From: a virus | Length of the DNA stretch: 60,246 bases | Virus record (IMG/VR): IMGVR_UViG_3300035670_000226 | Coordinates: 1-60,246 of that record | Strand: one strand, 5' to 3' | Shown: piece by piece, positions 1 to 60,246 of the stretch | Layout of the letters: each line of letters starts with the position of its first letter | Numbering within the stretch: position 1 is the stretch's first letter | The notes under the pieces: generated by a model | Database searches by the model: none | What the model saw: the letters and a program-made list of their open reading frames with translations, nothing else | What the model was told of the DNA's origin: nothing | Translations under genes and position numbers: made by a program

Positions 1-68
1 CCTACAGTGTAGATGTCAGTGGCGGTAGTTGCGCTCGGTGCGCTCTGTGCTAGTACTTTTACTGCCAT
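1..68 (-). CDS. 5' part of a virion (tail/fibre region) gene, cut by window edge
   Basis: Only the first 22 codons are visible, starting ATG at 68 and running off the left edge (MAVKVLAQSAPSATTATDIY...). It starts one base after the stop of the fibre gene at 70-450, so it continues the same leftward transcription unit. Position right after fibre genes suggests another tail or fibre component; the visible residues alone do not identify it. Confidence 0.6.
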   Translation of the reverse strand, partial: MAVKVLAQSAPSATTATDIYTV

Positions 69-69
69 G

Positions 70-450
70 TTAGGCTCCCATCAATAAGAAGATTTGTTTG
101 GTTGGGTCAGTGGTCACCGCTGCCCAACTTGCGTCAGTTCCATCGGTAGTTAGGTACTTACCCGAGTTACCAGTCTGGCTCGGTAGAGCATCGATGTCAG
201 CGTTAACCCAGTTGGTTCCGTTGTACTGAAGAACTTGACCAGTAGCGGCTGAAGTGATTACGACGTCACCGACGTTGTCTAGCGCCTCTAGGTTTCCAAA
301 GTAAGCTAGAGAAGTCCAAGCGGTAGAACCATCACCTAGTTTTACTTTGCCAGTGTTGGACTCTAGGCCCCACTCACCAGCGGCTAGGGTTGGGTTAGCG
401 GTGGTCCACTGGGTGGCAGTACCACGTCGAATCTGAATTTTAGTTGGCAT
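70..450 (-). CDS. Small tail-fibre-type protein
   Basis: 126 aa. The N-terminal 55 residues follow the pattern RRGT..W...NPTLA.GE.G.E..TG..K.GDG.T.W..L, the common repeat at the start of phage fibre or receptor-binding proteins, which forms a trimeric beta segment. The second half carries a module (LDNVGDV...GQVLQYNGTNWVN) also present near the end of the upstream fibre protein (450-1526). Its ATG overlaps the neighbour's stop region (TTAATG junction type), indicating translational coupling. Predicted to sit in the adsorption apparatus; exact position in the tail is inferred. Confidence 0.75.
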   Translation of the reverse strand: MPTKIQIRRGTATQWTTANPTLAAGEWGLESNTGKVKLGDGSTAWTSLAYFGNLEALDNVGDVVITSAATGQVLQYNGTNWVNADIDALPSQTGNSGKYLTTDGTDASWAAVTTDPTKQIFLLMGA

Positions 451-1526
451 TAGAAACTACTCGCATCTCCACCGTCAATGGCATCCCCAGTGTAGATAGA
501 ACTAGGGTCGCCTCCATCAATTGTACTAGTAATAGGGGCAGGTCCGTTTACCCAAAGTTCTGCAGTTGCGTCGTATTTGAGAATCTGACCATCAGTTGGG
601 GTGTCAATCAGTACGTTGTGCAGCTCTTCTAGCTCAAAGCCGTTTTGTACCTTTACAAAGATTTCTCCGTTACTGGAGTTAACTCTGGTAACAATTCCAA
701 TGAAGACTAAGTGGTCAGGTGCTGTTGGCTTACTAGCCAACCCGTATAGTAGCTGACCAGAGGTTCCTAGCCAGACAGGGTCTCCAGCAGTTGCTCCAGA
801 AGTGTTTAGGCCAGCAAGAAGTCCCTCAGTGACTACAAAGCCAGAGGCATCATCCGCTAACTCTTGTGCAAGAAGTCCAATAGTTTTGCTGGAGGTCATT
901 TCAGCGTCGTTAGAAGCGTATGACACCAGCATGTTAGTACCGTTTGCACCAGAGACGTAGACTGCACGTCCCTTTAGAAGGGTGCCTCCTGTGGTGTTTA
1001 GCACAGTGTGCTTTACCTGAGAGGCGTAGTTCTCAATCCAAGCGGTGTCGTAGTCGTCGTCAGTGGCCTTAGCAAGGATGTACCCCTCTAGACCACCAGT
1101 AGGAACACCTGCAGCGCCACCAGTAGTTGGGTCTACCCAGAAACCATCGTAGTATACGTATATAACACCTTCGGCTGTACTAAACCATACGTCACCAACA
1201 GTGGGGTTAGCGGGGGCAGTCTCAGAGACGATGTAGCCACCGCTGTTGTCTCCTACTTCTACCCAGAAGCTGTCGTAGTAGATGTAGCTTTTAGCTGTAG
1301 TTGAGTCAAACCAGTAAGTACCTTCGCTAGGGTCTGCTGGTGCAGTGTCGGAAACAATTACGCCCCCGCCACCACCGCCAGAACCCTGTGCGATAACCCA
1401 CGTCGTCCCATCATGAACGTAGATTTTTGACTCATCTGATTTAAAGAAGAGGTCACCAGCCGCTCCCGCAGATGGCAGGCTCGTGCCACTGGGGAGTCGG
1501 GGAGGGGTGAGGAATCTTCTGGACAA
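450..1526 (-). CDS. Tail fibre / receptor-binding region protein with tandem repeats
   Basis: 358 aa from a TTG start at 1526; an AAGGATAG ribosome site lies about 8 nt upstream and no ATG is available nearby. Residues ~100-180 contain two tandem ~42-residue units of the form IVS[DE]TAPA[DN]P..G..WF...Y.YYD.FWV. A Gly-rich hinge precedes them. The C terminus has a second short duplication (IDGGDPSS / IDGGDASS). Low-complexity Gly/Ser/Thr composition and neighbours indicate a fibre. No enzymatic motif is visible, so it is probably structural. Confidence 0.75.
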   Translation of the reverse strand: MSRRFLTPPRLPSGTSLPSAGAAGDLFFKSDESKIYVHDGTTWVIAQGSGGGGGGVIVSDTAPADPSEGTYWFDSTTAKSYIYYDSFWVEVGDNSGGYIVSETAPANPTVGDVWFSTAEGVIYVYYDGFWVDPTTGGAAGVPTGGLEGYILAKATDDDYDTAWIENYASQVKHTVLNTTGGTLLKGRAVYVSGANGTNMLVSYASNDAEMTSSKTIGLLAQELADDASGFVVTEGLLAGLNTSGATAGDPVWLGTSGQLLYGLASKPTAPDHLVFIGIVTRVNSSNGEIFVKVQNGFELEELHNVLIDTPTDGQILKYDATAELWVNGPAPITSTIDGGDPSSIYTGDAIDGGDASSF

Positions 1527-1536
1527 TTAACTATCC

Positions 1537-2958
1537 TTAGCCGATTACTACTACTCGGTAGCTGTCTGCAGCTACGTTAGCGCCTGCTACCCATGAAAGG
1601 GTAACAACCGAGGTAGAAGTGCGAACTACATCGACCTCAACGTCAGCGTCAGTAGCTAGGTCGTAAACCTGTACGGTTACGTCCTTGGTGCCTAGGTTGT
1701 GGGTTACAGCCCAAGTAACGATGCCAGAAGAAGGAACTAGAGTGTCGTTGCTTGCAGCAAAGCGGGTCATGAACCCTAGGTTGGTCTTTGCACCAGCAGC
1801 AGTAGACGCACCAGTACCACCGTCAGCGACAGCAATGTCGGTACCATTCCAAGTACCAGAGGTGATAGTACCTACGGTAGTAATAGATGACTGACCAGCA
1901 TAAGTGCTAGCGATGTCGATGCTGTCTGCGTTTACGGTGATGCGGTCTGCGGTGCCTACTGCGTCAATGGTGTTGCCAGTCTTGGTAAGACCTGCGCCAG
2001 CGGTAATCTGTCCAGCACCTGAGAACTGAGCAAAAGCAAGCGCAGTGGTGTCTAGGGTGATGGTGTCGTTGGTGGTTAGTACCCAGCCAGAGTCTGCATT
2101 TGCGGTACCCTCTGATACGAAGGTAAACATACCTGCGGTAACTTCAGCAGAGCTGTTTGCGTCGCCAGCTCTCTGTAGCTCCCAGTTTCCACCCTTGTCG
2201 TAAACCTCGTAGATACCGTTCTGCGAAGCAGTGGACTGGTCCTTTACAAGGATGCGGTTACTAACGGCAATCTCTACGCCGTCAATTAGGGTGCCGTAAG
2301 CAACGTTGCCTAGGTTAGCAATGTTTGCAGTGGTAGCCACACGGACAGACTGCTTTACGTCTAGTCCAGAGCGGGCTGCGTCAACATACGCCTTGGTAGC
2401 AGCGTCTTGAGGGCTGGTCGGGTCAGCTAGGCTAACAATCTTCTGGCTGTTCATCGAGAACTCAGCAGCAGGTGCAGTCAGGCTGTTTACAGTGTTAGTG
2501 CTGAGAATTACGGTACCAGAAGCGTCTGGAAGAGTAATAGTGCGGTCAGCGGTAGGGTCAGTAGCAGTAACGGTAAGCTCGTTACCGTCCGCAGTAGCGC
2601 CTTCAAAGATAAGGTTGCTGACGAGGCTAACGTCTCCAGTAAAGACTGGGTTAGCCTTTGGAGCCAACTCGCTTAGCTGAGTCTGGACGTTAGCAGTAAC
2701 ACCGTCTAGGTAGTTAAGCTCAGTGGTGGTGATAGTCGCACCATCAAGGATGTTAATCTCTGCAGCAGATGCAGTAACACCGTTGATACCCACGGCCTCA
2801 AACTCGGTGCCGTTGTAGACACGGAGTTCATTAGCAGAGGTGTTGAAGTAAATCTGACCCAGTACAGGGTTAGAAGGGTCATTCGCCAGATTCTGGATTC
2901 TGGCGTTTAGCAGCTCATTCTTATTAAGATTGAGTCCAGTTAGAAACTGACGAGCCAT
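1537..2958 (-). CDS. Large tail fibre protein
   Basis: 473 aa, ATG at 2958 after an AAGGAAAT site. Residues 1-60 (ARQFLTGLNLNKNELL..., GQIYFNT...LRVYNGTEF) form a phage fibre N-terminal module; residues ~180-330 resemble the long beta-repeat fibres of actinophages, with runs of TVNSLTAPAA and GSWVLTTNDTITLDTT-like strands. The last ~75 residues contain a WAVTHNLGTKDVTVQVYD module that recurs in the adjacent 100-residue protein. Probably the main host-recognition fibre shaft. No lyase or hydrolase motif seen. Confidence 0.8.
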   Translation of the reverse strand: MARQFLTGLNLNKNELLNARIQNLANDPSNPVLGQIYFNTSANELRVYNGTEFEAVGINGVTASAAEINILDGATITTTELNYLDGVTANVQTQLSELAPKANPVFTGDVSLVSNLIFEGATADGNELTVTATDPTADRTITLPDASGTVILSTNTVNSLTAPAAEFSMNSQKIVSLADPTSPQDAATKAYVDAARSGLDVKQSVRVATTANIANLGNVAYGTLIDGVEIAVSNRILVKDQSTASQNGIYEVYDKGGNWELQRAGDANSSAEVTAGMFTFVSEGTANADSGWVLTTNDTITLDTTALAFAQFSGAGQITAGAGLTKTGNTIDAVGTADRITVNADSIDIASTYAGQSSITTVGTITSGTWNGTDIAVADGGTGASTAAGAKTNLGFMTRFAASNDTLVPSSGIVTWAVTHNLGTKDVTVQVYDLATDADVEVDVVRTSTSVVTLSWVAGANVAADSYRVVVIG

Positions 2959-2967
2959 TTAATTTCC

Positions 2968-3270
2968 TTAGGATAGTTGAGCAATGCCCGACATAGTTGC
3001 CGAGAATTGCAGGGTTAGTTGGTTAACGCTGTTGTGGATAATGTGGCCTTCCACAATATCTCCCGCACTGTTGAAAACAGTAACGTTTGGTTTGAAGCCC
3101 AAGTTGTGAGTGACGGTCCATTGCGAAGCGGTGGCGCTTTGCGTGTGAGTGTACGAGATGAGTGGTATTAGTTGCTTTGAGGTTACTCTCTGCGGAACCG
3201 CAGGGAGAAAATCAGTGTCTATAACAGGGTATAGAGGGTCGACGTTAGTTTCTGGGTAAAACTCAGGCAT
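2968..3270 (-). CDS. Short fibre-associated structural protein
   Basis: 100 aa, ATG at 3270 overlapping the stop of the upstream gene. The C-terminal half (WTVTHNLGFKPNVTVFNSAG...) matches the C-terminal module of the large fibre at 1537-2958. The first 45 residues (PEFYPETNVDPLYPVIDTDF) are Pro/Asp rich and may be a docking segment. It could be a fibre cap or connector. Role inferred from shared module and position only. Confidence 0.6.
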   Translation of the reverse strand: MPEFYPETNVDPLYPVIDTDFLPAVPQRVTSKQLIPLISYTHTQSATASQWTVTHNLGFKPNVTVFNSAGDIVEGHIIHNSVNQLTLQFSATMSGIAQLS

Positions 3271-4325
3271 TATAAGACCGCCGTTCCGACTCTATCGGTA
3301 AGGAAGTTTCCGCCCTTTATCTCAATTATCTCACCAGTCTCGTCGTCAACAGAGGCTATTTGCCAATAAGTGCGTTGGGCAATCCTCAGTGTTTGGTCTG
3401 CGGTTAAGGAGATAGTAGCGGTATGAGCGCTTCCCACAGCAGTTACAGTAAGAGCAAAGTTTTGAACAATGTACTTGCTTCCTCTTTGGTTTAGGAGGCG
3501 AGCGATAAAGGACTTGTCGGTGAACACACCGCTGAAAGTTACGGTGCCAGAGTAAGCAACCCCCTGGTAAGCGGTAAGTTCGCCACCCTCGGTAGGCCAT
3601 ACAATTGCTGCATCTCCGTAAGTAGGAAGCGGTAGGTCTGCTCGTTGTGGGTGAGACCTGTCATCAACTTCCTGTGGCTTGTATACAGGCACGTATCGGT
3701 TAGTCATCTTAGAGATGCGTCTCAGAGTGAATACATCGATGCTGTACATACCGATGCCCAGCTGAACACACAGCTCACGGTATTGAGATTGACGGGCCTC
3801 AATCATCTCCATAAGCTGGCGATAACGCTCAGAACGTGGGATGGTGACACCATCTGGGGCAAAGATGTTGATGTCAAACGAAGCATCGGTAGCCAGGGTA
3901 TAAAGCGCTAGGGTAGTAGCGTACAAAGCTACTGGGTACTCTTCAATTACAGGAAGATTTTCTAGGGTAATCCGTCTTCCCAAAGCGTCTACGTCACGCC
4001 CAGAATGCTGAGTAACCGCAGTCTGAATGACATTTTCTAGTTCTGTAGTGGTGAAGTACCTGTAGTAGTTGCCAGTTACAGTGAACTCATCATCAATGTC
4101 TGGAAGCTCATCTAGGACAAGTACGCCAGTCTGCTCTTCAATCTCGCAACTGTTGGAGATGTCTATACCGTTTTTAAAAACCTGCACATTTGGTGCGTCT
4201 ACAGGAGCGTAGTTAAGCCTGTATCGGTTAGTGCTAATGTCTGAGATGAATTGAGTAACGAAAGACTTTGGCATATCGCCAAGTTCAAACCGCACTCGCT
4301 CAACTAGCGAAGACAGAGTAGCCAC
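3270..4325 (-). CDS. Virion structural protein between head and fibre genes
   Basis: 351 aa, GTG start at 4325 with a near-perfect GGAGG site 7 nt upstream. The first ~180 residues look alpha/beta with ELENVIQTAVTQHSGRD-type helices as in head-completion or baseplate-associated proteins; residues ~235-335 form a beta-rich immunoglobulin-like or base-plate wedge-like segment (GVAYSGTVTFSG..., LTADQTLRIAQRTYWQIAS). It is the first gene after a terminator and has its own likely promoter. No family was recognised with certainty. Confidence 0.5.
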   Translation of the reverse strand: MATLSSLVERVRFELGDMPKSFVTQFISDISTNRYRLNYAPVDAPNVQVFKNGIDISNSCEIEEQTGVLVLDELPDIDDEFTVTGNYYRYFTTTELENVIQTAVTQHSGRDVDALGRRITLENLPVIEEYPVALYATTLALYTLATDASFDINIFAPDGVTIPRSERYRQLMEMIEARQSQYRELCVQLGIGMYSIDVFTLRRISKMTNRYVPVYKPQEVDDRSHPQRADLPLPTYGDAAIVWPTEGGELTAYQGVAYSGTVTFSGVFTDKSFIARLLNQRGSKYIVQNFALTVTAVGSAHTATISLTADQTLRIAQRTYWQIASVDDETGEIIEIKGGNFLTDRVGTAVL

Positions 4326-4361
4326 AAAACCTCCGTAAATTTACTAACACTATGTTCTCGT

Positions 4362-4389
4362 ATTATGGCCAGAAATACAGCGCAAACAA
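4362..4389 (-). promoter_or_regulatory. Candidate sigma70-type promoter for the fibre operon
   Basis: On the minus strand TTGTTT (4384-4389) and CATAAT (4362-4367) are separated by 16 bp. They lie directly beyond the terminator at 4394-4434 and ahead of the GTG-start gene at 4325, so transcription could restart here. Confidence 0.4.
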
Positions 4390-4393
4390 GAAA

Positions 4394-4434
4394 GCCCACT
4401 CAGCTGGGAGGAGGGCGGAACCAGCTGAGTGGGC
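4394..4434 (-). terminator. Strong intrinsic terminator
   Basis: A perfect 14-bp stem (GCCCACTCAGCTGG / CCAGCTGAGTGGGC) with a 13-nt loop. On the minus strand it is followed by TTTCTTGTTT. It lies just after the stop of the 4449-4820 gene and separates capsid-proximal genes from fibre genes. Confidence 0.85.
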
Positions 4435-4448
4435 AGCTTATTAGACGA

Positions 4449-4820
4449 TTAGTTAGGTCGCCAAATGTACCCAAGTCCCTCTAGGTAATCAGCAAGGTCT
4501 CTTGGAACGGAGTACTTAACACCAGACTTAAAACTGTAGGTGTTTCCGACTCCATAAGTCATTTCTTCAATGTCGGTGATAGTTCTGATAACTACCTTGT
4601 CGTTGTTTACTGCAACGCCAACTTCTTCAATCTCATCAATGAGAATTGGAGTGTCAGGCTTCTTAGGGTCAAAGACCGCAGTCTCTAGAAGCTCTGCTTC
4701 TGCCTGACGAGTAACTGAAATTTCATCTTGACGCTTGCGCAGCTCATCAGCGTTGCGTCTTGCAGCATCTTCTGCTGCCTTGCCCGTAGCATCTAGCGGG
4801 CTTGTCTTTTGTGTTGCCAC
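4449..4820 (-). CDS. Small protein downstream of major capsid gene (possible head fibre/decoration or head-tail accessory)
   Basis: 123 aa, GTG start at 4820 preceded by AGGAGAAAAATAAC. Residues 1-50 are a charged helix (AAEDAARRNADELRKRQDE). The rest ends in a compact motif (YSFKSGVKYSVPRDLADYLEGLGYIW). Proteins of this type lie just after the capsid gene in actinophages; the function is not established. It is the only gene between two strong hairpins, so its dose may be set independently. Confidence 0.55.
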   Translation of the reverse strand: MATQKTSPLDATGKAAEDAARRNADELRKRQDEISVTRQAEAELLETAVFDPKKPDTPILIDEIEEVGVAVNNDKVVIRTITDIEEMTYGVGNTYSFKSGVKYSVPRDLADYLEGLGYIWRPN

Positions 4821-4853
4821 GTTATTTTTCTCCTAGTGTTGAATGTTTGTGTT

Positions 4854-4916
4854 GGGTGGGGGCTGGAACTGCATAACAGCTCCACGTCGTCCGTCCGGAC
4901 GACGGTGCCCCCACCC
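4854..4916. terminator. Nested inverted repeats after the capsid gene
   Basis: An outer 10-bp stem (GGGTGGGGGC 4854-4863 / GCCCCCACCC 4907-4916) encloses a second perfect palindrome (CGTCGTCCG / CGGACGACG, 4885-4904) with a 2-nt loop. It lies 13 bp after the capsid stop. No U-run follows, so it may attenuate transcription or protect the capsid mRNA 3' end rather than terminate fully. Confidence 0.6.
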
Positions 4917-4929
4917 AAGGTTTTGGCTA

Positions 4930-6042
4930 TTAAGCGGTGTAAACCTTAACAATAGCCTGGTCGGTGATAACACCTAGACCCCAGATGGCATACCATGCTA
5001 GTGCGTGCTCACGACCGAAGTCTAGAACACCACCGTCACGGAGCTCAACTGGTAGGGAGATTGCGTGACCGAATGCGTTGTCACCAATCATGATGGACTC
5101 GTAAACGTCCGCAGTAGTGGTGCCAGTTGGGGCAGTTGCGCCTGGAGCCTCTGGGTTTCCACCAGAACCTGGAGCGGTGTTTGCCTTTACTGGAGCTGAC
5201 CAGTAGTCAGATGGAGCACCAACCTGAGAGCTGTAGTTAACAGCGGTGCCCGAGGCAATCTTCTTCACCTGAGTGGTCTCAATGAAGACTACGTCGTATA
5301 GACGACCAATCTCACCAAGCATGAAGTTACCTGGAGCAGCGTACTTGGTAACTTCGATGAACTCTGGGTTCGAACGAAGGTCACGAGACTGCTTAGGGTG
5401 GATGAACTGAACGTAGGTCTCACCTAGGCGTGGGATGTTCTTACCAGCAAGGGTAAGAGCTGCATCCTTGATTGCACCAGTGGTGAGCTTGTGGTCAGCG
5501 GAGACACCAGCAATAGAAGTAGCTGGGGTGCCCTCGTCGTAGTTGGTGAATGCGCCACCAGAGATACCTGAGCGGTCGTAACCGAATACTGCAGAGGTTG
5601 CAGCAGACAGGGTGTTACGTGCCTGTAGGTCTAGGTACTGTGCCATGTGGCGACCTAGTAGACGAGATGCGGAAGCCATAACGTCATCGAAAGATGCGTT
5701 TAGCAGTAGCTCTGATACGGCAGTTGCGTAACCGTGCTCAGCAACGGTGATAGCAATCTGCTCTGCAGTCAGAGAGTTGGTGGTCATACGGACACCTTCG
5801 GTTAGTGGAGTTGGGTCCACTGCGAAGTTCTTGTAGCGAAGGAAGTTGACACGAAGACCAGGAGCTACACCGAGCTCAGTCTTCTTGACAGCAAACTGCT
5901 CAAAGCGAAGAATTGGCATCGCCTGGAACAGAATCTCCTTCGACCAGATTGTTTGGATGGCCTGAGACAGCTGAGTGTTGGACCCCGAGTAAGCGGTAGG
6001 GGCCGAAGCTAGCTGGCTAGAACCAGTAATACCTGAAGCCAT
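4930..6042 (-). CDS. Major capsid protein, N4-gp56-like family
   Basis: 370 aa. The start (AYSGSNTQLSQAIQTIWSKE), the early VNFLRYKNF segment and the TPLTEGV...TEQIAITVAEHG-like region around residues 75-110 match the N4-gp56 type of HK97-fold capsid proteins. An HPKQSRDLRSNPEFIE segment follows in the middle, and a Gly/Ala/Pro-rich insertion (~residues 285-310) likely forms a surface loop. Scaffold gene upstream and paired hairpins downstream fit very high expression. Builds the icosahedral shell. ATG at 6042 chosen; a GAAAGGAC site is a little far (about 12 nt). Confidence 0.85.
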   Translation of the reverse strand: MASGITGSSQLASAPTAYSGSNTQLSQAIQTIWSKEILFQAMPILRFEQFAVKKTELGVAPGLRVNFLRYKNFAVDPTPLTEGVRMTTNSLTAEQIAITVAEHGYATAVSELLLNASFDDVMASASRLLGRHMAQYLDLQARNTLSAATSAVFGYDRSGISGGAFTNYDEGTPATSIAGVSADHKLTTGAIKDAALTLAGKNIPRLGETYVQFIHPKQSRDLRSNPEFIEVTKYAAPGNFMLGEIGRLYDVVFIETTQVKKIASGTAVNYSSQVGAPSDYWSAPVKANTAPGSGGNPEAPGATAPTGTTTADVYESIMIGDNAFGHAISLPVELRDGGVLDFGREHALAWYAIWGLGVITDQAIVKVYTA

Positions 6043-6099
6043 GGTGGTTCAAGTCCTTTCGGTCGTTAGATGGTTGGTTGATTATTTGGTAGTTTCTCT

Positions 6100-6861
6100 C
6101 TACCCGAACAAACCCTGTCCACTGTTGTTGCCTGAACCAAGAAGCTTGGCCCTGTTCTTCGCATAGTCAGCCATTGACATGTTAGTAATGTCATTAGGAG
6201 AGTACGAACGTTGCTCCGAGTCGTTGTCGAGGGGTCCAGAGGCAGGTACGGTCACCCGTGCTCCCACCATATCCTTTCGGCTCTGGACACCCGCTTGGGC
6301 TACAGAGTCGAAAATCTTTGCAGACTTTTCCTTCAATGACGAGATGCTCTGCTCAATCTCATTCTCGTCATTACCCTGAATCATGTCGATTAGCTCAGGG
6401 ATAATGTTGTCACGCTCTTGCTCCAGTCTCATTGAACGGTAGTTCATGAGCTGCTGGAAGCGGCGCTCCTGCTCAAGAAGTGCAAATGCCTTTTCACGCT
6501 CTAGTCGCTCTGACTCAAGCTGGGCCTGCCACTCCTCTTCCTTTTTCTTGAGAAGGTCTCGCACTTCTAGTGCGGCTTCTTCCTCTTCCTTCTTCTTTTT
6601 AGCAGCCTCTGCCTCACGCTTTTTGCGCTCTTCCTTACGGCGAGCCTCTTCAAGTTCACGCTCAGTTTCACGCTGCTTTAGAAGGTTTAGTTCTTCCTTT
6701 AGCTTCTCTACCTGAGGGTATAGCTTTTCCTTTTCCTGCGCACGTGCTTTAGCAATGTCCTCTGCAGTGAACTGGGGGGTTGGCAACTCGGTAGTCTCCG
6801 CCTCGATTTGTGGGTCTAGTGCGACCTCGGGTGCGTCAACACCCTGTGTAATTTCGTCCAT
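6100..6861 (-). CDS. Capsid scaffolding protein
   Basis: 253 aa. Residues ~35-150 form one long, highly charged coiled coil (EKEKLYPQVEKLKEEL, ERELEEARRKEERKKREAEA), flanked by an acidic N terminus and a short C-terminal region (YSPNDITNMSMADYAKNRAK) that would contact the capsid subunit. Position between portal and major capsid is the standard scaffold slot. No protease domain is visible, so capsid maturation by this protein is not implied. Confidence 0.75.
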   Translation of the reverse strand: MDEITQGVDAPEVALDPQIEAETTELPTPQFTAEDIAKARAQEKEKLYPQVEKLKEELNLLKQRETERELEEARRKEERKKREAEAAKKKKEEEEAALEVRDLLKKKEEEWQAQLESERLEREKAFALLEQERRFQQLMNYRSMRLEQERDNIIPELIDMIQGNDENEIEQSISSLKEKSAKIFDSVAQAGVQSRKDMVGARVTVPASGPLDNDSEQRSYSPNDITNMSMADYAKNRAKLLGSGNNSGQGLFG

Positions 6862-6988
6862 AAATGTACTCTTTCAGTTCTCTTGGTCGTTTTCCGTATA
6901 AGTAGCTCGATGACCGTTCCTATTACATAACTAGTTTTTAGTATTTTTGATTAATTCGGTTGCTAAACAGAATAAATTCCACTAAAAG

Positions 6989-8716
6989 CTAGTCTTTATC
7001 GATGACTGACCTTTGTGACCCAGTAGGTCCGTAAGCGTCATTCAACAAAGTCTGTCTGATGTCTGCCTCAGCTTGCATAGTTACCATCTCTACTTGAGGG
7101 TCAACCGCAGCAGGGTCAGCAGGGCCTAGGGTTCCATCTCCAGGGATGTCCCCCGCAGCAAGAGTCGGGTCAATTGGAGTGGCACTACCGTCAGGTCCAA
7201 TCATCATTCCAGTCAAGTCCATAAGCTGCTTGCTGATTTCTGCACGAACCAAGTTCAGCGCACCTTCAGCCTTCGCCTCGTCTACAAGCTCGGTACGAAT
7301 CTCCTGAAGCTTCTCTTCTGGGAACTCCTCACCAAGAGCACGTAGTGCGCCTGCCTTAGACTCAAGACCCATAGAAATCTTCTGAGCCAACTCGTTCAGT
7401 AGAACAATCTTGTCCAGAGGTAGTGGTGGTGGGAAGTGAGCGTAGGTAGTGTAGGTAAGAGGGTCGTTAGGGTCTAGCTGAGGAAGCTGGCCTGCCTTAA
7501 TTGGACCATCAGTTTCTGGGTTGTAAGTTAGGCTTTCAGGCTCTTTAACGACTAGATTGAGCATAATAAGCTCGTTAATCTTTTCTAGACCCGCCTTGTA
7601 TTGAGCCACCTTGTGAGACCAGCGGTTCATCAAAGGCTGGAACTGAATGCTAAGTGCGACACCAGAAGTGTTAGATACAGGCTGTGCCTGACCAAGAGCA
7701 GACTCTGGGATGTTCATTAGCTCGTGCATGGAGCGCTTAATCATCTCTAGGTACTGCAGAGCGCCCTGAATGCCAGAGCCACCACCTTCTAGGTTAAAGA
7801 CCTGTGCGTCCTTTGGCAGACCACCCCAGACCTTCTTAGCGCCCTTTTCAAGGTTAGACGCTTTAGCACCCACGATAACAGTTACAGGGGCAGCGTGGTA
7901 GTTGATGATGTCAGCGACATCGGTGCTTATTTCGTTGTAAGACCTATTGAGGCTAATAATGTCATGAGCATCAGATAGGCCCCAAGGAGAACCAGAGACA
8001 GGGGTGTTTGGTATGTGTACAACAGGGATAATGCCCAGCGGATTAGGCCTCGAATCAATGAGTTCATCGTTAATGTACTCCTCAATAATGTCGTCCGTAA
8101 GAATTTCAGTGTAAGTAAATACCTGACGAGTACCTTCTAGAGAAGTTCCCCAAAAACGGTACTTCTGCTTGAAACGTAGCAGGCGGGTACGGTCGTGAGG
8201 GTGGAACTCTGGGAAACAGAAAGCGGAGTTTAGAGGAAGAATACGAACACGGCCAGGATGAGCACGACCAATAGAATCTTGCCAAGGCTCTTCATACGCC
8301 ACCTTTACAAAGCAGTCACCAGTAATGCCTCCAATTTGAGCCATTTCAAGCAACACTTTGCCTTTTTCGTTGTCTACTTCCCAGACTCTTTCAAGTCGAT
8401 TGGGGACAATGGCTTCGGTAGCAGCTGGGCTTCTAAAGTAAACGCTATTACCAAAAGTAAAACGAGCCAAGTAGTCTATGAAAGCTCGGTAGTAGTTAAC
8501 CGAGATTTGCATTTCGCCTTGCTCACGGCGATATCCCCAGTGGTGACCAAGATACATGGCCCAGTTCAGGGAGTAACGGTTTAGACGAGGACCGTGGACC
8601 TCAAACTCTTCGTCAGCCAGTTCTACAAGACCAAGCGGCGATATGGAGATTGTTAAGTCAGAAGACGCTGCTCTATAGCTTGGGGGTGAAAAGTCAAAGT
8701 AAGAGCCGCCACTCAT
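6989..8716 (-). CDS. Portal protein
   Basis: 575 aa, about the usual length of siphovirus portals. Follows the terminase-portal-scaffold-capsid order. Features typical of the SPP1/HK97 portal fold are visible: an N-terminal wing (RYSLNWAMYLGHHWGYRR), a central stem/clip (NTPVSGSPWGLSDAHDIISL, then SYNEISTDVADI), and a C-terminal helical region (VALSIQFQPLMNRWSHK). ATG at 8716 overlaps the upstream stop by ATGA. It forms the dodecameric DNA entry channel. Confidence 0.85.
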   Translation of the reverse strand: MSGGSYFDFSPPSYRAASSDLTISISPLGLVELADEEFEVHGPRLNRYSLNWAMYLGHHWGYRREQGEMQISVNYYRAFIDYLARFTFGNSVYFRSPAATEAIVPNRLERVWEVDNEKGKVLLEMAQIGGITGDCFVKVAYEEPWQDSIGRAHPGRVRILPLNSAFCFPEFHPHDRTRLLRFKQKYRFWGTSLEGTRQVFTYTEILTDDIIEEYINDELIDSRPNPLGIIPVVHIPNTPVSGSPWGLSDAHDIISLNRSYNEISTDVADIINYHAAPVTVIVGAKASNLEKGAKKVWGGLPKDAQVFNLEGGGSGIQGALQYLEMIKRSMHELMNIPESALGQAQPVSNTSGVALSIQFQPLMNRWSHKVAQYKAGLEKINELIMLNLVVKEPESLTYNPETDGPIKAGQLPQLDPNDPLTYTTYAHFPPPLPLDKIVLLNELAQKISMGLESKAGALRALGEEFPEEKLQEIRTELVDEAKAEGALNLVRAEISKQLMDLTGMMIGPDGSATPIDPTLAAGDIPGDGTLGPADPAAVDPQVEMVTMQAEADIRQTLLNDAYGPTGSQRSVIDKD

Positions 8717-8958
8717 TCTCTATCTCCATGTCCTTTGTGATGCCCATGTTCCGCCATTTCTTGGCGACGCTTCAGCATAGCGTGTAAAATTTCTTTTTTG
8801 CGCTGTTCTACCTCAGAGTCAATAAACTTACCCCCAAGCTCAAGGTAGCGCTTGTGAACCCAGTGGCTAGCACCAGGGGAAGGGTAAATCCTGTACTTAG
8901 CCTTGGCTTGCATAACCACCATGGCATAAAGTTTTGGGTTAGCTGGTTGCTCTGCCAT
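8713..8958 (-). CDS. Small conserved-type protein between terminase and portal
   Basis: 81 aa. Contains KLYAMVVMQAKAKYRIYPSP, then a basic helix, and a His-rich tail (HGHHKGHG). This size and start are typical of small proteins adjacent to actinophage portals. The His/Lys tail could bind metal or nucleic acid. Function unknown. Overlaps portal start by 4 nt (coupled). Confidence 0.5.
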   Translation of the reverse strand: MAEQPANPKLYAMVVMQAKAKYRIYPSPGASHWVHKRYLELGGKFIDSEVEQRKKEILHAMLKRRQEMAEHGHHKGHGDRE

Positions 8959-9022
8959 ACGACTCCTAAGGGACAGCCCGACCCCTGCACTTACGCACAG
9001 GGGGCTAGGCTGACGGGGGTTC

Positions 9023-9418
9023 TTAGTCGTTGACTACGGTTGGGTTTGCACGCATAGTACGGCCACCAGTTGCAATCTTGGTCTCAATGACCTGCTCTGC
9101 GTTCTGGCTGTAAGAACCGTGTGAGAACTCACCTAGGAAGGTAGGAGCCTCAACCCATGCAGCGGAACCAACGTGTGCACGCTCAGAAAGAGTCTCAGCG
9201 GCAGGCTTCTGCCATACTGGAGCATTTCTGTTTGGACGACCTGGGGCTGCTGCAAAACCGCTAGCAATACCCTTCTGGAAGTCAGTTGGGATGTCGGTGT
9301 CGGTAGCGACGCCCTCTTCGAAGCGAAGTGGACCACGGCGCTCGCCGTTGCCTGACATCTTAGTCTCGTAAACCTGAGGCGCACGCTCAGGGAACTGTGG
9401 TGCTGGGGAAAGACCCAT
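9023..9418 (-). CDS. Unknown small virion-region protein
   Basis: 131 aa, no recognised domain. Low hydrophobicity, Pro/Ala/Gly-rich with repeated F-E-x-G and AAxxR segments; likely extended. It lies between terminase and portal with an intergenic gap on both sides. Its style (PQFPERAPQVYETK, RNAPVWQKP) resembles the small proteins at 43.3-45.0 kb, suggesting a shared virion-associated family, but this is only by eye. Confidence 0.4.
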   Translation of the reverse strand: MGLSPAPQFPERAPQVYETKMSGNGERRGPLRFEEGVATDTDIPTDFQKGIASGFAAAPGRPNRNAPVWQKPAAETLSERAHVGSAAWVEAPTFLGEFSHGSYSQNAEQVIETKIATGGRTMRANPTVVND

Positions 9419-9507
9419 TTGAAACTCCTTAAGTTTTGGAAGTGTCGACTTTTCCAGTTATAAGTTTGGCTTGTAATAGCGATTTTGTAATAGTCAACTC
9501 AAACTTT

Positions 9508-11130
9508 TTAAAAGAACATGTTTGAAGCGACTTCAACTTCAGGCATAACTAGGTCCACGGTCATAGCGCAGGCAATGGACAGGGAGTCCACAAAGTCGTC
9601 ATGAGCGTAGTTTTCCTTAGGAGCTTCTACCGTAAAGTTAGGTCCCTTGTAGTGAACTTCTGCGTCAGTCATTTGCTGGTAAAACCTCTTCCATAGCCTC
9701 AACCGCTTGGTTTTAGCATGAGCAGGGTACGCAATCATTCGCCTCTGAATTAGGGCCTGTAAGTGCTTGTAGCGCTTGGACTGCTCGGTAGGGGAAGACG
9801 TAAGGGCGATTACCTCTGCACGAGGCATTAGAACTTTTAGTCGTTGTGCGACGGCGTCTCCGACTCCGTTTGAATCGACGCCGATTGCGAGAACATCATA
9901 GTTATTGAGGAAGTTAACGATTTGAAAATACTGCTCTTCCCAGTCGTCTCCTTGTAGTTCCAGCCAGTTGAGTACTCTGTGGTCATAATAGCCAAATTCA
10001 TCAGGGCGGTCCCAGTCGACCCAGACCACAGTGACAACAGTGGAGTCCATCTTTCTAGCTGGGTCGACTCCGACCACAACAGGGGTTTTATGCCAGACTT
10101 TGACGAGTTCTTGAGACTTATCACCAAGTTCATCCAAGACGGAAGACGTAACAAACATGCCTCGCTCAAGAAGCCATTTGCAGTTATACGACATCTGGAA
10201 CTCATCTGAGTCCTCTCCGATGCGAAGCATCTCTTTCTTAATGAACTTGGCGTAGTTTTCGTTTACCTTTGCTACATCTCGCCAGTCCCACTGGTAGTGG
10301 TTTTGTCGTATACCTCGACCAGTAGCCCTTCGTTTATTTAGCTGGATAGACCGATAAAAGTTATTTTTACTTGTAGTCGGTGTGCCAGTTTTAATCATCG
10401 TTCCTGCGTAGTACGCAAGCATCGGGGAGATTGACTTAGAAACTACGAAGTCATCAGCTTCCTGGCACTCGTCGATAACTACAACGTGAAACGACTTAGA
10501 CTCAATTTTCGCACGAGGGTTTGCCGTCATCATGGTAAGTGTGGAGCCAGATTTCTTGAGGCGAATCATTCGAGTTACACCACCGACTTTGGCGGCTACA
10601 TCGTCAATTTCTGGGTCTTCTAGAACCTCAAGCGCTCGTTCAGAAGTAAGACGAGTAACAGTACGGCTGAATAGAGTTTCAGCCTGCGACTCAGTAGGGG
10701 CGAACATTCCTACCCACAAGCCATCCTTAAAACGCCCCAGTAAATCTGGGTAAATCTTGGCAAGCAAAGGAAGTAGCACCATCAGTGTAGCTAGGGTGTC
10801 TGACACTGTTTCAGTCTTACCTGACTGACGAGAGGCAAGAGCAGTAATCTCTTCACCGTCATTTATGATTACGGATTCTATGATGCGTCTAGCCAGAGGT
10901 TTTTGATACGGGTGGAGGTCGTGGCCAACAAGAACCACCATGAATTGGAGTATTCGTTCAGTCAGCTTATTGACGAATTCTTGAGACAGAGGGTCTTCGT
11001 CTTCTTCTGGCTCAAACTCGGCATCTTCTTCGTAGTCTTCTAGGTAAAACTCAGGGTTGATTTCTTCAAACTTGTTGTCACCTATGTACTCTTCTTCGAA
11101 GAACTCCAAGTCTTCATCAAATTCACTCAT
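9508..11130 (-). CDS. Terminase large subunit
   Basis: 540 aa from ATG at 11130 (GAGGCGAGAAG site upstream); a longer start would run into the neighbour. Walker A SRQSGKT (~100-106), Walker B VVVIDE (~216-221) with the catalytic Glu, and coupling motif TGTPTT (~249-254) define the packaging ATPase. The RNase H-like nuclease has VDPARKMDS (Asp ~356), IGVDSNGVGD and AHDDFVDSLS acidic clusters. A very acidic N-terminal 50 residues is unusual. No small terminase was recognised beside it. Confidence 0.95.
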   Translation of the reverse strand: MSEFDEDLEFFEEEYIGDNKFEEINPEFYLEDYEEDAEFEPEEDEDPLSQEFVNKLTERILQFMVVLVGHDLHPYQKPLARRIIESVIINDGEEITALASRQSGKTETVSDTLATLMVLLPLLAKIYPDLLGRFKDGLWVGMFAPTESQAETLFSRTVTRLTSERALEVLEDPEIDDVAAKVGGVTRMIRLKKSGSTLTMMTANPRAKIESKSFHVVVIDECQEADDFVVSKSISPMLAYYAGTMIKTGTPTTSKNNFYRSIQLNKRRATGRGIRQNHYQWDWRDVAKVNENYAKFIKKEMLRIGEDSDEFQMSYNCKWLLERGMFVTSSVLDELGDKSQELVKVWHKTPVVVGVDPARKMDSTVVTVVWVDWDRPDEFGYYDHRVLNWLELQGDDWEEQYFQIVNFLNNYDVLAIGVDSNGVGDAVAQRLKVLMPRAEVIALTSSPTEQSKRYKHLQALIQRRMIAYPAHAKTKRLRLWKRFYQQMTDAEVHYKGPNFTVEAPKENYAHDDFVDSLSIACAMTVDLVMPEVEVASNMFF

Positions 11131-11359
11131 TGTCTTCTCGCCTCTTAAGCTCTGTGGTGATGGCAAAAAGTGCCTCAGCACCCATGTGAGCCTCTTCTAG
11201 TAGGTCTTTATCCATTGACCTATTCCAAGTAGTCAAGTTCTTCCCAATAACAAAGAGGGCATTTTCTGCCCACAAAATCAGGTCAGCAGTCCCAATCTTC
11301 TGAACCCTCTTCTGGAGCTTCGTAGGCTGCTGGAGTCCATCCTTCGAGAAAATCTTCAT
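11123..11359 (-). CDS. Small protein upstream of terminase
   Basis: 78 aa; the last ~30 residues (DKDLLEEAHMGAEALFAITTELKRRE) form an amphipathic helix. It overlaps the terminase start by 8 nt, so the 3' part is surely translated in this frame. With ATG at 11359 it overlaps the next gene upstream by 77 nt, which is long; a TTG inside (near 11275) is the alternative start. Might be a cryptic small terminase partner by position only. Confidence 0.45.
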   Translation of the reverse strand: MKIFSKDGLQQPTKLQKRVQKIGTADLILWAENALFVIGKNLTTWNRSMDKDLLEEAHMGAEALFAITTELKRREDNE

Positions 11360-11603
11360 CTGCTAATACTCGCCCTTCTATTGCCCTTGTTAATGCTTCT
11401 TCTTCTGTACCTATGATACCTGTCCACTTTCCTAGAACTAAGGCTTTGTGGTTAGGCATTCTAAAAATTAATGGCTCAGACGTTCTAAATGGCTCTGAAA
11501 TTTCTTGGGTCCACCCTCTGACCATAAGCTTGTTGCCCCACTGCACAGGAAAGCTGATGTATTGAAAGAAGTGTTTTGGTCCGATGTTGTGAATTTTGGG
11601 CAT
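11283..11603 (-). CDS. Hypothetical protein
   Basis: 106 aa, ATG at 11603 overlapping the upstream stop (TAATG). Starts PKIHNIGPKHFFQYISFPVQWG and holds a central Trp/Gly segment (KALVLGKWTGIIGTEEEA); the end is acidic. No known domain seen. Confidence 0.5.
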   Translation of the reverse strand: MPKIHNIGPKHFFQYISFPVQWGNKLMVRGWTQEISEPFRTSEPLIFRMPNHKALVLGKWTGIIGTEEEALTRAIEGRVLADEDFLEGWTPAAYEAPEEGSEDWDC

Positions 11604-12307
11604 TATGGTTTCTTTGGTTTTGCCTGTCTGTTGGCTGTTGCGGGGTTTTTACCTTTTGTTTTGCGAAGAGTTTCCCTTCCCCTAAGAGCGCTTTCTCTGC
11701 GCTTACTTCTGAGCTGGGCTTCACGAGTTCTGTTTAGTTTAGACGACTGCTCTATCTGAGAAGTTCTAACTACTTTATAAAGCAGTTCTCTAATTTGGGG
11801 GTTGATGCTAGATACGTCTGCCAGACCTCTAGGCTTACTCAGAAACAGGCCGTCACTTCCCTGCCTTCTTCCCGCTTTGTTTAGCCAAGGGTTACCCTTA
11901 GAAACAGACGCTTTAAATCCTTGCCATTCACCTGGCGTAACTTGGTAGTAGTTGTAAAAAGTACCATCTCTAAAAACTACTGTCATAGTCTGACGCTGCT
12001 CGTCGTAGCCCGCAGCAATAGTCCTTGGTCTGGAATAGTTGCTGGAAGACGTTGGGATGTCAGACTCAGTAAAGGCAACTGAGTCTAGGCTATCGGGAAC
12101 CTCTTGATTTTTAGCTGGATTTACTAGGTCTCTGGGCCTGTAATAAGCATCAGACATGTTTTCAAAGATATCTGAAGAGGTATCAAACCTATCCGTACCC
12201 TGATTAACTCCGACTGCCTTTACAGCGTCACCGAGAATAGGGCCAAGCTGCTCCCTCAGTTCAGAGCGGGAAGGAAACTCTTGTTCCCCACCAAAGAATC
12301 TGGGCAT
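11603..12307 (-). CDS. KTSC-domain protein
   Basis: 234 aa. Residues ~96-142 (IAAGYDEQRQTMTVVFRDG, FYNYYQVTPGEW, SKGNPWLNK) match the KTSC fold, named for Lys-Thr-Ser-Cys, where S-K-G is the conserved C-terminal part. The rest is basic and disordered, ending in Lys/Arg/Ala-rich sequence that could bind DNA. KTSC proteins occur in phages with roles tied to single-strand binding or RNA polymerase by proposal only. First gene after the terminator at 12317-12359. Confidence 0.65.
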   Translation of the reverse strand: MPRFFGGEQEFPSRSELREQLGPILGDAVKAVGVNQGTDRFDTSSDIFENMSDAYYRPRDLVNPAKNQEVPDSLDSVAFTESDIPTSSSNYSRPRTIAAGYDEQRQTMTVVFRDGTFYNYYQVTPGEWQGFKASVSKGNPWLNKAGRRQGSDGLFLSKPRGLADVSSINPQIRELLYKVVRTSQIEQSSKLNRTREAQLRSKRRESALRGRETLRKTKGKNPATANRQAKPKKP

Positions 12308-12316
12308 TATTCTCCT

Positions 12317-12359
12317 AAAACTAAACCCCTAGCAACAATGTTACTAGGGGCGTAGTTTT
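12317..12359 (-). terminator. Intrinsic terminator
   Basis: Stem CCCCTAG / CTAGGGG (12326-12332 / 12344-12350) extended by AAAACTA / TAGTTTT arms. On the minus strand TTTAGTTTT follows. It ends the 12373-13056 gene transcript. Confidence 0.8.
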
Positions 12360-12372
12360 TACAGTCGCTAAA

Positions 12373-13056
12373 TTAGCTAGCTGCTGCGTAAGGGGTGATG
12401 GTGATAGCGTCGCCAACCTCAACCTCGTTAGCGCCTGCGGCGACTGACTGGGTCTTGATGGTTCCAGCTACACCGTGGATGTTGCCAGTCTCGTTGATAC
12501 CAGTGGTGTCTGCGACAGTGAAGCCAGTACCAGATACGGTAATGGTAGTGGAGTCAGCTGCAGTTACAGTCCAAGTACCACGTGCGTAGGTAGGTAGGTT
12601 AACTGGGGTGCCACCGTCTGGGGTACCAGCTAGTAGAGTTACCTTTGCGCCTACTGGGTAGTTGGTGCTTGCAGAGGTTACGTATACAACTGCGCTGGTT
12701 GCGCTAGTTGCGTTGAAGCGGGTTACGTTACCCTTTGCGTTGGTAGCAGCGGTAGCTGCGGTTACAACTAGACCTGCATCCTCAAGGATGTCGGTTGCGT
12801 TAGCAGTGGTCTGACCGATAACGCTAGCAACAGTAATGTAGCCTGCGCCCTCTGGTCCTGCACTGTTAGGGGTGTACAGCGGGTATCCGTTCCAACCAGT
12901 GTAAGCAACATTGTGGTTGTCTAGGGCAGCGTTTAGAAGACCGCCACCGTTCTCTTCACGGACATCGTTTGGTTGCATGGGCATGTTACCCCATACGTGG
13001 TCAATGACGACGTTTCCACCGTCGTCTAGCAAGTTGCCATTTTCATTTACGGCCAT
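12373..13056 (-). CDS. Probable virion surface/decoration-type protein with PASTA-like segment
   Basis: 227 aa, Ala/Thr/Val/Gly rich, beta-type throughout. Residues ~73-102 (YITVASVIGQTTANATDILEDAGLVV) resemble one PASTA unit (V-x-V-IGxT-xx-A-x-xxL-xxAGL-xV). Later residues form repeated beta strands (VTVTAADSTTITVSGTGFTV) as in Ig-like or head decoration proteins. Its own terminator implies strong expression. The PASTA likeness suggests peptidoglycan or carbohydrate contact; whether it is in the capsid or tail is unknown. Confidence 0.5.
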   Translation of the reverse strand: MAVNENGNLLDDGGNVVIDHVWGNMPMQPNDVREENGGGLLNAALDNHNVAYTGWNGYPLYTPNSAGPEGAGYITVASVIGQTTANATDILEDAGLVVTAATAATNAKGNVTRFNATSATSAVVYVTSASTNYPVGAKVTLLAGTPDGGTPVNLPTYARGTWTVTAADSTTITVSGTGFTVADTTGINETGNIHGVAGTIKTQSVAAGANEVEVGDAITITPYAAAS

Positions 13057-13292
13057 TAGTATTCTTCCTCACATTCATGAATGGATAATTCGTCTTCGTA
13101 TAAGACGTCCCCGCAGTCCTTGCAACGGAACATGTGTACGTCGTCTAGTGCCTCGTGAAGCGAGTCCGAATGATGTTCACCTTGCACCACCCTAGTTTGC
13201 GCAAGAACCTCGGGTGGAAAAGGCCCATGGGGTCTATATGCAGTTTTAGGGATTTCGTGTCCCTGTACTGCAAACTTTCTAATCAGAGCCAT
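13056..13292 (-). CDS. Small zinc-ribbon protein
   Basis: 78 aa; C-terminal CKDCGDVLYEDELSIHEC gives four metal ligands (Cys, Cys, His, Cys). The N-terminal half is Pro/His rich. ATG at 13292 sits inside the end of the upstream gene. Likely nucleic-acid or protein contact, not identified further. Confidence 0.55.
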   Translation of the reverse strand: MALIRKFAVQGHEIPKTAYRPHGPFPPEVLAQTRVVQGEHHSDSLHEALDDVHMFRCKDCGDVLYEDELSIHECEEEY

Positions 13293-13485
13293 CCGAAGCC
13301 GACTCTTCCTCTACTGGAGCAGACTTCTTGGAAGACTTAGTGGAAGGAACCACTAGCTTCAAAGAGTCGTCCTGTCTAAACGCCCGCAAAAACGAAGGTA
13401 AGTGCTTTGCACAGTAGTGAACGTGCGTAGCCTCATTAAGCTTGTAAGTGTAGACTGCTGAATCTGAACAGTTTGCGCAAGTCAT
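13279..13485 (-). CDS. Small zinc-binding protein
   Basis: 68 aa. CANC near the N terminus and CAKH at ~25-28 make a Cys3His treble-clef-like site; the rest is a Lys/Ser/Glu-rich tail (STKSSKKSAPVEEE). It overlaps genes on both sides by 4-14 nt, so is coupled within the operon. Function unknown. Confidence 0.5.
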   Translation of the reverse strand: MTCANCSDSAVYTYKLNEATHVHYCAKHLPSFLRAFRQDDSLKLVVPSTKSSKKSAPVEEESASDGSD

Positions 13486-14063
13486 GCCTTTGCCACCTTC
13501 TTTGCAGCGGCTTTAGTTGCCGTCTTAACTGCTGTGGTCTTAGCGACTTTTGCCGTGGCAGTAGTGGTCGCTTTTTTAGCCACTGCCTTAGCTGCCACCT
13601 TTTTTGCGACTGCCTTAGCTGCTGTCTTAGCTGCGGCTCCTCCTGGACCCCCCATAACTGTAGTCGCTACATCAGCAACGGTGCCCACGGCTTTTGCTGC
13701 TCGAGCGACCTTTTCTGACTTAGGAGTCTTCGGTTCAGGAGTGTGGGTGCTGAGTTTGATGCCATTTTCAGGGTGAACTTCTAGGTTAGCAATTCTGTTT
13801 TTGTTAGCAGTCTCTGCGTGACCAGCTGCCTCACCGACTCTAATGTCTGCTTTGCCTTTTTCCCACTTGTGAAGAACGTCTACCAATCCGCTAAGCTCTT
13901 CTAGCGAGCTTCCAGCCCCACCTGCACCTCCATGGCCATCGGCAAAGTGCTCGGTTCTAGTCTTGGATGCCGTGTTTTCTTCAGGCTTTGGTAACCTCAT
14001 ACCGAGCCATTCGCTGGCCTTATTCGCCCAGGTGCTGATAGCTCCATCGTTAAACTTAGGCAT
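13482..14063 (-). CDS. Protein with histone H1-like Ala/Lys tail
   Basis: 193 aa. Residues 1-70 carry a Gly-rich loop (GHGGAGGAGSS) and an amphipathic helix (LEELSGLVDVLHKWEK); residues ~115-193 are almost only Ala, Lys, Thr and Val (AAKAVAKKVAAKAVAKK), like bacterial H1-type tails that bind DNA nonspecifically. It precedes the lysis cassette. Could be packaged with DNA or act on host chromatin. The tail makes homology searching unreliable. Confidence 0.5.
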   Translation of the reverse strand: MPKFNDGAISTWANKASEWLGMRLPKPEENTASKTRTEHFADGHGGAGGAGSSLEELSGLVDVLHKWEKGKADIRVGEAAGHAETANKNRIANLEVHPENGIKLSTHTPEPKTPKSEKVARAAKAVGTVADVATTVMGGPGGAAAKTAAKAVAKKVAAKAVAKKATTTATAKVAKTTAVKTATKAAAKKVAKA

Positions 14064-14064
14064 C

Positions 14065-14421
14065 TTAATCCTTCGACTTTTCCTCTAGTTTCTGAACCCT
14101 AGAATACAGTTCATCAAACTTTTTATCGCCCTCAACTAGTCTTTCTTCAATACGGTTGACTGTGTCCTTAATAGACTTACCGCCGTTATGAGACAGCTCC
14201 CCATCAATTCTGTTTAGGCGCTCCATGACCCCAGGGACCCTGCCTCTGCCAGGCTCTTCGGGGGTGCCATTCCAGTCATCCAAGAACTTAGAAGTCTTGT
14301 CTGTTAGCACCTTAAGGGCTTTTACTAAAGGTCTTACGAACTTTTCCACTGCAAACCATGCTCCTAGCAAAACCGTTACTACGGTTGCTGCTGCCATTAA
14401 TGAACTAACAAACGGGTCCAT
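14065..14421 (-). CDS. Membrane-anchored coiled-coil protein of the lysis cassette
   Basis: 118 aa from ATG at 14421 (AAAGGGAAATAAA upstream; a GTG 21 nt earlier is less likely). One N-terminal transmembrane helix (residues ~8-28, SLMAAATVVTVLLGAWFAVE), then a basic stretch and C-terminal coiled coil (VNRIEERLVEGDKKFDELYSRVQKLEE). Small proteins of this type often sit near actinophage holins; role in lysis regulation is inferred. Confidence 0.5.
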   Translation of the reverse strand: MDPFVSSLMAAATVVTVLLGAWFAVEKFVRPLVKALKVLTDKTSKFLDDWNGTPEEPGRGRVPGVMERLNRIDGELSHNGGKSIKDTVNRIEERLVEGDKKFDELYSRVQKLEEKSKD

Positions 14422-14422
14422 T

Positions 14423-14596
14423 TTATTTCCCTTTGCCCCCACTTACAGACTCGCCTTGTTGTCCTCTGCCAGTGGATGAGTACACTTTAATTGACGGCTT
14501 TTCTTTACTTTTTAACTTTTTAGAGGCAACGGCTAAACGCCCCGACTTAGCAGTTGGTGTCTGCTGGTTGGGGCGCAAAGCCTTGCGTTTCTGCAT
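14423..14596 (-). CDS. Small basic peptide in lysis region
   Basis: 57 aa (MQKRKALRPNQQTPTAKSGR...GGKGK). Stop TAA overlaps the next ATG (TAAAATG), supporting translation. Very basic, no hydrophobic segment. Ribosome site is weak; it follows the holin stop by 2 nt, so coupling is likely. Function unknown. Confidence 0.4.
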   Translation of the reverse strand: MQKRKALRPNQQTPTAKSGRLAVASKKLKSKEKPSIKVYSSTGRGQQGESVSGGKGK

Positions 14597-14598
14597 CA

Positions 14599-14970
14599 CT
14601 AGTCGTTGCGGTCGTCTGGGTCGTCGCCAAACAACTCGTCGTCGTTGTCGTCAAACTCTACGTCATCAAACGTGAAGTCGCCGTCTTCTTCGACCTTCAA
14701 AGCTGCTTCTAGATTCTCGTTGCTCTCAGCGGCCTTAGCTACTGCGGCTCGAAATGCGTTGGCCACGTCCTGACCGTCAATACGGCCTTGCCACGTGAGT
14801 GAAACGCCCAGCATAGTCGCCACGGCCGCAAAAGCGGTGCCAACACCAATGATGGAACCGAGCCACCAGTCACCATTGGTTGCGATAGAACCTACACCAG
14901 TACCTGCGAAGAAAGTCGCCAAGAACAGACCAGCTGCACGAGCGAGAATCTGCTTTATGATGTCCTTCAT
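14599..14970 (-). CDS. Putative holin
   Basis: 123 aa. Two hydrophobic helices (~residues 10-30, AAGLFLATFFAGTGVGSIA; and ~37-58, LGSIIGVGTAFAAVATMLGV) followed by a strongly acidic cytoplasmic tail (FDDVEFDDNDDELF). This topology and position directly after the M23 endopeptidase gene fit a two-helix holin that forms membrane pores for endolysin release. Confidence 0.65.
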   Translation of the reverse strand: MKDIIKQILARAAGLFLATFFAGTGVGSIATNGDWWLGSIIGVGTAFAAVATMLGVSLTWQGRIDGQDVANAFRAAVAKAAESNENLEAALKVEEDGDFTFDDVEFDDNDDELFGDDPDDRND

Positions 14971-15410
14971 TATGCGTTCTCCTTAATAGTCTTGTAAAGG
15001 TCTGCCTTGTCAGCAGTAGCGCCAAATACACCCTTTACCTTCTTCGATAGAGTGGCGTGAAGGTGCGGACCGCTTGAGGCGCTACCAGTGTTACCAACTA
15101 GGCCGACTACGTCGCCTAGGGCAACCTTGTCGCCTACCTTTAGGGTTGGGGCTGCCTTTAGGTGGCAGTAACCGATGAACCAAATCTTGCCGTCTTTGTC
15201 AGCGGCAGACTGTACGATGACGTGTCCAAGAACCTTAGACTCACCTACAAACTTGATGGTTCCTTTTGCGATTGCGGGAATCTTAGTTCCCGCTGGCATT
15301 GCCCAGTCGGTACCAGAGTGTGCTTGCATGTTGTTCTTCTTACGGAACTCCGACATAGTGCCGTAGTGACCCGTAATCTTCTTATCTGGAAAAGGTGACT
15401 TCCAACTCAT
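14970..15410 (-). CDS. M23-family peptidoglycan endopeptidase (endolysin)
   Basis: 146 aa, single M23/LytM domain. Zinc ligands: His31 and Asp35 (HSGTD), with HLH (~116-118) as the catalytic pair region, and His83 (YCHL). No signal peptide, no cell-wall binding domain; release would depend on the downstream holin. Cleaves peptide cross-links of peptidoglycan in host lysis. ATG at 15410 with AAGGAC upstream; stop overlaps the holin start. Confidence 0.85.
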   Translation of the reverse strand: MSWKSPFPDKKITGHYGTMSEFRKKNNMQAHSGTDWAMPAGTKIPAIAKGTIKFVGESKVLGHVIVQSAADKDGKIWFIGYCHLKAAPTLKVGDKVALGDVVGLVGNTGSASSGPHLHATLSKKVKGVFGATADKADLYKTIKENA

Positions 15411-15452
15411 AATAGTCCTTAAATACTAATTACCCTCAGCATTAATTTTGAC

Positions 15453-15629
15453 TTATTCGAACGGATTTGGGGGTCTAAGCTCAGGTTCGTATCTCAAGCT
15501 CTTCATATACCACAAAACAAATTCTGAGTACTCGTCAGTAGAAAGCTCACGATTTATGCGCTTTTCTAACTGACGAGCCTCAAAATCGGCTTTAGCGAAT
15601 AACTCGTCGTTACTCAGCATCTCTCTCAT
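15453..15629 (-). CDS. Small hypothetical protein
   Basis: 58 aa (MREMLSNDELFAKADFEARQ...). ATG at 15629 lies in the end of the upstream membrane protein gene; ATG at 15620 is an alternative. Mostly helical and charged, ending RPPNPFE. Function unknown. Confidence 0.45.
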   Translation of the reverse strand: MREMLSNDELFAKADFEARQLEKRINRELSTDEYSEFVLWYMKSLRYEPELRPPNPFE

Positions 15630-15795
15630 AACGCAGTGGGAAGGTAATAACCCACACTCCTAGGGTAATCCAGATTAGCATTCCTACTACGTCTTTTGCT
15701 GAGCCTTCCAATACAACCCATGCAACGAACATACCGAGCAGGGTCCAGGCTTGGTCAATGATGTCCTTGAATAAGGACTTTATGAAGTGAATCAT
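15610..15795 (-). CDS. Small membrane protein (second holin-like)
   Basis: 61 aa with two hydrophobic segments (~17-32, WTLLGMFVAWVVLEG; ~38-53, GMLIWITLGVWVITFP). The rest is short. Lies between the M23 gene and the large secreted protein; may be a holin or antiholin. Confidence 0.55.
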   Translation of the reverse strand: MIHFIKSLFKDIIDQAWTLLGMFVAWVVLEGSAKDVVGMLIWITLGVWVITFPLRYERDAE

Positions 15796-17666
15796 TATGG
15801 TCTCCTTGCTGCGACTGCTGCCGCACTAGTGGCTGCTGATGTAGCGGTGATTGCGATGTTGGCCACAATCACAGATGCAACAACAACCTTTTCTGACTGT
15901 TCACGGACCTGCGGAGACATGTCTGCTCCCGCATTTCCTAGGGCGTTTAGGGCATCGGCAACTGCGACTACTGCAGCACCGACAACAGGGGCAGAAGCAA
16001 GTTCCTCGTCAATAACGATGTCATCTTGCTGTGCTGCTACTAGAAGCAGGTCTAGAGCCTGCTCGTACTCTTCAGAGCCAGGCTCTGCTGTCTCAAACGT
16101 TTCCATAGCTACGCTTACCAAGACCGCAGCTTGTTCCTCTGTCAAACTGGTAGGTACAACGTTTTCTATAACGGCTATTACATTTTCGATTGGAGTATCA
16201 GATGTCACCTCTTGTGGAGTGGTCGGGACAGGTTCTGGGTCCTGAGTGGGTGTGGGTTCGGGACTTGGTTCTGATGACGGGTCTACTGTGGGGCTTTCTT
16301 CTTCTGGTTCTGGAGCAGGAGTAGGCTCAGGTGTCAACGTCGGCTCAGGTAATTGCGGTTCAGGAGTTTCAACTACCTCTGGAGTTTCTTCCACTGGTGG
16401 TGTGGGGTCTATGGGGGCTGGTTCTGTTGTTGCTTCTGGAGTTAAAGTAGGTTCGGGTGTTGGTTCAGGCTCTGTTGGTGTTGGCGTTGGTAGCGGTTCT
16501 GGGGTTGGTTCTGGACTTGGCTCTACGGAGGGCTGAGGCTCAGGAGTCACAATCGGTTCTGGTTCAACGGGGGCGGGTTGTGGAGCAGGCTCTGGGGCAG
16601 GCGTTTGACTTGGCTCTGGTTGTGGTTGGGGTTCTGGTGCTGTCTCTGGTGTGGGCTCAGGTTCTGGCGTAGGCTCAGGCTCTGCTGGTATAGGCGTAAC
16701 CACCGCTGGAGCGTATTCAAAATCAACTACAAGCTTTTTGTACCATCCTGGGCAAGGGTCACCGAATACACCATTATCTGCAGGCATACTTCCCGCTGAT
16801 TGCCCCATAAATACACTAGCTACTATCGTGCTGACATCCACACCGCAGTCTGTGTCATGAGCTTCGTATCTAGCTATTACGCCAGAGATGACCATTCCTG
16901 TTGGTGCTTGCACTTCTAATGTGCTACCCTCATTTACAACATAATCCCAGACAGGAGTAGGCGATGGAGTTTGGACTGGCGTTGGTTCTGGTTCTGGTGA
17001 TTGGGTCGGTTCTGGCGACTGTGATACGGGAGATTCCGTCACGTCGCTTTCAGTGGGACTGGGCTCAGGACTCGGTGAAGTTGTGGGTGACGGTGAGGCG
17101 CTATCAGAGGGTTCAGGAGCAGGTTCAGGAGAAAGAGTCGGCTCACTAGATGTGGTTGAGGTTTCTGAGCTGGTTGATGACAAATCAGGTGACGAAGTGG
17201 GTTCTGGTGATGCCGATTCTGATGTCGGCTCTGGGGTTGGTGTACTTGTGGGTTCGGGCTCAGGAGCTGCTGTCACGGCCACGCTCATAATAGGGCCAAA
17301 GAAACCGCCCCAATAGCCGTTATCAATGCCCTCTAGACGAATTGTCTGGGTTCCCTCAACAGTGACTGTGTACGTACGAGCATCGTGAATCTCAGAGGAT
17401 TCAATTACGTAGCTGCCTACAATAATTCGATAAGTATCTGGAGTGACTCCTCCACCAATAGTGTTGGTGACGTTATTAGTTACGGTGATGTCAATGTTTG
17501 TGTTGGAGAACTCACGCTGTACATACCCCCAGGTATAGCTGAACTGCACCGTGTCGCCAGAAATAGCGACGTTAGGTGATGCTTGCCAGTTGGCTTGTGC
17601 AGGAGATGATAGGAATAAAGAGCCGAATGCTAGGAGTAGTGCTGCGATTATTCGCAGGTTCTTCAC
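15795..17666 (-). CDS. Secreted Pro/Thr/Glu/Ser-repeat protein
   Basis: 623 aa, GTG at 17666 overlapping the preceding stop (GTGA). Residues 1-25 are a signal peptide (LLLAFGSLFLSSPAQA, cleavage after AQA). Residues ~26-135 are a beta domain; then a very long PEPTPTP-type linker (~135-230 and again ~310-500) with a second small domain between (~235-305, two cysteines). The C terminus (~500-623) is helical and partly hydrophobic (VVAVADALNALG, VIVANIAITATSAATSA), perhaps a membrane anchor. No catalytic motif. Looks like a wall-spanning stalk; odd in a phage. Confidence 0.6.
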   Translation of the reverse strand: MKNLRIIAALLLAFGSLFLSSPAQANWQASPNVAISGDTVQFSYTWGYVQREFSNTNIDITVTNNVTNTIGGGVTPDTYRIIVGSYVIESSEIHDARTYTVTVEGTQTIRLEGIDNGYWGGFFGPIMSVAVTAAPEPEPTSTPTPEPTSESASPEPTSSPDLSSTSSETSTTSSEPTLSPEPAPEPSDSASPSPTTSPSPEPSPTESDVTESPVSQSPEPTQSPEPEPTPVQTPSPTPVWDYVVNEGSTLEVQAPTGMVISGVIARYEAHDTDCGVDVSTIVASVFMGQSAGSMPADNGVFGDPCPGWYKKLVVDFEYAPAVVTPIPAEPEPTPEPEPTPETAPEPQPQPEPSQTPAPEPAPQPAPVEPEPIVTPEPQPSVEPSPEPTPEPLPTPTPTEPEPTPEPTLTPEATTEPAPIDPTPPVEETPEVVETPEPQLPEPTLTPEPTPAPEPEEESPTVDPSSEPSPEPTPTQDPEPVPTTPQEVTSDTPIENVIAVIENVVPTSLTEEQAAVLVSVAMETFETAEPGSEEYEQALDLLLVAAQQDDIVIDEELASAPVVGAAVVAVADALNALGNAGADMSPQVREQSEKVVVASVIVANIAITATSAATSAAAVAARRP

Positions 17667-17932
17667 TTCTTGGTAGAGTTCCCTTCGTTGTCTACTCCTT
17701 TTAGTGCAACGGTCTGCCTAAATGCGGCATTGATTTCGTCCAGTGTTAGCTTTCCGTCTTCTAGGAACGCAAGTGCTAGGAGTTCAATAACCTTGAAAAC
17801 AGCTAGGATACCTCCCATAGCAGCGGCAATAAGAATGTCTACGCCCATAATTGACCCTGCACCAATAACACCTAGTGCAGATGCCACAAAAGTGGCTACA
17901 ATACGGAGTATTACGTTAAACGTAAGGCTCAT
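17663..17932 (-). CDS. Putative holin (third small membrane protein)
   Basis: 89 aa; two strongly hydrophobic helices (~8-28 ILRIVATFVASALGVIGAGS; ~30-58 GVDILIAAAMGGILAVFKVI, partly to ALAF), a short acidic loop (EDGKLTLDEIN) and Lys tail. Its stop overlaps the GTG of the secreted protein. Topology fits a class II holin. Confidence 0.55.
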   Translation of the reverse strand: MSLTFNVILRIVATFVASALGVIGAGSIMGVDILIAAAMGGILAVFKVIELLALAFLEDGKLTLDEINAAFRQTVALKGVDNEGNSTKK

Positions 17933-17981
17933 GATACCTCTCTAAATAGCTGCGCCGTGTTTTGCTACTTATAGAGGCGGA

Positions 17982-18131
17982 TTAAATATCGTCGTCAAAT
18001 TCTAAAAAGTCATACTCATCTGTATCATGCAGAGAGTACAAAATGTCGTCGTCCAGCTCATCCCCATCGAAGTACTCGTCCTCAAACGACTCTTCGTCAT
18101 CAAATGGGTCTATCCTATCATTCCAGCCCAT
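17982..18131 (-). CDS. Small, extremely acidic protein
   Basis: 49 aa (MGWNDRIDPFDDEESFEDEY...), about 23 Asp/Glu residues. ATG at 18131 with GAAAGGCGAGCG upstream is a good ribosome site. Acidic, DNA-mimic-like composition may suit an inhibitor of a DNA- or RNA-binding host protein, but nothing else supports that. Confidence 0.5.
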   Translation of the reverse strand: MGWNDRIDPFDDEESFEDEYFDGDELDDDILYSLHDTDEYDFLEFDDDI

Positions 18132-18272
18132 CGCTCGCCTTTCGACAACTGATTACCAAAAGTGTGACATAAGTACTGGATTTTTACGGACTAAACTAAT
18201 CCCCCTGTGTTGTTGAACTTCTGGTTAATTTGGACTAGGCTGAGGGCTCATAACTGAATATCGAATGTCACT

Positions 18273-18300
18273 TTGACAATAAACGACCGAGTACTAAAGC
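18273..18300 (+). promoter_or_regulatory. Candidate promoter for NlpC/P60 gene
   Basis: TTGACA at 18273-18278 and TAAAGC at 18295-18300 with a 16-bp spacer; an AAAGGTAGG site precedes the ATG at 18321. The -35 is perfect, the -10 poor. The divergent gap 18132-18272 holds nothing else I recognise. Confidence 0.45.
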
Positions 18301-18320
18301 AATGAAAGGTAGGTCGCTAA

Positions 18321-18935
18321 ATGAAAAAGTTAGCTGTAATAACCGCTATGACACTGATGGTAACTACCTGCAGCGTTCCCGCTACAGGTGACCAGACGGA
18401 GTATGTAGCACATCCTGTGCCACAAAACGTTGGGTTGGTCGAATGGCTTACCGAACAAAAAGAGGCGCAAACCTTGCTGGAACAACAAGCTGAGGCAGCG
18501 GCCAAAAAAGAAGCCGCTGAACAAGCTCAGGAGCAGAAAGTGCTAGACAACACTGTAAAACTAAACGAAGTTGTAGCACGTGTAGTAGACCGAGTCGATA
18601 AAACTCGTTATGTGTTCTCTGGGTCCACACCTAAAGGCTGGGATTGTTCTGGCCTTGTTTTGTGGGCGTATGGAGAACTCGGCATTGAACTAGAGCACCG
18701 TGCCTCTAAACAGCAATACGCAGGCACTGAAGTAGACCACCCTAAACTAGGCGACATTGTGGTCTTTGTATATAACGGACGTAAATCGTCTTATCATGTA
18801 GGTATCTACCTGTATCCAGACACAATGATTCACGCTGGAGGAGACCAGGGAGATGCTACAGAGATTGTTTCCATTAGCAAGTTTGCAGGGAAACACTCAA
18901 CTGTTACATATCGTCGACTTGTAGAAACTCAATAA
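18321..18935 (+). CDS. Secreted NlpC/P60 cell-wall endopeptidase
   Basis: 204 aa. N-terminal hydrophobic signal (KKLAVITAMTLMVTTCSVPA; not a good lipobox), then a coiled coil (~43-75, EQKEAQTLLEQQAEAAAKKE) and a NlpC/P60 domain (~90-204): Cys109 in GWDCSGLVLWAYGELG, His159 in YHVGIYL, His171 in IHAGG. Hydrolyses D-gamma-glutamyl-diaminopimelate-type bonds. It has its own promoter and terminator on the strand opposite to all neighbours. The coiled coil plus NlpC layout is like actinobacterial RipA-type hydrolases, so it may be host-acquired. Confidence 0.85.
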   Translation: MKKLAVITAMTLMVTTCSVPATGDQTEYVAHPVPQNVGLVEWLTEQKEAQTLLEQQAEAAAKKEAAEQAQEQKVLDNTVKLNEVVARVVDRVDKTRYVFSGSTPKGWDCSGLVLWAYGELGIELEHRASKQQYAGTEVDHPKLGDIVVFVYNGRKSSYHVGIYLYPDTMIHAGGDQGDATEIVSISKFAGKHSTVTYRRLVETQ

Positions 18936-18947
18936 GAGATACAATAA

Positions 18948-18991
18948 GAAAGCCCCCCACATTTCTTGGTTGTGTGGGGGGCTTTCTTTTT
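18948..18991. terminator. Bidirectional intrinsic terminator
   Basis: A 14-bp perfect stem (GAAAGCCCCCCACA / TGTGGGGGGCTTTC), with T-runs on the plus side and A-rich sequence ahead for the minus side. It ends both the NlpC/P60 gene and the leftward 18990-19100 gene. Confidence 0.9.
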
Positions 18992-19100
18992 AAGCAGTGA
19001 CTAGACGCCGCTTAGCAGCATCAAACTTTTTCGGGCGCTTCTTAGACGCCTTACCATTGTTTCTCTTGTCATTGCGAACTCGTGCACCTTTAGCGGCCAT
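18990..19100 (-). CDS. Small basic peptide
   Basis: 36 aa, Lys/Arg/Ala rich (MAAKGARVRNDKRNNGKASKK...). ATG at 19100 overlaps the upstream stop, so it is coupled to the zinc-ribbon gene. Its stop codon lies at the edge of the terminator. No known family. Confidence 0.4.
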   Translation of the reverse strand: MAAKGARVRNDKRNNGKASKKRPKKFDAAKRRLVTA

Positions 19101-19270
19101 TATCTATCCTTACCCCATCCTGAGCCTTTGAACGTGACCGCTCCTACTCCAAACTTCTTCTGTCTAGGTTTATAGCAATCAGCACAAAGAATAGTAGGTG
19201 ATGCGGTAATTGGGTGAGAAATCTCTACAACTGTACTGCAATGAGCGCAGTAGTACTCATAAGTGGCCAC
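19100..19270 (-). CDS. FmdB-type zinc-ribbon protein
   Basis: 56 aa from GTG at 19270, with AAAGGAGA upstream (a TTG further out is less likely). CxxC (YYCAHC) and CxxC (LCADCY) form a zinc ribbon; the order YEY.C..C...E....P..C..C and ending GVTFKGSGW-like (VTFKGSGWGK) match the FmdB/putative regulatory zinc-ribbon family. Function in phage unknown. Confidence 0.65.
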   Translation of the reverse strand: MATYEYYCAHCSTVVEISHPITASPTILCADCYKPRQKKFGVGAVTFKGSGWGKDR

Positions 19271-19286
19271 ATTTCTCCTTTGCACG

Positions 19287-19366
19287 TGGACTGGGTGGGA
19301 GTCGAACCCACGTTTCTGGAGGAGAGAAAGGAATTAAGCCCCTGCCAGACTTACCAACGCCAGCCC
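19287..19366 (-). tRNA. tRNA-like element, possibly degenerate tRNA-Leu(TAA)
   Basis: An 80-nt minus-strand segment. Acceptor GGGCTGG / CCAGTCC pairs perfectly with one G-U, and the T arm GTGGG-TTCGACT-CCCAC is canonical. A 5-bp anticodon-like stem AGGGG / CCTTT with loop CTTAATT would give anticodon TAA, and TCT/AGA could form a class II variable arm. Against: position 37 is T, the D region is about 3 nt short with a weak stem, and no CCA is encoded. A second fold (TCTGG / CCAGA enclosing 25 nt) competes. It could be a decayed tRNA or a processed structural RNA. Confidence 0.4.
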
Positions 19367-19369
19367 TAA

Positions 19370-19460
19370 GAACAGTGGTGGGGACAAGACCCAGAAGACG
19401 TAATTGAAGGTTTTGTTAGATTAATAGGTGATTAATAAAACCTTGTCCCTACCACTGTTC
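19370..19460. repeat. Long nested inverted repeat next to the tRNA-like element
   Basis: Outer arms 19370-19388 and 19442-19460 pair over 19 bp with one G-U; inner arms 19407-19418 and 19433-19444 pair over 12 positions, including a G-U. Both imperfect positions are G-U only if the RNA is read from the plus strand. TTTT follows at 19463. It fills the gap between the 19482 stop and the tRNA-like element. Confidence 0.7.
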
Positions 19461-19481
19461 AGTTTTGAATAGAAAAGGTTA

Positions 19482-19712
19482 CTACTCCTCAGTTAGAGGT
19501 TCAGCAACAGGTTCAGTATACCGAATTGTGTCAAGGTATGCACTAATTGAGTGGTATGTTGCATCAAAAAATGCACCAGTGTGTGCAAGCAGGTCGCACA
19601 CGTGGGTGTCAGGCTCACGACCATAAGACTGACTCAAATACTCTTCTAGTGCTGGTCCAAAAGTTTCTACAAACTGCTTTGGACTCATGTAGGGCGGATT
19701 AGTGAACGGCAT
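19482..19712 (-). CDS. Hypothetical protein coupled to Hsp20
   Basis: 76 aa, ATG at 19712 overlapping the Hsp20 stop. Mostly helical (SPKQFVETFGPALEEYLSQSYG), acidic at the end. Shares the transcript with Hsp20; no family recognised. Confidence 0.5.
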   Translation of the reverse strand: MPFTNPPYMSPKQFVETFGPALEEYLSQSYGREPDTHVCDLLAHTGAFFDATYHSISAYLDTIRYTEPVAEPLTEE

Positions 19713-20236
19713 TAGTTAATCTCAATCTGCTTAGGCTTCTTCTCCTCAGGGAGCTCAAGCTCTAGCATAATGGTTAACAGACCATCTTCAAGCTTGGCGC
19801 TCTTTACCTCAATGTACTCTGCGATAGCAAAGGTAGTGGTGAAGTTGCGCTGAGCGATGCCGTGGTGAATGACTTCGCCGTACTTGCCCTCTTCAGGGAT
19901 GTCGTTGCGGTCTTCAATGTCTGACCGCACCGTGAGAACACGGTCCTTTACAAACACCTCGACCTCTTCCTTCTTGAAACCAGCAAGTGCCATGGTGATG
20001 GTGTAGTTGTCACCAGACTTGGTCAGGTTGTATGGAGGGAAGGAGGGTTTGTGTTGGGACAACTCCTTGAGGGTGCTGAACACAGAGTCGTAGCCAATAC
20101 CCCAACGGTCAATGTTAGGGAATAGAGTGTAAATGGTAGCAGGCTTCTGGTCGACCTTTGCTGGGGTCTTGTAAGGCTGCTTTGGTGGGTAGTGGTCGTG
20201 GTTATCCCACTGTTGGAATTCAGGATTTCTAGACAT
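19712..20236 (-). CDS. Hsp20-family small heat shock protein
   Basis: 174 aa. N-terminal Pro/His-rich arm (1-45), then an alpha-crystallin domain (~65-155): NLTKSGDNYTITMALAGFKKEEVEVFVKD and the hallmark strand DGLLTIMLELELPEE; the C-terminal I-x-I (IEIN) motif is present. The segment LFPNIDRWGIGYDSVFS is like IbpA-type and T4-like cyanophage Hsp20. It would hold unfolded host or virion proteins. The 300-nt region upstream carries inverted repeats that may control it. Confidence 0.9.
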   Translation of the reverse strand: MSRNPEFQQWDNHDHYPPKQPYKTPAKVDQKPATIYTLFPNIDRWGIGYDSVFSTLKELSQHKPSFPPYNLTKSGDNYTITMALAGFKKEEVEVFVKDRVLTVRSDIEDRNDIPEEGKYGEVIHHGIAQRNFTTTFAIAEYIEVKSAKLEDGLLTIMLELELPEEKKPKQIEIN

Positions 20237-20337
20237 AGTATCTCCTTAGACGATACGTGCCTCAAGCATCCCTGCCCGAAGCACAGGTTGTGTATGAACA
20301 CCCAGTTAGCGTGTTCGATAAAATTCTAGCACTAAAT

Positions 20338-20371
20338 CTATATTTGTAGCAGTGTAGTGATACAAATATAG
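20338..20371. promoter_or_regulatory. Perfect 11-bp inverted repeat upstream of Hsp20
   Basis: CTATATTTGTA (20338-20348) / TACAAATATAG (20361-20371), 12-nt spacer, in the A/T-rich leader region of the Hsp20 gene. A shorter GAACAC / GTGTTC pair lies nearer the gene (~20297-20317). Could be an operator or an RNA thermosensor stem; not the known CIRCE or HAIR sequence. Confidence 0.55.
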
Positions 20372-20410
20372 TTTTCAATAAATAAAGGTTATTGTCTGTT
20401 TAATGAAAAT

Positions 20411-20445
20411 GGGGCCAGACCTGCCGCAGCAGTGGGTCTGGCCCC
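20411..20445. terminator. GC-rich hairpin in the Hsp20 upstream region
   Basis: GGGGCCAGACC / GGTCTGGCCCC, 11 bp with a 13-nt loop. It may end transcripts coming from the 20745-21086 gene, isolating Hsp20, or be the 5' end of a structured RNA occupying 20411-20730. Confidence 0.6.
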
Positions 20446-20744
20446 CAGCCGTTAGGTCTTGCGGTTACTCGGATTTCTCTCTGCATAGCCGTAAACGGGT
20501 TTGTTACTGTAGCAAACCGAGTGGACTAAGTGTGTAGTTTCCCACACGCCGTGTTCGGCCTTGCCGTGGGCAGTCAGGCGACGAAACCTGAATTACGCCC
20601 TCGTCTAGGCCTGCCCTATTCCGATACGCACCTCGGAAAAACAGTGTCAGGTTATCTGCAGTTCGCCTGAACGGATATGTGACCTACACCGAAAGGGGGA
20701 AGGGTGTTATCAGGGATAACCCCGTCGTTCATACTTAAGTATAG
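20446..20744. other. Gene-free structured interval
   Basis: No ORF of note. It has stacked pairings: GGTTTG...CAAACC (~20500-20520), TCAGGCGA...TCGCCTGA (~8 bp, across ~90 nt), and GTTATC...GATAAC (~20706-20720). GC content appears higher than the flanking leader. A non-coding RNA is a reasonable possibility; I do not recognise a named class. Confidence 0.4.
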
Positions 20745-21086
20745 CTAATTATCCTTAAGTAAGTACGCCACTAAATCAGGGTTGTCTCGCAGAACCATCA
20801 GCAAAGAGTTTTCCCAAATACCAATAAAGTGATGTTCCCAGTCTTCAAAGCTTGCTGACTTATTGGGTTTCGTTTGATTTTCAAATACCATGCGAGCTGC
20901 ATGCATAAGTTCGTGCAGAAGTGTCACGGTCTTTTTGCTGGGGTGAATGTCTTTGTCAATTACAATAGTGTTGTGTGTATCCAATGTATAGCCATAGCTA
21001 CCATCGTTTAGCATGCCGTCTTCTTTTTGGGAGCGCTCAACTACATCAAAAACTTGAGTACCAACTTTGATGCGTTTGGGAAGCAT
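20745..21086 (-). CDS. HExxH zinc metallopeptidase-like protein
   Basis: 113 aa. HELMH (58-62) gives the two His and Glu of a gluzincin or zincin active site; IVIDKDIHPSKKTVTLL precedes it, resembling phage ImmA/SprT-like small proteases. A further acidic ligand may be Glu/Asp in SFEDWEHHFI. It may process a phage or host protein. Start at ATG 21086. Confidence 0.7.
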   Translation of the reverse strand: MLPKRIKVGTQVFDVVERSQKEDGMLNDGSYGYTLDTHNTIVIDKDIHPSKKTVTLLHELMHAARMVFENQTKPNKSASFEDWEHHFIGIWENSLLMVLRDNPDLVAYLLKDN

Positions 21087-21094
21087 CGCTCTCC

Positions 21095-21247
21095 TTAGTT
21101 AAAAGTGCTACTACTGTGGTTTGGCATGTTATCCCTACCGCAGTGCTTACAAGTGAGCTTCTTGACTCCTGTAACGGGGCAGGCAGGGCCTACCTCAATA
21201 TTATGGCCTCTGAATAGGCAGACGAGGGCTTTAAGCCAGTTTTTCAT
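21095..21247 (-). CDS. Small zinc-binding protein
   Basis: 50 aa from ATG at 21247 (AGGTG upstream; longer starts run into the neighbour). CPVTGVKKLTCKHC holds three Cys plus His and the N terminus a short hydrophobic helix (WLKALVCLFRG). ATG overlaps the upstream gene's end. Confidence 0.5.
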   Translation of the reverse strand: MKNWLKALVCLFRGHNIEVGPACPVTGVKKLTCKHCGRDNMPNHSSSTFN

Positions 21248-21380
21248 TATGGCACCTACAGCTACACAGAGCTGTGTTCCCTTCTCCTGGGCAGTTATCA
21301 TGGTCGTTAGTGCTGCACCAACCAAACATTCCCATCACCTTTACTCCCGACCATTCGTTAGAGGTTGCCTTCTTAGTCAT
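21231..21380 (-). CDS. Small Cys-rich zinc protein
   Basis: 49 aa (MTKKATSNEWSGVKVMGMFG, then WCSTNDHDNCPG...LCSCRCH). The Cys/His pattern C.....H..CPG......C.C.CH is a recurring type of small actinophage zinc protein. ATG at 21380 overlaps the stop of the next gene by 4 nt (coupled). Confidence 0.6.
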   Translation of the reverse strand: MTKKATSNEWSGVKVMGMFGWCSTNDHDNCPGEGNTALCSCRCHNEKLA

Positions 21381-21814
21381 GATAGCTTCACACTAAATAG
21401 CCTGCATTTATCTACAGGGATTTCAATAAACTTCTCGCCCTCGGTATAGATGGTGTCTTTGACCACTACCTCAGCTGCTGCTAGGTCTACTCCCTTAGAG
21501 ATGAGCATATGGGTGCGCTCGGAGTTAAACGTCACAAAGCTAACCGACTTGGGGTTTTTTAAGAACTTCTGCTTTCGATTGCTGTAGTGCAAGGAGTCAA
21601 AGGGGAACTTTGCGCCCTTCCAGTTGTGTTTGACTTCCACTTCCCAAGCATGCTCAATCCCCGCCTTGTTTTTAGACAGGACGTCGATACCGTATTGGTC
21701 AGGGTTCACCCAGGCTTCAATCTCCTGAGATGTCAACCACTTAATGAAGATGTCTTTGGCACTGTCGTTTGTATCATACAAAGATGTGCTGAAAGGTTTG
21801 CGTACGTCAGGCAT
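21377..21814 (-). CDS. PD-(D/E)XK nuclease-fold-like protein
   Basis: 145 aa. Asp44 (YGIDVLSKNKAG), Glu60 and Lys62 (WEVEVKHNWKG) reproduce the D-x(n)-E-x-K catalytic core on neighbouring strands, followed by LHYSNRKQKFL as in the restriction-endonuclease-like fold. Gly and Phe-rich C-terminal strands. It could be a restriction-type or repair nuclease. Fold is inferred from the motif and spacing only. Confidence 0.6.
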   Translation of the reverse strand: MPDVRKPFSTSLYDTNDSAKDIFIKWLTSQEIEAWVNPDQYGIDVLSKNKAGIEHAWEVEVKHNWKGAKFPFDSLHYSNRKQKFLKNPKSVSFVTFNSERTHMLISKGVDLAAAEVVVKDTIYTEGEKFIEIPVDKCRLFSVKLS

Positions 21815-21832
21815 AGCCTCACTATAGCAGAT

Positions 21833-22075
21833 TTAGTGGTTTAGGTAATAATCTGAGGGTTTTTGGGGAATGTCGAACAAAGTAGTCTGTTGCCACTCTT
21901 CGGCTGGAGACGACACTGGGTCTGGCTGCTTAGGCTCAGGTATCTGAACCGTCTGTGCAGTGCGCTCCCGCTTACCGCTGAAAGGCCATTGCCCGTGATT
22001 CTCGAAGTAGGTCTTGCGCCACCAATGTGCCTGCCTAGGATTAGCTGGCTCTTTACCACACAACCTATCGCACAT
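21833..22075 (-). CDS. Small protein with sliding-clamp-type motif
   Basis: 80 aa. MCDRLCGKEPAN..HWWRKT start, a Pro-rich middle (PEPKQPDPVSSP), and a C-terminal QQTTLFDI at ~62-69, resembling the bacterial beta-clamp binding motif (QL.LF). ATG at 22075 after the tiny zinc-finger gene. If real, it could sit on the host clamp; no clamp gene is present in this window. Confidence 0.5.
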   Translation of the reverse strand: MCDRLCGKEPANPRQAHWWRKTYFENHGQWPFSGKRERTAQTVQIPEPKQPDPVSSPAEEWQQTTLFDIPQKPSDYYLNH

Positions 22076-22077
22076 GG

Positions 22078-22167
22078 TTACTCTTCCTTATGTTTGGACT
22101 CGCATTCCCTTGCCAAAGACTCAACGGGATATGATTTTTTACAAATTGCACAACGTCCACTATTCAT
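22078..22167 (-). CDS. 29-residue zinc-knuckle peptide
   Basis: MNSGRCAICKKSYPVESLAR then ECESKH: two Cys in CAIC and C-x3-H complete a four-ligand site. Its ATG is inside the last copy of the 23-bp repeat at 22146-22214; the two upstream copies each encode a mini-ORF (MNSGRCAK stop) ending on ATGA, which could feed ribosomes to it. Stop is followed 2 nt later by the next ATG. Confidence 0.5.
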   Translation of the reverse strand: MNSGRCAICKKSYPVESLARECESKHKEE

Positions 22168-22214
22168 TTTGCACAACGTCCACTATTCATTTTGCACAAC
22201 GTCCACTATTCATT
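22146..22214. repeat. Three tandem copies of a 23-bp repeat
   Basis: Unit TTGCACAACGTCCACTATTC + ATT, starting at 22146, 22169 and 22192, all identical. No spacers. On the minus strand each copy includes ATGAATAGTGGACGTTGTGC, the start of the zinc-knuckle gene. Either recent slippage expansion or a reinitiation device. Confidence 0.95.
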
Positions 22215-22248
22215 TGAGACCATTTTCCCACTCTTAGGGCAAAAACGC

Positions 22249-22276
22249 ATCTTATCTCTAAATTTTACGTTATCAA
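22249..22276 (-). promoter_or_regulatory. Promoter for the zinc-knuckle and downstream genes
   Basis: Minus strand TTGATA (22271-22276), 16-bp spacer, TAAGAT (22249-22254). It would start RNA about 22240, just before the triplicated repeat. The rest of 22215-22410 has no other recognisable feature except a GGGGCGTTTTA motif near 22398-22408. Confidence 0.55.
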
Positions 22277-22410
22277 CTCAAAAATTGACGTGCCAGGGCC
22301 CCCACAGGCGGCTTATCAGCACACAGGCTGGGTGATTACATCAAACTAGGGTGTAATGCCGTCAGAATCGACTACAAGGCTGTTCTGAGGCTATTCTTAA
22401 AACGCCCCTG

Positions 22411-22767
22411 CTATTTTAGCCCGTTGTGGGCATCTGGGTCCCACGGGTCAGTAATATCGGCAGGACTACCATCATTATCTCGGATATATCGGTATCCGAG
22501 GTTCTCGCCGCCCTTAAATTGTTCTGGGGATAGCGCTCGGTGACGTCCTTGGGGGTCTGGGTGACCTTCGAATAGGGGAATATCTCCAGGATACTTCAGC
22601 AGGTGGTCTGCACCAGCCATAACTTGGTGAAAACTAGGAAGGGTCTTTTGACCACCTTCAGGATTCCCCTGTAAAAACGTACGTGCTGCCTTAGCTGCTC
22701 GGTAGCCAAATAGGTATCCCTCTACACCATCAGTTATCTTTGGTGGAATTGCTTCGTGTCTTCCCAT
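22411..22767 (-). CDS. Hypothetical protein
   Basis: 118 aa (MGRHEAIPPKITDGVEGYLF...), ending NGLK. A YRAAKAARTFLQ helix and conserved-looking DPQGRHRALSPEQFKGG. No family recognised. Preceded by an intergenic GGGGCGCTTTAAGG motif. Confidence 0.45.
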   Translation of the reverse strand: MGRHEAIPPKITDGVEGYLFGYRAAKAARTFLQGNPEGGQKTLPSFHQVMAGADHLLKYPGDIPLFEGHPDPQGRHRALSPEQFKGGENLGYRYIRDNDGSPADITDPWDPDAHNGLK

Positions 22768-22832
22768 ACCTGTTCTTCCAAACCGAACTAATTTTTTTCC
22801 GCCCTCGGATTTTTATCCTTAAAGCGCCCCTG

Positions 22833-23054
22833 TTACCTTGCTACGCCGAACATCTCGGGGTCGAAGTCGTTACGCTTCTTCGTTGGAGTGCCCGTTGGGT
22901 AAGTCTGAGCAAACTGTCTGTCGTCAAGATTGCAGTTACGGCCTCGGTGGGTGACCAATCGGTACCTGAGTTCGTCTGCCATGTGTGGGGTTCCGCCCAT
23001 TAGGTCATGAATGTGCTTGGGCTGGTAAGCCGCTTCGACAAAGTGGTCAGACAT
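22833..23054 (-). CDS. Hypothetical small protein
   Basis: 73 aa. HIHDLMGGTPHMADELRYRL, then a basic region (THRGRNCNLDDRQF). His and Cys residues could bind a metal, but no clear motif. The ATG at 23054 follows the stop of the membrane protein gene directly. Confidence 0.45.
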   Translation of the reverse strand: MSDHFVEAAYQPKHIHDLMGGTPHMADELRYRLVTHRGRNCNLDDRQFAQTYPTGTPTKKRNDFDPEMFGVAR

Positions 23055-23309
23055 TTACTTGAACTGAGTCTTGTTTAGGGCGTGGTGCTTGCCAGCTTCG
23101 TATCCAGTCTGGCCAGTTAGACCTAGAGCGCCGCCAACAGCACTAGCAGTTCCAGAATCTGGCAGGTTTGCACTCATAGATGCTCGTAGGGCATCTGGCA
23201 TACCTGGGTCAATGAACGCACCCTTGCTCGCTAGATAGCCAAGTCCTGCACCGATAGCGGTTACAGTTGCGACTCTACGTACAGACTGAGGGACTTTAGG
23301 TAGTTTCAT
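23055..23309 (-). CDS. Small protein with glycine-zipper-like membrane segments
   Basis: 84 aa; TVTAIGAGLGYLASKGA (~14-30) and ASAVGGALGLTGQTGY are Gly/Ala-patterned helices. Probably membrane associated; function unknown. Confidence 0.45.
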   Translation of the reverse strand: MKLPKVPQSVRRVATVTAIGAGLGYLASKGAFIDPGMPDALRASMSANLPDSGTASAVGGALGLTGQTGYEAGKHHALNKTQFK

Positions 23310-23345
23310 GACTCCAGTGTGCCAGAGTGTGGGGGCGTTTTAGGG

Positions 23346-23900
23346 CTAAATTGCAGATTTTAGGTATTCAAAGCACATTAGATGACGAGCGGAGTCCCAA
23401 CCTGCATCGTGTGGCTTATAGGTGTCCATGTTAATCCTGGCGTACTCCAAGGACATTTCTTTCCAAGTCTTCATGGAGTGCCCGTTTTTTCCATCCAACA
23501 GCCACAGCATCCCGTTTAGCTCGGCAGTTTGTCTACTAAAAAGGGAGTAAGTCTTAGGCAGAGTCACTCTAACGAAGGGCATATCGAAGCCAGTGATGTT
23601 AAATCCGACTGGAACGGTCTTTAGGCGCTTTTTTGGGTTAGCCCCGTGGCTGATTAGCCACTCATACAGCAGTTCATCGACCTCTTCGGGGTGTTTTCCG
23701 TTAAGCCTGAGCTGTTCTTGGGTGATTTTGTGCACTTCGGCAGCCCTATCCTCCCAGTACATGTCCGCAGGAGGGCGCAGGTAGTAGGAGACAGTCTCAA
23801 TACCAAGGGGCGTAGAGACAGATAGGCCAATCTGGATGAGCTTTCCACCCCTTTCCATGTCAGGGCAGCTCATCTCGCCGTCAATACCTACAAATAGCAC
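23346..23900 (-). CDS. DnaQ-like 3'-5' exonuclease (DEDDh)
   Basis: 184 aa. Exo I: Asp7/Glu9 in FVGIDGEMSC; Exo II: FNITGFDMPFVR Asp; Exo III: His164-x4-Asp169 in HDAGWDSARHL. Length and DEDDh order match the RNase T/DnaQ superfamily. It could proofread or degrade nucleic acid; the DNA polymerase at 50.7 kb carries its own exonuclease, so this one is separate. First gene leftward of the divergent region. Confidence 0.8.
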   Translation of the reverse strand: MLFVGIDGEMSCPDMERGGKLIQIGLSVSTPLGIETVSYYLRPPADMYWEDRAAEVHKITQEQLRLNGKHPEEVDELLYEWLISHGANPKKRLKTVPVGFNITGFDMPFVRVTLPKTYSLFSRQTAELNGMLWLLDGKNGHSMKTWKEMSLEYARINMDTYKPHDAGWDSARHLMCFEYLKSAI

Positions 23901-24153
23901 CCGAAAAGCATAGCAGGCGGGGGCGTTTTAGTGCGAACGTACTGATTTCGCATGTTTAAGGGGGGTCAAACCGATGCTTTTCGTACCTTTTGGCTACTGC
24001 CTCGACTGAAATAGCATCAACCGTGTGTGAGGCCTGGGGGTCTATTGTTACATTTTGCGGTAATTGTTACTTGTTTGTGATGTTATCAGTTTGTTACATT
24101 GTGGGCGGTTTTCGTTATTTTTCCGTTATCTGGCGGTGTGGCATAATTTGACT

Positions 24154-24189
24154 ATGAAGAACTGCCACCGCTACGGCTACGGCTACTAG
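24154..24189 (+). CDS. Possible 11-residue leader peptide
   Basis: ATG AAG AAC ... TAG encodes MKNCHRYGYGY, His/Tyr/Gly rich with a CTACGG codon repeat. A CATAAT box lies at 24142-24147, so it could be translated leaderless. It precedes a stable hairpin, an arrangement used in attenuation. Too short for coding evidence on its own. Confidence 0.35.
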   Translation: MKNCHRYGYGY

Positions 24190-24219
24190 CGGGTCGCACA
24201 CTACACTTCCAAGGTGTCC

Positions 24220-24257
24220 GTTATCCGTTCGTTACTTGTAGGTAACGAATAGATAAC
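24220..24257 (+). ncRNA. Hairpin after the leader ORF
   Basis: GTTATC-CG-TTCGTTAC pairs with GTAACGAA-TA-GATAAC: 8 bp plus 6 bp around two mismatches, 6-nt loop. Could be an RNA stem in the 5' UTR of the 24372 gene or a DNA cruciform/operator pair. Confidence 0.6.
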
Positions 24258-24266
24258 AATTGGTTG

Positions 24267-24321
24267 GTCGCTAGGTATGGTTACGCCTATTGGTTGCGGG
24301 TTCAATTCTCGCACTAGCGAC
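24267..24321 (+). ncRNA. tRNA-like three-way junction without anticodon arm
   Basis: An 8-bp closing stem (GTCGCTAG 24267-24274 / CTAGCGAC 24314-24321) encloses a canonical T arm, GCGGG-TTCAATT-CTCGC (24296-24312), and a D-arm-like TAGG...CCTA with TGGTTA loop. There is no anticodon arm. It lies 50 bp before the first forward gene. Could be a minimised tRNA mimic, a tRNA remnant (attachment site), or a UTR element. Confidence 0.5.
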
Positions 24322-24371
24322 GGTTACCATTCGGTAACTATCCAACGGCGTATTATCACGAAAGGATAACA

Positions 24372-24815
24372 ATGCCATCAGCAACCAAGTCCCGTACTAC
24401 GGGCACCGCTTCACCAGAAACATCCGTACGCAGACCCGTCACCGTCAAGTTGGGTAAGTCCACTGACACGGTACAGGTATTCGACACTGGCGTTCGCCTA
24501 GACACCTCTATGTATGCGGTTCACCAAATCATAGAAGCCCTTAGGAACGAAGCCAGTTCCTGGTATGTAGTAGAAGACACCCCTGCCAACCGTAAGGTCT
24601 TGGCTAAGAAAGACGCTAACCGCAAGGCTAAGGGTAAGTCTCCACGCCCTCGTATCATCGAAGGTGGCTACATCCTTCTAGGTGGTAAAGCAAGACACCA
24701 CCGTGAGCAGGGTACCTCAGTTCCTAACCTAGTACGCACTTACTTGGGCTTCAAGCAAGAGCAGAAGCGTTGGGAAGCCGCTGCTCAAGCACACCGAGAC
24801 GCACTACACGACTAG
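24372..24815 (+). CDS. First gene of the forward block; unknown basic protein
   Basis: 147 aa, ATG at 24372 with AAAGGATAAC upstream. Two parts: a Ser/Thr N-terminal arm, then VTVKLGKSTDTVQVFDTG..., YAVHQIIEALRNEASSWYVVE, and a basic segment (AKKDANRKAKGKSPRPR). Ends with KRWEAAAQAHRDALHD helix. It is the sole gene before a terminator and next to the motif array, so it may be the array's binding protein or a first-expressed regulator. No family recognised. Confidence 0.55.
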   Translation: MPSATKSRTTGTASPETSVRRPVTVKLGKSTDTVQVFDTGVRLDTSMYAVHQIIEALRNEASSWYVVEDTPANRKVLAKKDANRKAKGKSPRPRIIEGGYILLGGKARHHREQGTSVPNLVRTYLGFKQEQKRWEAAAQAHRDALHD

Positions 24816-24850
24816 GTTTACCAACCGCCTAGCATCACCGCAAGCCATTA

Positions 24851-24883
24851 GCCCGCCTATAAAGCCATTATGGGCGGGCTTTT
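24851..24883 (+). terminator. Intrinsic terminator after the first forward gene
   Basis: GCCCGCC (24851-24857) pairs with GGCGGGC (24873-24879), followed by TTTT. Located about 35 nt after the stop. Implies the rest of the forward block needs its own promoter or read-through. Confidence 0.8.
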
Positions 24884-25194
24884 GGCTACTGCCAGCCAAT
24901 CAGCAAGGCTAAGCAAGCGAGTGACCAGACTACCAAGGCACCCCCCCAGATGTTATCAAGTAATAAGCTGGCATAGGCGAAAGCACCCCCCTTGCTCATC
25001 TATCCCCCATAGAGTCTATGCGAGCCTGTGGCTTGATAAAGCCTGGCAAGAGAGTATCTATCTCTATGTATGTATCTCTCTCTATCAGTAACACACTAAA
25101 GACCTCCTCTTGAGAGTTCACTCAAGGGGGAGAACCCCCTTAGACCCCCCGTAGCGGGGGCGTTCTAAGGAAAGCCCTAACGAAAGGAAGAAAG
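24884..25194 (+). other. 311-nt leader with paired GC hairpins
   Basis: No convincing gene. Holds a weak promoter candidate (TTGATA near 25033 with TATCTA 16 bp later), then stable hairpins: CCTCTTGAG / CTCAAGGGG (25106-25129) and CCTTAGA...CCCCC / GGGGG...TCTAAGG (25138-25170). Region runs straight into the ribosome site of the next gene (GAAAGGAAG, ~25181-25189). Confidence 0.5.
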
Positions 25195-25413
25195 ATGGGC
25201 AGGAAGAACAAGAACGCAAGCAAGCGTTCTATCCAAGTCACGAAAGTGATTACGCCACACCAGCTAAAGCGAGAAGCCGAAAGAGCACGGCACTTGCTTC
25301 AGGGTATAGAAGAGCCCTATGCCCACCGCACTAGAGAAGAGTTTACTCACAAGGTAAGTGCTTCTCTCTCCGAAGATGTACAAGCCGAACTGATGGCTAT
25401 CTTCCAGAAGTAG
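25195..25413 (+). CDS. Small basic protein
   Basis: 72 aa, ATG at 25195. Very basic first 30 residues (GRKNKNASKRSIQVTKVITP), then two helices (AERARHLLQGIEE; LSEDVQAELMAIFQK). Could be nucleic acid binding. No family recognised. Confidence 0.5.
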   Translation: MGRKNKNASKRSIQVTKVITPHQLKREAERARHLLQGIEEPYAHRTREEFTHKVSASLSEDVQAELMAIFQK

Positions 25414-25418
25414 AGCCT

Positions 25419-25440
25419 CAGGGGGGCGAAAGCCCCCCTG
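25419..25440 (+). terminator. 9-bp G/C hairpin with GAAA tetraloop
   Basis: CAGGGGGGC-GAAA-GCCCCCCTG lies 5 nt after the stop. No U-run follows; CCCCCCGTAG occurs directly after (25442 on), as in the upstream hairpin (25145-25154). Better seen as an mRNA stability or intergenic element than a full terminator. Confidence 0.55.
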
Positions 25441-25465
25441 TAACCCCCCGTAGAAAGGAACAGCA

Positions 25466-25651
25466 GTGAACAAAAAGTTCAACATTGACTTCGAAGCGTG
25501 GTCGCTTGTCGAAGCCAAAGACCAAGACGAAGCCGAAGCCATCGCACGAAAGATTGTTAGCATCTGTGACAATGCTTTGACTGACGAAGGCTATTCGATG
25601 AGCATGGTTGTCGTTGATGACGGCATTACCGAAGCAGATGAGGAGAACTAA
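25466..25651 (+). CDS. Small acidic protein (EA-motif family)
   Basis: 61 aa (MNKKFNIDFEAWSLVEAKDQDEAEAIARKIV...). Strand-helix-strand layout: F-x-I-x-F-x-A-W, then VEAKDQDEAEA...: this 'V.A.d..EA' step also occurs in several neighbours. Its last codons (GAG GAG AAC TAA) include the ribosome site of the next gene. Confidence 0.5.
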   Translation: MNKKFNIDFEAWSLVEAKDQDEAEAIARKIVSICDNALTDEGYSMSMVVVDDGITEADEEN

Positions 25652-25833
25652 TGCCTAAGTATGTAATCAAAGCCAAGAGAACACATTGGTATGAAACAAC
25701 CGTTGAAGCAGACGGGGAGATTGAAGCCGCTGACCAAGTGAGAGATTGGTTAGCGGACGATTGGGAAGAAGGAAACTTTGAAGTCCAAGCACAATGGGAC
25801 TTCGATGCCATCAAAGTAGAGGAGGGTAACTAA
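25651..25833 (+). CDS. Small acidic protein (EA-motif family)
   Basis: 60 aa, ATG at 25651 overlapping the previous stop (TAATG). KYVIKAKRTHWYETTVEADGEIEAADQVRDWL repeats the pattern Y-V-I-x-A ... VEADGEIEAA; likely beta-alpha-beta fold, like the flanking proteins. Ends EEGN. Confidence 0.5.
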   Translation: MPKYVIKAKRTHWYETTVEADGEIEAADQVRDWLADDWEEGNFEVQAQWDFDAIKVEEGN

Positions 25834-26018
25834 TGGCATACAAGTTGTTTTACATCGACAGCAAAGGTGACAAGCGTTACCTACACAGCACAGAAACAGG
25901 CAAGGTGTGGGAAACAGACAGCAAAGCCGTAGCCCTCAAGATGCGATGGGCAGAATGGCAACAAGGTGGGTTGCTCACCATTGAAAGCACAGACACACGA
26001 CCAAAGGAGGATAACTAA
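25833..26018 (+). CDS. Small hypothetical protein
   Basis: 61 aa, TAATG overlap with the gene before. KLFYIDSKGDKRYLHSTETG, VWETDSKAVALKMRW: antiparallel strands plus helix. Ends KEDN, again encoding the next ribosome site. Confidence 0.45.
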   Translation: MAYKLFYIDSKGDKRYLHSTETGKVWETDSKAVALKMRWAEWQQGGLLTIESTDTRPKEDN

Positions 26019-26224
26019 TGGGTAGAGAAGTTCACTTTGTTATCGCAGTAGATGTAGATACTAAGCAGGTCTACATAGATGACGATACATACTCAGCCAA
26101 GTTTGATTACGAACAAGGCTATTACGACACCGACAAAGAGCAATGGTTTGAAGATGAAGACCGCACCTTGTATGACCTAGCACTAGGCATACTCAACAAC
26201 AAAGCACAACTAGAAAGGGAATAA
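26018..26224 (+). CDS. Small hypothetical acidic protein
   Basis: 68 aa, coupled by TAATG. VHFVIAVDVDTKQVYIDDDTYS, a strand-rich acidic N-terminal half, then helix LYDLALGILNNKAQLERE. Function unknown. Confidence 0.45.
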   Translation: MGREVHFVIAVDVDTKQVYIDDDTYSAKFDYEQGYYDTDKEQWFEDEDRTLYDLALGILNNKAQLERE

Positions 26225-26227
26225 CAA

Positions 26228-26503
26228 ATGGCTAGATTCGCCGTTGATGTTGTCTTTACATACAAAGCAACATTCTTAGTAGAAGCAGACAGCCACCACA
26301 ATGCCAAAGTTATTGTGGCTGATAGCCCAAACTTGCACCCCAAGTTGTGGCACGGGAAAGAAGTGTTCCCTGCTAACACAGAGCGTGACAATGGTTGGTC
26401 ACGAATAACAATTGGTGAGTCTGAGGTGCTTGACAAAGCACAAGCATCTGCCACCAAGCCAAGAGCAAACTTCCCCGACTACGGGGATGACGGGGAGGAG
26501 TAG
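26228..26503 (+). CDS. Small protein (EA-motif-like family)
   Basis: 91 aa. ARFAVDVVFTYKATFLVEADSHHNAKVIV: same strand, VEAD-helix order as the 25651 protein, with a longer C-terminal tail. Acidic end (DDGEE). Next gene begins 3 bp after the stop. Confidence 0.45.
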   Translation: MARFAVDVVFTYKATFLVEADSHHNAKVIVADSPNLHPKLWHGKEVFPANTERDNGWSRITIGESEVLDKAQASATKPRANFPDYGDDGEE

Positions 26504-26505
26504 AG

Positions 26506-26802
26506 ATGCCTAGTAAGAAGTATTGGAAGATGCTAGACACTGACCACCCTGCTTGTGTGAAGAACACAGCCGCTCTAGCCAGCCTGTCCACTAACTATGA
26601 CTTTCCTTCACCATTCAGTCTGTTCCTAGACCTGATTGGTTGGAGCGAAGACAACCTCGGTGAGAGGTTGTATCAACTAGATAGTCTGCACCTTGACTAC
26701 CTAGCTGGAAGCTACCTCGGTAGTGCTCTGTCTGAGTATTCAGACAAGCCTGACGAGGTTACAGCTTGGGTCACCAAGCTGTGTGCAGAAGAAACAAAAT
26801 AA
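26506..26802 (+). CDS. Hypothetical protein preceding the amidoligase
   Basis: 98 aa (MPSKKYWKMLDTDHPACVKNT...FPSPFSLFLDLIGWSEDNLGERL). Helical, Tyr/Leu/Ser rich; no metal motif. It is separated by 22 bp with an AAGGAGG ribosome site from the amidoligase gene and could share its function only by position. Confidence 0.45.
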   Translation: MPSKKYWKMLDTDHPACVKNTAALASLSTNYDFPSPFSLFLDLIGWSEDNLGERLYQLDSLHLDYLAGSYLGSALSEYSDKPDEVTAWVTKLCAEETK

Positions 26803-26824
26803 CAACTGTTCTAAGGAGGACACA

Positions 26825-28591
26825 ATGAGCACAACGCTGCTCACCAAGAGCGACATAATCTTGTCGACTCACGCATCAAGTTACATCCGTATGCAACTTG
26901 ACGGCCACAGGCGTTACCCTGGTGCTGTCTCTGTGTACGGAGATGACCCTGTAGACCTTGACAAGGTTCACAGCGACCCTAACGAGGCTAAGGACTACGA
27001 CAGCCTTGTGCAGACCACTCGTTGGCTTCTCAAGTCTTTCGAGCACGCCGAGCACATCATTAGGAACAAGCACAAGTTCATTGCCCTAGCTGAAGCTAAT
27101 GACGACAGCGTGTCAGTGACCTTCAAGCACGCAGGCATTGTTTCTGTGTGGGATTCAATGCGAGGTACTGATAGCAGGTTGCTCAACATCAGAGCATCTG
27201 CAGTTGGTAAGCTGCTTGAGCCTTACGCAGCTCTGTTGTCATCCGACCACCCCACTGCAATTAGGTACAAAGACTGGGGCTCAAGCGTGTGGGTGTTCAA
27301 CAACCCCAAGCTTCAGCAGAGCTATGTAGGTGACGCACACACACCTACACTGCAACGAGCACTGTGGCTTAGTAAGCGTAACAACTTACTCAACATGCTA
27401 GGCAGTGGTCAGCGTTACGAGACCAAGCGTGACCTAATGGTTGATGACACTCCTCGTATTGCTTTACTTGTACAGCCTGACCACCAGAGCTCAATCACAG
27501 TGAGTGACTTCCGCAAGTTAGCAACAGCAATGGATAGACACGCCAACCACAAGCCGTCTATCTATGACTTGCAGTCCATTCGCTCTGACCTACTCGGTGA
27601 GCAGGTAGCCCTACAACGACACGAGAGTGTTCAGCGTCAGGTCATTGCTCGTGAGAACTTCACCAAGTATTGGGACACACTCAAGCGGGCTATCCGTGAT
27701 GAGGCACCATCGCTTGTGGATGCAGAGCTACAGTGGAGAGAGATACCACTGCACCCAGCAGACACACCAAGCTCACGCACTTGGGGCATTGAGGTCGAGA
27801 CTGTTCGTGCTCACTTGGTTAACCGACCTGCTGGTTGGGACTCACGCTACGATGGCTCACTTCCTGATGAAGGTGGTAGCAGTTGTAACTGTGACTGTGA
27901 CAGCTGCTATGATGGTGACCACTGCAATGACAGAGGCAGTGACTGCTACGACGACAACGATGAGGACATCGAGTCGAGAGAGTTCGTCTCTCCTGTCCTT
28001 GAGAGCTTCAACTCTCGTGGTCTTCGTTCTATCTGTGACGAGCTACCTACCAGAGAGGAACGCACTGAGCCTGGCATCCATGTCCATGTCGGTGCCCGTG
28101 ACTTGACGATAGCAGATGTTGGTAGACTGCTAGTTGCTTACAGCGTAGCTGCACCAATCATCATGCCTCTCTACCACCGAGAGGTATACGGATACTGCAA
28201 GGAGACAGGCACTAGCACCATTCAGTCCTGGCTCAGTGCAGCTCGTAGGTATCTCAAGGAGCAGGGCAGACTGCCTCAGCCTGTAGAAATCTACAGCTCA
28301 CTAAGCAGTGACCGCTACCAAGATGTCAATGTCACAGCACTTGATAGGCACGGCACCATTGAGTTCCGTGCTATGGGTCCTTACTATGACTACGACCACC
28401 TAGTCCGTTGGGCTTGGTTCTGTCGTGAGATGGTCAATGTATCCAAGCTTGGTCTACCTCAGCAGGTATGGACACGGTGCAAGTCTGTACGAGATGTAGT
28501 CACCGTGCTTCGCAAGTACGGTTCAGAGTCACCGTTTGACAAGGACTTCTTGGCAATCGACACAGCATCACTCGTCTTACAAGACGACTAA
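26825..28591 (+). CDS. Putative amidoligase (Amidoligase_2 / ATP-grasp-like COOH-NH2 ligase)
   Basis: 588 aa from ATG at 26825 behind AAGGAGGACACA. C-terminal half carries the Amidoligase_2 signatures: GIEVET (~321-326), GIHVHVG (~417) and TIEFRAMG (~511). A Cys/Asp-rich insert (~352-380; CNCDCDSC, CNDRGSDC) is unusual and could bind metal. Residues 1-~315 are a separate, unassigned domain. Family members are predicted to form amide or peptide bonds with ATP; the next gene supplies ammonia from glutamine. Substrate unknown; codon use resembles neighbours. Only the C-terminal half supports the family call. Confidence 0.75.
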   Translation: MSTTLLTKSDIILSTHASSYIRMQLDGHRRYPGAVSVYGDDPVDLDKVHSDPNEAKDYDSLVQTTRWLLKSFEHAEHIIRNKHKFIALAEANDDSVSVTFKHAGIVSVWDSMRGTDSRLLNIRASAVGKLLEPYAALLSSDHPTAIRYKDWGSSVWVFNNPKLQQSYVGDAHTPTLQRALWLSKRNNLLNMLGSGQRYETKRDLMVDDTPRIALLVQPDHQSSITVSDFRKLATAMDRHANHKPSIYDLQSIRSDLLGEQVALQRHESVQRQVIARENFTKYWDTLKRAIRDEAPSLVDAELQWREIPLHPADTPSSRTWGIEVETVRAHLVNRPAGWDSRYDGSLPDEGGSSCNCDCDSCYDGDHCNDRGSDCYDDNDEDIESREFVSPVLESFNSRGLRSICDELPTREERTEPGIHVHVGARDLTIADVGRLLVAYSVAAPIIMPLYHREVYGYCKETGTSTIQSWLSAARRYLKEQGRLPQPVEIYSSLSSDRYQDVNVTALDRHGTIEFRAMGPYYDYDHLVRWAWFCREMVNVSKLGLPQQVWTRCKSVRDVVTVLRKYGSESPFDKDFLAIDTASLVLQDD

Positions 28592-28616
28592 CCACTAACG
28601 AATAGGAGAACATACC

Positions 28617-29780
28617 ATGTGTGGTATCGCAGGCTTTAGCCTATCCCCAAACAGCAAGGTCAAGACACGAGAGCTTGCTCATGAACTACTAACATCCATC
28701 GAGGACAGAGGTTACATGGCTTCTGGTTATGCTTACCAAGTCAATGACACGATGGGTTACTTCAAGGCTGCAGTGCCTGGCTCACAGCTACCGCTCAAGC
28801 AGTTGCCTAAGTCAGCACGGCATGTCATCTTGCACACTCGCCTTGCTACTCACGGTGCAGTGACAGACAATCGCAACAACCACCCTGTGTTGTCACCTAG
28901 TCAAGACATTGCTCTAGTACACAACGGTGTCATCTACAACCACCAAGAGGTACGCTTCAAGATTGACGGCGACCTACCTGATGTAGACACCAGCGTTATC
29001 CCTGCTGTCATTGAGCAGCTCGGTGTTGACTCACTAGATGTGCTTGACGGCGATGCAGCTATCGCATGGTTCAACCGCAACGAAGCTAACACCTTGCACC
29101 TTGCTAGGTTCCAGCACTCACCACTTGTCATGTGTCAGATTGAGGATGGCTCGTTCATCTTCGCTAGTACTGAGAAGTTGTTGTGGGAGGTTCTAGTTCA
29201 GCTTGACCTCATGCCTACATGGATGGAGACAGCTAAGGAGCTTGACTACTTCACAATTCGTGATGGCATTGTGCTCTCTAGTAGCAGACTACCTGAGCCT
29301 AAGCACTACAACAACTACTACGACTACAACTACTACCGTCACCAGACTGCTGGTGCTAAAAGTAGCAGTACTACGAGTGGTGCCACCTACAACATCTATG
29401 GCTCTCAGTATGTCGAGGGCTATGGTTGGAGCGAGTGGGATGACTTCGGAGAGGAAGACGACAGATACTTCTACGCTGAGTCATCATCAGACAATGTGAA
29501 TAACAACAGGGTTATCTCTATCCCTGAATACGAGGATGGGTACGAGGACAACATCATTCCCTTCACTAAGCCCGACATCAGTCGTGGCAAGTGGTACACC
29601 CGCATCCTTGAACATGGTGAGGAACAGACCGACCTCTTGGTGTACAACGAGGGACAAGTAGAGCAATGGAAGGATGAGCTGTATCTATTGTCAGATAGCC
29701 GCAGTAACATGACTGTCATTGACTACGGTGTCATCAGACGAGACGGCACTCTAGTGTCTGCTACTGAAGACATCTTCTAA
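28617..29780 (+). CDS. Class II glutamine amidotransferase
   Basis: 387 aa, ATG at 28617 (AGGAG upstream). Begins MCGIAGF with the nucleophile Cys2; THGAVTDNRNNHPV (~81-94) and ALVHNGVIYN (~98-107) give the conserved Arg and Asn/Gly oxyanion pieces. The N-terminal ~200 residues are the Ntn-hydrolase domain that frees ammonia. The C terminus (~220-387) has a Tyr/Asn repeat (YNNYYDYNYYR) and acidic stretches, unlike asparagine synthetase or GlmS. It sits 25 bp after the amidoligase, so the two probably work together. Confidence 0.85.
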   Translation: MCGIAGFSLSPNSKVKTRELAHELLTSIEDRGYMASGYAYQVNDTMGYFKAAVPGSQLPLKQLPKSARHVILHTRLATHGAVTDNRNNHPVLSPSQDIALVHNGVIYNHQEVRFKIDGDLPDVDTSVIPAVIEQLGVDSLDVLDGDAAIAWFNRNEANTLHLARFQHSPLVMCQIEDGSFIFASTEKLLWEVLVQLDLMPTWMETAKELDYFTIRDGIVLSSSRLPEPKHYNNYYDYNYYRHQTAGAKSSSTTSGATYNIYGSQYVEGYGWSEWDDFGEEDDRYFYAESSSDNVNNNRVISIPEYEDGYEDNIIPFTKPDISRGKWYTRILEHGEEQTDLLVYNEGQVEQWKDELYLLSDSRSNMTVIDYGVIRRDGTLVSATEDIF

Positions 29781-29854
29781 CAGATGTGGTTGGGCTGTCC
29801 CGTGAGGACAGGGGCAGCCCAGCCCAACACAAACAAACACAGAAAGGAACACGC

Positions 29855-30052
29855 ATGGGATACGAACCAGGAGTAATCACACGCATAGCTAATACCTACA
29901 CACTGCTCCAAGATAGAGGGGTCAATGTGTGGTATGGCGAAGCAGGTGACGATACCGAACTAGCCAAGATGACGCTAGACGGCAAGAACTTGCAGGAGCT
30001 TCTTGATTACTGCAAGGAGTATGGATACCTAGATGATGAGGAGGATAACTAA
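29855..30052 (+). CDS. Small hypothetical protein
   Basis: 65 aa from ATG at 29855 (AGAAAGGAAC upstream; an earlier start at 29786 has no ribosome site). GYEPGVITRIANTYTLLQDRGV, WYGEAGDDTELAKM; ends EEDN and overlaps the next start (TAATG). Confidence 0.5.
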   Translation: MGYEPGVITRIANTYTLLQDRGVNVWYGEAGDDTELAKMTLDGKNLQELLDYCKEYGYLDDEEDN

Positions 30053-30249
30053 TGCCAAGATTTCGAATTGGATACAGCGATGAATCTTATGGCTGGTATT
30101 ACTTTGATGCCGAGAACGCTGAACAAGCTCAGGAGCTAATCTTCTTAGTTGAGGAAGGCGAACTTGATGTAAAGAAACTACCTGCTTTTTCTCACAAGGA
30201 GAACGGCGGTCAACATGAGTGGATTAACCCACTAGAGGAGGTTAGCTAA
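30052..30249 (+). CDS. Small protein (EA-motif family)
   Basis: 65 aa, coupled. PRFRIGYSDESYGWYYFDAENAEQAQELIF: again strand, F-D-A-E-N-x-E-Q-A helix. Ends LEEVS, with GAGGTTAGCTAATG giving the ribosome site of the next gene. Confidence 0.5.
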   Translation: MPRFRIGYSDESYGWYYFDAENAEQAQELIFLVEEGELDVKKLPAFSHKENGGQHEWINPLEEVS

Positions 30250-30350
30250 TGAGTGAGTGTATGCACCCAGAGTTCAGATGGTTGAACTGTGATGAGCATG
30301 GTAAAGACTGCACAGAACAGGTCTGTGTAGATTGTGGAGAGGAGAAATAA
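30249..30350 (+). CDS. 33-residue Cys-rich peptide
   Basis: MSECMHPEFRWLNCDEHGKD and CTEQVCVDCGEEK: Cys/His spacing C..H.......C..H....C....C..C can hold one or two zinc ions. ATG at 30249 and stop at 30350 overlap both neighbours (TAATG), so it is in the coupled chain. Confidence 0.5.
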   Translation: MSECMHPEFRWLNCDEHGKDCTEQVCVDCGEEK

Positions 30351-30598
30351 TGTCAACAGTACCTACGGTCAAAGAGGACCTCAACGCCAAGTACATACAC
30401 AACGAGTATGGGTGGATGGTGGGTAAAACCATCAAAGCAGTTAGACCACTGACTAGAGAAGAAAAAGATAACTACGGGTGGAGCGGTTCAGAAGTTCCGT
30501 TTGTCATTTTCTTTGAGGATAGGTCGTGGGTAATCCCTATGTCTGATGATGAAGGCAATGGGGCTGGAGCACTGGATTACTACAAGAGAGGAATGTAA
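30350..30598 (+). CDS. Small hypothetical protein
   Basis: 82 aa from ATG at 30350 (TAATG; GAGGAG site). A V-G-K-T-I-K-A-V and FVIFFEDRSWVIPM segment suggests a small beta barrel. Not recognised. Confidence 0.5.
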   Translation: MSTVPTVKEDLNAKYIHNEYGWMVGKTIKAVRPLTREEKDNYGWSGSEVPFVIFFEDRSWVIPMSDDEGNGAGALDYYKRGM

Positions 30599-30750
30599 TG
30601 CCAAAAAAACCAATCTGGTTAGATGACTACCAAGCAGAAGTTTTGCTTGGGTATGTAGGTGAACTACTAGACGATAAAAGCAAAGTCCCTGACAATGACA
30701 GGGAAGTGCTAAGTGCTGTATACGAACAACTAATAGAGGAGGAAAAGTAA
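30598..30750 (+). CDS. 50-residue hypothetical protein
   Basis: MPKKPIWLDDYQAEVLLGYV... LLDDKSKVPDNDREVLSAVY: helical, EEEK end (GAGGAGGAAAAG ribosome site for the next gene). TAATG overlaps at both ends. Confidence 0.5.
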   Translation: MPKKPIWLDDYQAEVLLGYVGELLDDKSKVPDNDREVLSAVYEQLIEEEK

Positions 30751-31046
30751 TGGCAATTACAACAAGCGAGAGAGCAGAGCTACGCAATTACCTAGCAGAA
30801 GCTAAAGGTATTGCATGGGATACCTGCCACAAAATCTATGTACTCATGGATGACGAGCAGATGAAACTCATGCATGAGTATGAGTATGACCCACTGATTA
30901 GTTCAGACGAGATGACACCTGCAAAGATGTCAGCAACCATATCCAAGTGGTACAAAGAGTCATGCGGACTCAGATTTGTACAGGCAATCTCTACCTTTGA
31001 TAACGGTGAAGGAGATTACCACGACATAGTTTCACAAAGATACTGA
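30750..31046 (+). CDS. Small hypothetical protein
   Basis: 98 aa, ATG at 30750 (TAATG). AITTSERAELRNYLAEAKGI..., HEYEYDPLISSDEMTPAKMS; helical, Tyr/Met rich. No family. Confidence 0.5.
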   Translation: MAITTSERAELRNYLAEAKGIAWDTCHKIYVLMDDEQMKLMHEYEYDPLISSDEMTPAKMSATISKWYKESCGLRFVQAISTFDNGEGDYHDIVSQRY

Positions 31047-31064
31047 TAAAAGAAAGGAAACAAA

Positions 31065-31238
31065 ATGCCATACAGTAAAGAAGCACACGACCTACTAGAC
31101 CAAACCTTTGAGGCTCTGAAAACCAAGAAGGGACAGTTTGCTTGGGCGTACATGGTTGGCTTGCTAATGCCTAACGTTTCTCTAGAAGACGCTAAGCGTA
31201 TTGCTGAAATTGTAGAGGGATTAGATAGCGACAAGTAG
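31065..31238 (+). CDS. 57-residue hypothetical protein
   Basis: MPYSKEAHDLLDQTFEALKT then QFAWAYMVGLLMPNV and SLEDAKRIAEIV. AGAAAGGAAACAAA precedes the ATG at 31065. Compact helical protein; unknown function. Confidence 0.5.
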   Translation: MPYSKEAHDLLDQTFEALKTKKGQFAWAYMVGLLMPNVSLEDAKRIAEIVEGLDSDK

Positions 31239-31265
31239 TCGCTCAATAAAAAGAAAGGAAAACAA

Positions 31266-31757
31266 ATGGGACTAGACATGTATCTAGATGTACGTAAGTT
31301 CATTTCAGTAATCGATTGGAAAAGTGTTCCAAAAGAAGGAGTGCCTGATGGAACGTCTTTCAGTGACTACAAATCAGCTGAGTTCTTGAAGTTAGCAGAG
31401 TTCTTTCCTGAAAGCCTCAAGAAGTATTCTCAGACAGGAAGCTATGCGACACTAAACGTAGGTTACTGGAGAAAAGCGTATCAAATTCATAACTGGTTTG
31501 TGAAGCACGTGCAGAAAGGCAACGACAATTGCGAGCCGTATTGGGTAAGCCGAGACACACTAAAAGAGCTGTTAACTACAGTAGACAAAGTGCTGTCTGG
31601 AAGTAAGCGAACAGCAGAAGAGCTGTTGCCTTCAACTTCCGACTACCACGACTGGTATTACGATGACCTGCGGCACACCAAAGAAATGCTTGAGTCAGTA
31701 TTAGCAGATGTGCCAGAATCATGGGACTACGACTTCTACTACAACTCAAGTTGGTAA
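31266..31757 (+). CDS. MGLDMYL-type phage protein
   Basis: 163 aa starting MGLDMYLDVRKFI, a start shared by a widespread phage/bacterial hypothetical family. Contains YAT.NVGYWRKAYQIHNWFV with paired Trp/His and NDNCEPYWVS, then acidic helices. AAAGGAAAACAA upstream. No activity is established; a metal or nucleic-acid role is only a possibility. Confidence 0.6.
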   Translation: MGLDMYLDVRKFISVIDWKSVPKEGVPDGTSFSDYKSAEFLKLAEFFPESLKKYSQTGSYATLNVGYWRKAYQIHNWFVKHVQKGNDNCEPYWVSRDTLKELLTTVDKVLSGSKRTAEELLPSTSDYHDWYYDDLRHTKEMLESVLADVPESWDYDFYYNSSW

Positions 31758-31771
31758 GAAAGGAACAACAA

Positions 31772-31981
31772 ATGAAAACTACTATCAAAGGTAAAACCCC
31801 AAACAATTGGACAGACGGAGATTGGACTGTTCGATTTGTTTATGAGTCCTTCTTCATTGCGGTTAACACAGTAGCAAATAGTGGAGAACAAGCAATCAGG
31901 TATGCCATGAATGAGATACCTGTAATAGAAGCTGAGCCTTTAGAAATAGAGGCTGAGCTTATGGGTACATACAGATACTAG
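31772..31981 (+). CDS. Small hypothetical protein
   Basis: 69 aa from ATG at 31772 (AAGAAAGGAACAAC upstream; start at 31721 would overlap). KTTIKGKTPNNWTDGDWTVRF, VNTVANSGEQAIRYA; strand-helix-strand like the EA-motif proteins (S-G-E-Q-A-I). Confidence 0.5.
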   Translation: MKTTIKGKTPNNWTDGDWTVRFVYESFFIAVNTVANSGEQAIRYAMNEIPVIEAEPLEIEAELMGTYRY

Positions 31982-31993
31982 AAAGGAAATGCC

Positions 31994-32266
31994 ATGAAAG
32001 ATGATGGTGCAAGAGGTAGAGGAGACGCCAAGTTCTTTTGGAAGAAGACTTGGATGAAAGGGCATGCACTCAATGAGGAACACAAGTACAAGCTAAACGA
32101 GTTAGCAGAAATTCGTGCAAGGTTATTCGATGGCAGAGTTCGGTCGGATGACAAGGTAGACGACATGCTTGCTCGCCAGATGGCGTTGCTTGACATGCTT
32201 TACATTGACGGCGTAGATGTTGAATACAGAAAGGAAGCACCATGTACCACGCAGATGATGAAATGA
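31994..32266 (+). CDS. Small basic hypothetical protein
   Basis: 90 aa; ATG at 31994 (AGAAAGGAAATGCC). RGRGDAKFFWKKTWMKGHAL, then helices (RARLFDGRVRSDDKVDDMLARQ). It extends 25 nt into the next gene. Not recognised. Confidence 0.45.
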   Translation: MKDDGARGRGDAKFFWKKTWMKGHALNEEHKYKLNELAEIRARLFDGRVRSDDKVDDMLARQMALLDMLYIDGVDVEYRKEAPCTTQMMK

Positions 32267-32391
32267 ACGAGCTCTACGAGTTCATGCGAGAAAAGGCTGA
32301 CGCTCGTGAGGAACAAGAAGAGTATGAGGGTGACTCATCCGATACAGAGTCACTAGCAATCGCTAAAAGAATGCACAGAGAGGACTACTAA
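32242..32391 (+). CDS. 49-residue acidic helical peptide
   Basis: MYHADDEMNELYEFMREKAD then AREEQEEYEGDSSDTESLAI. ATG at 32242 behind AAAGGAAGCACC. Overlaps the next start (TAATG). Confidence 0.45.
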   Translation: MYHADDEMNELYEFMREKADAREEQEEYEGDSSDTESLAIAKRMHREDY

Positions 32392-32555
32392 TGAGTACAC
32401 AGCTGACCGAATGGCTGGCAACAATCGCCAGCGCCAACACAAACAAACCCACACTTGACACACATGTGATGGTACGAAAGGATTCTCTTAGCAAGATTAT
32501 CCTGGCCGCATACAAACTAGGAAAGGAAGATGCAGCAAATGAAAACAATAACTGA
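32391..32555 (+). CDS. 54-residue hypothetical protein
   Basis: MSTQLTEWLATIASANTNKP and ...VMVRKDSLSKIILAAYKLGK. ATG at 32391 overlaps the previous TAA. Its end overlaps the next gene (start 32539) by 17 nt. Confidence 0.45.
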   Translation: MSTQLTEWLATIASANTNKPTLDTHVMVRKDSLSKIILAAYKLGKEDAANENNN

Positions 32556-32928
32556 TTGGTCGTATGACCTCAACGTGTTCTCCTCAAACGAAAATGGTGT
32601 TCTTGACACTGTTCAACCCTCAATCTACTTCATGAGGGAGCCTGAAGAACCCTCAATCTTCGAGAAGGTCAGTGACAGGGTATACCTACAATCGTTCAAG
32701 GTGCCTACTAGTGAACGTAAGTCTCTGCGAGTTGCTTTCGATGAAGATGAATGGGGAGATGACTTCTTCCTGAGCTTAGATTGTTTCTACGACGAAATGG
32801 AGAGGTGGGGAGTACCAACGGCGTTCTATAGAATCCTGTCCAACTTACCTGTAATTGGCCACGATTTAGTTCTGTCTGACTTAGAGTACGACAAACACGG
32901 AGAAGTAGTTTGGAACAAAAATGTCTGA
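32539..32928 (+). CDS. Hypothetical protein
   Basis: 129 aa from ATG at 32539 (AAGGAAG about 10 nt upstream; ATG at 32530 is too close to it). Acidic, beta-rich: DWSYDLNVFSSNENG..., RVAFDEDEWGDDFFLSLDCF. No family recognised. Overlaps the next gene by 8 nt. Confidence 0.45.
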   Translation: MKTITDWSYDLNVFSSNENGVLDTVQPSIYFMREPEEPSIFEKVSDRVYLQSFKVPTSERKSLRVAFDEDEWGDDFFLSLDCFYDEMERWGVPTAFYRILSNLPVIGHDLVLSDLEYDKHGEVVWNKNV

Positions 32929-33307
32929 TTCCGATAGTTTTCTAACAGAAGAGGGCATGTTCAAGCTCATTGGGGCACTTACTACTGAAGTGATTAACCA
33001 CGGTCAAAGAGAAGCTGACCTAGTTGGTTTGGATGCTGAAAACCAACTCACGAGCGAGCAAATTGCCATCATCATGAAGACCAACACTCTGCTGTCTACT
33101 TTTGCAGGGGTATTGGTCAAGATTGTTGAACGACAAAACCCTAAGTTTGCTCAGCTTGTACTAGAAGTGTGGACTTCTCCCGCCATTCAAGAGCTAGTGG
33201 AGATTGCCTTTGTAGAAGAAATCAACGGTGCGTTGCTTTTGGTAGAAGAAAGCATCAACAGGTTAGAGCAAGAAATCAACCAGTCAGATAGAAAGGAGAA
33301 CGAATGA
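32921..33307 (+). CDS. Helical hypothetical protein
   Basis: 128 aa, all-helix prediction by eye (MFKLIGALTTEVINHGQREA, IVERQNPKFAQLVLEVW, LLLVEESINRLEQEI), ending in charged KENE that carries the next ribosome site (GAAAGGAGAACG). Confidence 0.45.
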   Translation: MSDSDSFLTEEGMFKLIGALTTEVINHGQREADLVGLDAENQLTSEQIAIIMKTNTLLSTFAGVLVKIVERQNPKFAQLVLEVWTSPAIQELVEIAFVEEINGALLLVEESINRLEQEINQSDRKENE

Positions 33308-33426
33308 CAATCTACATTTGCGGGTATTGCGAAGAGTTCATTGACGACGAAAAGCAACTTGCGTATTGTCAAGGGTGTAATGACTACAAAGGTCTAATAA
33401 AAGTGGCGGAAACAGACCTAGAGTAA
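33304..33426 (+). CDS. 40-residue zinc-ribbon peptide
   Basis: MTIYICGYCEEFIDDEKQLA, YCQGC: C-x2-C ... C-x2-C. ATG at 33304 overlaps the previous gene's last codon (ATGA). Confidence 0.5.
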   Translation: MTIYICGYCEEFIDDEKQLAYCQGCNDYKGLIKVAETDLE

Positions 33427-33443
33427 AAAGAAAAGGAGGGCAC

Positions 33444-33713
33444 ATGAGTTACGAAATAGGGCAAGAAATTGCCAATTCCCCTCTCTCGTTAGAGGACAAA
33501 CTATCCTGGCAGCTTACTGCCAATCACTACCCACCAGTTGGAAACGAGTTCATCCCGATTGCTACTTTGGCTATTCTTCATGCCAAAGATAATGATTGGG
33601 ACACAGTTCTAGAGTTTCCTAACGGACTGCAGCGAACCGTATCGTTTGTTGTAGAAGGGCTTCACCTACAACCATTCATCGACGGAATGTCAATTCCAAA
33701 GGAGGACAACTAA
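33444..33713 (+). CDS. Small hypothetical protein
   Basis: 89 aa; SYEIGQEIANSPLSLEDKLSW, then a strand-rich end (VLEFPNGLQRTVSFVVEGLH). AAAAGGAGGGCAC precedes ATG. Ends KEDN and overlaps the next ATG (TAATG). Confidence 0.45.
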   Translation: MSYEIGQEIANSPLSLEDKLSWQLTANHYPPVGNEFIPIATLAILHAKDNDWDTVLEFPNGLQRTVSFVVEGLHLQPFIDGMSIPKEDN

Positions 33714-33892
33714 TGGCAATCTACGAAGTACACGTTCACACTATCTACAAAGCAGAAGCAAAGTCACCTCAAGAAGCATATAGAAAGATTGACTCTGGGG
33801 CAGAGTTCCCAGTGCTTCCTTATGAAGAAAACACTCACTTTTTAGGCTCAGTGATTCTGGACGTCAAAGAAATGAAAAAGGAGGAATTGTGA
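33713..33892 (+). CDS. Small protein (EA-motif family)
   Basis: 59 aa; AIYEVHVHTIYKAEAKSPQE with EAYRKI after it: cleanest example of the Y-x-A-x-[AS]-x-S-x-x-E-A step. Ends KKEEL, with AAGGAGGAATT as ribosome site for the GTG start of the next gene. Confidence 0.5.
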   Translation: MAIYEVHVHTIYKAEAKSPQEAYRKIDSGAEFPVLPYEENTHFLGSVILDVKEMKKEEL

Positions 33893-34029
33893 GGTACTTG
33901 TGCACTGACTGCAGGGTAGAAACAAGCGAACACCAATGCTACAAGTGTGGTGGTTACAAAGCCATCATGAATGAAGTAGAGGCCCAAGATTATTTGGGGT
34001 ACGACTGGTTTGAGGAGGAACCACAATGA
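33889..34029 (+). CDS. 46-residue zinc-ribbon peptide
   Basis: GTG start at 33889 (ribosome site 5-9 nt upstream, GTGA overlap). CTDC...CYKCGGY gives C-x2-C ... C-x2-C. The end EEEPQ overlaps the next ATG (ATGA). Confidence 0.5.
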   Translation: MRYLCTDCRVETSEHQCYKCGGYKAIMNEVEAQDYLGYDWFEEEPQ

Positions 34030-34244
34030 AAAATGCAAAAGACCTTAAACAGCTAATCTTACAGGCAGAGGACCAAGGTTGGCAAATTTTGAAAACTAAC
34101 GGAGACCATCTAAAATGGGTATCACCAACAGGTCTCGTAGTGTTCTCAGGAGCTACGCCGTCTGACCGACGTGCACTCAAGAACATCACACGAGAGTTGA
34201 GGGTCCGAGGTTTCATCGAAATAAAGAAAAAGAATAAGAGGTAA
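34026..34244 (+). CDS. HicA-like (YcfA/dsRBD-fold) protein
   Basis: 72 aa. LKQLILQAEDQGWQILKTNG-DH (His28) then strand, and RRALKNITRELRVRGF helix match the alpha-beta-beta-beta-alpha HicA mRNA interferase shape and its catalytic-type His. No HicB antitoxin gene lies beside it, so it may be a stand-alone RNA-binding or translation regulator. Coupled to WhiB downstream by a 2-nt gap. Confidence 0.6.
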   Translation: MKNAKDLKQLILQAEDQGWQILKTNGDHLKWVSPTGLVVFSGATPSDRRALKNITRELRVRGFIEIKKKNKR

Positions 34245-34246
34245 AA

Positions 34247-34567
34247 ATGGAAAGAAGTCTTGTCAAAGTTACTGATGCTCTGTGTGCTGAGGTAGACCCA
34301 GAGTTATTCTTTGCTCAAGACTCCATGAAGTATGGGGGCACCGCATCGTACATCAACGTCAGGTATGCAAAAATGCTGTGTGCTAGGTGCCCTCTTACTT
34401 ACTCTTGTCTTATGACTGCGGTAAAGAACACTGAGGAGTATGGCATCTGGGGAGGGTCAACTCCTAGCGAGCGCCGTCACATTCACACTAATGCAGACGT
34501 AGTAAAGTTCGTGTCAAAACTCAACGATGAGAACCGAGCTTTGCCTAGGCGCAAAAGAAATAGATAA
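34247..34567 (+). CDS. whiB-like: WhiB-family iron-sulfur regulator
   Basis: 106 aa. Cys13, Cys45, Cys48, Cys54 (C-x2-C-x5-C) bind a 4Fe-4S cluster; GIWGG at 66-70 followed by STPSERRH matches the Wbl turn and sigma-contacting region, then a basic C terminus (LPRRKRNR). Wbl proteins bind sigma A region 4 of actinobacterial RNA polymerase, so it likely redirects host transcription. Last gene before the converging terminator. Confidence 0.9.
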   Translation: MERSLVKVTDALCAEVDPELFFAQDSMKYGGTASYINVRYAKMLCARCPLTYSCLMTAVKNTEEYGIWGGSTPSERRHIHTNADVVKFVSKLNDENRALPRRKRNR

Positions 34568-34629
34568 CGCCCCAACACAAACATTCCAGGGTCCACCATG
34601 CTTCAAGTGTGGTGGGCCCTTGTTATCTA
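34561..34629. terminator. Bidirectional terminator between converging blocks
   Basis: GGGTCCACCA / TGGTGGGCCC (34589-34598 / 34610-34619) inside a longer TAGATAAC / GTTATCTA (34561-34568 / 34622-34629). Serves the forward WhiB operon and the leftward block ending at 34634. Confidence 0.8.
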
Positions 34630-34633
34630 CTAA

Positions 34634-36127
34634 CTAGTCTTCAATAGACTCTGAGATAATTCGAGTAGTTGCATCCTCATTTATAGGGTTCTGCATCTCT
34701 CTTAAAGCACTTGCACGGTCACCAAAAATAGCGCTCAAAACACCTCCGCTAGTCTCTCGGCTAGCAGTGATTTGAACAAACTCTTTGTTGCTTTCTAGGT
34801 CCTTCATATTGGACACTAACTTGAACAACCTGTCAATCTCTTGTGACACATTCGGGTCAGCGTATCCGCCACTCATTTCCTCTGCATACCGCATAAATGC
34901 TACCCTCTGGCCTTGCATCTCGATAATCGCAGTGAGCAAATCCTTCAGCTGTTCACGAGTTTTAACCTCTACCGGAAGGTTAAACGCACACATGTTATCT
35001 GGCTTAAATGCAGGGCAATTTGCAGCAACAAAACAGGTGTTACACTGCCTCAAAGAAGACTGCTGAGAACGTACTACAGCCACTTCTTTCAGGTTGTTAT
35101 CAGCGTCTACAATCGTCTTAGATTCAAACCCAAAAACAGGTAAGTTAACCTTTTCTGCAGGGTCTCTAGGCTCAACTTTTTTCCGCTCTACAGAACCCTT
35201 GTTATTAGAAGCCCCTAGGTCCAAATCCATCAAACCCGTATATAGAGACTCGTCGTTGTTATCTACTAACATCTCCTCAATTGATGGTAAATCGCCCTTG
35301 ATAACACGAAATCCGTTCTTCTTTTTATCTTTATCCATGCTCGCTTCTAACTGTAAATACGACCAAATAGCCACTTTAGTAGCCTCTAAAGTGTCGTCAG
35401 AGACAAACTTCTCAAAGTCTAACCCAGCATCACTGACAATACGAGCGTAACGTCTGCGAGCTTGGTCTTTCATTTTTTTAGGATAACGGACTAACTTACT
35501 TCCATCCCAAACAATGGTCTCTCCTCGTCTCATAGGAGAAATCCAAGACAAAGTGCTGGCGGTGTCGAACGGAATCTGACGTAAATTGTCAGGCTTGGCA
35601 GTAGCTAACGCATGAAAAGAAGTTCCATACTGAGCTTTAGCTGCTCTGACTAATCCAGAAAGAAAAGGCACATTCTCTATGGCAGTGCCAGGAATCGCCA
35701 CATTTTGGTATTGAGCTGCCCATTCTCCAACCAATAACGTGCTGTAAGTGTCATGCCAAACAACCCACATCTTCGGGTCATTTTCAAAGGCTGCTCTGTT
35801 CTGGAGTATCCTGGGCAATCCCCAAGCTTGACTATCAAACTCTACCCAGCCCTCTATTCTGTCGTAATTCAAAGCTACGAACTCTTCATAATTAGCTGCG
35901 TACTCTTCTAGCTCTCGCTTGGATAGACCTGCTTTGTCTGCTTGAGTGGCCCCTGAATCTACCCACACTTTCATGTCAGGAAGAAACTGCTCCCCTACCA
36001 TGTAGGCTTTAGTCTTAGGCAGACCTCGCTTACACAAGCCCCAATAGTTCAACATCACGTTGGTAACACCATTGCGTTCTAGCAAGGTGCGATTGCTAGG
36101 AATCTCTACGCCACCAAATATAAGCAT
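34634..36127 (-). CDS. Large protein with TGT/DpdA-like barrel features
   Basis: 497 aa. N-terminal 240 residues show a TIM-barrel style with VDSGATQAD (~57-65), near the DSG motif of tRNA-guanine transglycosylase relatives such as phage DpdA, and ALATAKPDNLRQIPF later. Around 375-395 a Cys cluster (CNTC..., NCPA, MCAF) may bind metal, then a helical C terminus. If correct, it would exchange a guanine base in DNA or RNA. No deazaguanine synthesis genes are seen nearby. Family assignment is weak; could also be an unrelated barrel. Confidence 0.4.
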   Translation of the reverse strand: MLIFGGVEIPSNRTLLERNGVTNVMLNYWGLCKRGLPKTKAYMVGEQFLPDMKVWVDSGATQADKAGLSKRELEEYAANYEEFVALNYDRIEGWVEFDSQAWGLPRILQNRAAFENDPKMWVVWHDTYSTLLVGEWAAQYQNVAIPGTAIENVPFLSGLVRAAKAQYGTSFHALATAKPDNLRQIPFDTASTLSWISPMRRGETIVWDGSKLVRYPKKMKDQARRRYARIVSDAGLDFEKFVSDDTLEATKVAIWSYLQLEASMDKDKKKNGFRVIKGDLPSIEEMLVDNNDESLYTGLMDLDLGASNNKGSVERKKVEPRDPAEKVNLPVFGFESKTIVDADNNLKEVAVVRSQQSSLRQCNTCFVAANCPAFKPDNMCAFNLPVEVKTREQLKDLLTAIIEMQGQRVAFMRYAEEMSGGYADPNVSQEIDRLFKLVSNMKDLESNKEFVQITASRETSGGVLSAIFGDRASALREMQNPINEDATTRIISESIED

Positions 36128-36615
36128 TACTCAAACCTAACTGTCTCAGTTCGAATAAGGCGCTTATCTCTAGTCATAAGTTCGTTTTGTTTAGAAATAG
36201 CGTTCTCAATGTCACTCCAAGCTCTCACGGATTTGGGGGCGTCAGGTCGGAACTCTGCTCGTAAATAAGACGGAACACCAAACATCAAAGAGGGAATGCC
36301 CTGCTCAAAAGCAAAAGCCCACAAAGAAGGATTGCTAGTAATAAATAGGTCTACTACACCTTTAGCTCTAGCTAATTTAAGTTGGCGTTCTTTTAAAGGT
36401 TCGCCTTCAAGTGACACAGAGCTGTCAATCATGTTGTCGAAATCAACAATCTTATTTTGGTCTACCCATTGCTTAGCCAATTGTGGGGAAAGCTCAGTTA
36501 TAAAAGTAATCTGATTGTAAGCACTCAGTGCTCCAACAACCAGTATTCCTTGGGAGATAGGCTCATCATTTCTGTGGCCTCTTAGTACTCCGTCTAAATC
36601 TACTACTATGTGCAT
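36127..36615 (-). CDS. HAD-superfamily phosphatase-like protein
   Basis: 162 aa. Motif I VVDLDGVLRG (Asp6, Asp8). FITEL (~38-42) fits motif II Thr/Ser; KLARAKGVVDLFITSN resembles the later K and acid segments. The size fits polynucleotide 3'-phosphatase or small HAD families. Shares a stop/start overlap (TAATG) with the TGT-like gene and a 3-nt gap with the nucleotidyltransferase gene, so the three form one unit. Confidence 0.6.
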   Translation of the reverse strand: MHIVVDLDGVLRGHRNDEPISQGILVVGALSAYNQITFITELSPQLAKQWVDQNKIVDFDNMIDSSVSLEGEPLKERQLKLARAKGVVDLFITSNPSLWAFAFEQGIPSLMFGVPSYLRAEFRPDAPKSVRAWSDIENAISKQNELMTRDKRLIRTETVRFE

Positions 36616-36618
36616 AAA

Positions 36619-37506
36619 TTACATACTATTACGATACGTAGCAGCTCGCCTTATCAATGTTCTCGTGTCAGGCAGGTCTACACCATAATTTGGTTCATTT
36701 GATTTGAACTCTTTGACCTGCTTCAAAAGGTTTATAGCACCACTACGCTTGCTCGCTTGCCACCTGTAGTTGTTGAAATCGTAGTATCCAGCGCCATCGA
36801 GCGTAAACGCCAAATGACGATTGCCGTGAATTTCATTAAACAGAGCTTCTGCTTGCTTTTTTGCAGCGTCCATCTTTACTTCGGCATTGCGTCTTGTAGC
36901 GTCTGCATGGGACACTCTAACGTCCTGTAAAGCACTGGTAAACCTAGTGTGAATCTGCTTTGCAGCAATAGCATCAGCATCAGCAGCCACATCCCATTCA
37001 GGATTGACTGGCGCTGTTTGTGTTGGGTCGGGTGGCACTGTCCACTCGTCATACTTCAAATCGTATGCTGCGTATGGGTTAATAGTGCGGATATCGGTAG
37101 CACCTGGATTAACGTAAAAAGTCAACTCGTATCCGTGCCAATTTTCAGTCTTTGGGTAAAGCATGCTGCGGAACAGCTCGTTAATCATGTCTGCAATTTC
37201 AGAATCTAACAACCCTGCGTATTCTGGGTTGGCTTTCCTAAACTGAACGCCGTCTACGCCTACCAAACAATCCAAATCGCCTGGCTCACGGTGTGCTGAC
37301 CACTGGTAACTTACGCCAGAACCCGCCAGCCACGGGTGTGCCCAGAGTTCTGAGTGCCGAAACTCGTGAGAGAAAAAATCCTGCAATAACTGCATAATGC
37401 TCTGTCTTACCCACGACCTCAATCGGCGTCCCTCAAACAGGGTTGGGTCTAACGTCGTAGACGGTTCACTAAAGTACGACGTGCTAAAACTACCCAGACC
37501 AGACAT
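36619..37506 (-). CDS. Nucleotidyltransferase-like protein (pol-beta fold)
   Basis: 295 aa. GSGVSYQWSAHREPGDLD: Gly-Ser at 62-63 followed by Asp77 and Asp79, the G-S...D-x-D arrangement of the minimal nucleotidyltransferase fold; a third Asp may be in TDIRTI. The remainder is helical (ATRRNAEVKMDAAKKQAEAL). It could add nucleotides to RNA ends or protein. Start at ATG 37506 followed by intergenic DNA. Confidence 0.55.
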   Translation of the reverse strand: MSGLGSFSTSYFSEPSTTLDPTLFEGRRLRSWVRQSIMQLLQDFFSHEFRHSELWAHPWLAGSGVSYQWSAHREPGDLDCLVGVDGVQFRKANPEYAGLLDSEIADMINELFRSMLYPKTENWHGYELTFYVNPGATDIRTINPYAAYDLKYDEWTVPPDPTQTAPVNPEWDVAADADAIAAKQIHTRFTSALQDVRVSHADATRRNAEVKMDAAKKQAEALFNEIHGNRHLAFTLDGAGYYDFNNYRWQASKRSGAINLLKQVKEFKSNEPNYGVDLPDTRTLIRRAATYRNSM

Positions 37507-37533
37507 ACGTCTAGTTTATAGAGTTATTAGATA

Positions 37534-37806
37534 CTAGTCAGTCTTAAAACCACGTTCCTTCAAGGCGTCTTTCACCTTGTCAGAAGTGCTTTGTTCGACT
37601 GGTCGAAGGGCCTTAATCACTGTGTCTGCTACCTTCTGCGCCAGAATACTTGACTCAAACTCGTCTACAATCTGCTTGGCAGTGGTGTACACGTCGTAGT
37701 TAGTAATCGGTCTAGCTGTCTCAATGCCCTCTTCAGGCATCTCTGGTAGGGTCATAATCTGACCGTCTTCAGCAATTACTGCAATAAAAAATGCTTCAGC
37801 CTTCAT
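37534..37806 (-). CDS. Hypothetical protein
   Basis: 90 aa. FFIAVIAEDGQIMTLPEM forms a strand pair; then a long helix (QIVDEFESSILAQKVADTV). ATG at 37806 overlaps the upstream stop (TAATG). No family. Confidence 0.45.
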   Translation of the reverse strand: MKAEAFFIAVIAEDGQIMTLPEMPEEGIETARPITNYDVYTTAKQIVDEFESSILAQKVADTVIKALRPVEQSTSDKVKDALKERGFKTD

Positions 37807-38363
37807 TAGTACATGCCTCTCATGGCTCGCTTCTTAGTGGTTGCAACAGCGTGGAACGGGCAAAAATGGCACAGGTACACCTTTGGTGCTCCTGAATTTG
37901 CTGGGTCTGGTAACCCCAGTTCCTTGCGCTCTCGGTCGGTCTTTGGTAACAATCGCTTTTGCTCTGATTCATAATCAGTGCAGCCTGGGTCCGATGGCCT
38001 TAGGTGATAGTTGTAGCACTGCATCGCATCTTCTGCGAACTGCATTTTAGTGCTGTAAAACTGCTTCTCAGGGTCCATTGCGTCCAGACCCTCAGAGCCA
38101 CCGCCCTTTAACTGGTCGATGATTGCTTTACGGTTCTCCTGCTTCATCCATGTCTTGACTGGAAGGAGGAACATCTTGCCCATGTGACGCTCACCACTTG
38201 GGAACTCGTGCTTCTCAAGGGTTAGTTCTAATAGAACATCGGTCTCTGGCGGACCATCGTGTGGAGGGAGTTCTTCAATAGTGTTACACACTAAACAATA
38301 AACCAGTCTGATAACTGGGCCATCGTGAAACTCCCGCTTACCAATTAGCGGTGCTTCAGCCAT
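37806..38363 (-). CDS. Zinc-binding hypothetical protein
   Basis: 185 aa. CLVC near residue 24 and CHFC (~164-167), with CTDY between, could form a split zinc site; FLLPVKTWMKQENRKAIIDQL is helical. ATG is inside the end of the small upstream gene (ATGGCTGA). Confidence 0.5.
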   Translation of the reverse strand: MAEAPLIGKREFHDGPVIRLVYCLVCNTIEELPPHDGPPETDVLLELTLEKHEFPSGERHMGKMFLLPVKTWMKQENRKAIIDQLKGGGSEGLDAMDPEKQFYSTKMQFAEDAMQCYNYHLRPSDPGCTDYESEQKRLLPKTDRERKELGLPDPANSGAPKVYLCHFCPFHAVATTKKRAMRGMY

Positions 38364-38523
38364 TTAATGGTTCTTTCGTTGTGCTGTCGTATAGCTTGCC
38401 TTTGTATCCAGGCCAAGGGCGCAATCCGTCCTCAGTTACGCCTCGGTCTTTGCCGTATCCTGGACTGTTAATTCCAGAGGCACCTGGGTGAAAAGGTGCT
38501 TTAGTTCCAATAGAGTCGCCCAT
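38356..38523 (-). CDS. 55-residue peptide
   Basis: MGDSIGTKAPFHPGASGINS..., then RPWPGYKGKLYDSTTKEPL. Gly/Pro rich, likely unstructured. ATG at 38523 with GGAGAACAAA upstream; overlaps the next gene by 8 nt. Resembles small virion-associated peptides in style. Confidence 0.45.
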   Translation of the reverse strand: MGDSIGTKAPFHPGASGINSPGYGKDRGVTEDGLRPWPGYKGKLYDSTTKEPLNG

Positions 38524-38541
38524 TTTGTTCTCCAATTTAAG

Positions 38542-38868
38542 TTACTTGCTAGATGGCTTCTTTGTTGCTGGCTTCTTGGCAGCAGGTTTTGCTGCTGGGT
38601 TCTTCTCAGCAGGAGCTTTAGGTGCTGTTGGCTTCTTGGCCGCTGGCTTCTTAGCTGGAGCCTTCTTTGGTGCTGGCTTCTCTTCTACAAACAGCTCTTC
38701 AAGTAGCTGGTCAACTTGCTTCTCTACCTCTTCAATGGTAGGTAGGACAAGGTCTGCTGGACGCTCCCAAATGGTGCCGTCTTGAACCTTGCCATCGCCG
38801 TCTGAATCTACGGCCTTTAGATTTAGATTGGCATCTTTCTTGCCAAACAACTTACTCCAAAATCCCAT
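38542..38868 (-). CDS. EF-hand-like protein with Lys/Pro/Ala tail
   Basis: 108 aa. MGFWSKLFGKKD start, then DSDGDGKVQDGT (21-32), a calcium-loop-type motif; residues ~66-108 are a PAKK repeat (KKAPAKKPAAKKPTAPK). A similar head-plus-basic-tail layout is seen at 13482-14063. Tail should bind DNA or other polyanions. Confidence 0.55.
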   Translation of the reverse strand: MGFWSKLFGKKDANLNLKAVDSDGDGKVQDGTIWERPADLVLPTIEEVEKQVDQLLEELFVEEKPAPKKAPAKKPAAKKPTAPKAPAEKNPAAKPAAKKPATKKPSSK

Positions 38869-38906
38869 TTTGTTCTCCTTGTTAGTGTTAGGGGTTTTAT
38901 TCTATT

Positions 38907-39206
38907 TTAGTACGGATTTGGCCCAAAAAACTTGTGCACTGCTAGTCTAGCTTCCATTACGTGGTCAACTTTACCGCCAGTGTAGCCTGCGTCTTGTGAT
39001 GCTGGGTCGTGTTTTACTACAGAAACGTCGTAGCCTCTCTTAGACACACCCTTACCGTAGTCTAGAGCAGCCTTTTTGTTGTCAAAAAACTGCGTCTTCT
39101 TGTCGCTTAGGCTAGCTATATCCCCTACTATCCTCCACTCATTGTGGGCTAATTCGTAGTGGTTTTGTTGACGCTTTGGGTGAAATGCTCTGTTAGGTTT
39201 TGGCAT
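38907..39206 (-). CDS. Hypothetical protein
   Basis: 99 aa. His/Lys/Asn rich; FFDNKKAALDYGKGVSKRGY suggests one helix between strands. Gap of 2 bp to the next gene. No family. Confidence 0.45.
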   Translation of the reverse strand: MPKPNRAFHPKRQQNHYELAHNEWRIVGDIASLSDKKTQFFDNKKAALDYGKGVSKRGYDVSVVKHDPASQDAGYTGGKVDHVMEARLAVHKFFGPNPY

Positions 39207-39208
39207 GA

Positions 39209-39421
39209 TTACTTTCCTGGGTTAACCATCTTGTCGGAAGGAAATTCGGACGTAGTAAATCCATACCCGTAGAATGGGTGTAGGGACTGACGGTTGTTCA
39301 GGGTGTCCTCGTTACCCTTAACGTCAAGCACCTCGGTGTCTGGGCGAACCTTGCGGTACTTACCGTCGGTAGCGCCTTCATTCAAACCTGCGTTCATTGA
39401 ACGGCTTGTGTTAACTGCCAT
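39209..39421 (-). CDS. Hypothetical protein (possible virion-associated)
   Basis: 70 aa from ATG at 39421 (TAATG overlap with the zinc-ribbon gene; longer start rejected). Asn/Thr/Gly rich, LNEGATDGKYRKVRPDTEVL; looks extended. Confidence 0.45.
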   Translation of the reverse strand: MAVNTSRSMNAGLNEGATDGKYRKVRPDTEVLDVKGNEDTLNNRQSLHPFYGYGFTTSEFPSDKMVNPGK

Positions 39422-39627
39422 TAGGCCATCTTGCCTTTCACTCGTTGTGCAGCTCTGTCGTTCCTGCACTGGGTACAAATACCCTGGTTGTATAGGTACT
39501 GCACTGGGTCCATTACAATGCCACACTGTGGGCAAGGGTGAGAACCCTTATACATTGTAGCGTTTTGGGCGATTTTGTACGCCTGTAACTCTAGGGTCTC
39601 TCCGCCGTCACCGTCTCCACTAAACAT
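39421..39627 (-). CDS. Zinc-ribbon protein
   Basis: 68 aa, CPQC at ~32-35 and CTQC at ~51-54, typical four-Cys ribbon. TAATG with both neighbours. Acidic-Gly start (SGDGDGGET). Could be a small nucleic-acid binder. Confidence 0.55.
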   Translation of the reverse strand: MFSGDGDGGETLELQAYKIAQNATMYKGSHPCPQCGIVMDPVQYLYNQGICTQCRNDRAAQRVKGKMA

Positions 39628-41474
39628 TAACGGCCTCTTCCCTTGCCAGCAGACTGGGCTGCAAGTTTTGCTTCGTATTCAGAAGCAGCTTCTGGACTTG
39701 GAGCAGTAAACGCCGATGGGGTACGGTGTGCTGGAATTACTGGAGCATCAGAAGTCTCCATAATTCCTGTAAACGCCTGCTCTAAACGAGTCTTTCTGCT
39801 CTTAGGAGCAGCTGGCTTCAAGTCAGTCTTTGCCTCAACGTTAGTAGCTACGCCTCGGTTAGTAGGCTTAGCGGTAGTTGGGGTAGAAAAACCCTGCTCA
39901 TTCAGATACCGTTCTGGGTTGTAAACAACCATCTTCATGCGGGCCTTGTTCTTAGTAGCAAATGTGCTGTTGTGGTGATGCATCGCTGCTTCTGCAATGT
40001 TTCCATTGTTAATCATTGCTTGCGTTTCATCTGCGACTATCTTTTCACGCTTTTGACGAATGCTAATTTGAGCTGCGTAACCCGCCATTTCTTTTGCCTT
40101 GTTTTCCTCAGTAATTTTTGCAGCAGCTGCTTGCTGAGAAGTAAACTGTGCTGTGGTACTGGGTGAAAATGGGAAAGGCTTTGGTAAATCCTTAGTAAGA
40201 TTAGGGCTAGGTAGGCCTCGCTCTTTAGGGTCTGCAGTCTTCCAAGACTCCAGCAGCCTGCCTCTGTTTTCTTCGTGCTTTGCTTGCTGCTCTGGGGTCA
40301 GTGGCTCAAACTTTGGCATCAAAGCGCTGGGGTCATATGGAACAGGCTTGGTTGGTGCCTTAGCTTTTTCTGCAGCATCCCGAGCTTCAAAGTAAGCCCT
40401 GTCTGCCGCCGCTGCTCGTTCCCTAGCGGGAGCCGTAGCTTCGGTAATGCGAACACGCTCTGCCTGCTTTGCAGCACCTTCAGCCTGTGTCTCTTCCAAA
40501 GGTCTAAGAGACGGCCGTTGTGGACGAGGCTGCGCTGAAATTGGCTCGTAATCTGGGTCTGTATATGCCTCTGGCTTTGGACTGTACCCTGCTCCTCGCA
40601 AAGCAGCCAAAACAGCTGTCTCTTCAGGCTGCTTCTCTGTCAAGGAGTAGCGGTTTCTCACTACGTTTGACATACCAATGTGGCCTGCGTTTACCTTATT
40701 GTACTTTCCACCTGTAATAGTTTCCAAGTCTGTAGCAGCATTAGTTACGTGAGTTACAGCAGCAGTTAGGTGGTCAGCAGCTCCCTTGATTTTTCCACTG
40801 TTTCTGCTTAGTACGTTTCCCGCAATGTGAGCGTCTTGAGCAGCAGAATTCTTCTCATATGCTTTGCCCAACTGACTCCAGATGCCGTCAAAATCTTCTG
40901 CCTTGCCACCTGCACGGATGTGCTGCTGCATGTGGTGCTCAACGTGAGCCTCTAGCTGCTCAATAGAATCGTGCATCTCAGCAAAATGACGCAAATTAGG
41001 GCTGGCTGCAGTTGTCGCTTGGCTCTCTCCAGTGCGGTAATCATACCCACCAAATTTTGGGTCCATTACCTTTTCGGTTATTCTGGCCTTTTGACCGCCT
41101 TGGTTGACTATTCTCTTTACGTTTCTAGGCGCAGGAGGAATTACTTTTCCAACAGGAGCTTTTACTGCAAAAGATGTAGCAGCTAGGCCTCTAGCACCAG
41201 CGTAAGCTGCCCCTAGCTTGCCTCGGTTTTCAGCGCTAACGCCTGCATTCTCATACAGGTGGTTGTATACCTCTCCAACATCGCTAACTTTGTCTAGTTG
41301 AGCAGCAGGAACTCGGACAGTAGCACCACCTTCTGGCCGTACTACTGCAGGGGTCTCGACCATTGGTGCTACAGAACGTCCTGTAGAGGTAGTCTCTGGC
41401 TGAGATACTCTCTTTAGGTAGTCTTCAGTAGCTTCGCCTTCTTGTGGAAGGTACTTAGAAAAATCAGTAGTCAT
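39627..41474 (-). CDS. Large low-complexity Ala/Glu/Pro/Lys-rich protein
   Basis: 615 aa. Disordered outer parts (Pro/Ala/Thr, TPEQQAKHEENRGRL, KITEENKAKEMAGYAAQI), and a helical core (~165-275) with His clusters (HVEHHMQQHIRAGG), HLTAAVTHVTNAATDL. Ends Lys/Gly/Arg. No enzyme motif. Could be an injected internal or scaffold-like virion protein. Lies in a set with the 490-residue protein; shared style suggests one function. Confidence 0.45.
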   Translation of the reverse strand: MTTDFSKYLPQEGEATEDYLKRVSQPETTSTGRSVAPMVETPAVVRPEGGATVRVPAAQLDKVSDVGEVYNHLYENAGVSAENRGKLGAAYAGARGLAATSFAVKAPVGKVIPPAPRNVKRIVNQGGQKARITEKVMDPKFGGYDYRTGESQATTAASPNLRHFAEMHDSIEQLEAHVEHHMQQHIRAGGKAEDFDGIWSQLGKAYEKNSAAQDAHIAGNVLSRNSGKIKGAADHLTAAVTHVTNAATDLETITGGKYNKVNAGHIGMSNVVRNRYSLTEKQPEETAVLAALRGAGYSPKPEAYTDPDYEPISAQPRPQRPSLRPLEETQAEGAAKQAERVRITEATAPARERAAAADRAYFEARDAAEKAKAPTKPVPYDPSALMPKFEPLTPEQQAKHEENRGRLLESWKTADPKERGLPSPNLTKDLPKPFPFSPSTTAQFTSQQAAAAKITEENKAKEMAGYAAQISIRQKREKIVADETQAMINNGNIAEAAMHHHNSTFATKNKARMKMVVYNPERYLNEQGFSTPTTAKPTNRGVATNVEAKTDLKPAAPKSRKTRLEQAFTGIMETSDAPVIPAHRTPSAFTAPSPEAASEYEAKLAAQSAGKGRGR

Positions 41475-41865
41475 AGTCGTCTAACCTCACTGGGGTTCCA
41501 GAAGAAATGTCAAAAGTTCCTAGTGGCTTTTCCTTCGGCTTTTTAGCAACAGGGGCAGCCGTTTCTCTCTTAACGTTTCTTCCCTTGATGTTCGAAAGAG
41601 TTGATGGAGCTGCTGGCTTTGGAGCCTCTTCCACTGGCGCTGGCTTTGGTAATTCAAAAGGAATGTGAGGACCAGTTGGAACTTGGTCACGGTCAACGGG
41701 TACTACTCGAACCGTTCCTTTAGTCTTTTGTTGGAGTTGACCTGCCAAGGTTAAAGTAGAAATGTCACCTGGCTTAGACAGCTGTAGCGTACGCCAATTC
41801 TGAGAACGAGGCTTGGAGTGCTGAATTGCCCAAAATTGCTGAGACTGCTCTATTCCACCTGCCAT
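41464..41865 (-). CDS. Hypothetical protein between two large low-complexity proteins
   Basis: 133 aa. N-terminal 45 residues (QFWAIQHSKPRSQNWRTLQL) look folded; the rest is Pro/Lys-rich. It overlaps the downstream gene by 11 nt and the upstream gene stop by 1 nt. Probably assembled with neighbours. Confidence 0.4.
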   Translation of the reverse strand: MAGGIEQSQQFWAIQHSKPRSQNWRTLQLSKPGDISTLTLAGQLQQKTKGTVRVVPVDRDQVPTGPHIPFELPKPAPVEEAPKPAAPSTLSNIKGRNVKRETAAPVAKKPKEKPLGTFDISSGTPVRLDDYDY

Positions 41866-43337
41866 TATTTGCCCTTCCTTGATGCAATGTGATTCAAAAC
41901 TGCTTGAACGCCCTTTTCTCCAATGTGTTTCCTGGTGTCTGCAGGAATGCGAGCGCCGTTTACGATTGCTTGATACGCAATACCCATGTGCTTAGCCATT
42001 AGTGCTTCTTCTTGAGCTTTGTTGTCGGCTTCAGCATCGATGGCGCTTCTAGGAGTCGCTATCTTAACTGTGGTTGGAACCTGCTCAGCAGACCCTTCAA
42101 TACCTTCTCCACCCTTGTAGCTAGGCTTTCTTACGGAACCACCTGCTTGGACTGGTTTAACATCTCTTACAGCGCCTTCAGTAACTTTTCGTTGACCAAT
42201 AATGCGGGTAGGAGCCTTAGAAGTTCCTGTTTCAGCTCTTTCCGTAAACTCAGAAGTAGCTCGGGAAGCATCTCCTGCGTATCTGCTTATTAAGTCAGAT
42301 GAGGGCAGCTCTACGCCTGCACGTTCGAAAACTTGCCTAGTAATAGGGTCATTTAAGTGGGAAGCTGCTTTGCCGACGTGACGTGCAGCGGTCATTAGTA
42401 CTTTCTCTGCGTCTTTGTCATTTCCTTGACGTAGAGCGTTTTGACCCTGTGCAACTAATCCGCTGGCAGTCACTAGGTTGCTCATAGCTTTAAGGTGCTT
42501 GTTTCTGAATCCCTTGAGAGAAGTAACCACAGCGCTTGACTTTGAAAGTCCCTGAATGTGACCCTGGAGTTCTTCTTCAGACATTCTTTCTGGGTGGCCT
42601 TCAGGCAAAGAGGCCTGTCGGTCAATTGCAGCCTTGTGTTGCAAAGCAGCGTTATAAGCGTTAGTGCTAATTCTTTCTGCTAACTTACCTATGCTCAGGT
42701 CATGCTGAGTTAGGTGGGACATTCCGCTAATTGCTGACCTTAGGTTTTCGGCATGAATCTTGTGAGGCGTAGACAGCGATTTGATGTCCTGTTTTTGTTG
42801 AGTCAACTGCTCGGAAGTTGCCCCCGTAGACTGTTCGGTCTGGTTGTAAACATGGTGGTGGTCCTCAATTTGCTGGTGAGCACTCCACGCTGTGCGAGCA
42901 TCCTCAATAGCTTTATTTTCAGCTTTTTGAGAGTCAGTTAGTGGTCTGTCGGTACCGTCTATGTCAACGGTTTTGTGGCCAAGCATCTTAAATGGGTCTG
43001 GACCACGCTTGGACGAAGGTATGTACTCACCGTTTTTTGGCATGGGAGCAACTGAAACTTTACCCACTTGGGTAAGAGAAAACTCTCCGTCTTGTAGAGC
43101 ACGAGGAGGAGTGTGCCCCTTCAAACCCTTCCATTCAGCTCTCCACTTTTCTTTAGGCAGTGGCATGCTTGGGTTGTTAGGGTGAAAACTAGCGCCACCA
43201 ATCTTTAGGGGCGGCTGCAGTTCAGTAGTAGACGTTGATTGCTGTACTTGAGGTTCAGCGTCAACATTTTTGGGTGTAGTTGGCGTCTCTCTTACTGCAT
43301 TTGCACTATCAGTTAGAGCTTTCGCACTTCTACCCAT
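41865..43337 (-). CDS. Large low-complexity helical protein
   Basis: 490 aa. Charged disordered N terminus (~1-190), helical core (~190-360) with IHAENLRSAISGMSHLTQHD and RISTNAYNAALQHKAAIDRQ, disordered C-terminal part, ending VQAVLNHIASRKGK. Similar layout and His/Ala style to the 615-residue protein. No enzyme motif. Possibly an ejected or head-internal protein; function unknown. Confidence 0.45.
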   Translation of the reverse strand: MGRSAKALTDSANAVRETPTTPKNVDAEPQVQQSTSTTELQPPLKIGGASFHPNNPSMPLPKEKWRAEWKGLKGHTPPRALQDGEFSLTQVGKVSVAPMPKNGEYIPSSKRGPDPFKMLGHKTVDIDGTDRPLTDSQKAENKAIEDARTAWSAHQQIEDHHHVYNQTEQSTGATSEQLTQQKQDIKSLSTPHKIHAENLRSAISGMSHLTQHDLSIGKLAERISTNAYNAALQHKAAIDRQASLPEGHPERMSEEELQGHIQGLSKSSAVVTSLKGFRNKHLKAMSNLVTASGLVAQGQNALRQGNDKDAEKVLMTAARHVGKAASHLNDPITRQVFERAGVELPSSDLISRYAGDASRATSEFTERAETGTSKAPTRIIGQRKVTEGAVRDVKPVQAGGSVRKPSYKGGEGIEGSAEQVPTTVKIATPRSAIDAEADNKAQEEALMAKHMGIAYQAIVNGARIPADTRKHIGEKGVQAVLNHIASRKGK

Positions 43338-43346
43338 TGTTTATCC

Positions 43347-43709
43347 TTAGATATCCTGCAAACTATTTCTTGAAGCGCCTGAATAGCCGCCAACCCCGCC
43401 CGAATACCAAGAAACTCTAGGTTCAGTGTACACTCTATCGACACTTACCACATCGTCAATTGTTGGCTGGTACCTAATACCGTAACCAATTCGGTCTGGA
43501 AACAAACGTATTTGAGGCAAAGGCGGGCGCACCATCTGCTGTAATACGGCACCTGGCATAGTTGCTGGAAGCAACGCTTGCTGAGTTAGGCGCTCTTCAT
43601 TTGAGGCCCACGGACCAGCATAAGTCCATCTGGGCTGTACTACATCAGAAGGTTCTGGACCTCTCCACGGCTTGGTGTAGTCGTATACACCGTCAACACT
43701 TTGGGGCAT
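43347..43709 (-). CDS. Hypothetical Pro/Tyr-rich protein
   Basis: 120 aa. Pro/Trp/Tyr rich (DYTKPWRGPEPSDVVQPRW, RLFPDRIGYGIRYQPTIDD), Gly/Ser end. Looks like an extended virion protein. Not recognised. Confidence 0.4.
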   Translation of the reverse strand: MPQSVDGVYDYTKPWRGPEPSDVVQPRWTYAGPWASNEERLTQQALLPATMPGAVLQQMVRPPLPQIRLFPDRIGYGIRYQPTIDDVVSVDRVYTEPRVSWYSGGVGGYSGASRNSLQDI

Positions 43710-43710
43710 C

Positions 43711-44238
43711 TTATCTCCAAACTGGTTTTAGATACGCCATTTGGTCGGCTCTGCGGACATTGATGGTGCCAGGACTGTCAGAACGCATGTTGGCCTTGCC
43801 GTCGTTGACAAGGTGTGGCGCTGGGGTAAGTTGCCATTGAGGAGCTTGGCGAGGAGCTCTGTACACACCTGCTACAGGGTCAAACACAGCTTTCATTTGC
43901 CGCTTGATTCCCATCTCGGCGTTAAACTCTGGTGACCAGTAATAGGCTGAGGCGTCGATTCGTTCACCTTTGTGAACACCTCTTTGATAGGACTTCTGGC
44001 CTACTTTTGACTTGATGCTATCCAACAGGCGGTCATCACGACGGCTGCGGATAGTGCCTAAATACCCGTCTGGATATTCGGCGGACGGTACCCTACCTGT
44101 TCCGATACGGATAGCATCAAGGTCTGAACGGGCTATTCCTCCGCCTGAACCGCCCTGATTGTTGTAGCCCCAAAAACCGTTACCACCTAGGGACTGCCAG
44201 TTTTGGCTGGGGGCAAAAGAGTTGTAATCTCCAGGCAT
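43711..44238 (-). CDS. Hypothetical Gly/Asn/Arg-rich protein
   Basis: 175 aa. Gly/Asn N terminus (NGFWGYNNQGGSGGG), basic middle (IRSRRDDRLLDSIKSKVGQK), RAPRQAPQWQLTPAP end. The upstream gene lies 5 bp away. No family. Confidence 0.4.
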   Translation of the reverse strand: MPGDYNSFAPSQNWQSLGGNGFWGYNNQGGSGGGIARSDLDAIRIGTGRVPSAEYPDGYLGTIRSRRDDRLLDSIKSKVGQKSYQRGVHKGERIDASAYYWSPEFNAEMGIKRQMKAVFDPVAGVYRAPRQAPQWQLTPAPHLVNDGKANMRSDSPGTINVRRADQMAYLKPVWR

Positions 44239-44243
44239 ATCAA

Positions 44244-44504
44244 CTACTTACTTTGGAAGGGATTGCTGCCAGAAGGTTCTCCATCAAAACTGAATACACC
44301 TTTTCTGGTCTGTGAGCTCAGCGAAAGAGGTCTACCCATATTTTCAGCAATCTCAGCAGTCTTAAATCCAGTTGCTCTTTCTGCGGTTGATGAAAGGCCC
44401 TTCTGCAGAGATGCGCCTGCGTTAGGTCCGCCATACCTATACGCAGGGGCCATGCTCTGAGGCTTAGAAAGCGAGCTAATGGGATTAACGTCATACAGTG
44501 ACAT
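44244..44504 (-). CDS. Hypothetical small protein
   Basis: 86 aa, Ser/Ala/Gly/Pro rich, extended (PQSMAPAYRYGGPNAGASLQ). Likely virion-associated by style, unproven. Confidence 0.4.
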   Translation of the reverse strand: MSLYDVNPISSLSKPQSMAPAYRYGGPNAGASLQKGLSSTAERATGFKTAEIAENMGRPLSLSSQTRKGVFSFDGEPSGSNPFQSK

Positions 44505-44513
44505 TAATACTCC

Positions 44514-44999
44514 TTAGTACTGGTCGTTAAGTGCATCCATAAAGTTAGGGTTCTGACGTCCCATAACCGACGGAATAACCCGTGAGTTTGCCATGGTAGG
44601 TCCAACGGTTGGGTCCACGGTTGCTGGAGTGGAGACCGAAACCCTGTACGAAGCGCCTAGTTCCTCGTTGTAAAGAACGTTTGAACGGTTAGCCTTACCA
44701 CCAGCGGTTGGGTCCATTGCCTGCACGTTGTGCTTTGGCATTAGAGTGCCTTTTTCTGGCGATGCTGCGTTTGCAGTGTAGTCATCGGCGTCTTGGCGGT
44801 CTGAAATCATTGCGTGACCTTCTTCTTTCTCTTCGTACCCGATAGGGATTCGAGGGCTGTTAGCCTGTTTAGCGTCTTCGTAGTGCTCGTCCAAAGTATC
44901 GTGGTAACGAGTGTTGTCGGACTCTGCTGCCTCAAGGTGGTTAGATGGGGCACCAACACGGCGGCGCATTGCGTGGCCCATATCAGTCCACTTCTGCAT
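44514..44999 (-). CDS. Hypothetical protein
   Basis: 161 aa. AMRRRVGAPSNHLEAAESDN, then a His/Asp-rich loop (DTLDEHYEDAKQANSPRIP), ending DALNDQY. Residues PTVGPTMANSRVIPSVMG are Pro/Val strand-like. No family; first of the low-complexity set. Confidence 0.4.
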   Translation of the reverse strand: MQKWTDMGHAMRRRVGAPSNHLEAAESDNTRYHDTLDEHYEDAKQANSPRIPIGYEEKEEGHAMISDRQDADDYTANAASPEKGTLMPKHNVQAMDPTAGGKANRSNVLYNEELGASYRVSVSTPATVDPTVGPTMANSRVIPSVMGRQNPNFMDALNDQY

Positions 45000-45040
45000 T
45001 TAGACTCCTTAAAAAGTTGTGATACCAGAATACGGCGAAT

Positions 45041-45337
45041 TTAGCTCGCTGTAATGGTAAATATGATTGCGCTAATCTCGCCGTCATGCGACGTAATTGT
45101 GGTAAATCCTGGCTTGCAAGTTAGGTCTAAGCCACGTGGAGCAGCGTACCCTCTGGCGATTGCGATGGCTTTTACAGCTTGATTGACGGCTCCTGCGCCA
45201 ACTGCACGAAGCTTAACGGTGCGGTTGTCATAAACGGCGTGAGCGATTGCTGATGCTACGGATTGAGGGTTAGACCCTGCGGAGACCCGTAGGAAAGGCT
45301 CCTCGGTTGTTTGAGGAGTTAGTTCGTGGTCTGTCAT
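45041..45337 (-). CDS. SpoVS-like (Alba-fold) protein
   Basis: 98 aa. Residues ~15-98 match stage V sporulation protein S: LRVSAGSNPQSVASAIA, AVGAGAVNQAVKAIAIARGY, APRGLDLTCKPGFTTI, all conserved blocks. SpoVS has an Alba-like nucleic-acid-binding fold and regulates sporulation in Bacilli. A phage copy could bind DNA or RNA. Short upstream gap with small hairpins. Confidence 0.85.
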   Translation of the reverse strand: MTDHELTPQTTEEPFLRVSAGSNPQSVASAIAHAVYDNRTVKLRAVGAGAVNQAVKAIAIARGYAAPRGLDLTCKPGFTTITSHDGEISAIIFTITAS

Positions 45338-45400
45338 TTAGTGTGCCTTTGTTGTCGATGTTGTGCGCCATCCTCGACATCAATGGTGACAGAAAAAAAG

Positions 45401-46000
45401 CTACTTGTCCTTGTATTTAGGGTCTGTTATTTGTTTTACTACGGCTTCCTCCACTGAGGAAGTAGCAATCCCAGCTGCTAGTCTGGCTAGGGCGTAGGAG
45501 TCGGCGGCGTTATCGTCGGTGAACTCTACTCCCCAATTCTTGTAAATCTGCAGCAGCATCTCTTGTTTCTTGGAGTTGCCCTTGCCAGTAGCGTACTTCT
45601 TCAAGGTCATAGGAGGGATTAAAAACGGAGTTCGTAGGTGCTCTTCATAAGGAACCACACTGTACAAGTTTCCATCAAAGTAATTCCAAATAGACATTCG
45701 AACTACCCCGCACAGCTCTGCCAATGGGAGAGTAGATGGGCTGGCCATCACTGGAGTCTCCATAGCAATGTTCTTGACTCTGTGCCCATTTGCGTCTAAA
45801 AAGTCAAACTTAGATTCCATCCACCATTGAATGTCGGCAAGGCGTCGGATACCTCGTAGGTCTGACTTGTAAACCCAAGTCTCATAAGCGTCTGGTCTGT
45901 CTACGTTTAAAGCTGTCAGGGCAAATCCAGTCAAAGACTGGTCAATACCTATCGCTACATTTCCAGGCAGTAAACCACCATCAAAAACTTTTTCGGCCAT
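45401..46000 (-). CDS. RuvC-like Holliday junction resolvase
   Basis: 199 aa. RNase H-fold acidic residues: Asp20 in VAIGIDQSLTG, Glu in IAMETPVMA, and Asp pair in TDDNAADSYALARLA. This order matches phage RuvC-type resolvases. Would cut branched DNA before packaging; sits beside RecA, Hjc-like and RecB-like genes. ATG at 46000. Confidence 0.8.
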   Translation of the reverse strand: MAEKVFDGGLLPGNVAIGIDQSLTGFALTALNVDRPDAYETWVYKSDLRGIRRLADIQWWMESKFDFLDANGHRVKNIAMETPVMASPSTLPLAELCGVVRMSIWNYFDGNLYSVVPYEEHLRTPFLIPPMTLKKYATGKGNSKKQEMLLQIYKNWGVEFTDDNAADSYALARLAAGIATSSVEEAVVKQITDPKYKDK

Positions 46001-46020
46001 AGTGTGCCCTCCTATTTGAC

Positions 46021-46305
46021 CTACGCTGCCACAGGAGACTTATAGGCCATACGAGCCTTGGTATCATCGCTGTGAATTGCGTTTACCAAGTTCTGTATCG
46101 CACCTAGACGGAACCCTGACCAGTGCTGAGTTCCTGCCACCACAACAGGAGCTGCATTGTAGCCTAGCTCGTTAGTCACATACTTCATAGCTGCTTCGTC
46201 GGTAGATAGGTCTACGACGCTGAACTGGACACCGCCTCTAGTCAAAGTCTTCTTGGTCATGTCGCACTGTGGGCATGTTGGCGTGGTGTATACAGTAACC
46301 TGCAT
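46021..46305 (-). CDS. nrdH: NrdH-type glutaredoxin
   Basis: 94 aa from ATG at 46305 (AGGAG upstream). Thioredoxin fold with redox motif TPTCPQCDM, cis-Pro in AAPVV and WSGFRLGAI, the NrdH-like end. Would reduce class Ib ribonucleotide reductase, keeping dNTP synthesis up; no reductase gene is in the window, so it may act on the host enzyme or a gene outside. Confidence 0.85.
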   Translation of the reverse strand: MQVTVYTTPTCPQCDMTKKTLTRGGVQFSVVDLSTDEAAMKYVTNELGYNAAPVVVAGTQHWSGFRLGAIQNLVNAIHSDDTKARMAYKSPVAA

Positions 46306-46346
46306 TTGGGGTCTCCTAGGACTAGATTCGGACAATAAGACACCCA

Positions 46347-46811
46347 TTATAGTGACCATTCTTTTCGAGTTGACCTCAAATCGTTTGACCTTCTAGTTAG
46401 CTCTCTACTAACAAGAGAAATATCTCGTTCGTAGTTGCCCAGCATCATCTCAACAAGCTTTCGATACGCATATTTGTCCTCATAATCGTCTGCTAGTGAG
46501 ACAATTTGGTCGTCTATCGCAATCTGCGCTTTCACTAAAGTTACCCGCTCGCCCTTGACTGCTGAACCCATTCTTGTTACCAAGAGCTTGTTCTCCATGA
46601 AGTCAAGCTTCTTTTGAGCAGCACGTTCTTCAATCTGTGCGATTGCCAATTGGGAGGCAGCGTAATCTGCCCATGCTGTAAGAACCGTGAACCTTTCTCC
46701 AAGTTGCTCACTGCTCAAAGTGGTGATGTCTGATGGAAGGTCACCTACGTCCATTGTGGGACGTTGGATGCTTAGTCCAAGCTCCCGTAGTTTAGCTAGT
46801 GCGTCTGACAT
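46347..46811 (-). CDS. Hypothetical helical protein
   Basis: 154 aa from ATG at 46811, which overlaps the RecB-like stop (TAATG). Coiled-coil-like throughout (DALAKLRELGLSIQRP, QIEERAAQKKLDFMENKL, LVSRELTRRSNDLRSTRKE). Common in actinophage recombination regions, role unknown. The longer reading frame (to 46865) is rejected. Confidence 0.5.
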   Translation of the reverse strand: MSDALAKLRELGLSIQRPTMDVGDLPSDITTLSSEQLGERFTVLTAWADYAASQLAIAQIEERAAQKKLDFMENKLLVTRMGSAVKGERVTLVKAQIAIDDQIVSLADDYEDKYAYRKLVEMMLGNYERDISLVSRELTRRSNDLRSTRKEWSL

Positions 46812-47653
46812 TATTCGCTGTACCCTTCGCACTGCTTGCAGGTTCCTCCAACGTTGTTGTTGCATGGAGGTTCGGAGTTAGTCTCAACCGCTGTAATCAC
46901 CTTTGCACAGTTATCAAAGATGTGTCGAACAAGCTCGTAATCTGCCTTGACTGAAAACTCCTTGTAGTCTTGGTCGGCCTTCAGCTCATACAGGAATACA
47001 ATCTCGTTGACTTCGTGACCCATACGCTTCATTAGCTCTAGGTACATCTGCCCCTGAAGAAGGTGCGAGCGGAATGGTCGGCGTACGTTTCGCCATGCGG
47101 CCATGAAATCCATCCCAGGCTCAAACAAGTCTGGTGACTCTGCTCGGATTGTTCCAGGTCCAATCGACTTAATTTCAATCAGAGTATCGTCACCGAGACC
47201 CTTAATCCAGCCATCAGTGTGCCCCTTAATTCGCAAAGCGTCATCGGACAAAGTAACTTCGGCGTACTCTAAACGCTTGTGACCACAGTGCTCACAGGTA
47301 TCTGGAGAAGTTCCCCAAGTAATTTGCTCGCAGGCTACACACTCAAACTTTCCGTGTAGTACGCCCATCTCATAGAACCAGTTCTGCCACTTAGCGTGGA
47401 TAGCGTGGCCTTCATCAAAGATGGACTGTAAGCGCAAGTTAGGGCGCTCTTGAATCTTTTGGTGACCCCTTAGAAGGAAGTATGATGCCCTACGACACCA
47501 GTCCTTCTTGATAATCTCTGATGGGTGCAGAACGTCTGTCCTGCGGTCGCCAGGAGGACGGGATAGTAAGTGACGCTCTACGTCTCCGACCAATCGAGTC
47601 TTCTTGTTCTTGGCTTCTAAAAACTTTTTCAAGTCAGTGTTCGTTACTGGCAT
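46811..47653 (-). CDS. Cas4/RecB-like PD-(D/E)XK exonuclease
   Basis: 280 aa. Nuclease core: IKGHTDGWIKGLGDDTLIEIKS (Asp...Glu-x-Lys), QGQMYLELMKRMG (helix after the core). Cys53 (WCRRASYF) plus three C-terminal Cys (CNNNVGGTCKQC) match the Cas4 iron-sulfur site. An extra zinc ribbon (CVACEQ...CEHC) is inserted at ~104-122. Likely DNA end resection with RecA. No Cas genes or CRISPR arrays seen, so Cas4-like refers only to fold. Confidence 0.85.
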   Translation of the reverse strand: MPVTNTDLKKFLEAKNKKTRLVGDVERHLLSRPPGDRRTDVLHPSEIIKKDWCRRASYFLLRGHQKIQERPNLRLQSIFDEGHAIHAKWQNWFYEMGVLHGKFECVACEQITWGTSPDTCEHCGHKRLEYAEVTLSDDALRIKGHTDGWIKGLGDDTLIEIKSIGPGTIRAESPDLFEPGMDFMAAWRNVRRPFRSHLLQGQMYLELMKRMGHEVNEIVFLYELKADQDYKEFSVKADYELVRHIFDNCAKVITAVETNSEPPCNNNVGGTCKQCEGYSE

Positions 47654-47984
47654 TTAGGCCCTCCCTTTCTTTAAAGATGTAGTCCTTTAAACTCATCTTA
47701 CCTTTATAGCTCTTTTGCCACTTTCGCACAAGTGCGTTACGTTCTCTATGCGATAAGCCTCCCCATATTCCATGCTGCTCTTCTGTCACCACCGCCTCCC
47801 ACAAGCAGTTTGCTCGAACTGGGCAAGGAAGGGTTCCTTTAGGGCCATTGCAGTATGTTTTAGCTTCTGCGGCTATTTTGTTATATAGAAGCTTGTCTCT
47901 CGGTGGATAGAATATCTCCGTGTCTGCGGTTGCACACTTTGCGTCTGCTCTCCAAGAAAAGTCAAGATTTTCGTCAAGTATCAA
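47634..47984 (-). CDS. whiB-like: WhiB-family regulator with altered Cys spacing
   Basis: 116 aa, TTG start at 47984 (in-frame only start). Cys17, Cys45, Cys54, Cys60: the second-third spacing is C-x8-C rather than the usual C-x2-C, by an insertion CNGPKGTLPC. GIWGG (72-76) and SHRERNAL follow as expected. Could still bind a cluster; function as for Wbl regulators. It overlaps the RecB-like start by 20 nt and the Hjc-like stop by 11 nt. Confidence 0.8.
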   Translation of the reverse strand: MILDENLDFSWRADAKCATADTEIFYPPRDKLLYNKIAAEAKTYCNGPKGTLPCPVRANCLWEAVVTEEQHGIWGGLSHRERNALVRKWQKSYKGKMSLKDYIFKEREGLNASNEH

Positions 47985-48288
47985 GTTTCTGCACCAGCTC
48001 TAACAGGTCGGTCTCCAATAGAATCACGTAGTCCTCCCCGTCCAAGTGCAGTCCAAAGACAGGCATACGCCCGTCCATAATTGCCTCGGTTGTTATCTTT
48101 TTGAGCTCGGATGATTGAATTGTCTTGGACTTCTTTCCTGTCCACTTGTGCTCAATCAAAAGCTCTTCTGACCTCACATCGCCTTTGCGAGACCAGAACG
48201 CTCCAGAAGCAGCAGTACGAGAACCACCAATAGCTTTTGCTAGGCGGTTCTCGTGCTTGCGAGACTGCTTCTGACCTTCAGACCTCAA
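47974..48288 (-). CDS. Hjc-like PD-(D/E)XK resolvase/nuclease
   Basis: 104 aa. E13 (KHENRLAKAIGG), Asp37 (RKGDVRS), Glu46-x-Lys48 (LIEHKWT), order E..GD..E.K as in archaeal Hjc and phage relatives. Two branched-DNA nucleases (this one and RuvC-like) in one phage is unusual but possible. ATG at 48288 overlaps neighbour's end. Confidence 0.65.
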   Translation of the reverse strand: MRSEGQKQSRKHENRLAKAIGGSRTAASGAFWSRKGDVRSEELLIEHKWTGKKSKTIQSSELKKITTEAIMDGRMPVFGLHLDGEDYVILLETDLLELVQKLDT

Positions 48289-48512
48289 GAGAGTGGGTTC
48301 TCCACTAGCTTGAGAGCGTGAAGGAGTCCTTCAGTGTACTGAGTGTGCTTACCAGCTCTAATCGCCATCGTAATGTCTCGGTTAATTACCCAAACCAAAC
48401 GGTTACGTAGCTCCTGCTGGCCATCTTTACGAAAGCCCTCAATTTGCTCTTGTTCGTGCTGAGCCATTAGCTCTTCCTGTTCAGCAAATGACAGCTCATT
48501 CATTTTCGCCAT
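48285..48512 (-). CDS. Small hypothetical protein after RecA
   Basis: 75 aa. Coiled coil N terminus (ELSFAEQEELMAQHEQEQIE), then NRLVWVINRDITMAIRAGKH. Starts within the RecA end. Unknown; the neighbours suggest recombination. Confidence 0.5.
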   Translation of the reverse strand: MAKMNELSFAEQEELMAQHEQEQIEGFRKDGQQELRNRLVWVINRDITMAIRAGKHTQYTEGLLHALKLVENPLS

Positions 48513-49557
48513 CTTGTCCTCCTACAACAAATGCATCTGGTGTTGATAGTACTTTAGCACGAAGCTCGTCTACCAAGTCAAGCTCTTCCCTCAGCGAGTT
48601 GACAAATGCCTCTTGTCCCTGCCACTTGCGCTCGCCATAGTAAATCCATCCGCCCTTACGGTCTACAACATCCTTAACAATAGACATAGCAGCCACTTCA
48701 CGAGCAACGTCATACTCACCTGCGAAGTTAACTCCGCTGTCTTGGAAGTAGAAGTCCACGTAAGCCACACGCTGTGGTGGAGCAGTCTTGTTCTTGATGG
48801 TGCGAATCTTGATGCGCTGGCCTACACGAACCTTGTTGGTTCCTGAACCTTCTTCAATCCACTCGTCACGACGAACCTCTGAGCGAGTAAAGAATGCGTA
48901 GTTCTTACCTTCGCCACCAGGGGTGGTGCGTGGGTCTCCGTGCATTACGCCAATCTTCATGCGGTACTGGTTGATGATTAGCCCCAAAACAGCTCGCTCG
49001 TCTTCGACAAGAGAACGCTTCATGGCTCCACCAACGACACGGAAGAACTTGTTGGTTAGTAGAGCGCCCTTACCCACAGTCATTTCGCTCATGTCCTTCT
49101 CCATCTCTGGAGCTGGGGATAGCGCTGGCAGGGAGTCAATCACGATGGCGTCAACAGCCTTACGCTCTGCAAAGTTAATTACAGCTTGGTATGCCTCTTC
49201 CATTACGGTGGTCTCTACAACGATTACACGACTCAGGTCAACGCCACACATCTCGGCGTACTCTGGAACCCACTGCTCTGCAGCTACCCACACAGTGGTG
49301 AACTCTGGGTTGGCCTGCTGGTTAGCGGCAATGGTCTTTAATGCGATAGCGGTCTTACCGTGGCTTGGCTCTCCAATAAGCTCATTCCACTGGTTAGCAG
49401 GGAATCCACCGCCAAGGATGTAGTCAAAGGTGGTGGAGCCAGTGGTAAAGCGACCGACTAGGTCAGACCTAATCTCGTTACCAATTACTACGGTATTAGC
49501 ACCAAACTTTTTGTTTAGTTCAGCCATTACCTTCATGGCCTCTGGGTTAATCATCAT
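48496..49557 (-). CDS. recA: RecA-like recombinase
   Basis: 353 aa. Walker A GEPSHGKTA (~62-70; usual GPESSGKT altered), Walker B AIVIDSLPAL (~138-147), KNKTAPP near 263, and GGGFPANQWNEL near 49-60. Loop 2 region PRTTPGGEGKNYAFFTRSEVR is typical. ATG at 49557 or next codon (both have AGGAAAGGAAA). Carries out strand exchange in replication or repair; near RecB-like and RuvC-like genes. Confidence 0.9.
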   Translation of the reverse strand: MMINPEAMKVMAELNKKFGANTVVIGNEIRSDLVGRFTTGSTTFDYILGGGFPANQWNELIGEPSHGKTAIALKTIAANQQANPEFTTVWVAAEQWVPEYAEMCGVDLSRVIVVETTVMEEAYQAVINFAERKAVDAIVIDSLPALSPAPEMEKDMSEMTVGKGALLTNKFFRVVGGAMKRSLVEDERAVLGLIINQYRMKIGVMHGDPRTTPGGEGKNYAFFTRSEVRRDEWIEEGSGTNKVRVGQRIKIRTIKNKTAPPQRVAYVDFYFQDSGVNFAGEYDVAREVAAMSIVKDVVDRKGGWIYYGERKWQGQEAFVNSLREELDLVDELRAKVLSTPDAFVVGGQDGENE

Positions 49558-49729
49558 TTTCCTTTCCTCCTCTTAATAGGTCTAACACACGTGTACGAAC
49601 CTCTTCAGATAGAAGCAGGTCCAACTTAACGAGAGTCATGCAACGCTCTAGCTCGTCTTCTCGCCCAAACTTGTAACCATCTTCGTAATGGTTACGCAAA
49701 TCTTCTAGATAACCTTCTGAGAGCTCCAC
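49547..49729 (-). CDS. Small hypothetical helical protein
   Basis: 60 aa, ELSEGYLEDLRNHYEDGYKF, LERCMTLVKLDLLLSEEVRT. Overlaps the RecA start region and the upstream gene. Unknown; could be an RecA-associated factor by coupling only. Confidence 0.45.
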   Translation of the reverse strand: MELSEGYLEDLRNHYEDGYKFGREDELERCMTLVKLDLLLSEEVRTRVLDLLRGGKENDD

Positions 49730-49911
49730 AGGGAGGCCTTTCGCTCATGTCTCTTGAGGGTGAGCACAGCGTCGTAGTGTCCGTGCTTTTTTAGCACATC
49801 TACAATTCGAATGTACTCGCTCTGTTGGCCTGCTGATTCTCCTCTAGTCATGGCAGCAGCGTAGTGCTCTGCAGCTACTTCTAGCGGGATTAACTGCTCT
49901 AACTTTTCCAT
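49705..49911 (-). CDS. Small hypothetical helical protein
   Basis: 68 aa, KLEQLIPLEVAAEHYAAAMT, DVLKKHGHYDAVLTLKRH. Overlaps downstream by 25 nt. No family. Confidence 0.45.
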   Translation of the reverse strand: MEKLEQLIPLEVAAEHYAAAMTRGESAGQQSEYIRIVDVLKKHGHYDAVLTLKRHERKASLWSSQKVI

Positions 49912-50288
49912 TAGTTAACCCTTCCAATAATCCCTTGCGGATTGTAGTTGTTAGTGGTGTCATTTCCACGAGCACCCTTAGTATCTCCTACTACTTGTGC
50001 CCCTGTCAAGGAGCCATACTTGCTTCCTGACTGTTCCATCGGGTACCCGCACTCATAACACCGTGACTTTGACCCGTTAAACCCAAAGTACTTGTCTGAG
50101 CCACAGTCGGGGCATGTAGCCGTCTGTGAAGCGCTTTGAGCCTTTGGAGCGTTTGACTGTACCTGAGGGGGTTGATACGCCGTCATAGGCACCTGTGACG
50201 GAGGCTGAGGGATGCTCTGAGTCCTAGCTGGAGGTGGAGTTGGCTGTTGCTCTTGAAGTTTCTTTGCCCACCAGTCTGCACTACTCAT
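49911..50288 (-). CDS. Zinc-ribbon protein with Pro/Gln-rich N terminus
   Basis: 125 aa. CPDCGSDKYFG...CYECGYP at ~59-82, a classic zinc ribbon. N terminus Pro/Gln-rich (EQQPTPPPARTQSIPQPPS) is disordered. TAATG with the next gene. Perhaps replication accessory. Confidence 0.55.
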   Translation of the reverse strand: MSSADWWAKKLQEQQPTPPPARTQSIPQPPSQVPMTAYQPPQVQSNAPKAQSASQTATCPDCGSDKYFGFNGSKSRCYECGYPMEQSGSKYGSLTGAQVVGDTKGARGNDTTNNYNPQGIIGRVN

Positions 50289-50698
50289 TTGTACCTCTTT
50301 GGAATCTCTAGAAGCCCCATGTCTACCAGTTGAGAGATTGACCCCAACAAAGCAGCAATCGAGACTTGCTCTAATAACTTACGGCTATCCCACCAAACGG
50401 CATCAGGTAAGTGGCTGAATGACTCTGGAACATTAGTTCTCTGGTACTCTACGGCACCTTGAGAGAGTGCTTGGGCTTGGGCAAAAATAAGAGGAATTAA
50501 GTGAGAGATTTTCTCTACTCTCTTTTCGCTTTCTTCTTCTTCTTTTTCCATAACCTCTTCGCTAAGCGAGGCACACCCGAGAATAACGCTAATCTCATGA
50601 GCATTGTTAATTTGAGAGTCAAGGATTAGACCACGAACCCTACTATTAAGTTCAGCCATAGAAAGTTCGGCCGTAGAAGTTCGTCTAAACCATCTCAT
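50285..50698 (-). CDS. Hypothetical protein next to DNA polymerase
   Basis: 137 aa. Helical (ELSMAELNSRVRGLILDSQI, KVEKISHLIPLIFAQ), C-terminal SIAALLGSISQLVDMGLLE. Coupled with the polymerase (ATGA). Role unknown. Confidence 0.5.
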   Translation of the reverse strand: MRWFRRTSTAELSMAELNSRVRGLILDSQINNAHEISVILGCASLSEEVMEKEEEESEKRVEKISHLIPLIFAQAQALSQGAVEYQRTNVPESFSHLPDAVWWDSRKLLEQVSIAALLGSISQLVDMGLLEIPKRYK

Positions 50699-52698
50699 TT
50701 AGCCTCTCCCCATTTATCCACGATGTGTGCTTCAGCGATTAGTGGGACTGTAATCTCCTTTAGTCTAATGCCTTCCATGGACATTTTGATTGCGGCAAGC
50801 GTGTCTTCTGCACGGTCTTCTGGAGTAATTGTTACCAATTCATCGTGAACAGTCAGAATGAGGTTAATGTCAGGTTCGTTGACAAAGCAGCTGTGCGCTC
50901 TCACAATAGCCAGCTTCATGATGTCTGCTGCAGAACCCTGAATCACAGTATTAAAAGCCTGACGTTCTGCCCTAGAAAGCATCCCGAAGTCTTTGCTCTT
51001 TAGCTCTGGAATGTACCTGCGACGTCCAAACAAAGTTTCGACATACGGCACAGATGGACGGTGCTGAGCAAACCTGATAACTTCAGCCTTGTACTTAGCA
51101 ATAGAAGAAAACCGCTTCTCAAAGTCTGTCAATAGATTCTTTGCCTCTTTTAGAGAACACCCGATAGAGCTAGCAATTTTGTCTGGACCCACGCCATACG
51201 AGATAGCTAGTACAAGAACCTTACCTGCTTTACGGTCTACCCCCATGGTGTCACCAATAGTGGTGTAAATGTCTCCACCTTCTAGGTAGTTCTTCATGAG
51301 AATAGGGTCTTTTGAAAGAGACGCAATTACTCGTGGTTCAATCTGAGAGTAGTCAGCCACTACAAGCTTGTAGCCTGGGGGCGCAATAAACAGGTTTCGA
51401 ACCAGCTTGCCGTACTCACCTGAGGATGGGATGTTCTGTAGGTTTGGCTCTGAGGAGCTGAACCTGCCCGTCTCGGCACCATGTGCCTTGAAGTTTGTGT
51501 GCACACGACCGTTAATCAGGAGGCTCTTCTTGGTAATGGTCTTCTTCTTACCGTTGGTCTCACGCTCAACTTCTCCTCCTGTGTAGGGAGTTACGTAAGT
51601 GGTCATGAGCTTATTTAAGTCTTGGTACTCCAGCAAAGCATTCACTAGAGCGTCTTTTCCTCTAAACACTTCAAGAGCGTCTGCACTTACGGAGTACATG
51701 CTAGGGAGTAAATCTTTACCCTGCTTGACAGCCTCTTTACCCTTTGGGGTCAGGGAGTTCTGATAGTTAGGATTTGGCTTTAAACGAGGTTTTCCAGTCG
51801 CAGGATTAACATCAAACAAAAGCTTTTGCTTAATGGGCACAGAGTTAATTGAGAACGCAGCACCTGCTTCTTTAAAAGCATTGGCTTTAGCAGCCTCTAA
51901 GTCTGCGCCAATCTGCTCTTTCAGAGTGTCTAGTTCTTTCCTGTCAATGTACGCACCAGTCAGCTCCATATCGCAAAGAGCGCCAAGGACATCCATCTCC
52001 AGCTTCCAGACCTTTTGAAGTGAGCCGTCAATTTTAGGGGCAAGGACTTTGTATAACTTCCAAGTGACTTCTGCGTCGATGGCAGAGTACTTGGCAACCT
52101 CATCAAAAGCATGCTGGGAGATGTCCTCTCCAACACCCTTCTCAATTTCAATCCCCAATTCTCGTCTAACGCAGGCTTGCAAGCTCAGGTCAAACTTGTT
52201 TAAGTTGTTAACGATAAAGGCTGCCATGAGAGTGTCGAAGTATGGCTTTGCAGGAACTTGCTTCCTGAAGTACTTCGCTACTGACTTCAAATCAAACTTA
52301 ACATTGTGACCAATCTTTAACTGGTCACTAAACATAATTGGTTGGATTGCCTTAAACACTTCTCCAGGCATTAGCTGCTGTGGTGGCTCTCCAAACTGGG
52401 GCTTCCAGTGAGCCTTGTTCTTAGAAAAGTGGGCATCGGTCAGAGGCTTGCCCTTAGCAACCTGTGCTTGACCAGCCTTTAGAAGTGGCTTGGTCCAAAA
52501 CTGAAACTCTCCATTTGGGTGACCCATAGGGATAACGTCTACTCGTCCCTCGGTTGCAAATGAAATCCAACAAACGTCGTTAATTACAGGCTGGATTCTG
52601 TTCTCGCCAATGGTCTCAACGTCAAACGCAAATGCAGGAACTTTTTGATAAAAAGAAACAAACTCTTCGAGCTGCTCTGTTGTAGTAATGATGTTCAT
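50695..52698 (-). CDS. polA: DNA polymerase I (family A) with 3'-5' exonuclease
   Basis: 667 aa. Exonuclease: FDVETIGE (motif I), GHNVKFDLKS (II) and YSAIDAEVTWKLY (III-like, Asp). Polymerase: motif A VVADYSQIEPRVIA, motif B RQAFNTVIQGSAADIMKLA, motif C LTVHDELV. No 5' nuclease domain. Replicative enzyme of the phage. It has a terminator just ahead (52731-52775) and so probably its own start site within the 30-nt gap. Confidence 0.97.
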   Translation of the reverse strand: MNIITTTEQLEEFVSFYQKVPAFAFDVETIGENRIQPVINDVCWISFATEGRVDVIPMGHPNGEFQFWTKPLLKAGQAQVAKGKPLTDAHFSKNKAHWKPQFGEPPQQLMPGEVFKAIQPIMFSDQLKIGHNVKFDLKSVAKYFRKQVPAKPYFDTLMAAFIVNNLNKFDLSLQACVRRELGIEIEKGVGEDISQHAFDEVAKYSAIDAEVTWKLYKVLAPKIDGSLQKVWKLEMDVLGALCDMELTGAYIDRKELDTLKEQIGADLEAAKANAFKEAGAAFSINSVPIKQKLLFDVNPATGKPRLKPNPNYQNSLTPKGKEAVKQGKDLLPSMYSVSADALEVFRGKDALVNALLEYQDLNKLMTTYVTPYTGGEVERETNGKKKTITKKSLLINGRVHTNFKAHGAETGRFSSSEPNLQNIPSSGEYGKLVRNLFIAPPGYKLVVADYSQIEPRVIASLSKDPILMKNYLEGGDIYTTIGDTMGVDRKAGKVLVLAISYGVGPDKIASSIGCSLKEAKNLLTDFEKRFSSIAKYKAEVIRFAQHRPSVPYVETLFGRRRYIPELKSKDFGMLSRAERQAFNTVIQGSAADIMKLAIVRAHSCFVNEPDINLILTVHDELVTITPEDRAEDTLAAIKMSMEGIRLKEITVPLIAEAHIVDKWGEAK

Positions 52699-52730
52699 AT
52701 AGTGCCCCTATATCCTCAAAAGTGTAAAAA

Positions 52731-52775
52731 GGGGGAGCCATGATTAAAGGAGGACTACGAAGCCATGGCTCCCCC
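52731..52775 (-). terminator. Strong intrinsic terminator before polymerase
   Basis: GGGGGAGCCATG (52731-52742) / CATGGCTCCCCC (52764-52775), 12 bp, loop 21 nt. On the minus strand TTTTTACACTTTT follows. Ends the ssDNA-binding gene transcript. Confidence 0.9.
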
Positions 52776-52785
52776 AAGGTGTGAG

Positions 52786-53442
52786 TTAACCCACTAGTTG
52801 ACGAGCAACCTCAACCATTTCTTCGTTAGGGGCAACAAAGATTGCAGTAGCATCGTACTTAACGGCGTTGTTGGCGATGCTGGTTACCTCGTCTGGGTCC
52901 AACTCCCACTCCTCTGCAAGCTCTGAAGCTCGTACACGGTCCAAAGTGTAGCTTGTGTCCAAACCACGACCGATACGAGATACAGCCCAGAAGTGCTTAG
53001 CGAGAGGTCCACGGCGTGGGTCTACGTGAGCAGCTTCTAGTTGCTTGGCAAGGCTAGTAGATGCGGTGAGAATCTGAACATTCGGAGTCTCGTCGCTTAG
53101 TACAAGGACATTAAAGGCTGCCTTTGGTCGTGGAATGTCACCTGCAATGTTGCAAAGAGGGCACTCAGTGCCAGTGCAAACAAACGAGCGACGTCCCTCA
53201 GTGCGGTCAATCCAGTGCTGCTTGTAAACAGCGAAAGGAGAGTCGCCCAAGAACCAAATGAGGCGAGCCTCTTCAGTCCACTTGAAGTCAGTTGGGTAGT
53301 CCTTGTTCTCCCGCTTAGGCTTAATAACTGAGTTGAGTGCGTCCCAACCCGCCTGAACGGTGGTGCCGTGCTTTGGCTCGGCTTCTACTGAGTCGTCAAT
53401 GAAGTAGTCTTCTGCATTGACGTTTGGAGAGGAAATTGCCAT
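52786..53442 (-). CDS. Probable ssDNA-binding protein
   Basis: 218 aa from ATG at 53442. Pattern RLIWFLGDSPFAVYKQHWIDRTEGRRSFVCTG..CPLCNIAGDIPRPKAAFNVLVL resembles phage single-strand binding proteins with a zinc knuckle (CTGTECPLCN); acidic ends (DYFIDDSVEAE; EEMVEVARQL). Position with polymerase, primase and helicase supports this. Its own terminator indicates strong expression, as for an SSB. Confidence 0.65.
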   Translation of the reverse strand: MAISSPNVNAEDYFIDDSVEAEPKHGTTVQAGWDALNSVIKPKRENKDYPTDFKWTEEARLIWFLGDSPFAVYKQHWIDRTEGRRSFVCTGTECPLCNIAGDIPRPKAAFNVLVLSDETPNVQILTASTSLAKQLEAAHVDPRRGPLAKHFWAVSRIGRGLDTSYTLDRVRASELAEEWELDPDEVTSIANNAVKYDATAIFVAPNEEMVEVARQLVG

Positions 53443-53465
53443 TTTCTTACTTACTTTCTTATTAG

Positions 53466-53960
53466 TTATTCTTGATTTCTTTTGGCATTTGCTACAGATA
53501 CTTTCCATCGTTCAATAAGAACTTGGGTGAGTTCCTCTAGCAGTTTCCATTCTACACGTGCTGAGCCAAGAAGACCTCGTTTTGCGAATTCTTCAATAGA
53601 AATTTCAATCAGTTCACGAGTGTAAACACGATTTCCATTTACTTTCTGGCCGTTCAGCACTTTAGAACGGAGTCTGTATGGAGCGATAGGGATGTACCCT
53701 TTCTTTTCCCACAGTCGAATAGTTGGGAGCTTCTTTTCCAAGGCCTGTGCAAGAGCACTGACAGTGAATAGCTCCGTCTCTACTCCATTCAGAGTCTTTA
53801 CGATTGGGTTAGCATCCCATCCGTTAGATTCTCCGAAAGCTTTCTTGCGTTGCTTTTGAGCAACAGGGGTGTCTTGGCGGCGTGGCTGACGAGAGCCTGG
53901 AGCCTTGTCCAGTCCCTCGAAAGCCTTGAGGATGTCTTCCTCACTACGCATACCAGGCAT
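53466..53960 (-). CDS. MerR-type helix-turn-helix DNA-binding protein
   Basis: 164 aa. VSALAQALEKKLPTIRLWEKKG (~67-88) with the GYIPIAPYR beta wing match a MerR/excisionase-type winged helix; KVNGNRVYTRELIEIS follows. Basic disordered N terminus. Could be the origin- or promoter-binding regulator, or a recombination directionality factor; no integrase was found. Confidence 0.6.
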   Translation of the reverse strand: MPGMRSEEDILKAFEGLDKAPGSRQPRRQDTPVAQKQRKKAFGESNGWDANPIVKTLNGVETELFTVSALAQALEKKLPTIRLWEKKGYIPIAPYRLRSKVLNGQKVNGNRVYTRELIEISIEEFAKRGLLGSARVEWKLLEELTQVLIERWKVSVANAKRNQE

Positions 53961-53961
53961 G

Positions 53962-54405
53962 TTACTTCTTAGGTGTTCTCAATGCCCAGATGACCTGTAC
54001 TGGGAACATCTCGTCTAGCTGTTCTTCAGTAATCTTTCCTTCATAGAAAGAAGCCATAAGAGCGTCTTCGTCAATTACTCGCACCATCTTGTAAACATCG
54101 TCAGACAGACCAGCAGATTCAATGATTCCTTCTGCTGCTTCTTCGTTTAGCTCACGCTTTACTCGACGCTGCTTTTCAAGTCGAAGAACTCCGTCAATAG
54201 GGGCGCTAAATTCGTATAGAACGTTGCCCTTGTCATCTTCGATACCCTCTTCGTCAATCAAAGACATAAGGGTTTCTCTTAGCGCCTTCTTACGAGCTTC
54301 AAGCTCATCTAGTGATTGAGAAAGTCGAATGTACTCCCTAATTTGCGACTCAGGGTCGTTAGGGTCTGATACTGGTCTTGGCGGAATATCCGCTGCTCTT
54401 GCCAT
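53962..54405 (-). CDS. Coiled-coil hypothetical protein
   Basis: 147 aa. Helices REYIRLSQSLDELEARKKAL and KQRRVKRELNEEAAEGIIES; DEEGIEDDKGNVLYEFSA, then a C-terminal AAEGIIESAGLSDDVYKMVRV strand region. Similar to phage siphovirus Gp157-like proteins by layout; not certain. Confidence 0.5.
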   Translation of the reverse strand: MARAADIPPRPVSDPNDPESQIREYIRLSQSLDELEARKKALRETLMSLIDEEGIEDDKGNVLYEFSAPIDGVLRLEKQRRVKRELNEEAAEGIIESAGLSDDVYKMVRVIDEDALMASFYEGKITEEQLDEMFPVQVIWALRTPKK

Positions 54406-54413
54406 GATGCCTC

Positions 54414-55967
54414 CTAGTTCATGTTTCTTGTTAGAAAGTCTATAAGACTTCCAACGGTTAAGTCAACTCCTCCTTTGGAGTTTATACCCTCACCGTCAAG
54501 AATAGCTCCTGCAATGTTTGATTTTTGTTTTAGGGTGTCGTATTGTCGCTGTTCGATTGAGTCTTTGATAAGGACATCTTGAATAGTGATGGTAGGCCAA
54601 GTTGATGAAGCACGATTAATCCTACCGTTGCGTTGTACAGCCAAACCAGCGCTCCACGGCTGGTCGAAATTAACCAGGAGATTGGCTTGAGGAAGGTCCA
54701 CGCCATAGCCGCCAGCATCACTGCTAACGAGAACACGAACATCAGGACTAGTCTGAAAACGAACTTTAGCATCTTCTTTCTCCTTTGCGTTCATTTCTCC
54801 TGTGTAGCCTACTGCCCCCCAGCCTAGTTCCGTAAGCGACAGCACCAGTTGCTCTACTGACTTAACGTATGAGGCAAATACTACGGCTTTGTAGCTTGGG
54901 TCAATTTCTAAATGGTCTGAAAGGTACTTTATTGCAACATCCAGTTTAGGCTGTTTGGTGACCTCTGTCACTCGCTCTTTTAGAGAGTGAACAAATGAGC
55001 TTCCTCCATCCTGCTTTTCAAACAACTCGGCGCTGTGTTGGAGTAGCTTGGGAGAAGAGCAGAGCATCCTGAGCGCCGTAATTCTTGACATAATTTGCCC
55101 CCGCATTTCTACGGCTGCGTCCCCCATTTGTTGGAGTTGGCCGTAGTGAACGGCAAGATTAAAAGAAGACCCAAAAGTCGCCCTAGCTTCCACTAGTAGG
55201 TCAAGCAGGTTGCCTGCAATTAAGTCGTATAGCTTTCCACCTTTTGAGTCTAGGGGTACCAAGATTGGCTCTCGATAAATGGCATCTGGAAGGTAAGGCT
55301 TTACGTCTTCGTCTTTTTGAGACTTTCGTACCGAGTGCTCACTCATGGTGCGGTGGAGCAGTTCTAGGTTTCTGTACCTCTGCACTCCTCCAAAGTGATT
55401 TCTGACAATAAAGGTCTTATCAAAGATGTCAAATCTTCCAAGTGCTTCTTTGTCAACAAACTGCATAATGCTATAAATCTCTTCTGGTTTGCCATTTTCT
55501 ATTGGGGTTCCAGTAAGGGCAAATCTGATTGGAATGTTTCGAGATAGCTCTTTTACTTTTTTAGCTCGTTTAGCTCTAAACCCTTTGATAGCAGTGGCTT
55601 CATCGCAGACCACGGCTTTGAAAGGAATGTGCTTAATGATGTCCCAGTCATTTACAACTTGCTCGTAGTTCATTACGGTATAGCCGTGCTTAGCAATTTG
55701 CTTGTACTGTTCTTGTCTTTGCTTTGGAGTACCGTCAATAACAACGGCTGTCCTAGTTGTGAACTTAGCTACTTCTTTTTGCCACTGGTATTTAAGAGAA
55801 GCTAGGCACAATACGAGTGTAGGACCTTCGGGAACAAGCTCTTCGATGGCTGCAATGGTCATGGGAGTCTTGCCAAGGCCCATCTCATAAGCGACTAGGA
55901 TGCGCTTTTTTGCCACCATCTTTGCGACGGCTTCAGTTTGATAGGGCTTGAGCGTTCCCGTAAACAT
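54414..55967 (-). CDS. SNF2-family DNA helicase/translocase
   Basis: 517 aa. Walker A GLGKT (30-34), DEATAI (Walker B), then C-terminal motifs (LVSSDAGGYGVDLPQANLLVNFDQ, VQRNGRINR). Motif Q-like start (LKPYQTEAV). Two RecA lobes complete. Remodels protein-DNA complexes, perhaps at replication forks. Overlaps primase end by 35 nt. Confidence 0.9.
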   Translation of the reverse strand: MFTGTLKPYQTEAVAKMVAKKRILVAYEMGLGKTPMTIAAIEELVPEGPTLVLCLASLKYQWQKEVAKFTTRTAVVIDGTPKQRQEQYKQIAKHGYTVMNYEQVVNDWDIIKHIPFKAVVCDEATAIKGFRAKRAKKVKELSRNIPIRFALTGTPIENGKPEEIYSIMQFVDKEALGRFDIFDKTFIVRNHFGGVQRYRNLELLHRTMSEHSVRKSQKDEDVKPYLPDAIYREPILVPLDSKGGKLYDLIAGNLLDLLVEARATFGSSFNLAVHYGQLQQMGDAAVEMRGQIMSRITALRMLCSSPKLLQHSAELFEKQDGGSSFVHSLKERVTEVTKQPKLDVAIKYLSDHLEIDPSYKAVVFASYVKSVEQLVLSLTELGWGAVGYTGEMNAKEKEDAKVRFQTSPDVRVLVSSDAGGYGVDLPQANLLVNFDQPWSAGLAVQRNGRINRASSTWPTITIQDVLIKDSIEQRQYDTLKQKSNIAGAILDGEGINSKGGVDLTVGSLIDFLTRNMN

Positions 55968-56943
55968 AAGCTGCTTCTCCTAAAAGGGCTGACTTAGCAT
56001 TGTCGATGCCCCAGACAATCTCAGCGTCAGTCAGGTCACCTGGGTCTTTCTTTCCAGAGTCTCCGTAATTGAAGAAGTAAAGATTGAGACCATACTTTCT
56101 GGCATACTGCCGCATTTGGTCACAAGCCTTTTTTCCCGCTGAGTCAACATTTGGGTTATCAAACGCAGCAATAATCTTACCGCTATACCTAAGAAGTTTA
56201 ACTTGAGCCTCTGACACTATCGCTCCACAGGTTGCTACGGCACCTTCAATACCAGCGCTGTGGATGCGTAAGCAGTCAAGCGGAGACTCAACCACAATAG
56301 CTACGTCTTCACGCTGCTGAGCTAATCCAAATAAAGTCTTAGACTTCTGCAGTCCAGCAGGCCTGTTCTTAAACGTACGCTCTACGGTGCCCTTTTCCTG
56401 CCAACCCATTAGTGTTGCGTGTTGCGCATCACGCAATGGCAAAATCCAAGTGTGGGTGTTTTTGTTCCAAAGAACTCCATAGTGCTCTGCTGACTGCTCC
56501 GTTAGGTTTCGGTCAAACAAAGCCTCTTCTGGAGGAGACACATAGATAGCCAAACGTGCTTCAGACATTGGAAGCGGCTTTGGTGGTGGAGAAATAAACT
56601 GAGAAATAGATTGAAACTTCTGTTTTAGTTCGTCAATAGTAACTTCAATGGCTGATTCTAACCACGCATTAGCTGCTGCGTAGTCATAAGCAGTAGTGCC
56701 AGAAACCTCTTGTCCCCAGATACTGACGTAGAACTCTTTTACATCACAGACAAGTTGCTGGAGATTGCCCTTGTAACCACAGCTAAAACAAATGTGTTGA
56801 CCTGTGTCTAAGTGAATAAACCATGACGGATTGTGGTCTGGGTTACCCGTGATGCGTTCGTGCATCGGACATAGCCCTTGAGCATTCTCGCCCTTGTCTT
56901 CATAAGGGATTTCTAGAGAATCTAGTACTTTTGCTACGTTCAT
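55933..56943 (-). CDS. DNA primase with CHC2 zinc finger and Toprim
   Basis: 336 aa. Zinc finger Cys25, His28, Cys52, Cys55 (CPMH...CFSC) at the N terminus; Toprim: VAIVVESPLDCLRI (Glu) and IAAFDNPNVDSAG (Asp-x-x). Middle RNA polymerase subdomain is shorter than in DnaG (~600 aa). Makes RNA primers. Stop/start overlap with the helicase gene (ATG at 56943). Confidence 0.9.
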   Translation of the reverse strand: MNVAKVLDSLEIPYEDKGENAQGLCPMHERITGNPDHNPSWFIHLDTGQHICFSCGYKGNLQQLVCDVKEFYVSIWGQEVSGTTAYDYAAANAWLESAIEVTIDELKQKFQSISQFISPPPKPLPMSEARLAIYVSPPEEALFDRNLTEQSAEHYGVLWNKNTHTWILPLRDAQHATLMGWQEKGTVERTFKNRPAGLQKSKTLFGLAQQREDVAIVVESPLDCLRIHSAGIEGAVATCGAIVSEAQVKLLRYSGKIIAAFDNPNVDSAGKKACDQMRQYARKYGLNLYFFNYGDSGKKDPGDLTDAEIVWGIDNAKSALLGEAAYVYGNAQALSN

Positions 56944-58196
56944 GCGCCCATTCCAAACGGTCCGTTACAAAAACTGCACTTGTACTTTTCGGTCTCGTCA
57001 TGGAAGCAGCCGTTGTCCCAGTTCCAAACAATTGGGGTTGAATCTGGTGGACAGTTTCTAGACTGCACAATCCTAAGAAGCCTTAGGTTTTCATCTGTTT
57101 CGATTGGCTCTAGTCCAAGAATTACGTCAGAGTCTTGGAAGAATGAGGACGAGTAACCAATAGAGTCTGCCGTCACCTTTCCTCCTCGCATCTTCCATAG
57201 CAAGGTCTGTGTGGTAATGACTACAGGAATGTTTAGCTTCTGAGCCACACGCTTTAGTCCACGAGTGATGTTGGTCAACGCTTGTGGGGTGTTCGCTTCG
57301 CCAGTCACTTGGTCGAGCATCAGGTACACACCGTCAACGAACATGATGTCTGGCTTTAGTTGTTCAGCCTTGGCAACCAGTGAGTCAATAGTCAAACCGT
57401 TTACTGCGTCCACCATGTGGAACGGAGACATATCCTTTAGCTCTTCCAGCATGGTTACGTAGCGGTCTTCTTCAGAAGCGGAGAGCTTTCCTCGTCTCAG
57501 AGAGTTAGCGGAAATGTGTGCTCGCATGGCATCGTATCGAAGCGCCTGTTCGTGGTTGTTCATCTCAAAGGATTGAAACATAGGAACGTAGCCAGCCTGG
57601 TGAGTGTTTGCTGCAACTCGCAGTGTGATTTGAGACTTACCAGTCTTGGGAGGAGCAATTACGGTAATTAGCTGCCCGCCCTGAAGACCCGCAGTTGCTT
57701 CGTCAATCTTCTGGAATCCTGTAGGGATGCCGAGAAGCTTGTGGTCTTGTAGGTTTTCGTACTCTTCAAGACGAGCTAGTGGGTTCTTGGTCAAGTCAAG
57801 GTGAGTAGTGCCAACAACTCCCTGAGCGTTTACCTCAGATACGGTCTTGCTCATTTCAGTCAAAGCAGACTCGTGGTCGTTGAGTCCCATCTTTTCTAGG
57901 ACAGCTTCGATACCGTTTCGAGTCAGCTTGTTCCTTCGGAACTCCACCATCTTGTCAAGAAGGTAGTCAAGGGTATCTTCTACCTTGATTGCTTTGAAGT
58001 TTGGGAAGTTGTCTGTGACGGCAATGATGGTAGGCACTTCTCGGTATGAGGAGTAGTGCTCCCGAACAAACTTCCAGACACGGCGCAAATCATCATCAAC
58101 AATCCACTCGTCTTTGATGCCCCGCTCAATTACAGGGATGATGGTTCGGTCAGCAATAACCTTGCTTACTAACCGATACTCGTTGTCGTACGCCAC
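56940..58196 (-). CDS. dnaB-like: DnaB-like replicative helicase
   Basis: 418 aa. Walker A APPKTGKS (~181-188), Walker B DIMFVDGVYLML, QTLLW, and arginine-finger-like VQSRNCPP. N-terminal helical domain ~1-125. Two C-terminal Cys (CSFC) may add a zinc knuckle. Unwinds DNA at forks; loaded by the DnaC-like protein at 58.9 kb. ATG overlaps primase region by 4 nt. Confidence 0.9.
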   Translation of the reverse strand: MAYDNEYRLVSKVIADRTIIPVIERGIKDEWIVDDDLRRVWKFVREHYSSYREVPTIIAVTDNFPNFKAIKVEDTLDYLLDKMVEFRRNKLTRNGIEAVLEKMGLNDHESALTEMSKTVSEVNAQGVVGTTHLDLTKNPLARLEEYENLQDHKLLGIPTGFQKIDEATAGLQGGQLITVIAPPKTGKSQITLRVAANTHQAGYVPMFQSFEMNNHEQALRYDAMRAHISANSLRRGKLSASEEDRYVTMLEELKDMSPFHMVDAVNGLTIDSLVAKAEQLKPDIMFVDGVYLMLDQVTGEANTPQALTNITRGLKRVAQKLNIPVVITTQTLLWKMRGGKVTADSIGYSSSFFQDSDVILGLEPIETDENLRLLRIVQSRNCPPDSTPIVWNWDNGCFHDETEKYKCSFCNGPFGMGA

Positions 58197-58212
58197 GTGT
58201 CCTCCTACAGAC

Positions 58213-58632
58213 TTACAGGTTGTTTAGGTCTAGCCCCCAAGAGCCGTATCTTGCAACCTGATTGGGTAAATCTATCACAGCTTTTAAGTTTGAACGATAT
58301 GGTAGCTCACTGACTAAGTCGTGAAAGCTGTCATACAGTTCAGAATAGTTGAATGGGTTGCCTCCACGATTGTCGAGGCGCTCCATCAATTTGGTCACAT
58401 CTTCTTCGTTCCAGCCGTCTTCCCAAAAAGCAGCCAGCTCAATTGCGAGTCCGTAATTAAACGATGCAGTCCAAAGCCTAGACAGCTGAGCATTGTTTAA
58501 AGAACTGATTTTACGACGCAACCTTGGTTTACCAAATACGGTTTTAGTCTTCTCAATTTCAGAGTTGACCACTACGTCAATGGTAACGATGATTCGTGGT
58601 GGCGTCTCGTTTGAGATATCGCCTCGGAACAT
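58213..58632 (-). CDS. Hypothetical replication-region protein
   Basis: 139 aa. Mixed alpha/beta: IIVTIDVVVNSEIEKT, LSRLWTASFNYGLAIELAAF. Placed between helicase and SWIM protein, ATG overlapping the SWIM stop (TAATG). Unknown. Confidence 0.5.
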   Translation of the reverse strand: MFRGDISNETPPRIIVTIDVVVNSEIEKTKTVFGKPRLRRKISSLNNAQLSRLWTASFNYGLAIELAAFWEDGWNEEDVTKLMERLDNRGGNPFNYSELYDSFHDLVSELPYRSNLKAVIDLPNQVARYGSWGLDLNNL

Positions 58633-58937
58633 TAGATAACTTCAACCTTGCCGTACTTGATGATGAACTCCCTAAACTGCTGAGAGTCCATGGTTGCAAT
58701 GTCTTCGTTGTCTAGGTCTACATCTTCAGGAATCAAGACTTGGTAGTGACCCTCGTTCTCTTGCATAGCCTGCTTCACATACTTGCTGTGAGCGCACTTC
58801 TTCCTAACAGAAAAAGCCGAACAAGTGCACCTAACTTGCGAAACGTTGTTTGAGTCGACCTCCACTTCAGCCACTCCAGCTTCGTCTAGAAATAGCTGCA
58901 AGGTTCGCCAGTCACTAATCAATCCAAGTTCCTTCAT
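58632..58937 (-). CDS. SWIM zinc finger protein
   Basis: 101 aa. C37-x-C39-x8-C48-x-H50 (CTCSAFSVRKKCAH) is the SWIM motif. N terminus DWRTLQLFLDEAG is helical; acidic C terminus. SWIM fingers bind DNA or partner proteins, often in recombination or helicase complexes. Adjacent to helicase loader. Confidence 0.75.
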   Translation of the reverse strand: MKELGLISDWRTLQLFLDEAGVAEVEVDSNNVSQVRCTCSAFSVRKKCAHSKYVKQAMQENEGHYQVLIPEDVDLDNEDIATMDSQQFREFIIKYGKVEVI

Positions 58938-59659
58938 TTGTTCCTCCTCAAATCCTTACCTTCAATTATCACACGGTTAAACGCTTCATAAACGAATGAA
59001 CCCATGGCGGTGCCGTATTTAGTTTTCCACTGAGACCGCTCCAAGTTGGTGGTCACAATCGTGGGTAGTCCCTTATCGTAGCGAGTTCTAAGCAATTCAT
59101 CAAATCCAGCTACGTTGTACTCTGACGTTGCCTCTTTACCGAGGTCGTCTAGAACAAGAACCCTGACATTCAAGTGGTCCATCTTGCTCTTGCCGTGAAA
59201 GCCGTCCATTTGAAGCTGCAGCTCTCGCTTTTCGGCAGGCTCTGCTTCAATGATTGACTTTTTTCTAGCAATGAAATCTGGAACGGTCATGTAGTACACA
59301 AACCGAGTAGCAGGACCTAGGTCTTCGTGGTGAAGCTTTAGCAGAGAGCGCATCTTGTCTGGCTCGTCTGGAAGCCTCCGAACTAGCTCCATCAAGCACA
59401 CAACAGAGTGGGTAGTCTTTCCCAGTCCTGCTGGACCGTCAAATAGGAGCCCAACTCCGTTGACTCCTAGACCACCAACATCTTGAATGACCTTGCCCTT
59501 GAGAACTTGGTCAATCCACTCGTTGATTTCTGGAGCGAACTTACCGAGGTCTTGCTCTACGTCTTCGGGGGATAGCCCTAGAAAACGATGCGGGATGTTG
59601 GATGTGTGCATCATCCATTGCCGTTTTAAAAACGGAAGTTGTTTAACGTCATAACTCAT
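58934..59659 (-). CDS. DnaC/IstB-like AAA+ helicase loader
   Basis: 241 aa. Walker A LFDGPAGLGKTTHS (~68-81), Walker B VLVLDDLGKEA, and TIVTTNLERSQW (sensor 1). N-terminal helices before it. Loads the DnaB-like helicase. ATG at 59659 overlaps the neighbour's stop region. Confidence 0.9.
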   Translation of the reverse strand: MSYDVKQLPFLKRQWMMHTSNIPHRFLGLSPEDVEQDLGKFAPEINEWIDQVLKGKVIQDVGGLGVNGVGLLFDGPAGLGKTTHSVVCLMELVRRLPDEPDKMRSLLKLHHEDLGPATRFVYYMTVPDFIARKKSIIEAEPAEKRELQLQMDGFHGKSKMDHLNVRVLVLDDLGKEATSEYNVAGFDELLRTRYDKGLPTIVTTNLERSQWKTKYGTAMGSFVYEAFNRVIIEGKDLRRNK

Positions 59660-60218
59660 TTGTCCTCCTGAGTTCTGCCTCGTGTCGCTCTAATGCCTTA
59701 CGCCCTGGCATTGAGTTATCGAAGCGCCTTCCATCTGAAGCATACACAAAGTCCTCCACAGGTGCAACCATCTCAGAAACATCCTCAGGAGCCTCTGTAG
59801 CGTCCATGTGCAGGTTTTTAAGTGCCTGACCGTAGCGAATGGTGAATGACTTCAAAAAGCGTCCCATAATGAATCCTGGGCTTTGGCGACCCTCGTGCTG
59901 AACCCATGGGTCTTCAAAAAACATGTCCATTAGCTCTAGCTCAATCACGGCATTCACGTTAGAAGTCCTACGCTGCTTAGCTAATGCTCCGCTGAGGTCC
60001 TTGACGCTAAAGGCTTTTCCTGGCATCACTGGCATCAGGCTTCGAACCCTAGCCTCAAACTCTGCAGCCACATCCATCGTGGTCCACTCTGACCTAGGCC
60101 GCTTGTTTCTAGTAGCTGGGTCGTTTTTCTTTACCCTTGGGGTGTTCTTTTCTTTAATTTCGTTATCAAAAAGCCCAAAGCCACTGAGTTGTGCGTCGTC
60201 GTCCTGCCAGTTTCCCAT
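59649..60218 (-). CDS. Replication-region protein, possibly loader partner
   Basis: 189 aa from ATG at 60218 (a TTG six nt earlier is an alternative). Residues ~45-140: TTMDVAAEFEARVRSLMPVM and VKDLSGALAKQRRTSNVNAVIELELMDMFF, winged-helix-like, then acidic tail. Could be origin or helicase-associated; not recognised. Start lies near the right edge. Confidence 0.5.
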   Translation of the reverse strand: MGNWQDDDAQLSGFGLFDNEIKEKNTPRVKKNDPATRNKRPRSEWTTMDVAAEFEARVRSLMPVMPGKAFSVKDLSGALAKQRRTSNVNAVIELELMDMFFEDPWVQHEGRQSPGFIMGRFLKSFTIRYGQALKNLHMDATEAPEDVSEMVAPVEDFVYASDGRRFDNSMPGRKALERHEAELRRTNEL

Positions 60219-60246
60219 TACCAAGATTTTCTTCTTTCTACCCTTG

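Follow-up and report, generated by a model that had tools for sequence, protein, structure and literature searches.

An amidoligase gene and a class II glutamine amidotransferase (GATase) gene lie 25 bp apart on the plus strand of a 60,246-base IMG/VR virus record (the whole stretch of DNA analyzed, here called the window). Coordinates of the two genes and their features are listed in Table 1. An initial annotation of the window had named the same two enzymes; its coordinates, strands, lengths and motif positions were right, and both family assignments held in matches to PF12224 and PF13522 and in the invariance of catalytic residues.

Table 1. Features of the amidoligase-GATase locus in the window
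Feature	Position	Strand	Evidence or remarks
Shine-Dalgarno-like taaggagg upstream of ligase ATG	26811..26818 (approximate)	+	
Amidoligase (PF12224), 588 aa	26825..28591	+	Pfam 2.3e-9; PHROG 2443, 7.4e-12; AlphaFold2 pLDDT 84
Ligase N-terminal domain, residues 1-305	26825..27739	+	Own model pLDDT 82; confined to close relatives
Ligase catalytic domain, residues 316-570, GS/YbdK-like	27770..28534	+	Structure alignment, residue conservation
Cys/His/Asp-rich insert, ligase residues 354-378	27884..27958	+	C354, C356, C358, C361, H366, C374
Shine-Dalgarno-like ataggaga upstream of GATase ATG	28602..28609 (approximate)	+	
Class II glutamine amidotransferase, 387 aa, Cys2 nucleophile	28617..29780	+	PF13522, 3.6e-21; PHROG 14519, 1.1e-33
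Conserved motif YNYYRHQTAG, start of GATase tail, residues 237-246	29325..29354	+	Kept in group

By capsid protein (61% identity) and DNA polymerase (37%), the nearest phages are Streptomyces phages LuckySocke, BRock and their kin; since these have genomes of ~115 kb, the window record may be a partial genome. WhiB genes in the window indicate an actinobacterial host, and the sequence thus points to a virus of actinobacteria. Two WhiB-like regulators were located (34247-34567, plus strand; 47634-47984, minus strand), one of which ends the plus-strand block of small genes. The window also holds an Hsp20 small heat-shock protein gene (19712-20236, minus strand; phrog_432, 8e-37), and one apparently also lies on the contig of a relative (L002, 2588-3151).

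Domains and conserved residues of the two proteins

The ligase scored 37.9 bits against PF12224 (Amidoligase_2; cut-off, 22), a family that was also matched by all 38 aligned ligase relatives. The motifs GIEVET, GIHVHVG and TIEFRAMG occupy residues 321-326, 417-423 and 511-518, and the predicted catalytic site comprises E323, E325, D343, E386, H419, H421, E513 and R515. Among 51 related viral ligases, E323, E325, D343, G417, H419, E513 and R515 are invariant (51/51) and H421 differs once, so the motifs are not a chance resemblance. In an AlphaFold2 model (38-sequence alignment; mean pLDDT, 84), the C-terminal half adopts a predicted glutamine-synthetase/YbdK fold: residues 316-570 of this model aligned (VIA-align) to YbdK-like 1tt4 at Z 11.1 (rmsd 3.7, 194 residues), to YbdK 1r8g at Z 10.8, to glutamine synthetases at Z ~9-10 and to Dop at Z ~9, with 8-19% identity over the aligned part. 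We know of no GATase partner that belongs to YbdK, glutamine synthetase or Dop. The initial annotation had named a missing ligase fold and loss of catalytic residues in homologs as findings that would speak against it; the fold is seen in the predicted model, and the residues were kept in 51/51 ligases and in 32/32 GATases.

Ligases of the group fall into size classes of 588 aa, ~500 aa and ~300 aa (the short ones, 264-335 aa). The best structural match, A0A6J5MRC8 (489-aa "Amidoligase enzyme" of an uncultured Caudovirales phage, identified solely by its database name), extended over almost the entire length (E 1.4e-15, 22% identity) and fits the ~500-aa class, shorter than the window ligase.

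The ~305-aa N-terminal domain folds confidently when modeled alone and is present in one ligase clade only (the 588-aa clade). The ~500-aa class has a different N-terminal domain with no detectable relation to it (hhalign probability, 0.2%; homology of the two was rejected for now), and the ~300-aa class has none. The domain had no PHROG match and no phage relative by tblastn; against the PDB, Foldseek returned nothing with E below 0.1, an absence of match that does not make a new fold, and VIA gave no Z of at least 8 (best, 5.8, over partial stretches). One candidate relative, 7bvj, came from a PDB sequence match (E 0.006) only and was judged unreliable. A scan of genome contigs for bacterial relatives of the 588-aa architecture found only two remote short ligases. 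The invariant positions of the domain (D10, Y38, G104, W283, K287 and W304) are not a catalytic-looking set, so a role in binding or assembly is more likely than that of a second enzyme.

The Cys-rich insert, which sits between D343-G-S and E386, is real and conserved: its five cysteines and one histidine (Table 1) show no variation across seven ligases of the 588-aa clade, and an insert of this kind occurs in nearly all actinophage-group ligases, longer and with about ten cysteines in the ~500-aa and ~300-aa classes. It is absent from the gut, Arthrobacter and Porphyromonas phage ligases and the two bacterial ligases compared. Model confidence (AlphaFold2) is low at the insert, for which a metal-binding element is a natural guess.

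The GATase matched PF13522 (GATase_6), and among solved class II glutaminase domains its profile was closest to GlmS (9.5e-25), followed by PurF (4.9e-13) and AsnB (2.6e-11). Residues C2, R75, N103, G104 and D124 are invariant in 32/32 GATases, and the pattern is therefore not due to chance; as in GlmS-type class II glutaminases, we take C2 to be the nucleophile, R75 the substrate-binding Arg, N103-G104 the oxyanion Asn-Gly and D124 the Asp. Judged from sequence, both ligase and GATase are full length with intact catalytic residues. The GATase tail, initially described as Tyr-rich, starts with a conserved motif, [YF]R..T[AS]G, found in 44/46 group members versus 0/9 outgroup GATases, but is variable beyond it. 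The ligase N-terminal domain, the insert and the tail, all listed as unexplained, are still without assigned function, but two of the three proved to be conserved motifs and not noise. In gut phages L058 (6183-10676) and L063, two different amidoligases flank one GATase, and CxxC zinc-ribbon-like motifs replace YR..T[AS]G in the GATase tails.

Linkage of the pair and comparison with known cassettes

Ligase and GATase form an obligate unit. When the GATase alone was used to query viral contigs, 61 loci were recovered; 54 of them have a ligase within ~1.3 kb, and at the remaining 7 the contig starts <1.2 kb upstream of the GATase. The ligase is co-directional with the GATase at some loci and divergent at others, and the linkage thus outlasts rearrangement. 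The ligase tree and the GATase tree both recover the clade of 588-aa ligases, and the two distance matrices are correlated (r = 0.54, reached by 0/2000 permutations), a value in which partnership and shared phage descent are not separated. The pair had been placed at the heart of an accessory operon; it does lie within a series of small plus-strand genes, but in the eight 588-aa-clade relatives compared nothing except the two pair genes is kept at this position and the neighbors vary, which argues for a movable two-gene module. A cell-wall gene is not present next to the pair in the window. In some relatives (L002, 10819-11331; L074, 4226-4648), a gene resembling that of single-stranded DNA-binding protein, as judged by eye, lies directly downstream of the GATase. 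A 163-aa protein encoded in the window (31266-31757, plus strand) is common to the short-ligase phages L044, L047 and L025, near the pair there too.

The pair is already described in kind in phages and is not a new system. A larger amidoligase/GATase version was published as a "peptidoglycan modification cassette" with a proposed function in superinfection exclusion (PMC5498523 and PMC10580990), and the peptidoglycan hypothesis for the larger cassette also appears in PMC11318856. The initial view that the phage role is unknown holds at the level of experiment, since the literature searched yielded no experimental test of the peptidoglycan proposal, but a described module with a hypothesis for its role exists. 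PF12224 and PF13522 are reported together in OM43 phages MEP401/MEP402 and in >30 viral genomes of aquatic phages (PMC10580990); the OM43 phages, likened to the window by published families alone, differ in host (methylotrophic OM43). Amidoligase and GATase are annotated together in Arthrobacter, LUZ24-like and OM43 phages and in Alcaligenes phage QDWS535, and in the LUZ24, Alcaligenes and Arthrobacter phages the pair lies near gamma-glutamyl cyclotransferase and second ligases.

The podovirus cassette (RIO-1/PSA-HP1, phiEco32, LUZ24, PA11 and CW02) has a PF12224-type amidoligase beside a class II GATase, as in the window, and adds a gamma-glutamyl cyclotransferase, a second ligase and an ATP-grasp enzyme, the first two of which were not found in the window group. 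Neither the Cys-rich insert nor the N-terminal domain of the window ligase was seen in the LUZ24 ligase. Arthrobacter phages Laroye, Salgado and Ottawa resemble the window in having adjacent, co-directional amidoligase and GATase genes (gp98/gp99; 65/66), with a GATase 38% identical over 217 aa to that of the window; unlike the window, they have a gamma-glutamyl cyclotransferase just upstream of the pair and a ligase of ~324-354 aa that lacks both the N-terminal domain and the Cys-rich insert.

Gamma-glutamyl cyclotransferase (PF06094) was found in 0/26 actinophage-group records versus 9/10 others, although the window record may be incomplete. A second COOH-NH2 ligase (PF14395) was likewise found in 0/26 group records, with the positive controls LUZ24 and QDWS535 detected. 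The group records are partly fragments, so that a single absence is weak, yet the result is consistent over 26. ATP-grasp families PF08443 and PF18299 were not found in the group, but the RimK search missed LUZ24's own gene too. From these gene contents, the WhiB-bearing actinophages carry an apparent two-gene version of the pair, in which neither cyclotransferase nor second ligase was detected; this version is the simplest form of the module. Unusual, lineage-specific features are this two-gene form, the Cys-rich insert, the GATase-tail motif and, in one clade, an N-terminal domain with no recognizable fold.

Candidate chemistry, substrate and alternatives

Years after the first prediction, the literature found still treats what phage amidoligase/GATase modules act on as a hypothesis; with only two genes, the form in this group would lend itself more readily to direct testing of substrate and phenotype. 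Taken alone, the chemistry is very probably that of glutamine hydrolysis, delivery of ammonia to the ligase and conversion of an ATP-activated carboxylate to an amide. The Cys2 nucleophile of the GATase would hydrolyze glutamine and release ammonia, which would be passed to the ligase within a complex of the two proteins; the ligase, with Mg-ATP in its glutamine-synthetase-like site (E323/E325, D343, E386, H419 and E513/R515), would turn a carboxylate into an acyl phosphate and then an amide. The insert and the N-terminal domain would act as suggested above, in metal binding and in substrate recognition or assembly.

For the whole reading, we tentatively favor a two-subunit glutamine-dependent amidoligase that targets a carboxylate of the cell-wall stem peptide, at slightly less than an even chance. 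The free carboxylate could be that of D-iso-glutamate or meso-diaminopimelate on the host stem peptide or its precursor, and a wall changed during infection might, for example, hinder the entry or lysins of competing phages; substrate and benefit are both guesses from related cassettes. What makes the stem-peptide carboxylate the best guess is the gene company that the ligase family keeps in other phages. That company is missing in the window group, which leaves room for protein and metabolite targets, for whose amidation the GATase could simply supply the ammonia. If the wall-amidation idea is true, actinophages edit host peptidoglycan during infection.

The same chemistry could act on a carboxylate of a host or phage protein (C-terminus or side chain) and, through this post-translational modification, reprogram the host. 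Host proteins are the predicted targets of the R2K ATP-grasp enzymes, which are related phage peptide ligases (PMC4431377), nearby cell-wall genes are absent, and the large, variable N-terminal domain would suit recognition of a specific protein; the short 264-335-aa ligases of the group, however, have no N-terminal domain, which is thus not needed for the core function, and published contexts of the family indicate glutamyl or peptidoglycan chemistry. We regard a protein target as unlikely.

A metabolic role, in which the product is a small amide or a gamma-glutamyl metabolite, or the pair serves to assimilate nitrogen during infection, is improbable as well. Nitrogen metabolism is a rival published idea for these modules, and genes of phage Marvin were suggested to serve secondary metabolite synthesis (via PMC10580990), but the growth effect cited in its favor is tied to the genes by inference only in the published passages considered. 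Moreover, an enzyme that uses up glutamine does not serve to assimilate ammonium, and the accompanying cyclotransferase was not found in the window group.

We give little credence to a bolder version, in which the pair would be a self-contained actinophage amidating enzyme and not a remnant of the podovirus cassette, its Cys/His cluster acting as a metal or redox switch and its exchangeable N-terminal domains directing it to different host targets, as a retargetable amidation system.

Another proposal joins the pair to a DpdA-like gene in the window (34634-36127, minus strand; phrog_887, queuine tRNA-ribosyltransferase-like, E 3e-59), a possible 7-deazaguanine DNA modification gene. By analogy with GAT-QueC amidination of 7-deazaguanine, the pair would then modify nucleic acid, and the window does hold both phrog_887 and a class II GATase. 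The GATase partner is an amidoligase and not QueC, however, no queC, queD, queE or folE match was found among the proteins scanned (part of the ORFs), and phrog_887 co-occurs in only 3/36 pair-bearing genomes; the DpdA-like gene is thus not tied to the pair, the link was rejected, and the proposal is highly improbable.

That the pair is inactive or decaying cargo is scarcely credible: BRock/LuckySocke-type phages, nearest by capsid and polymerase, gave no match to ligase or GATase in either protein search, which makes the pair dispensable to phages of such kind, but its linkage survives changes of gene orientation, and the catalytic residues of both proteins are invariant down to ~17-20% identity.
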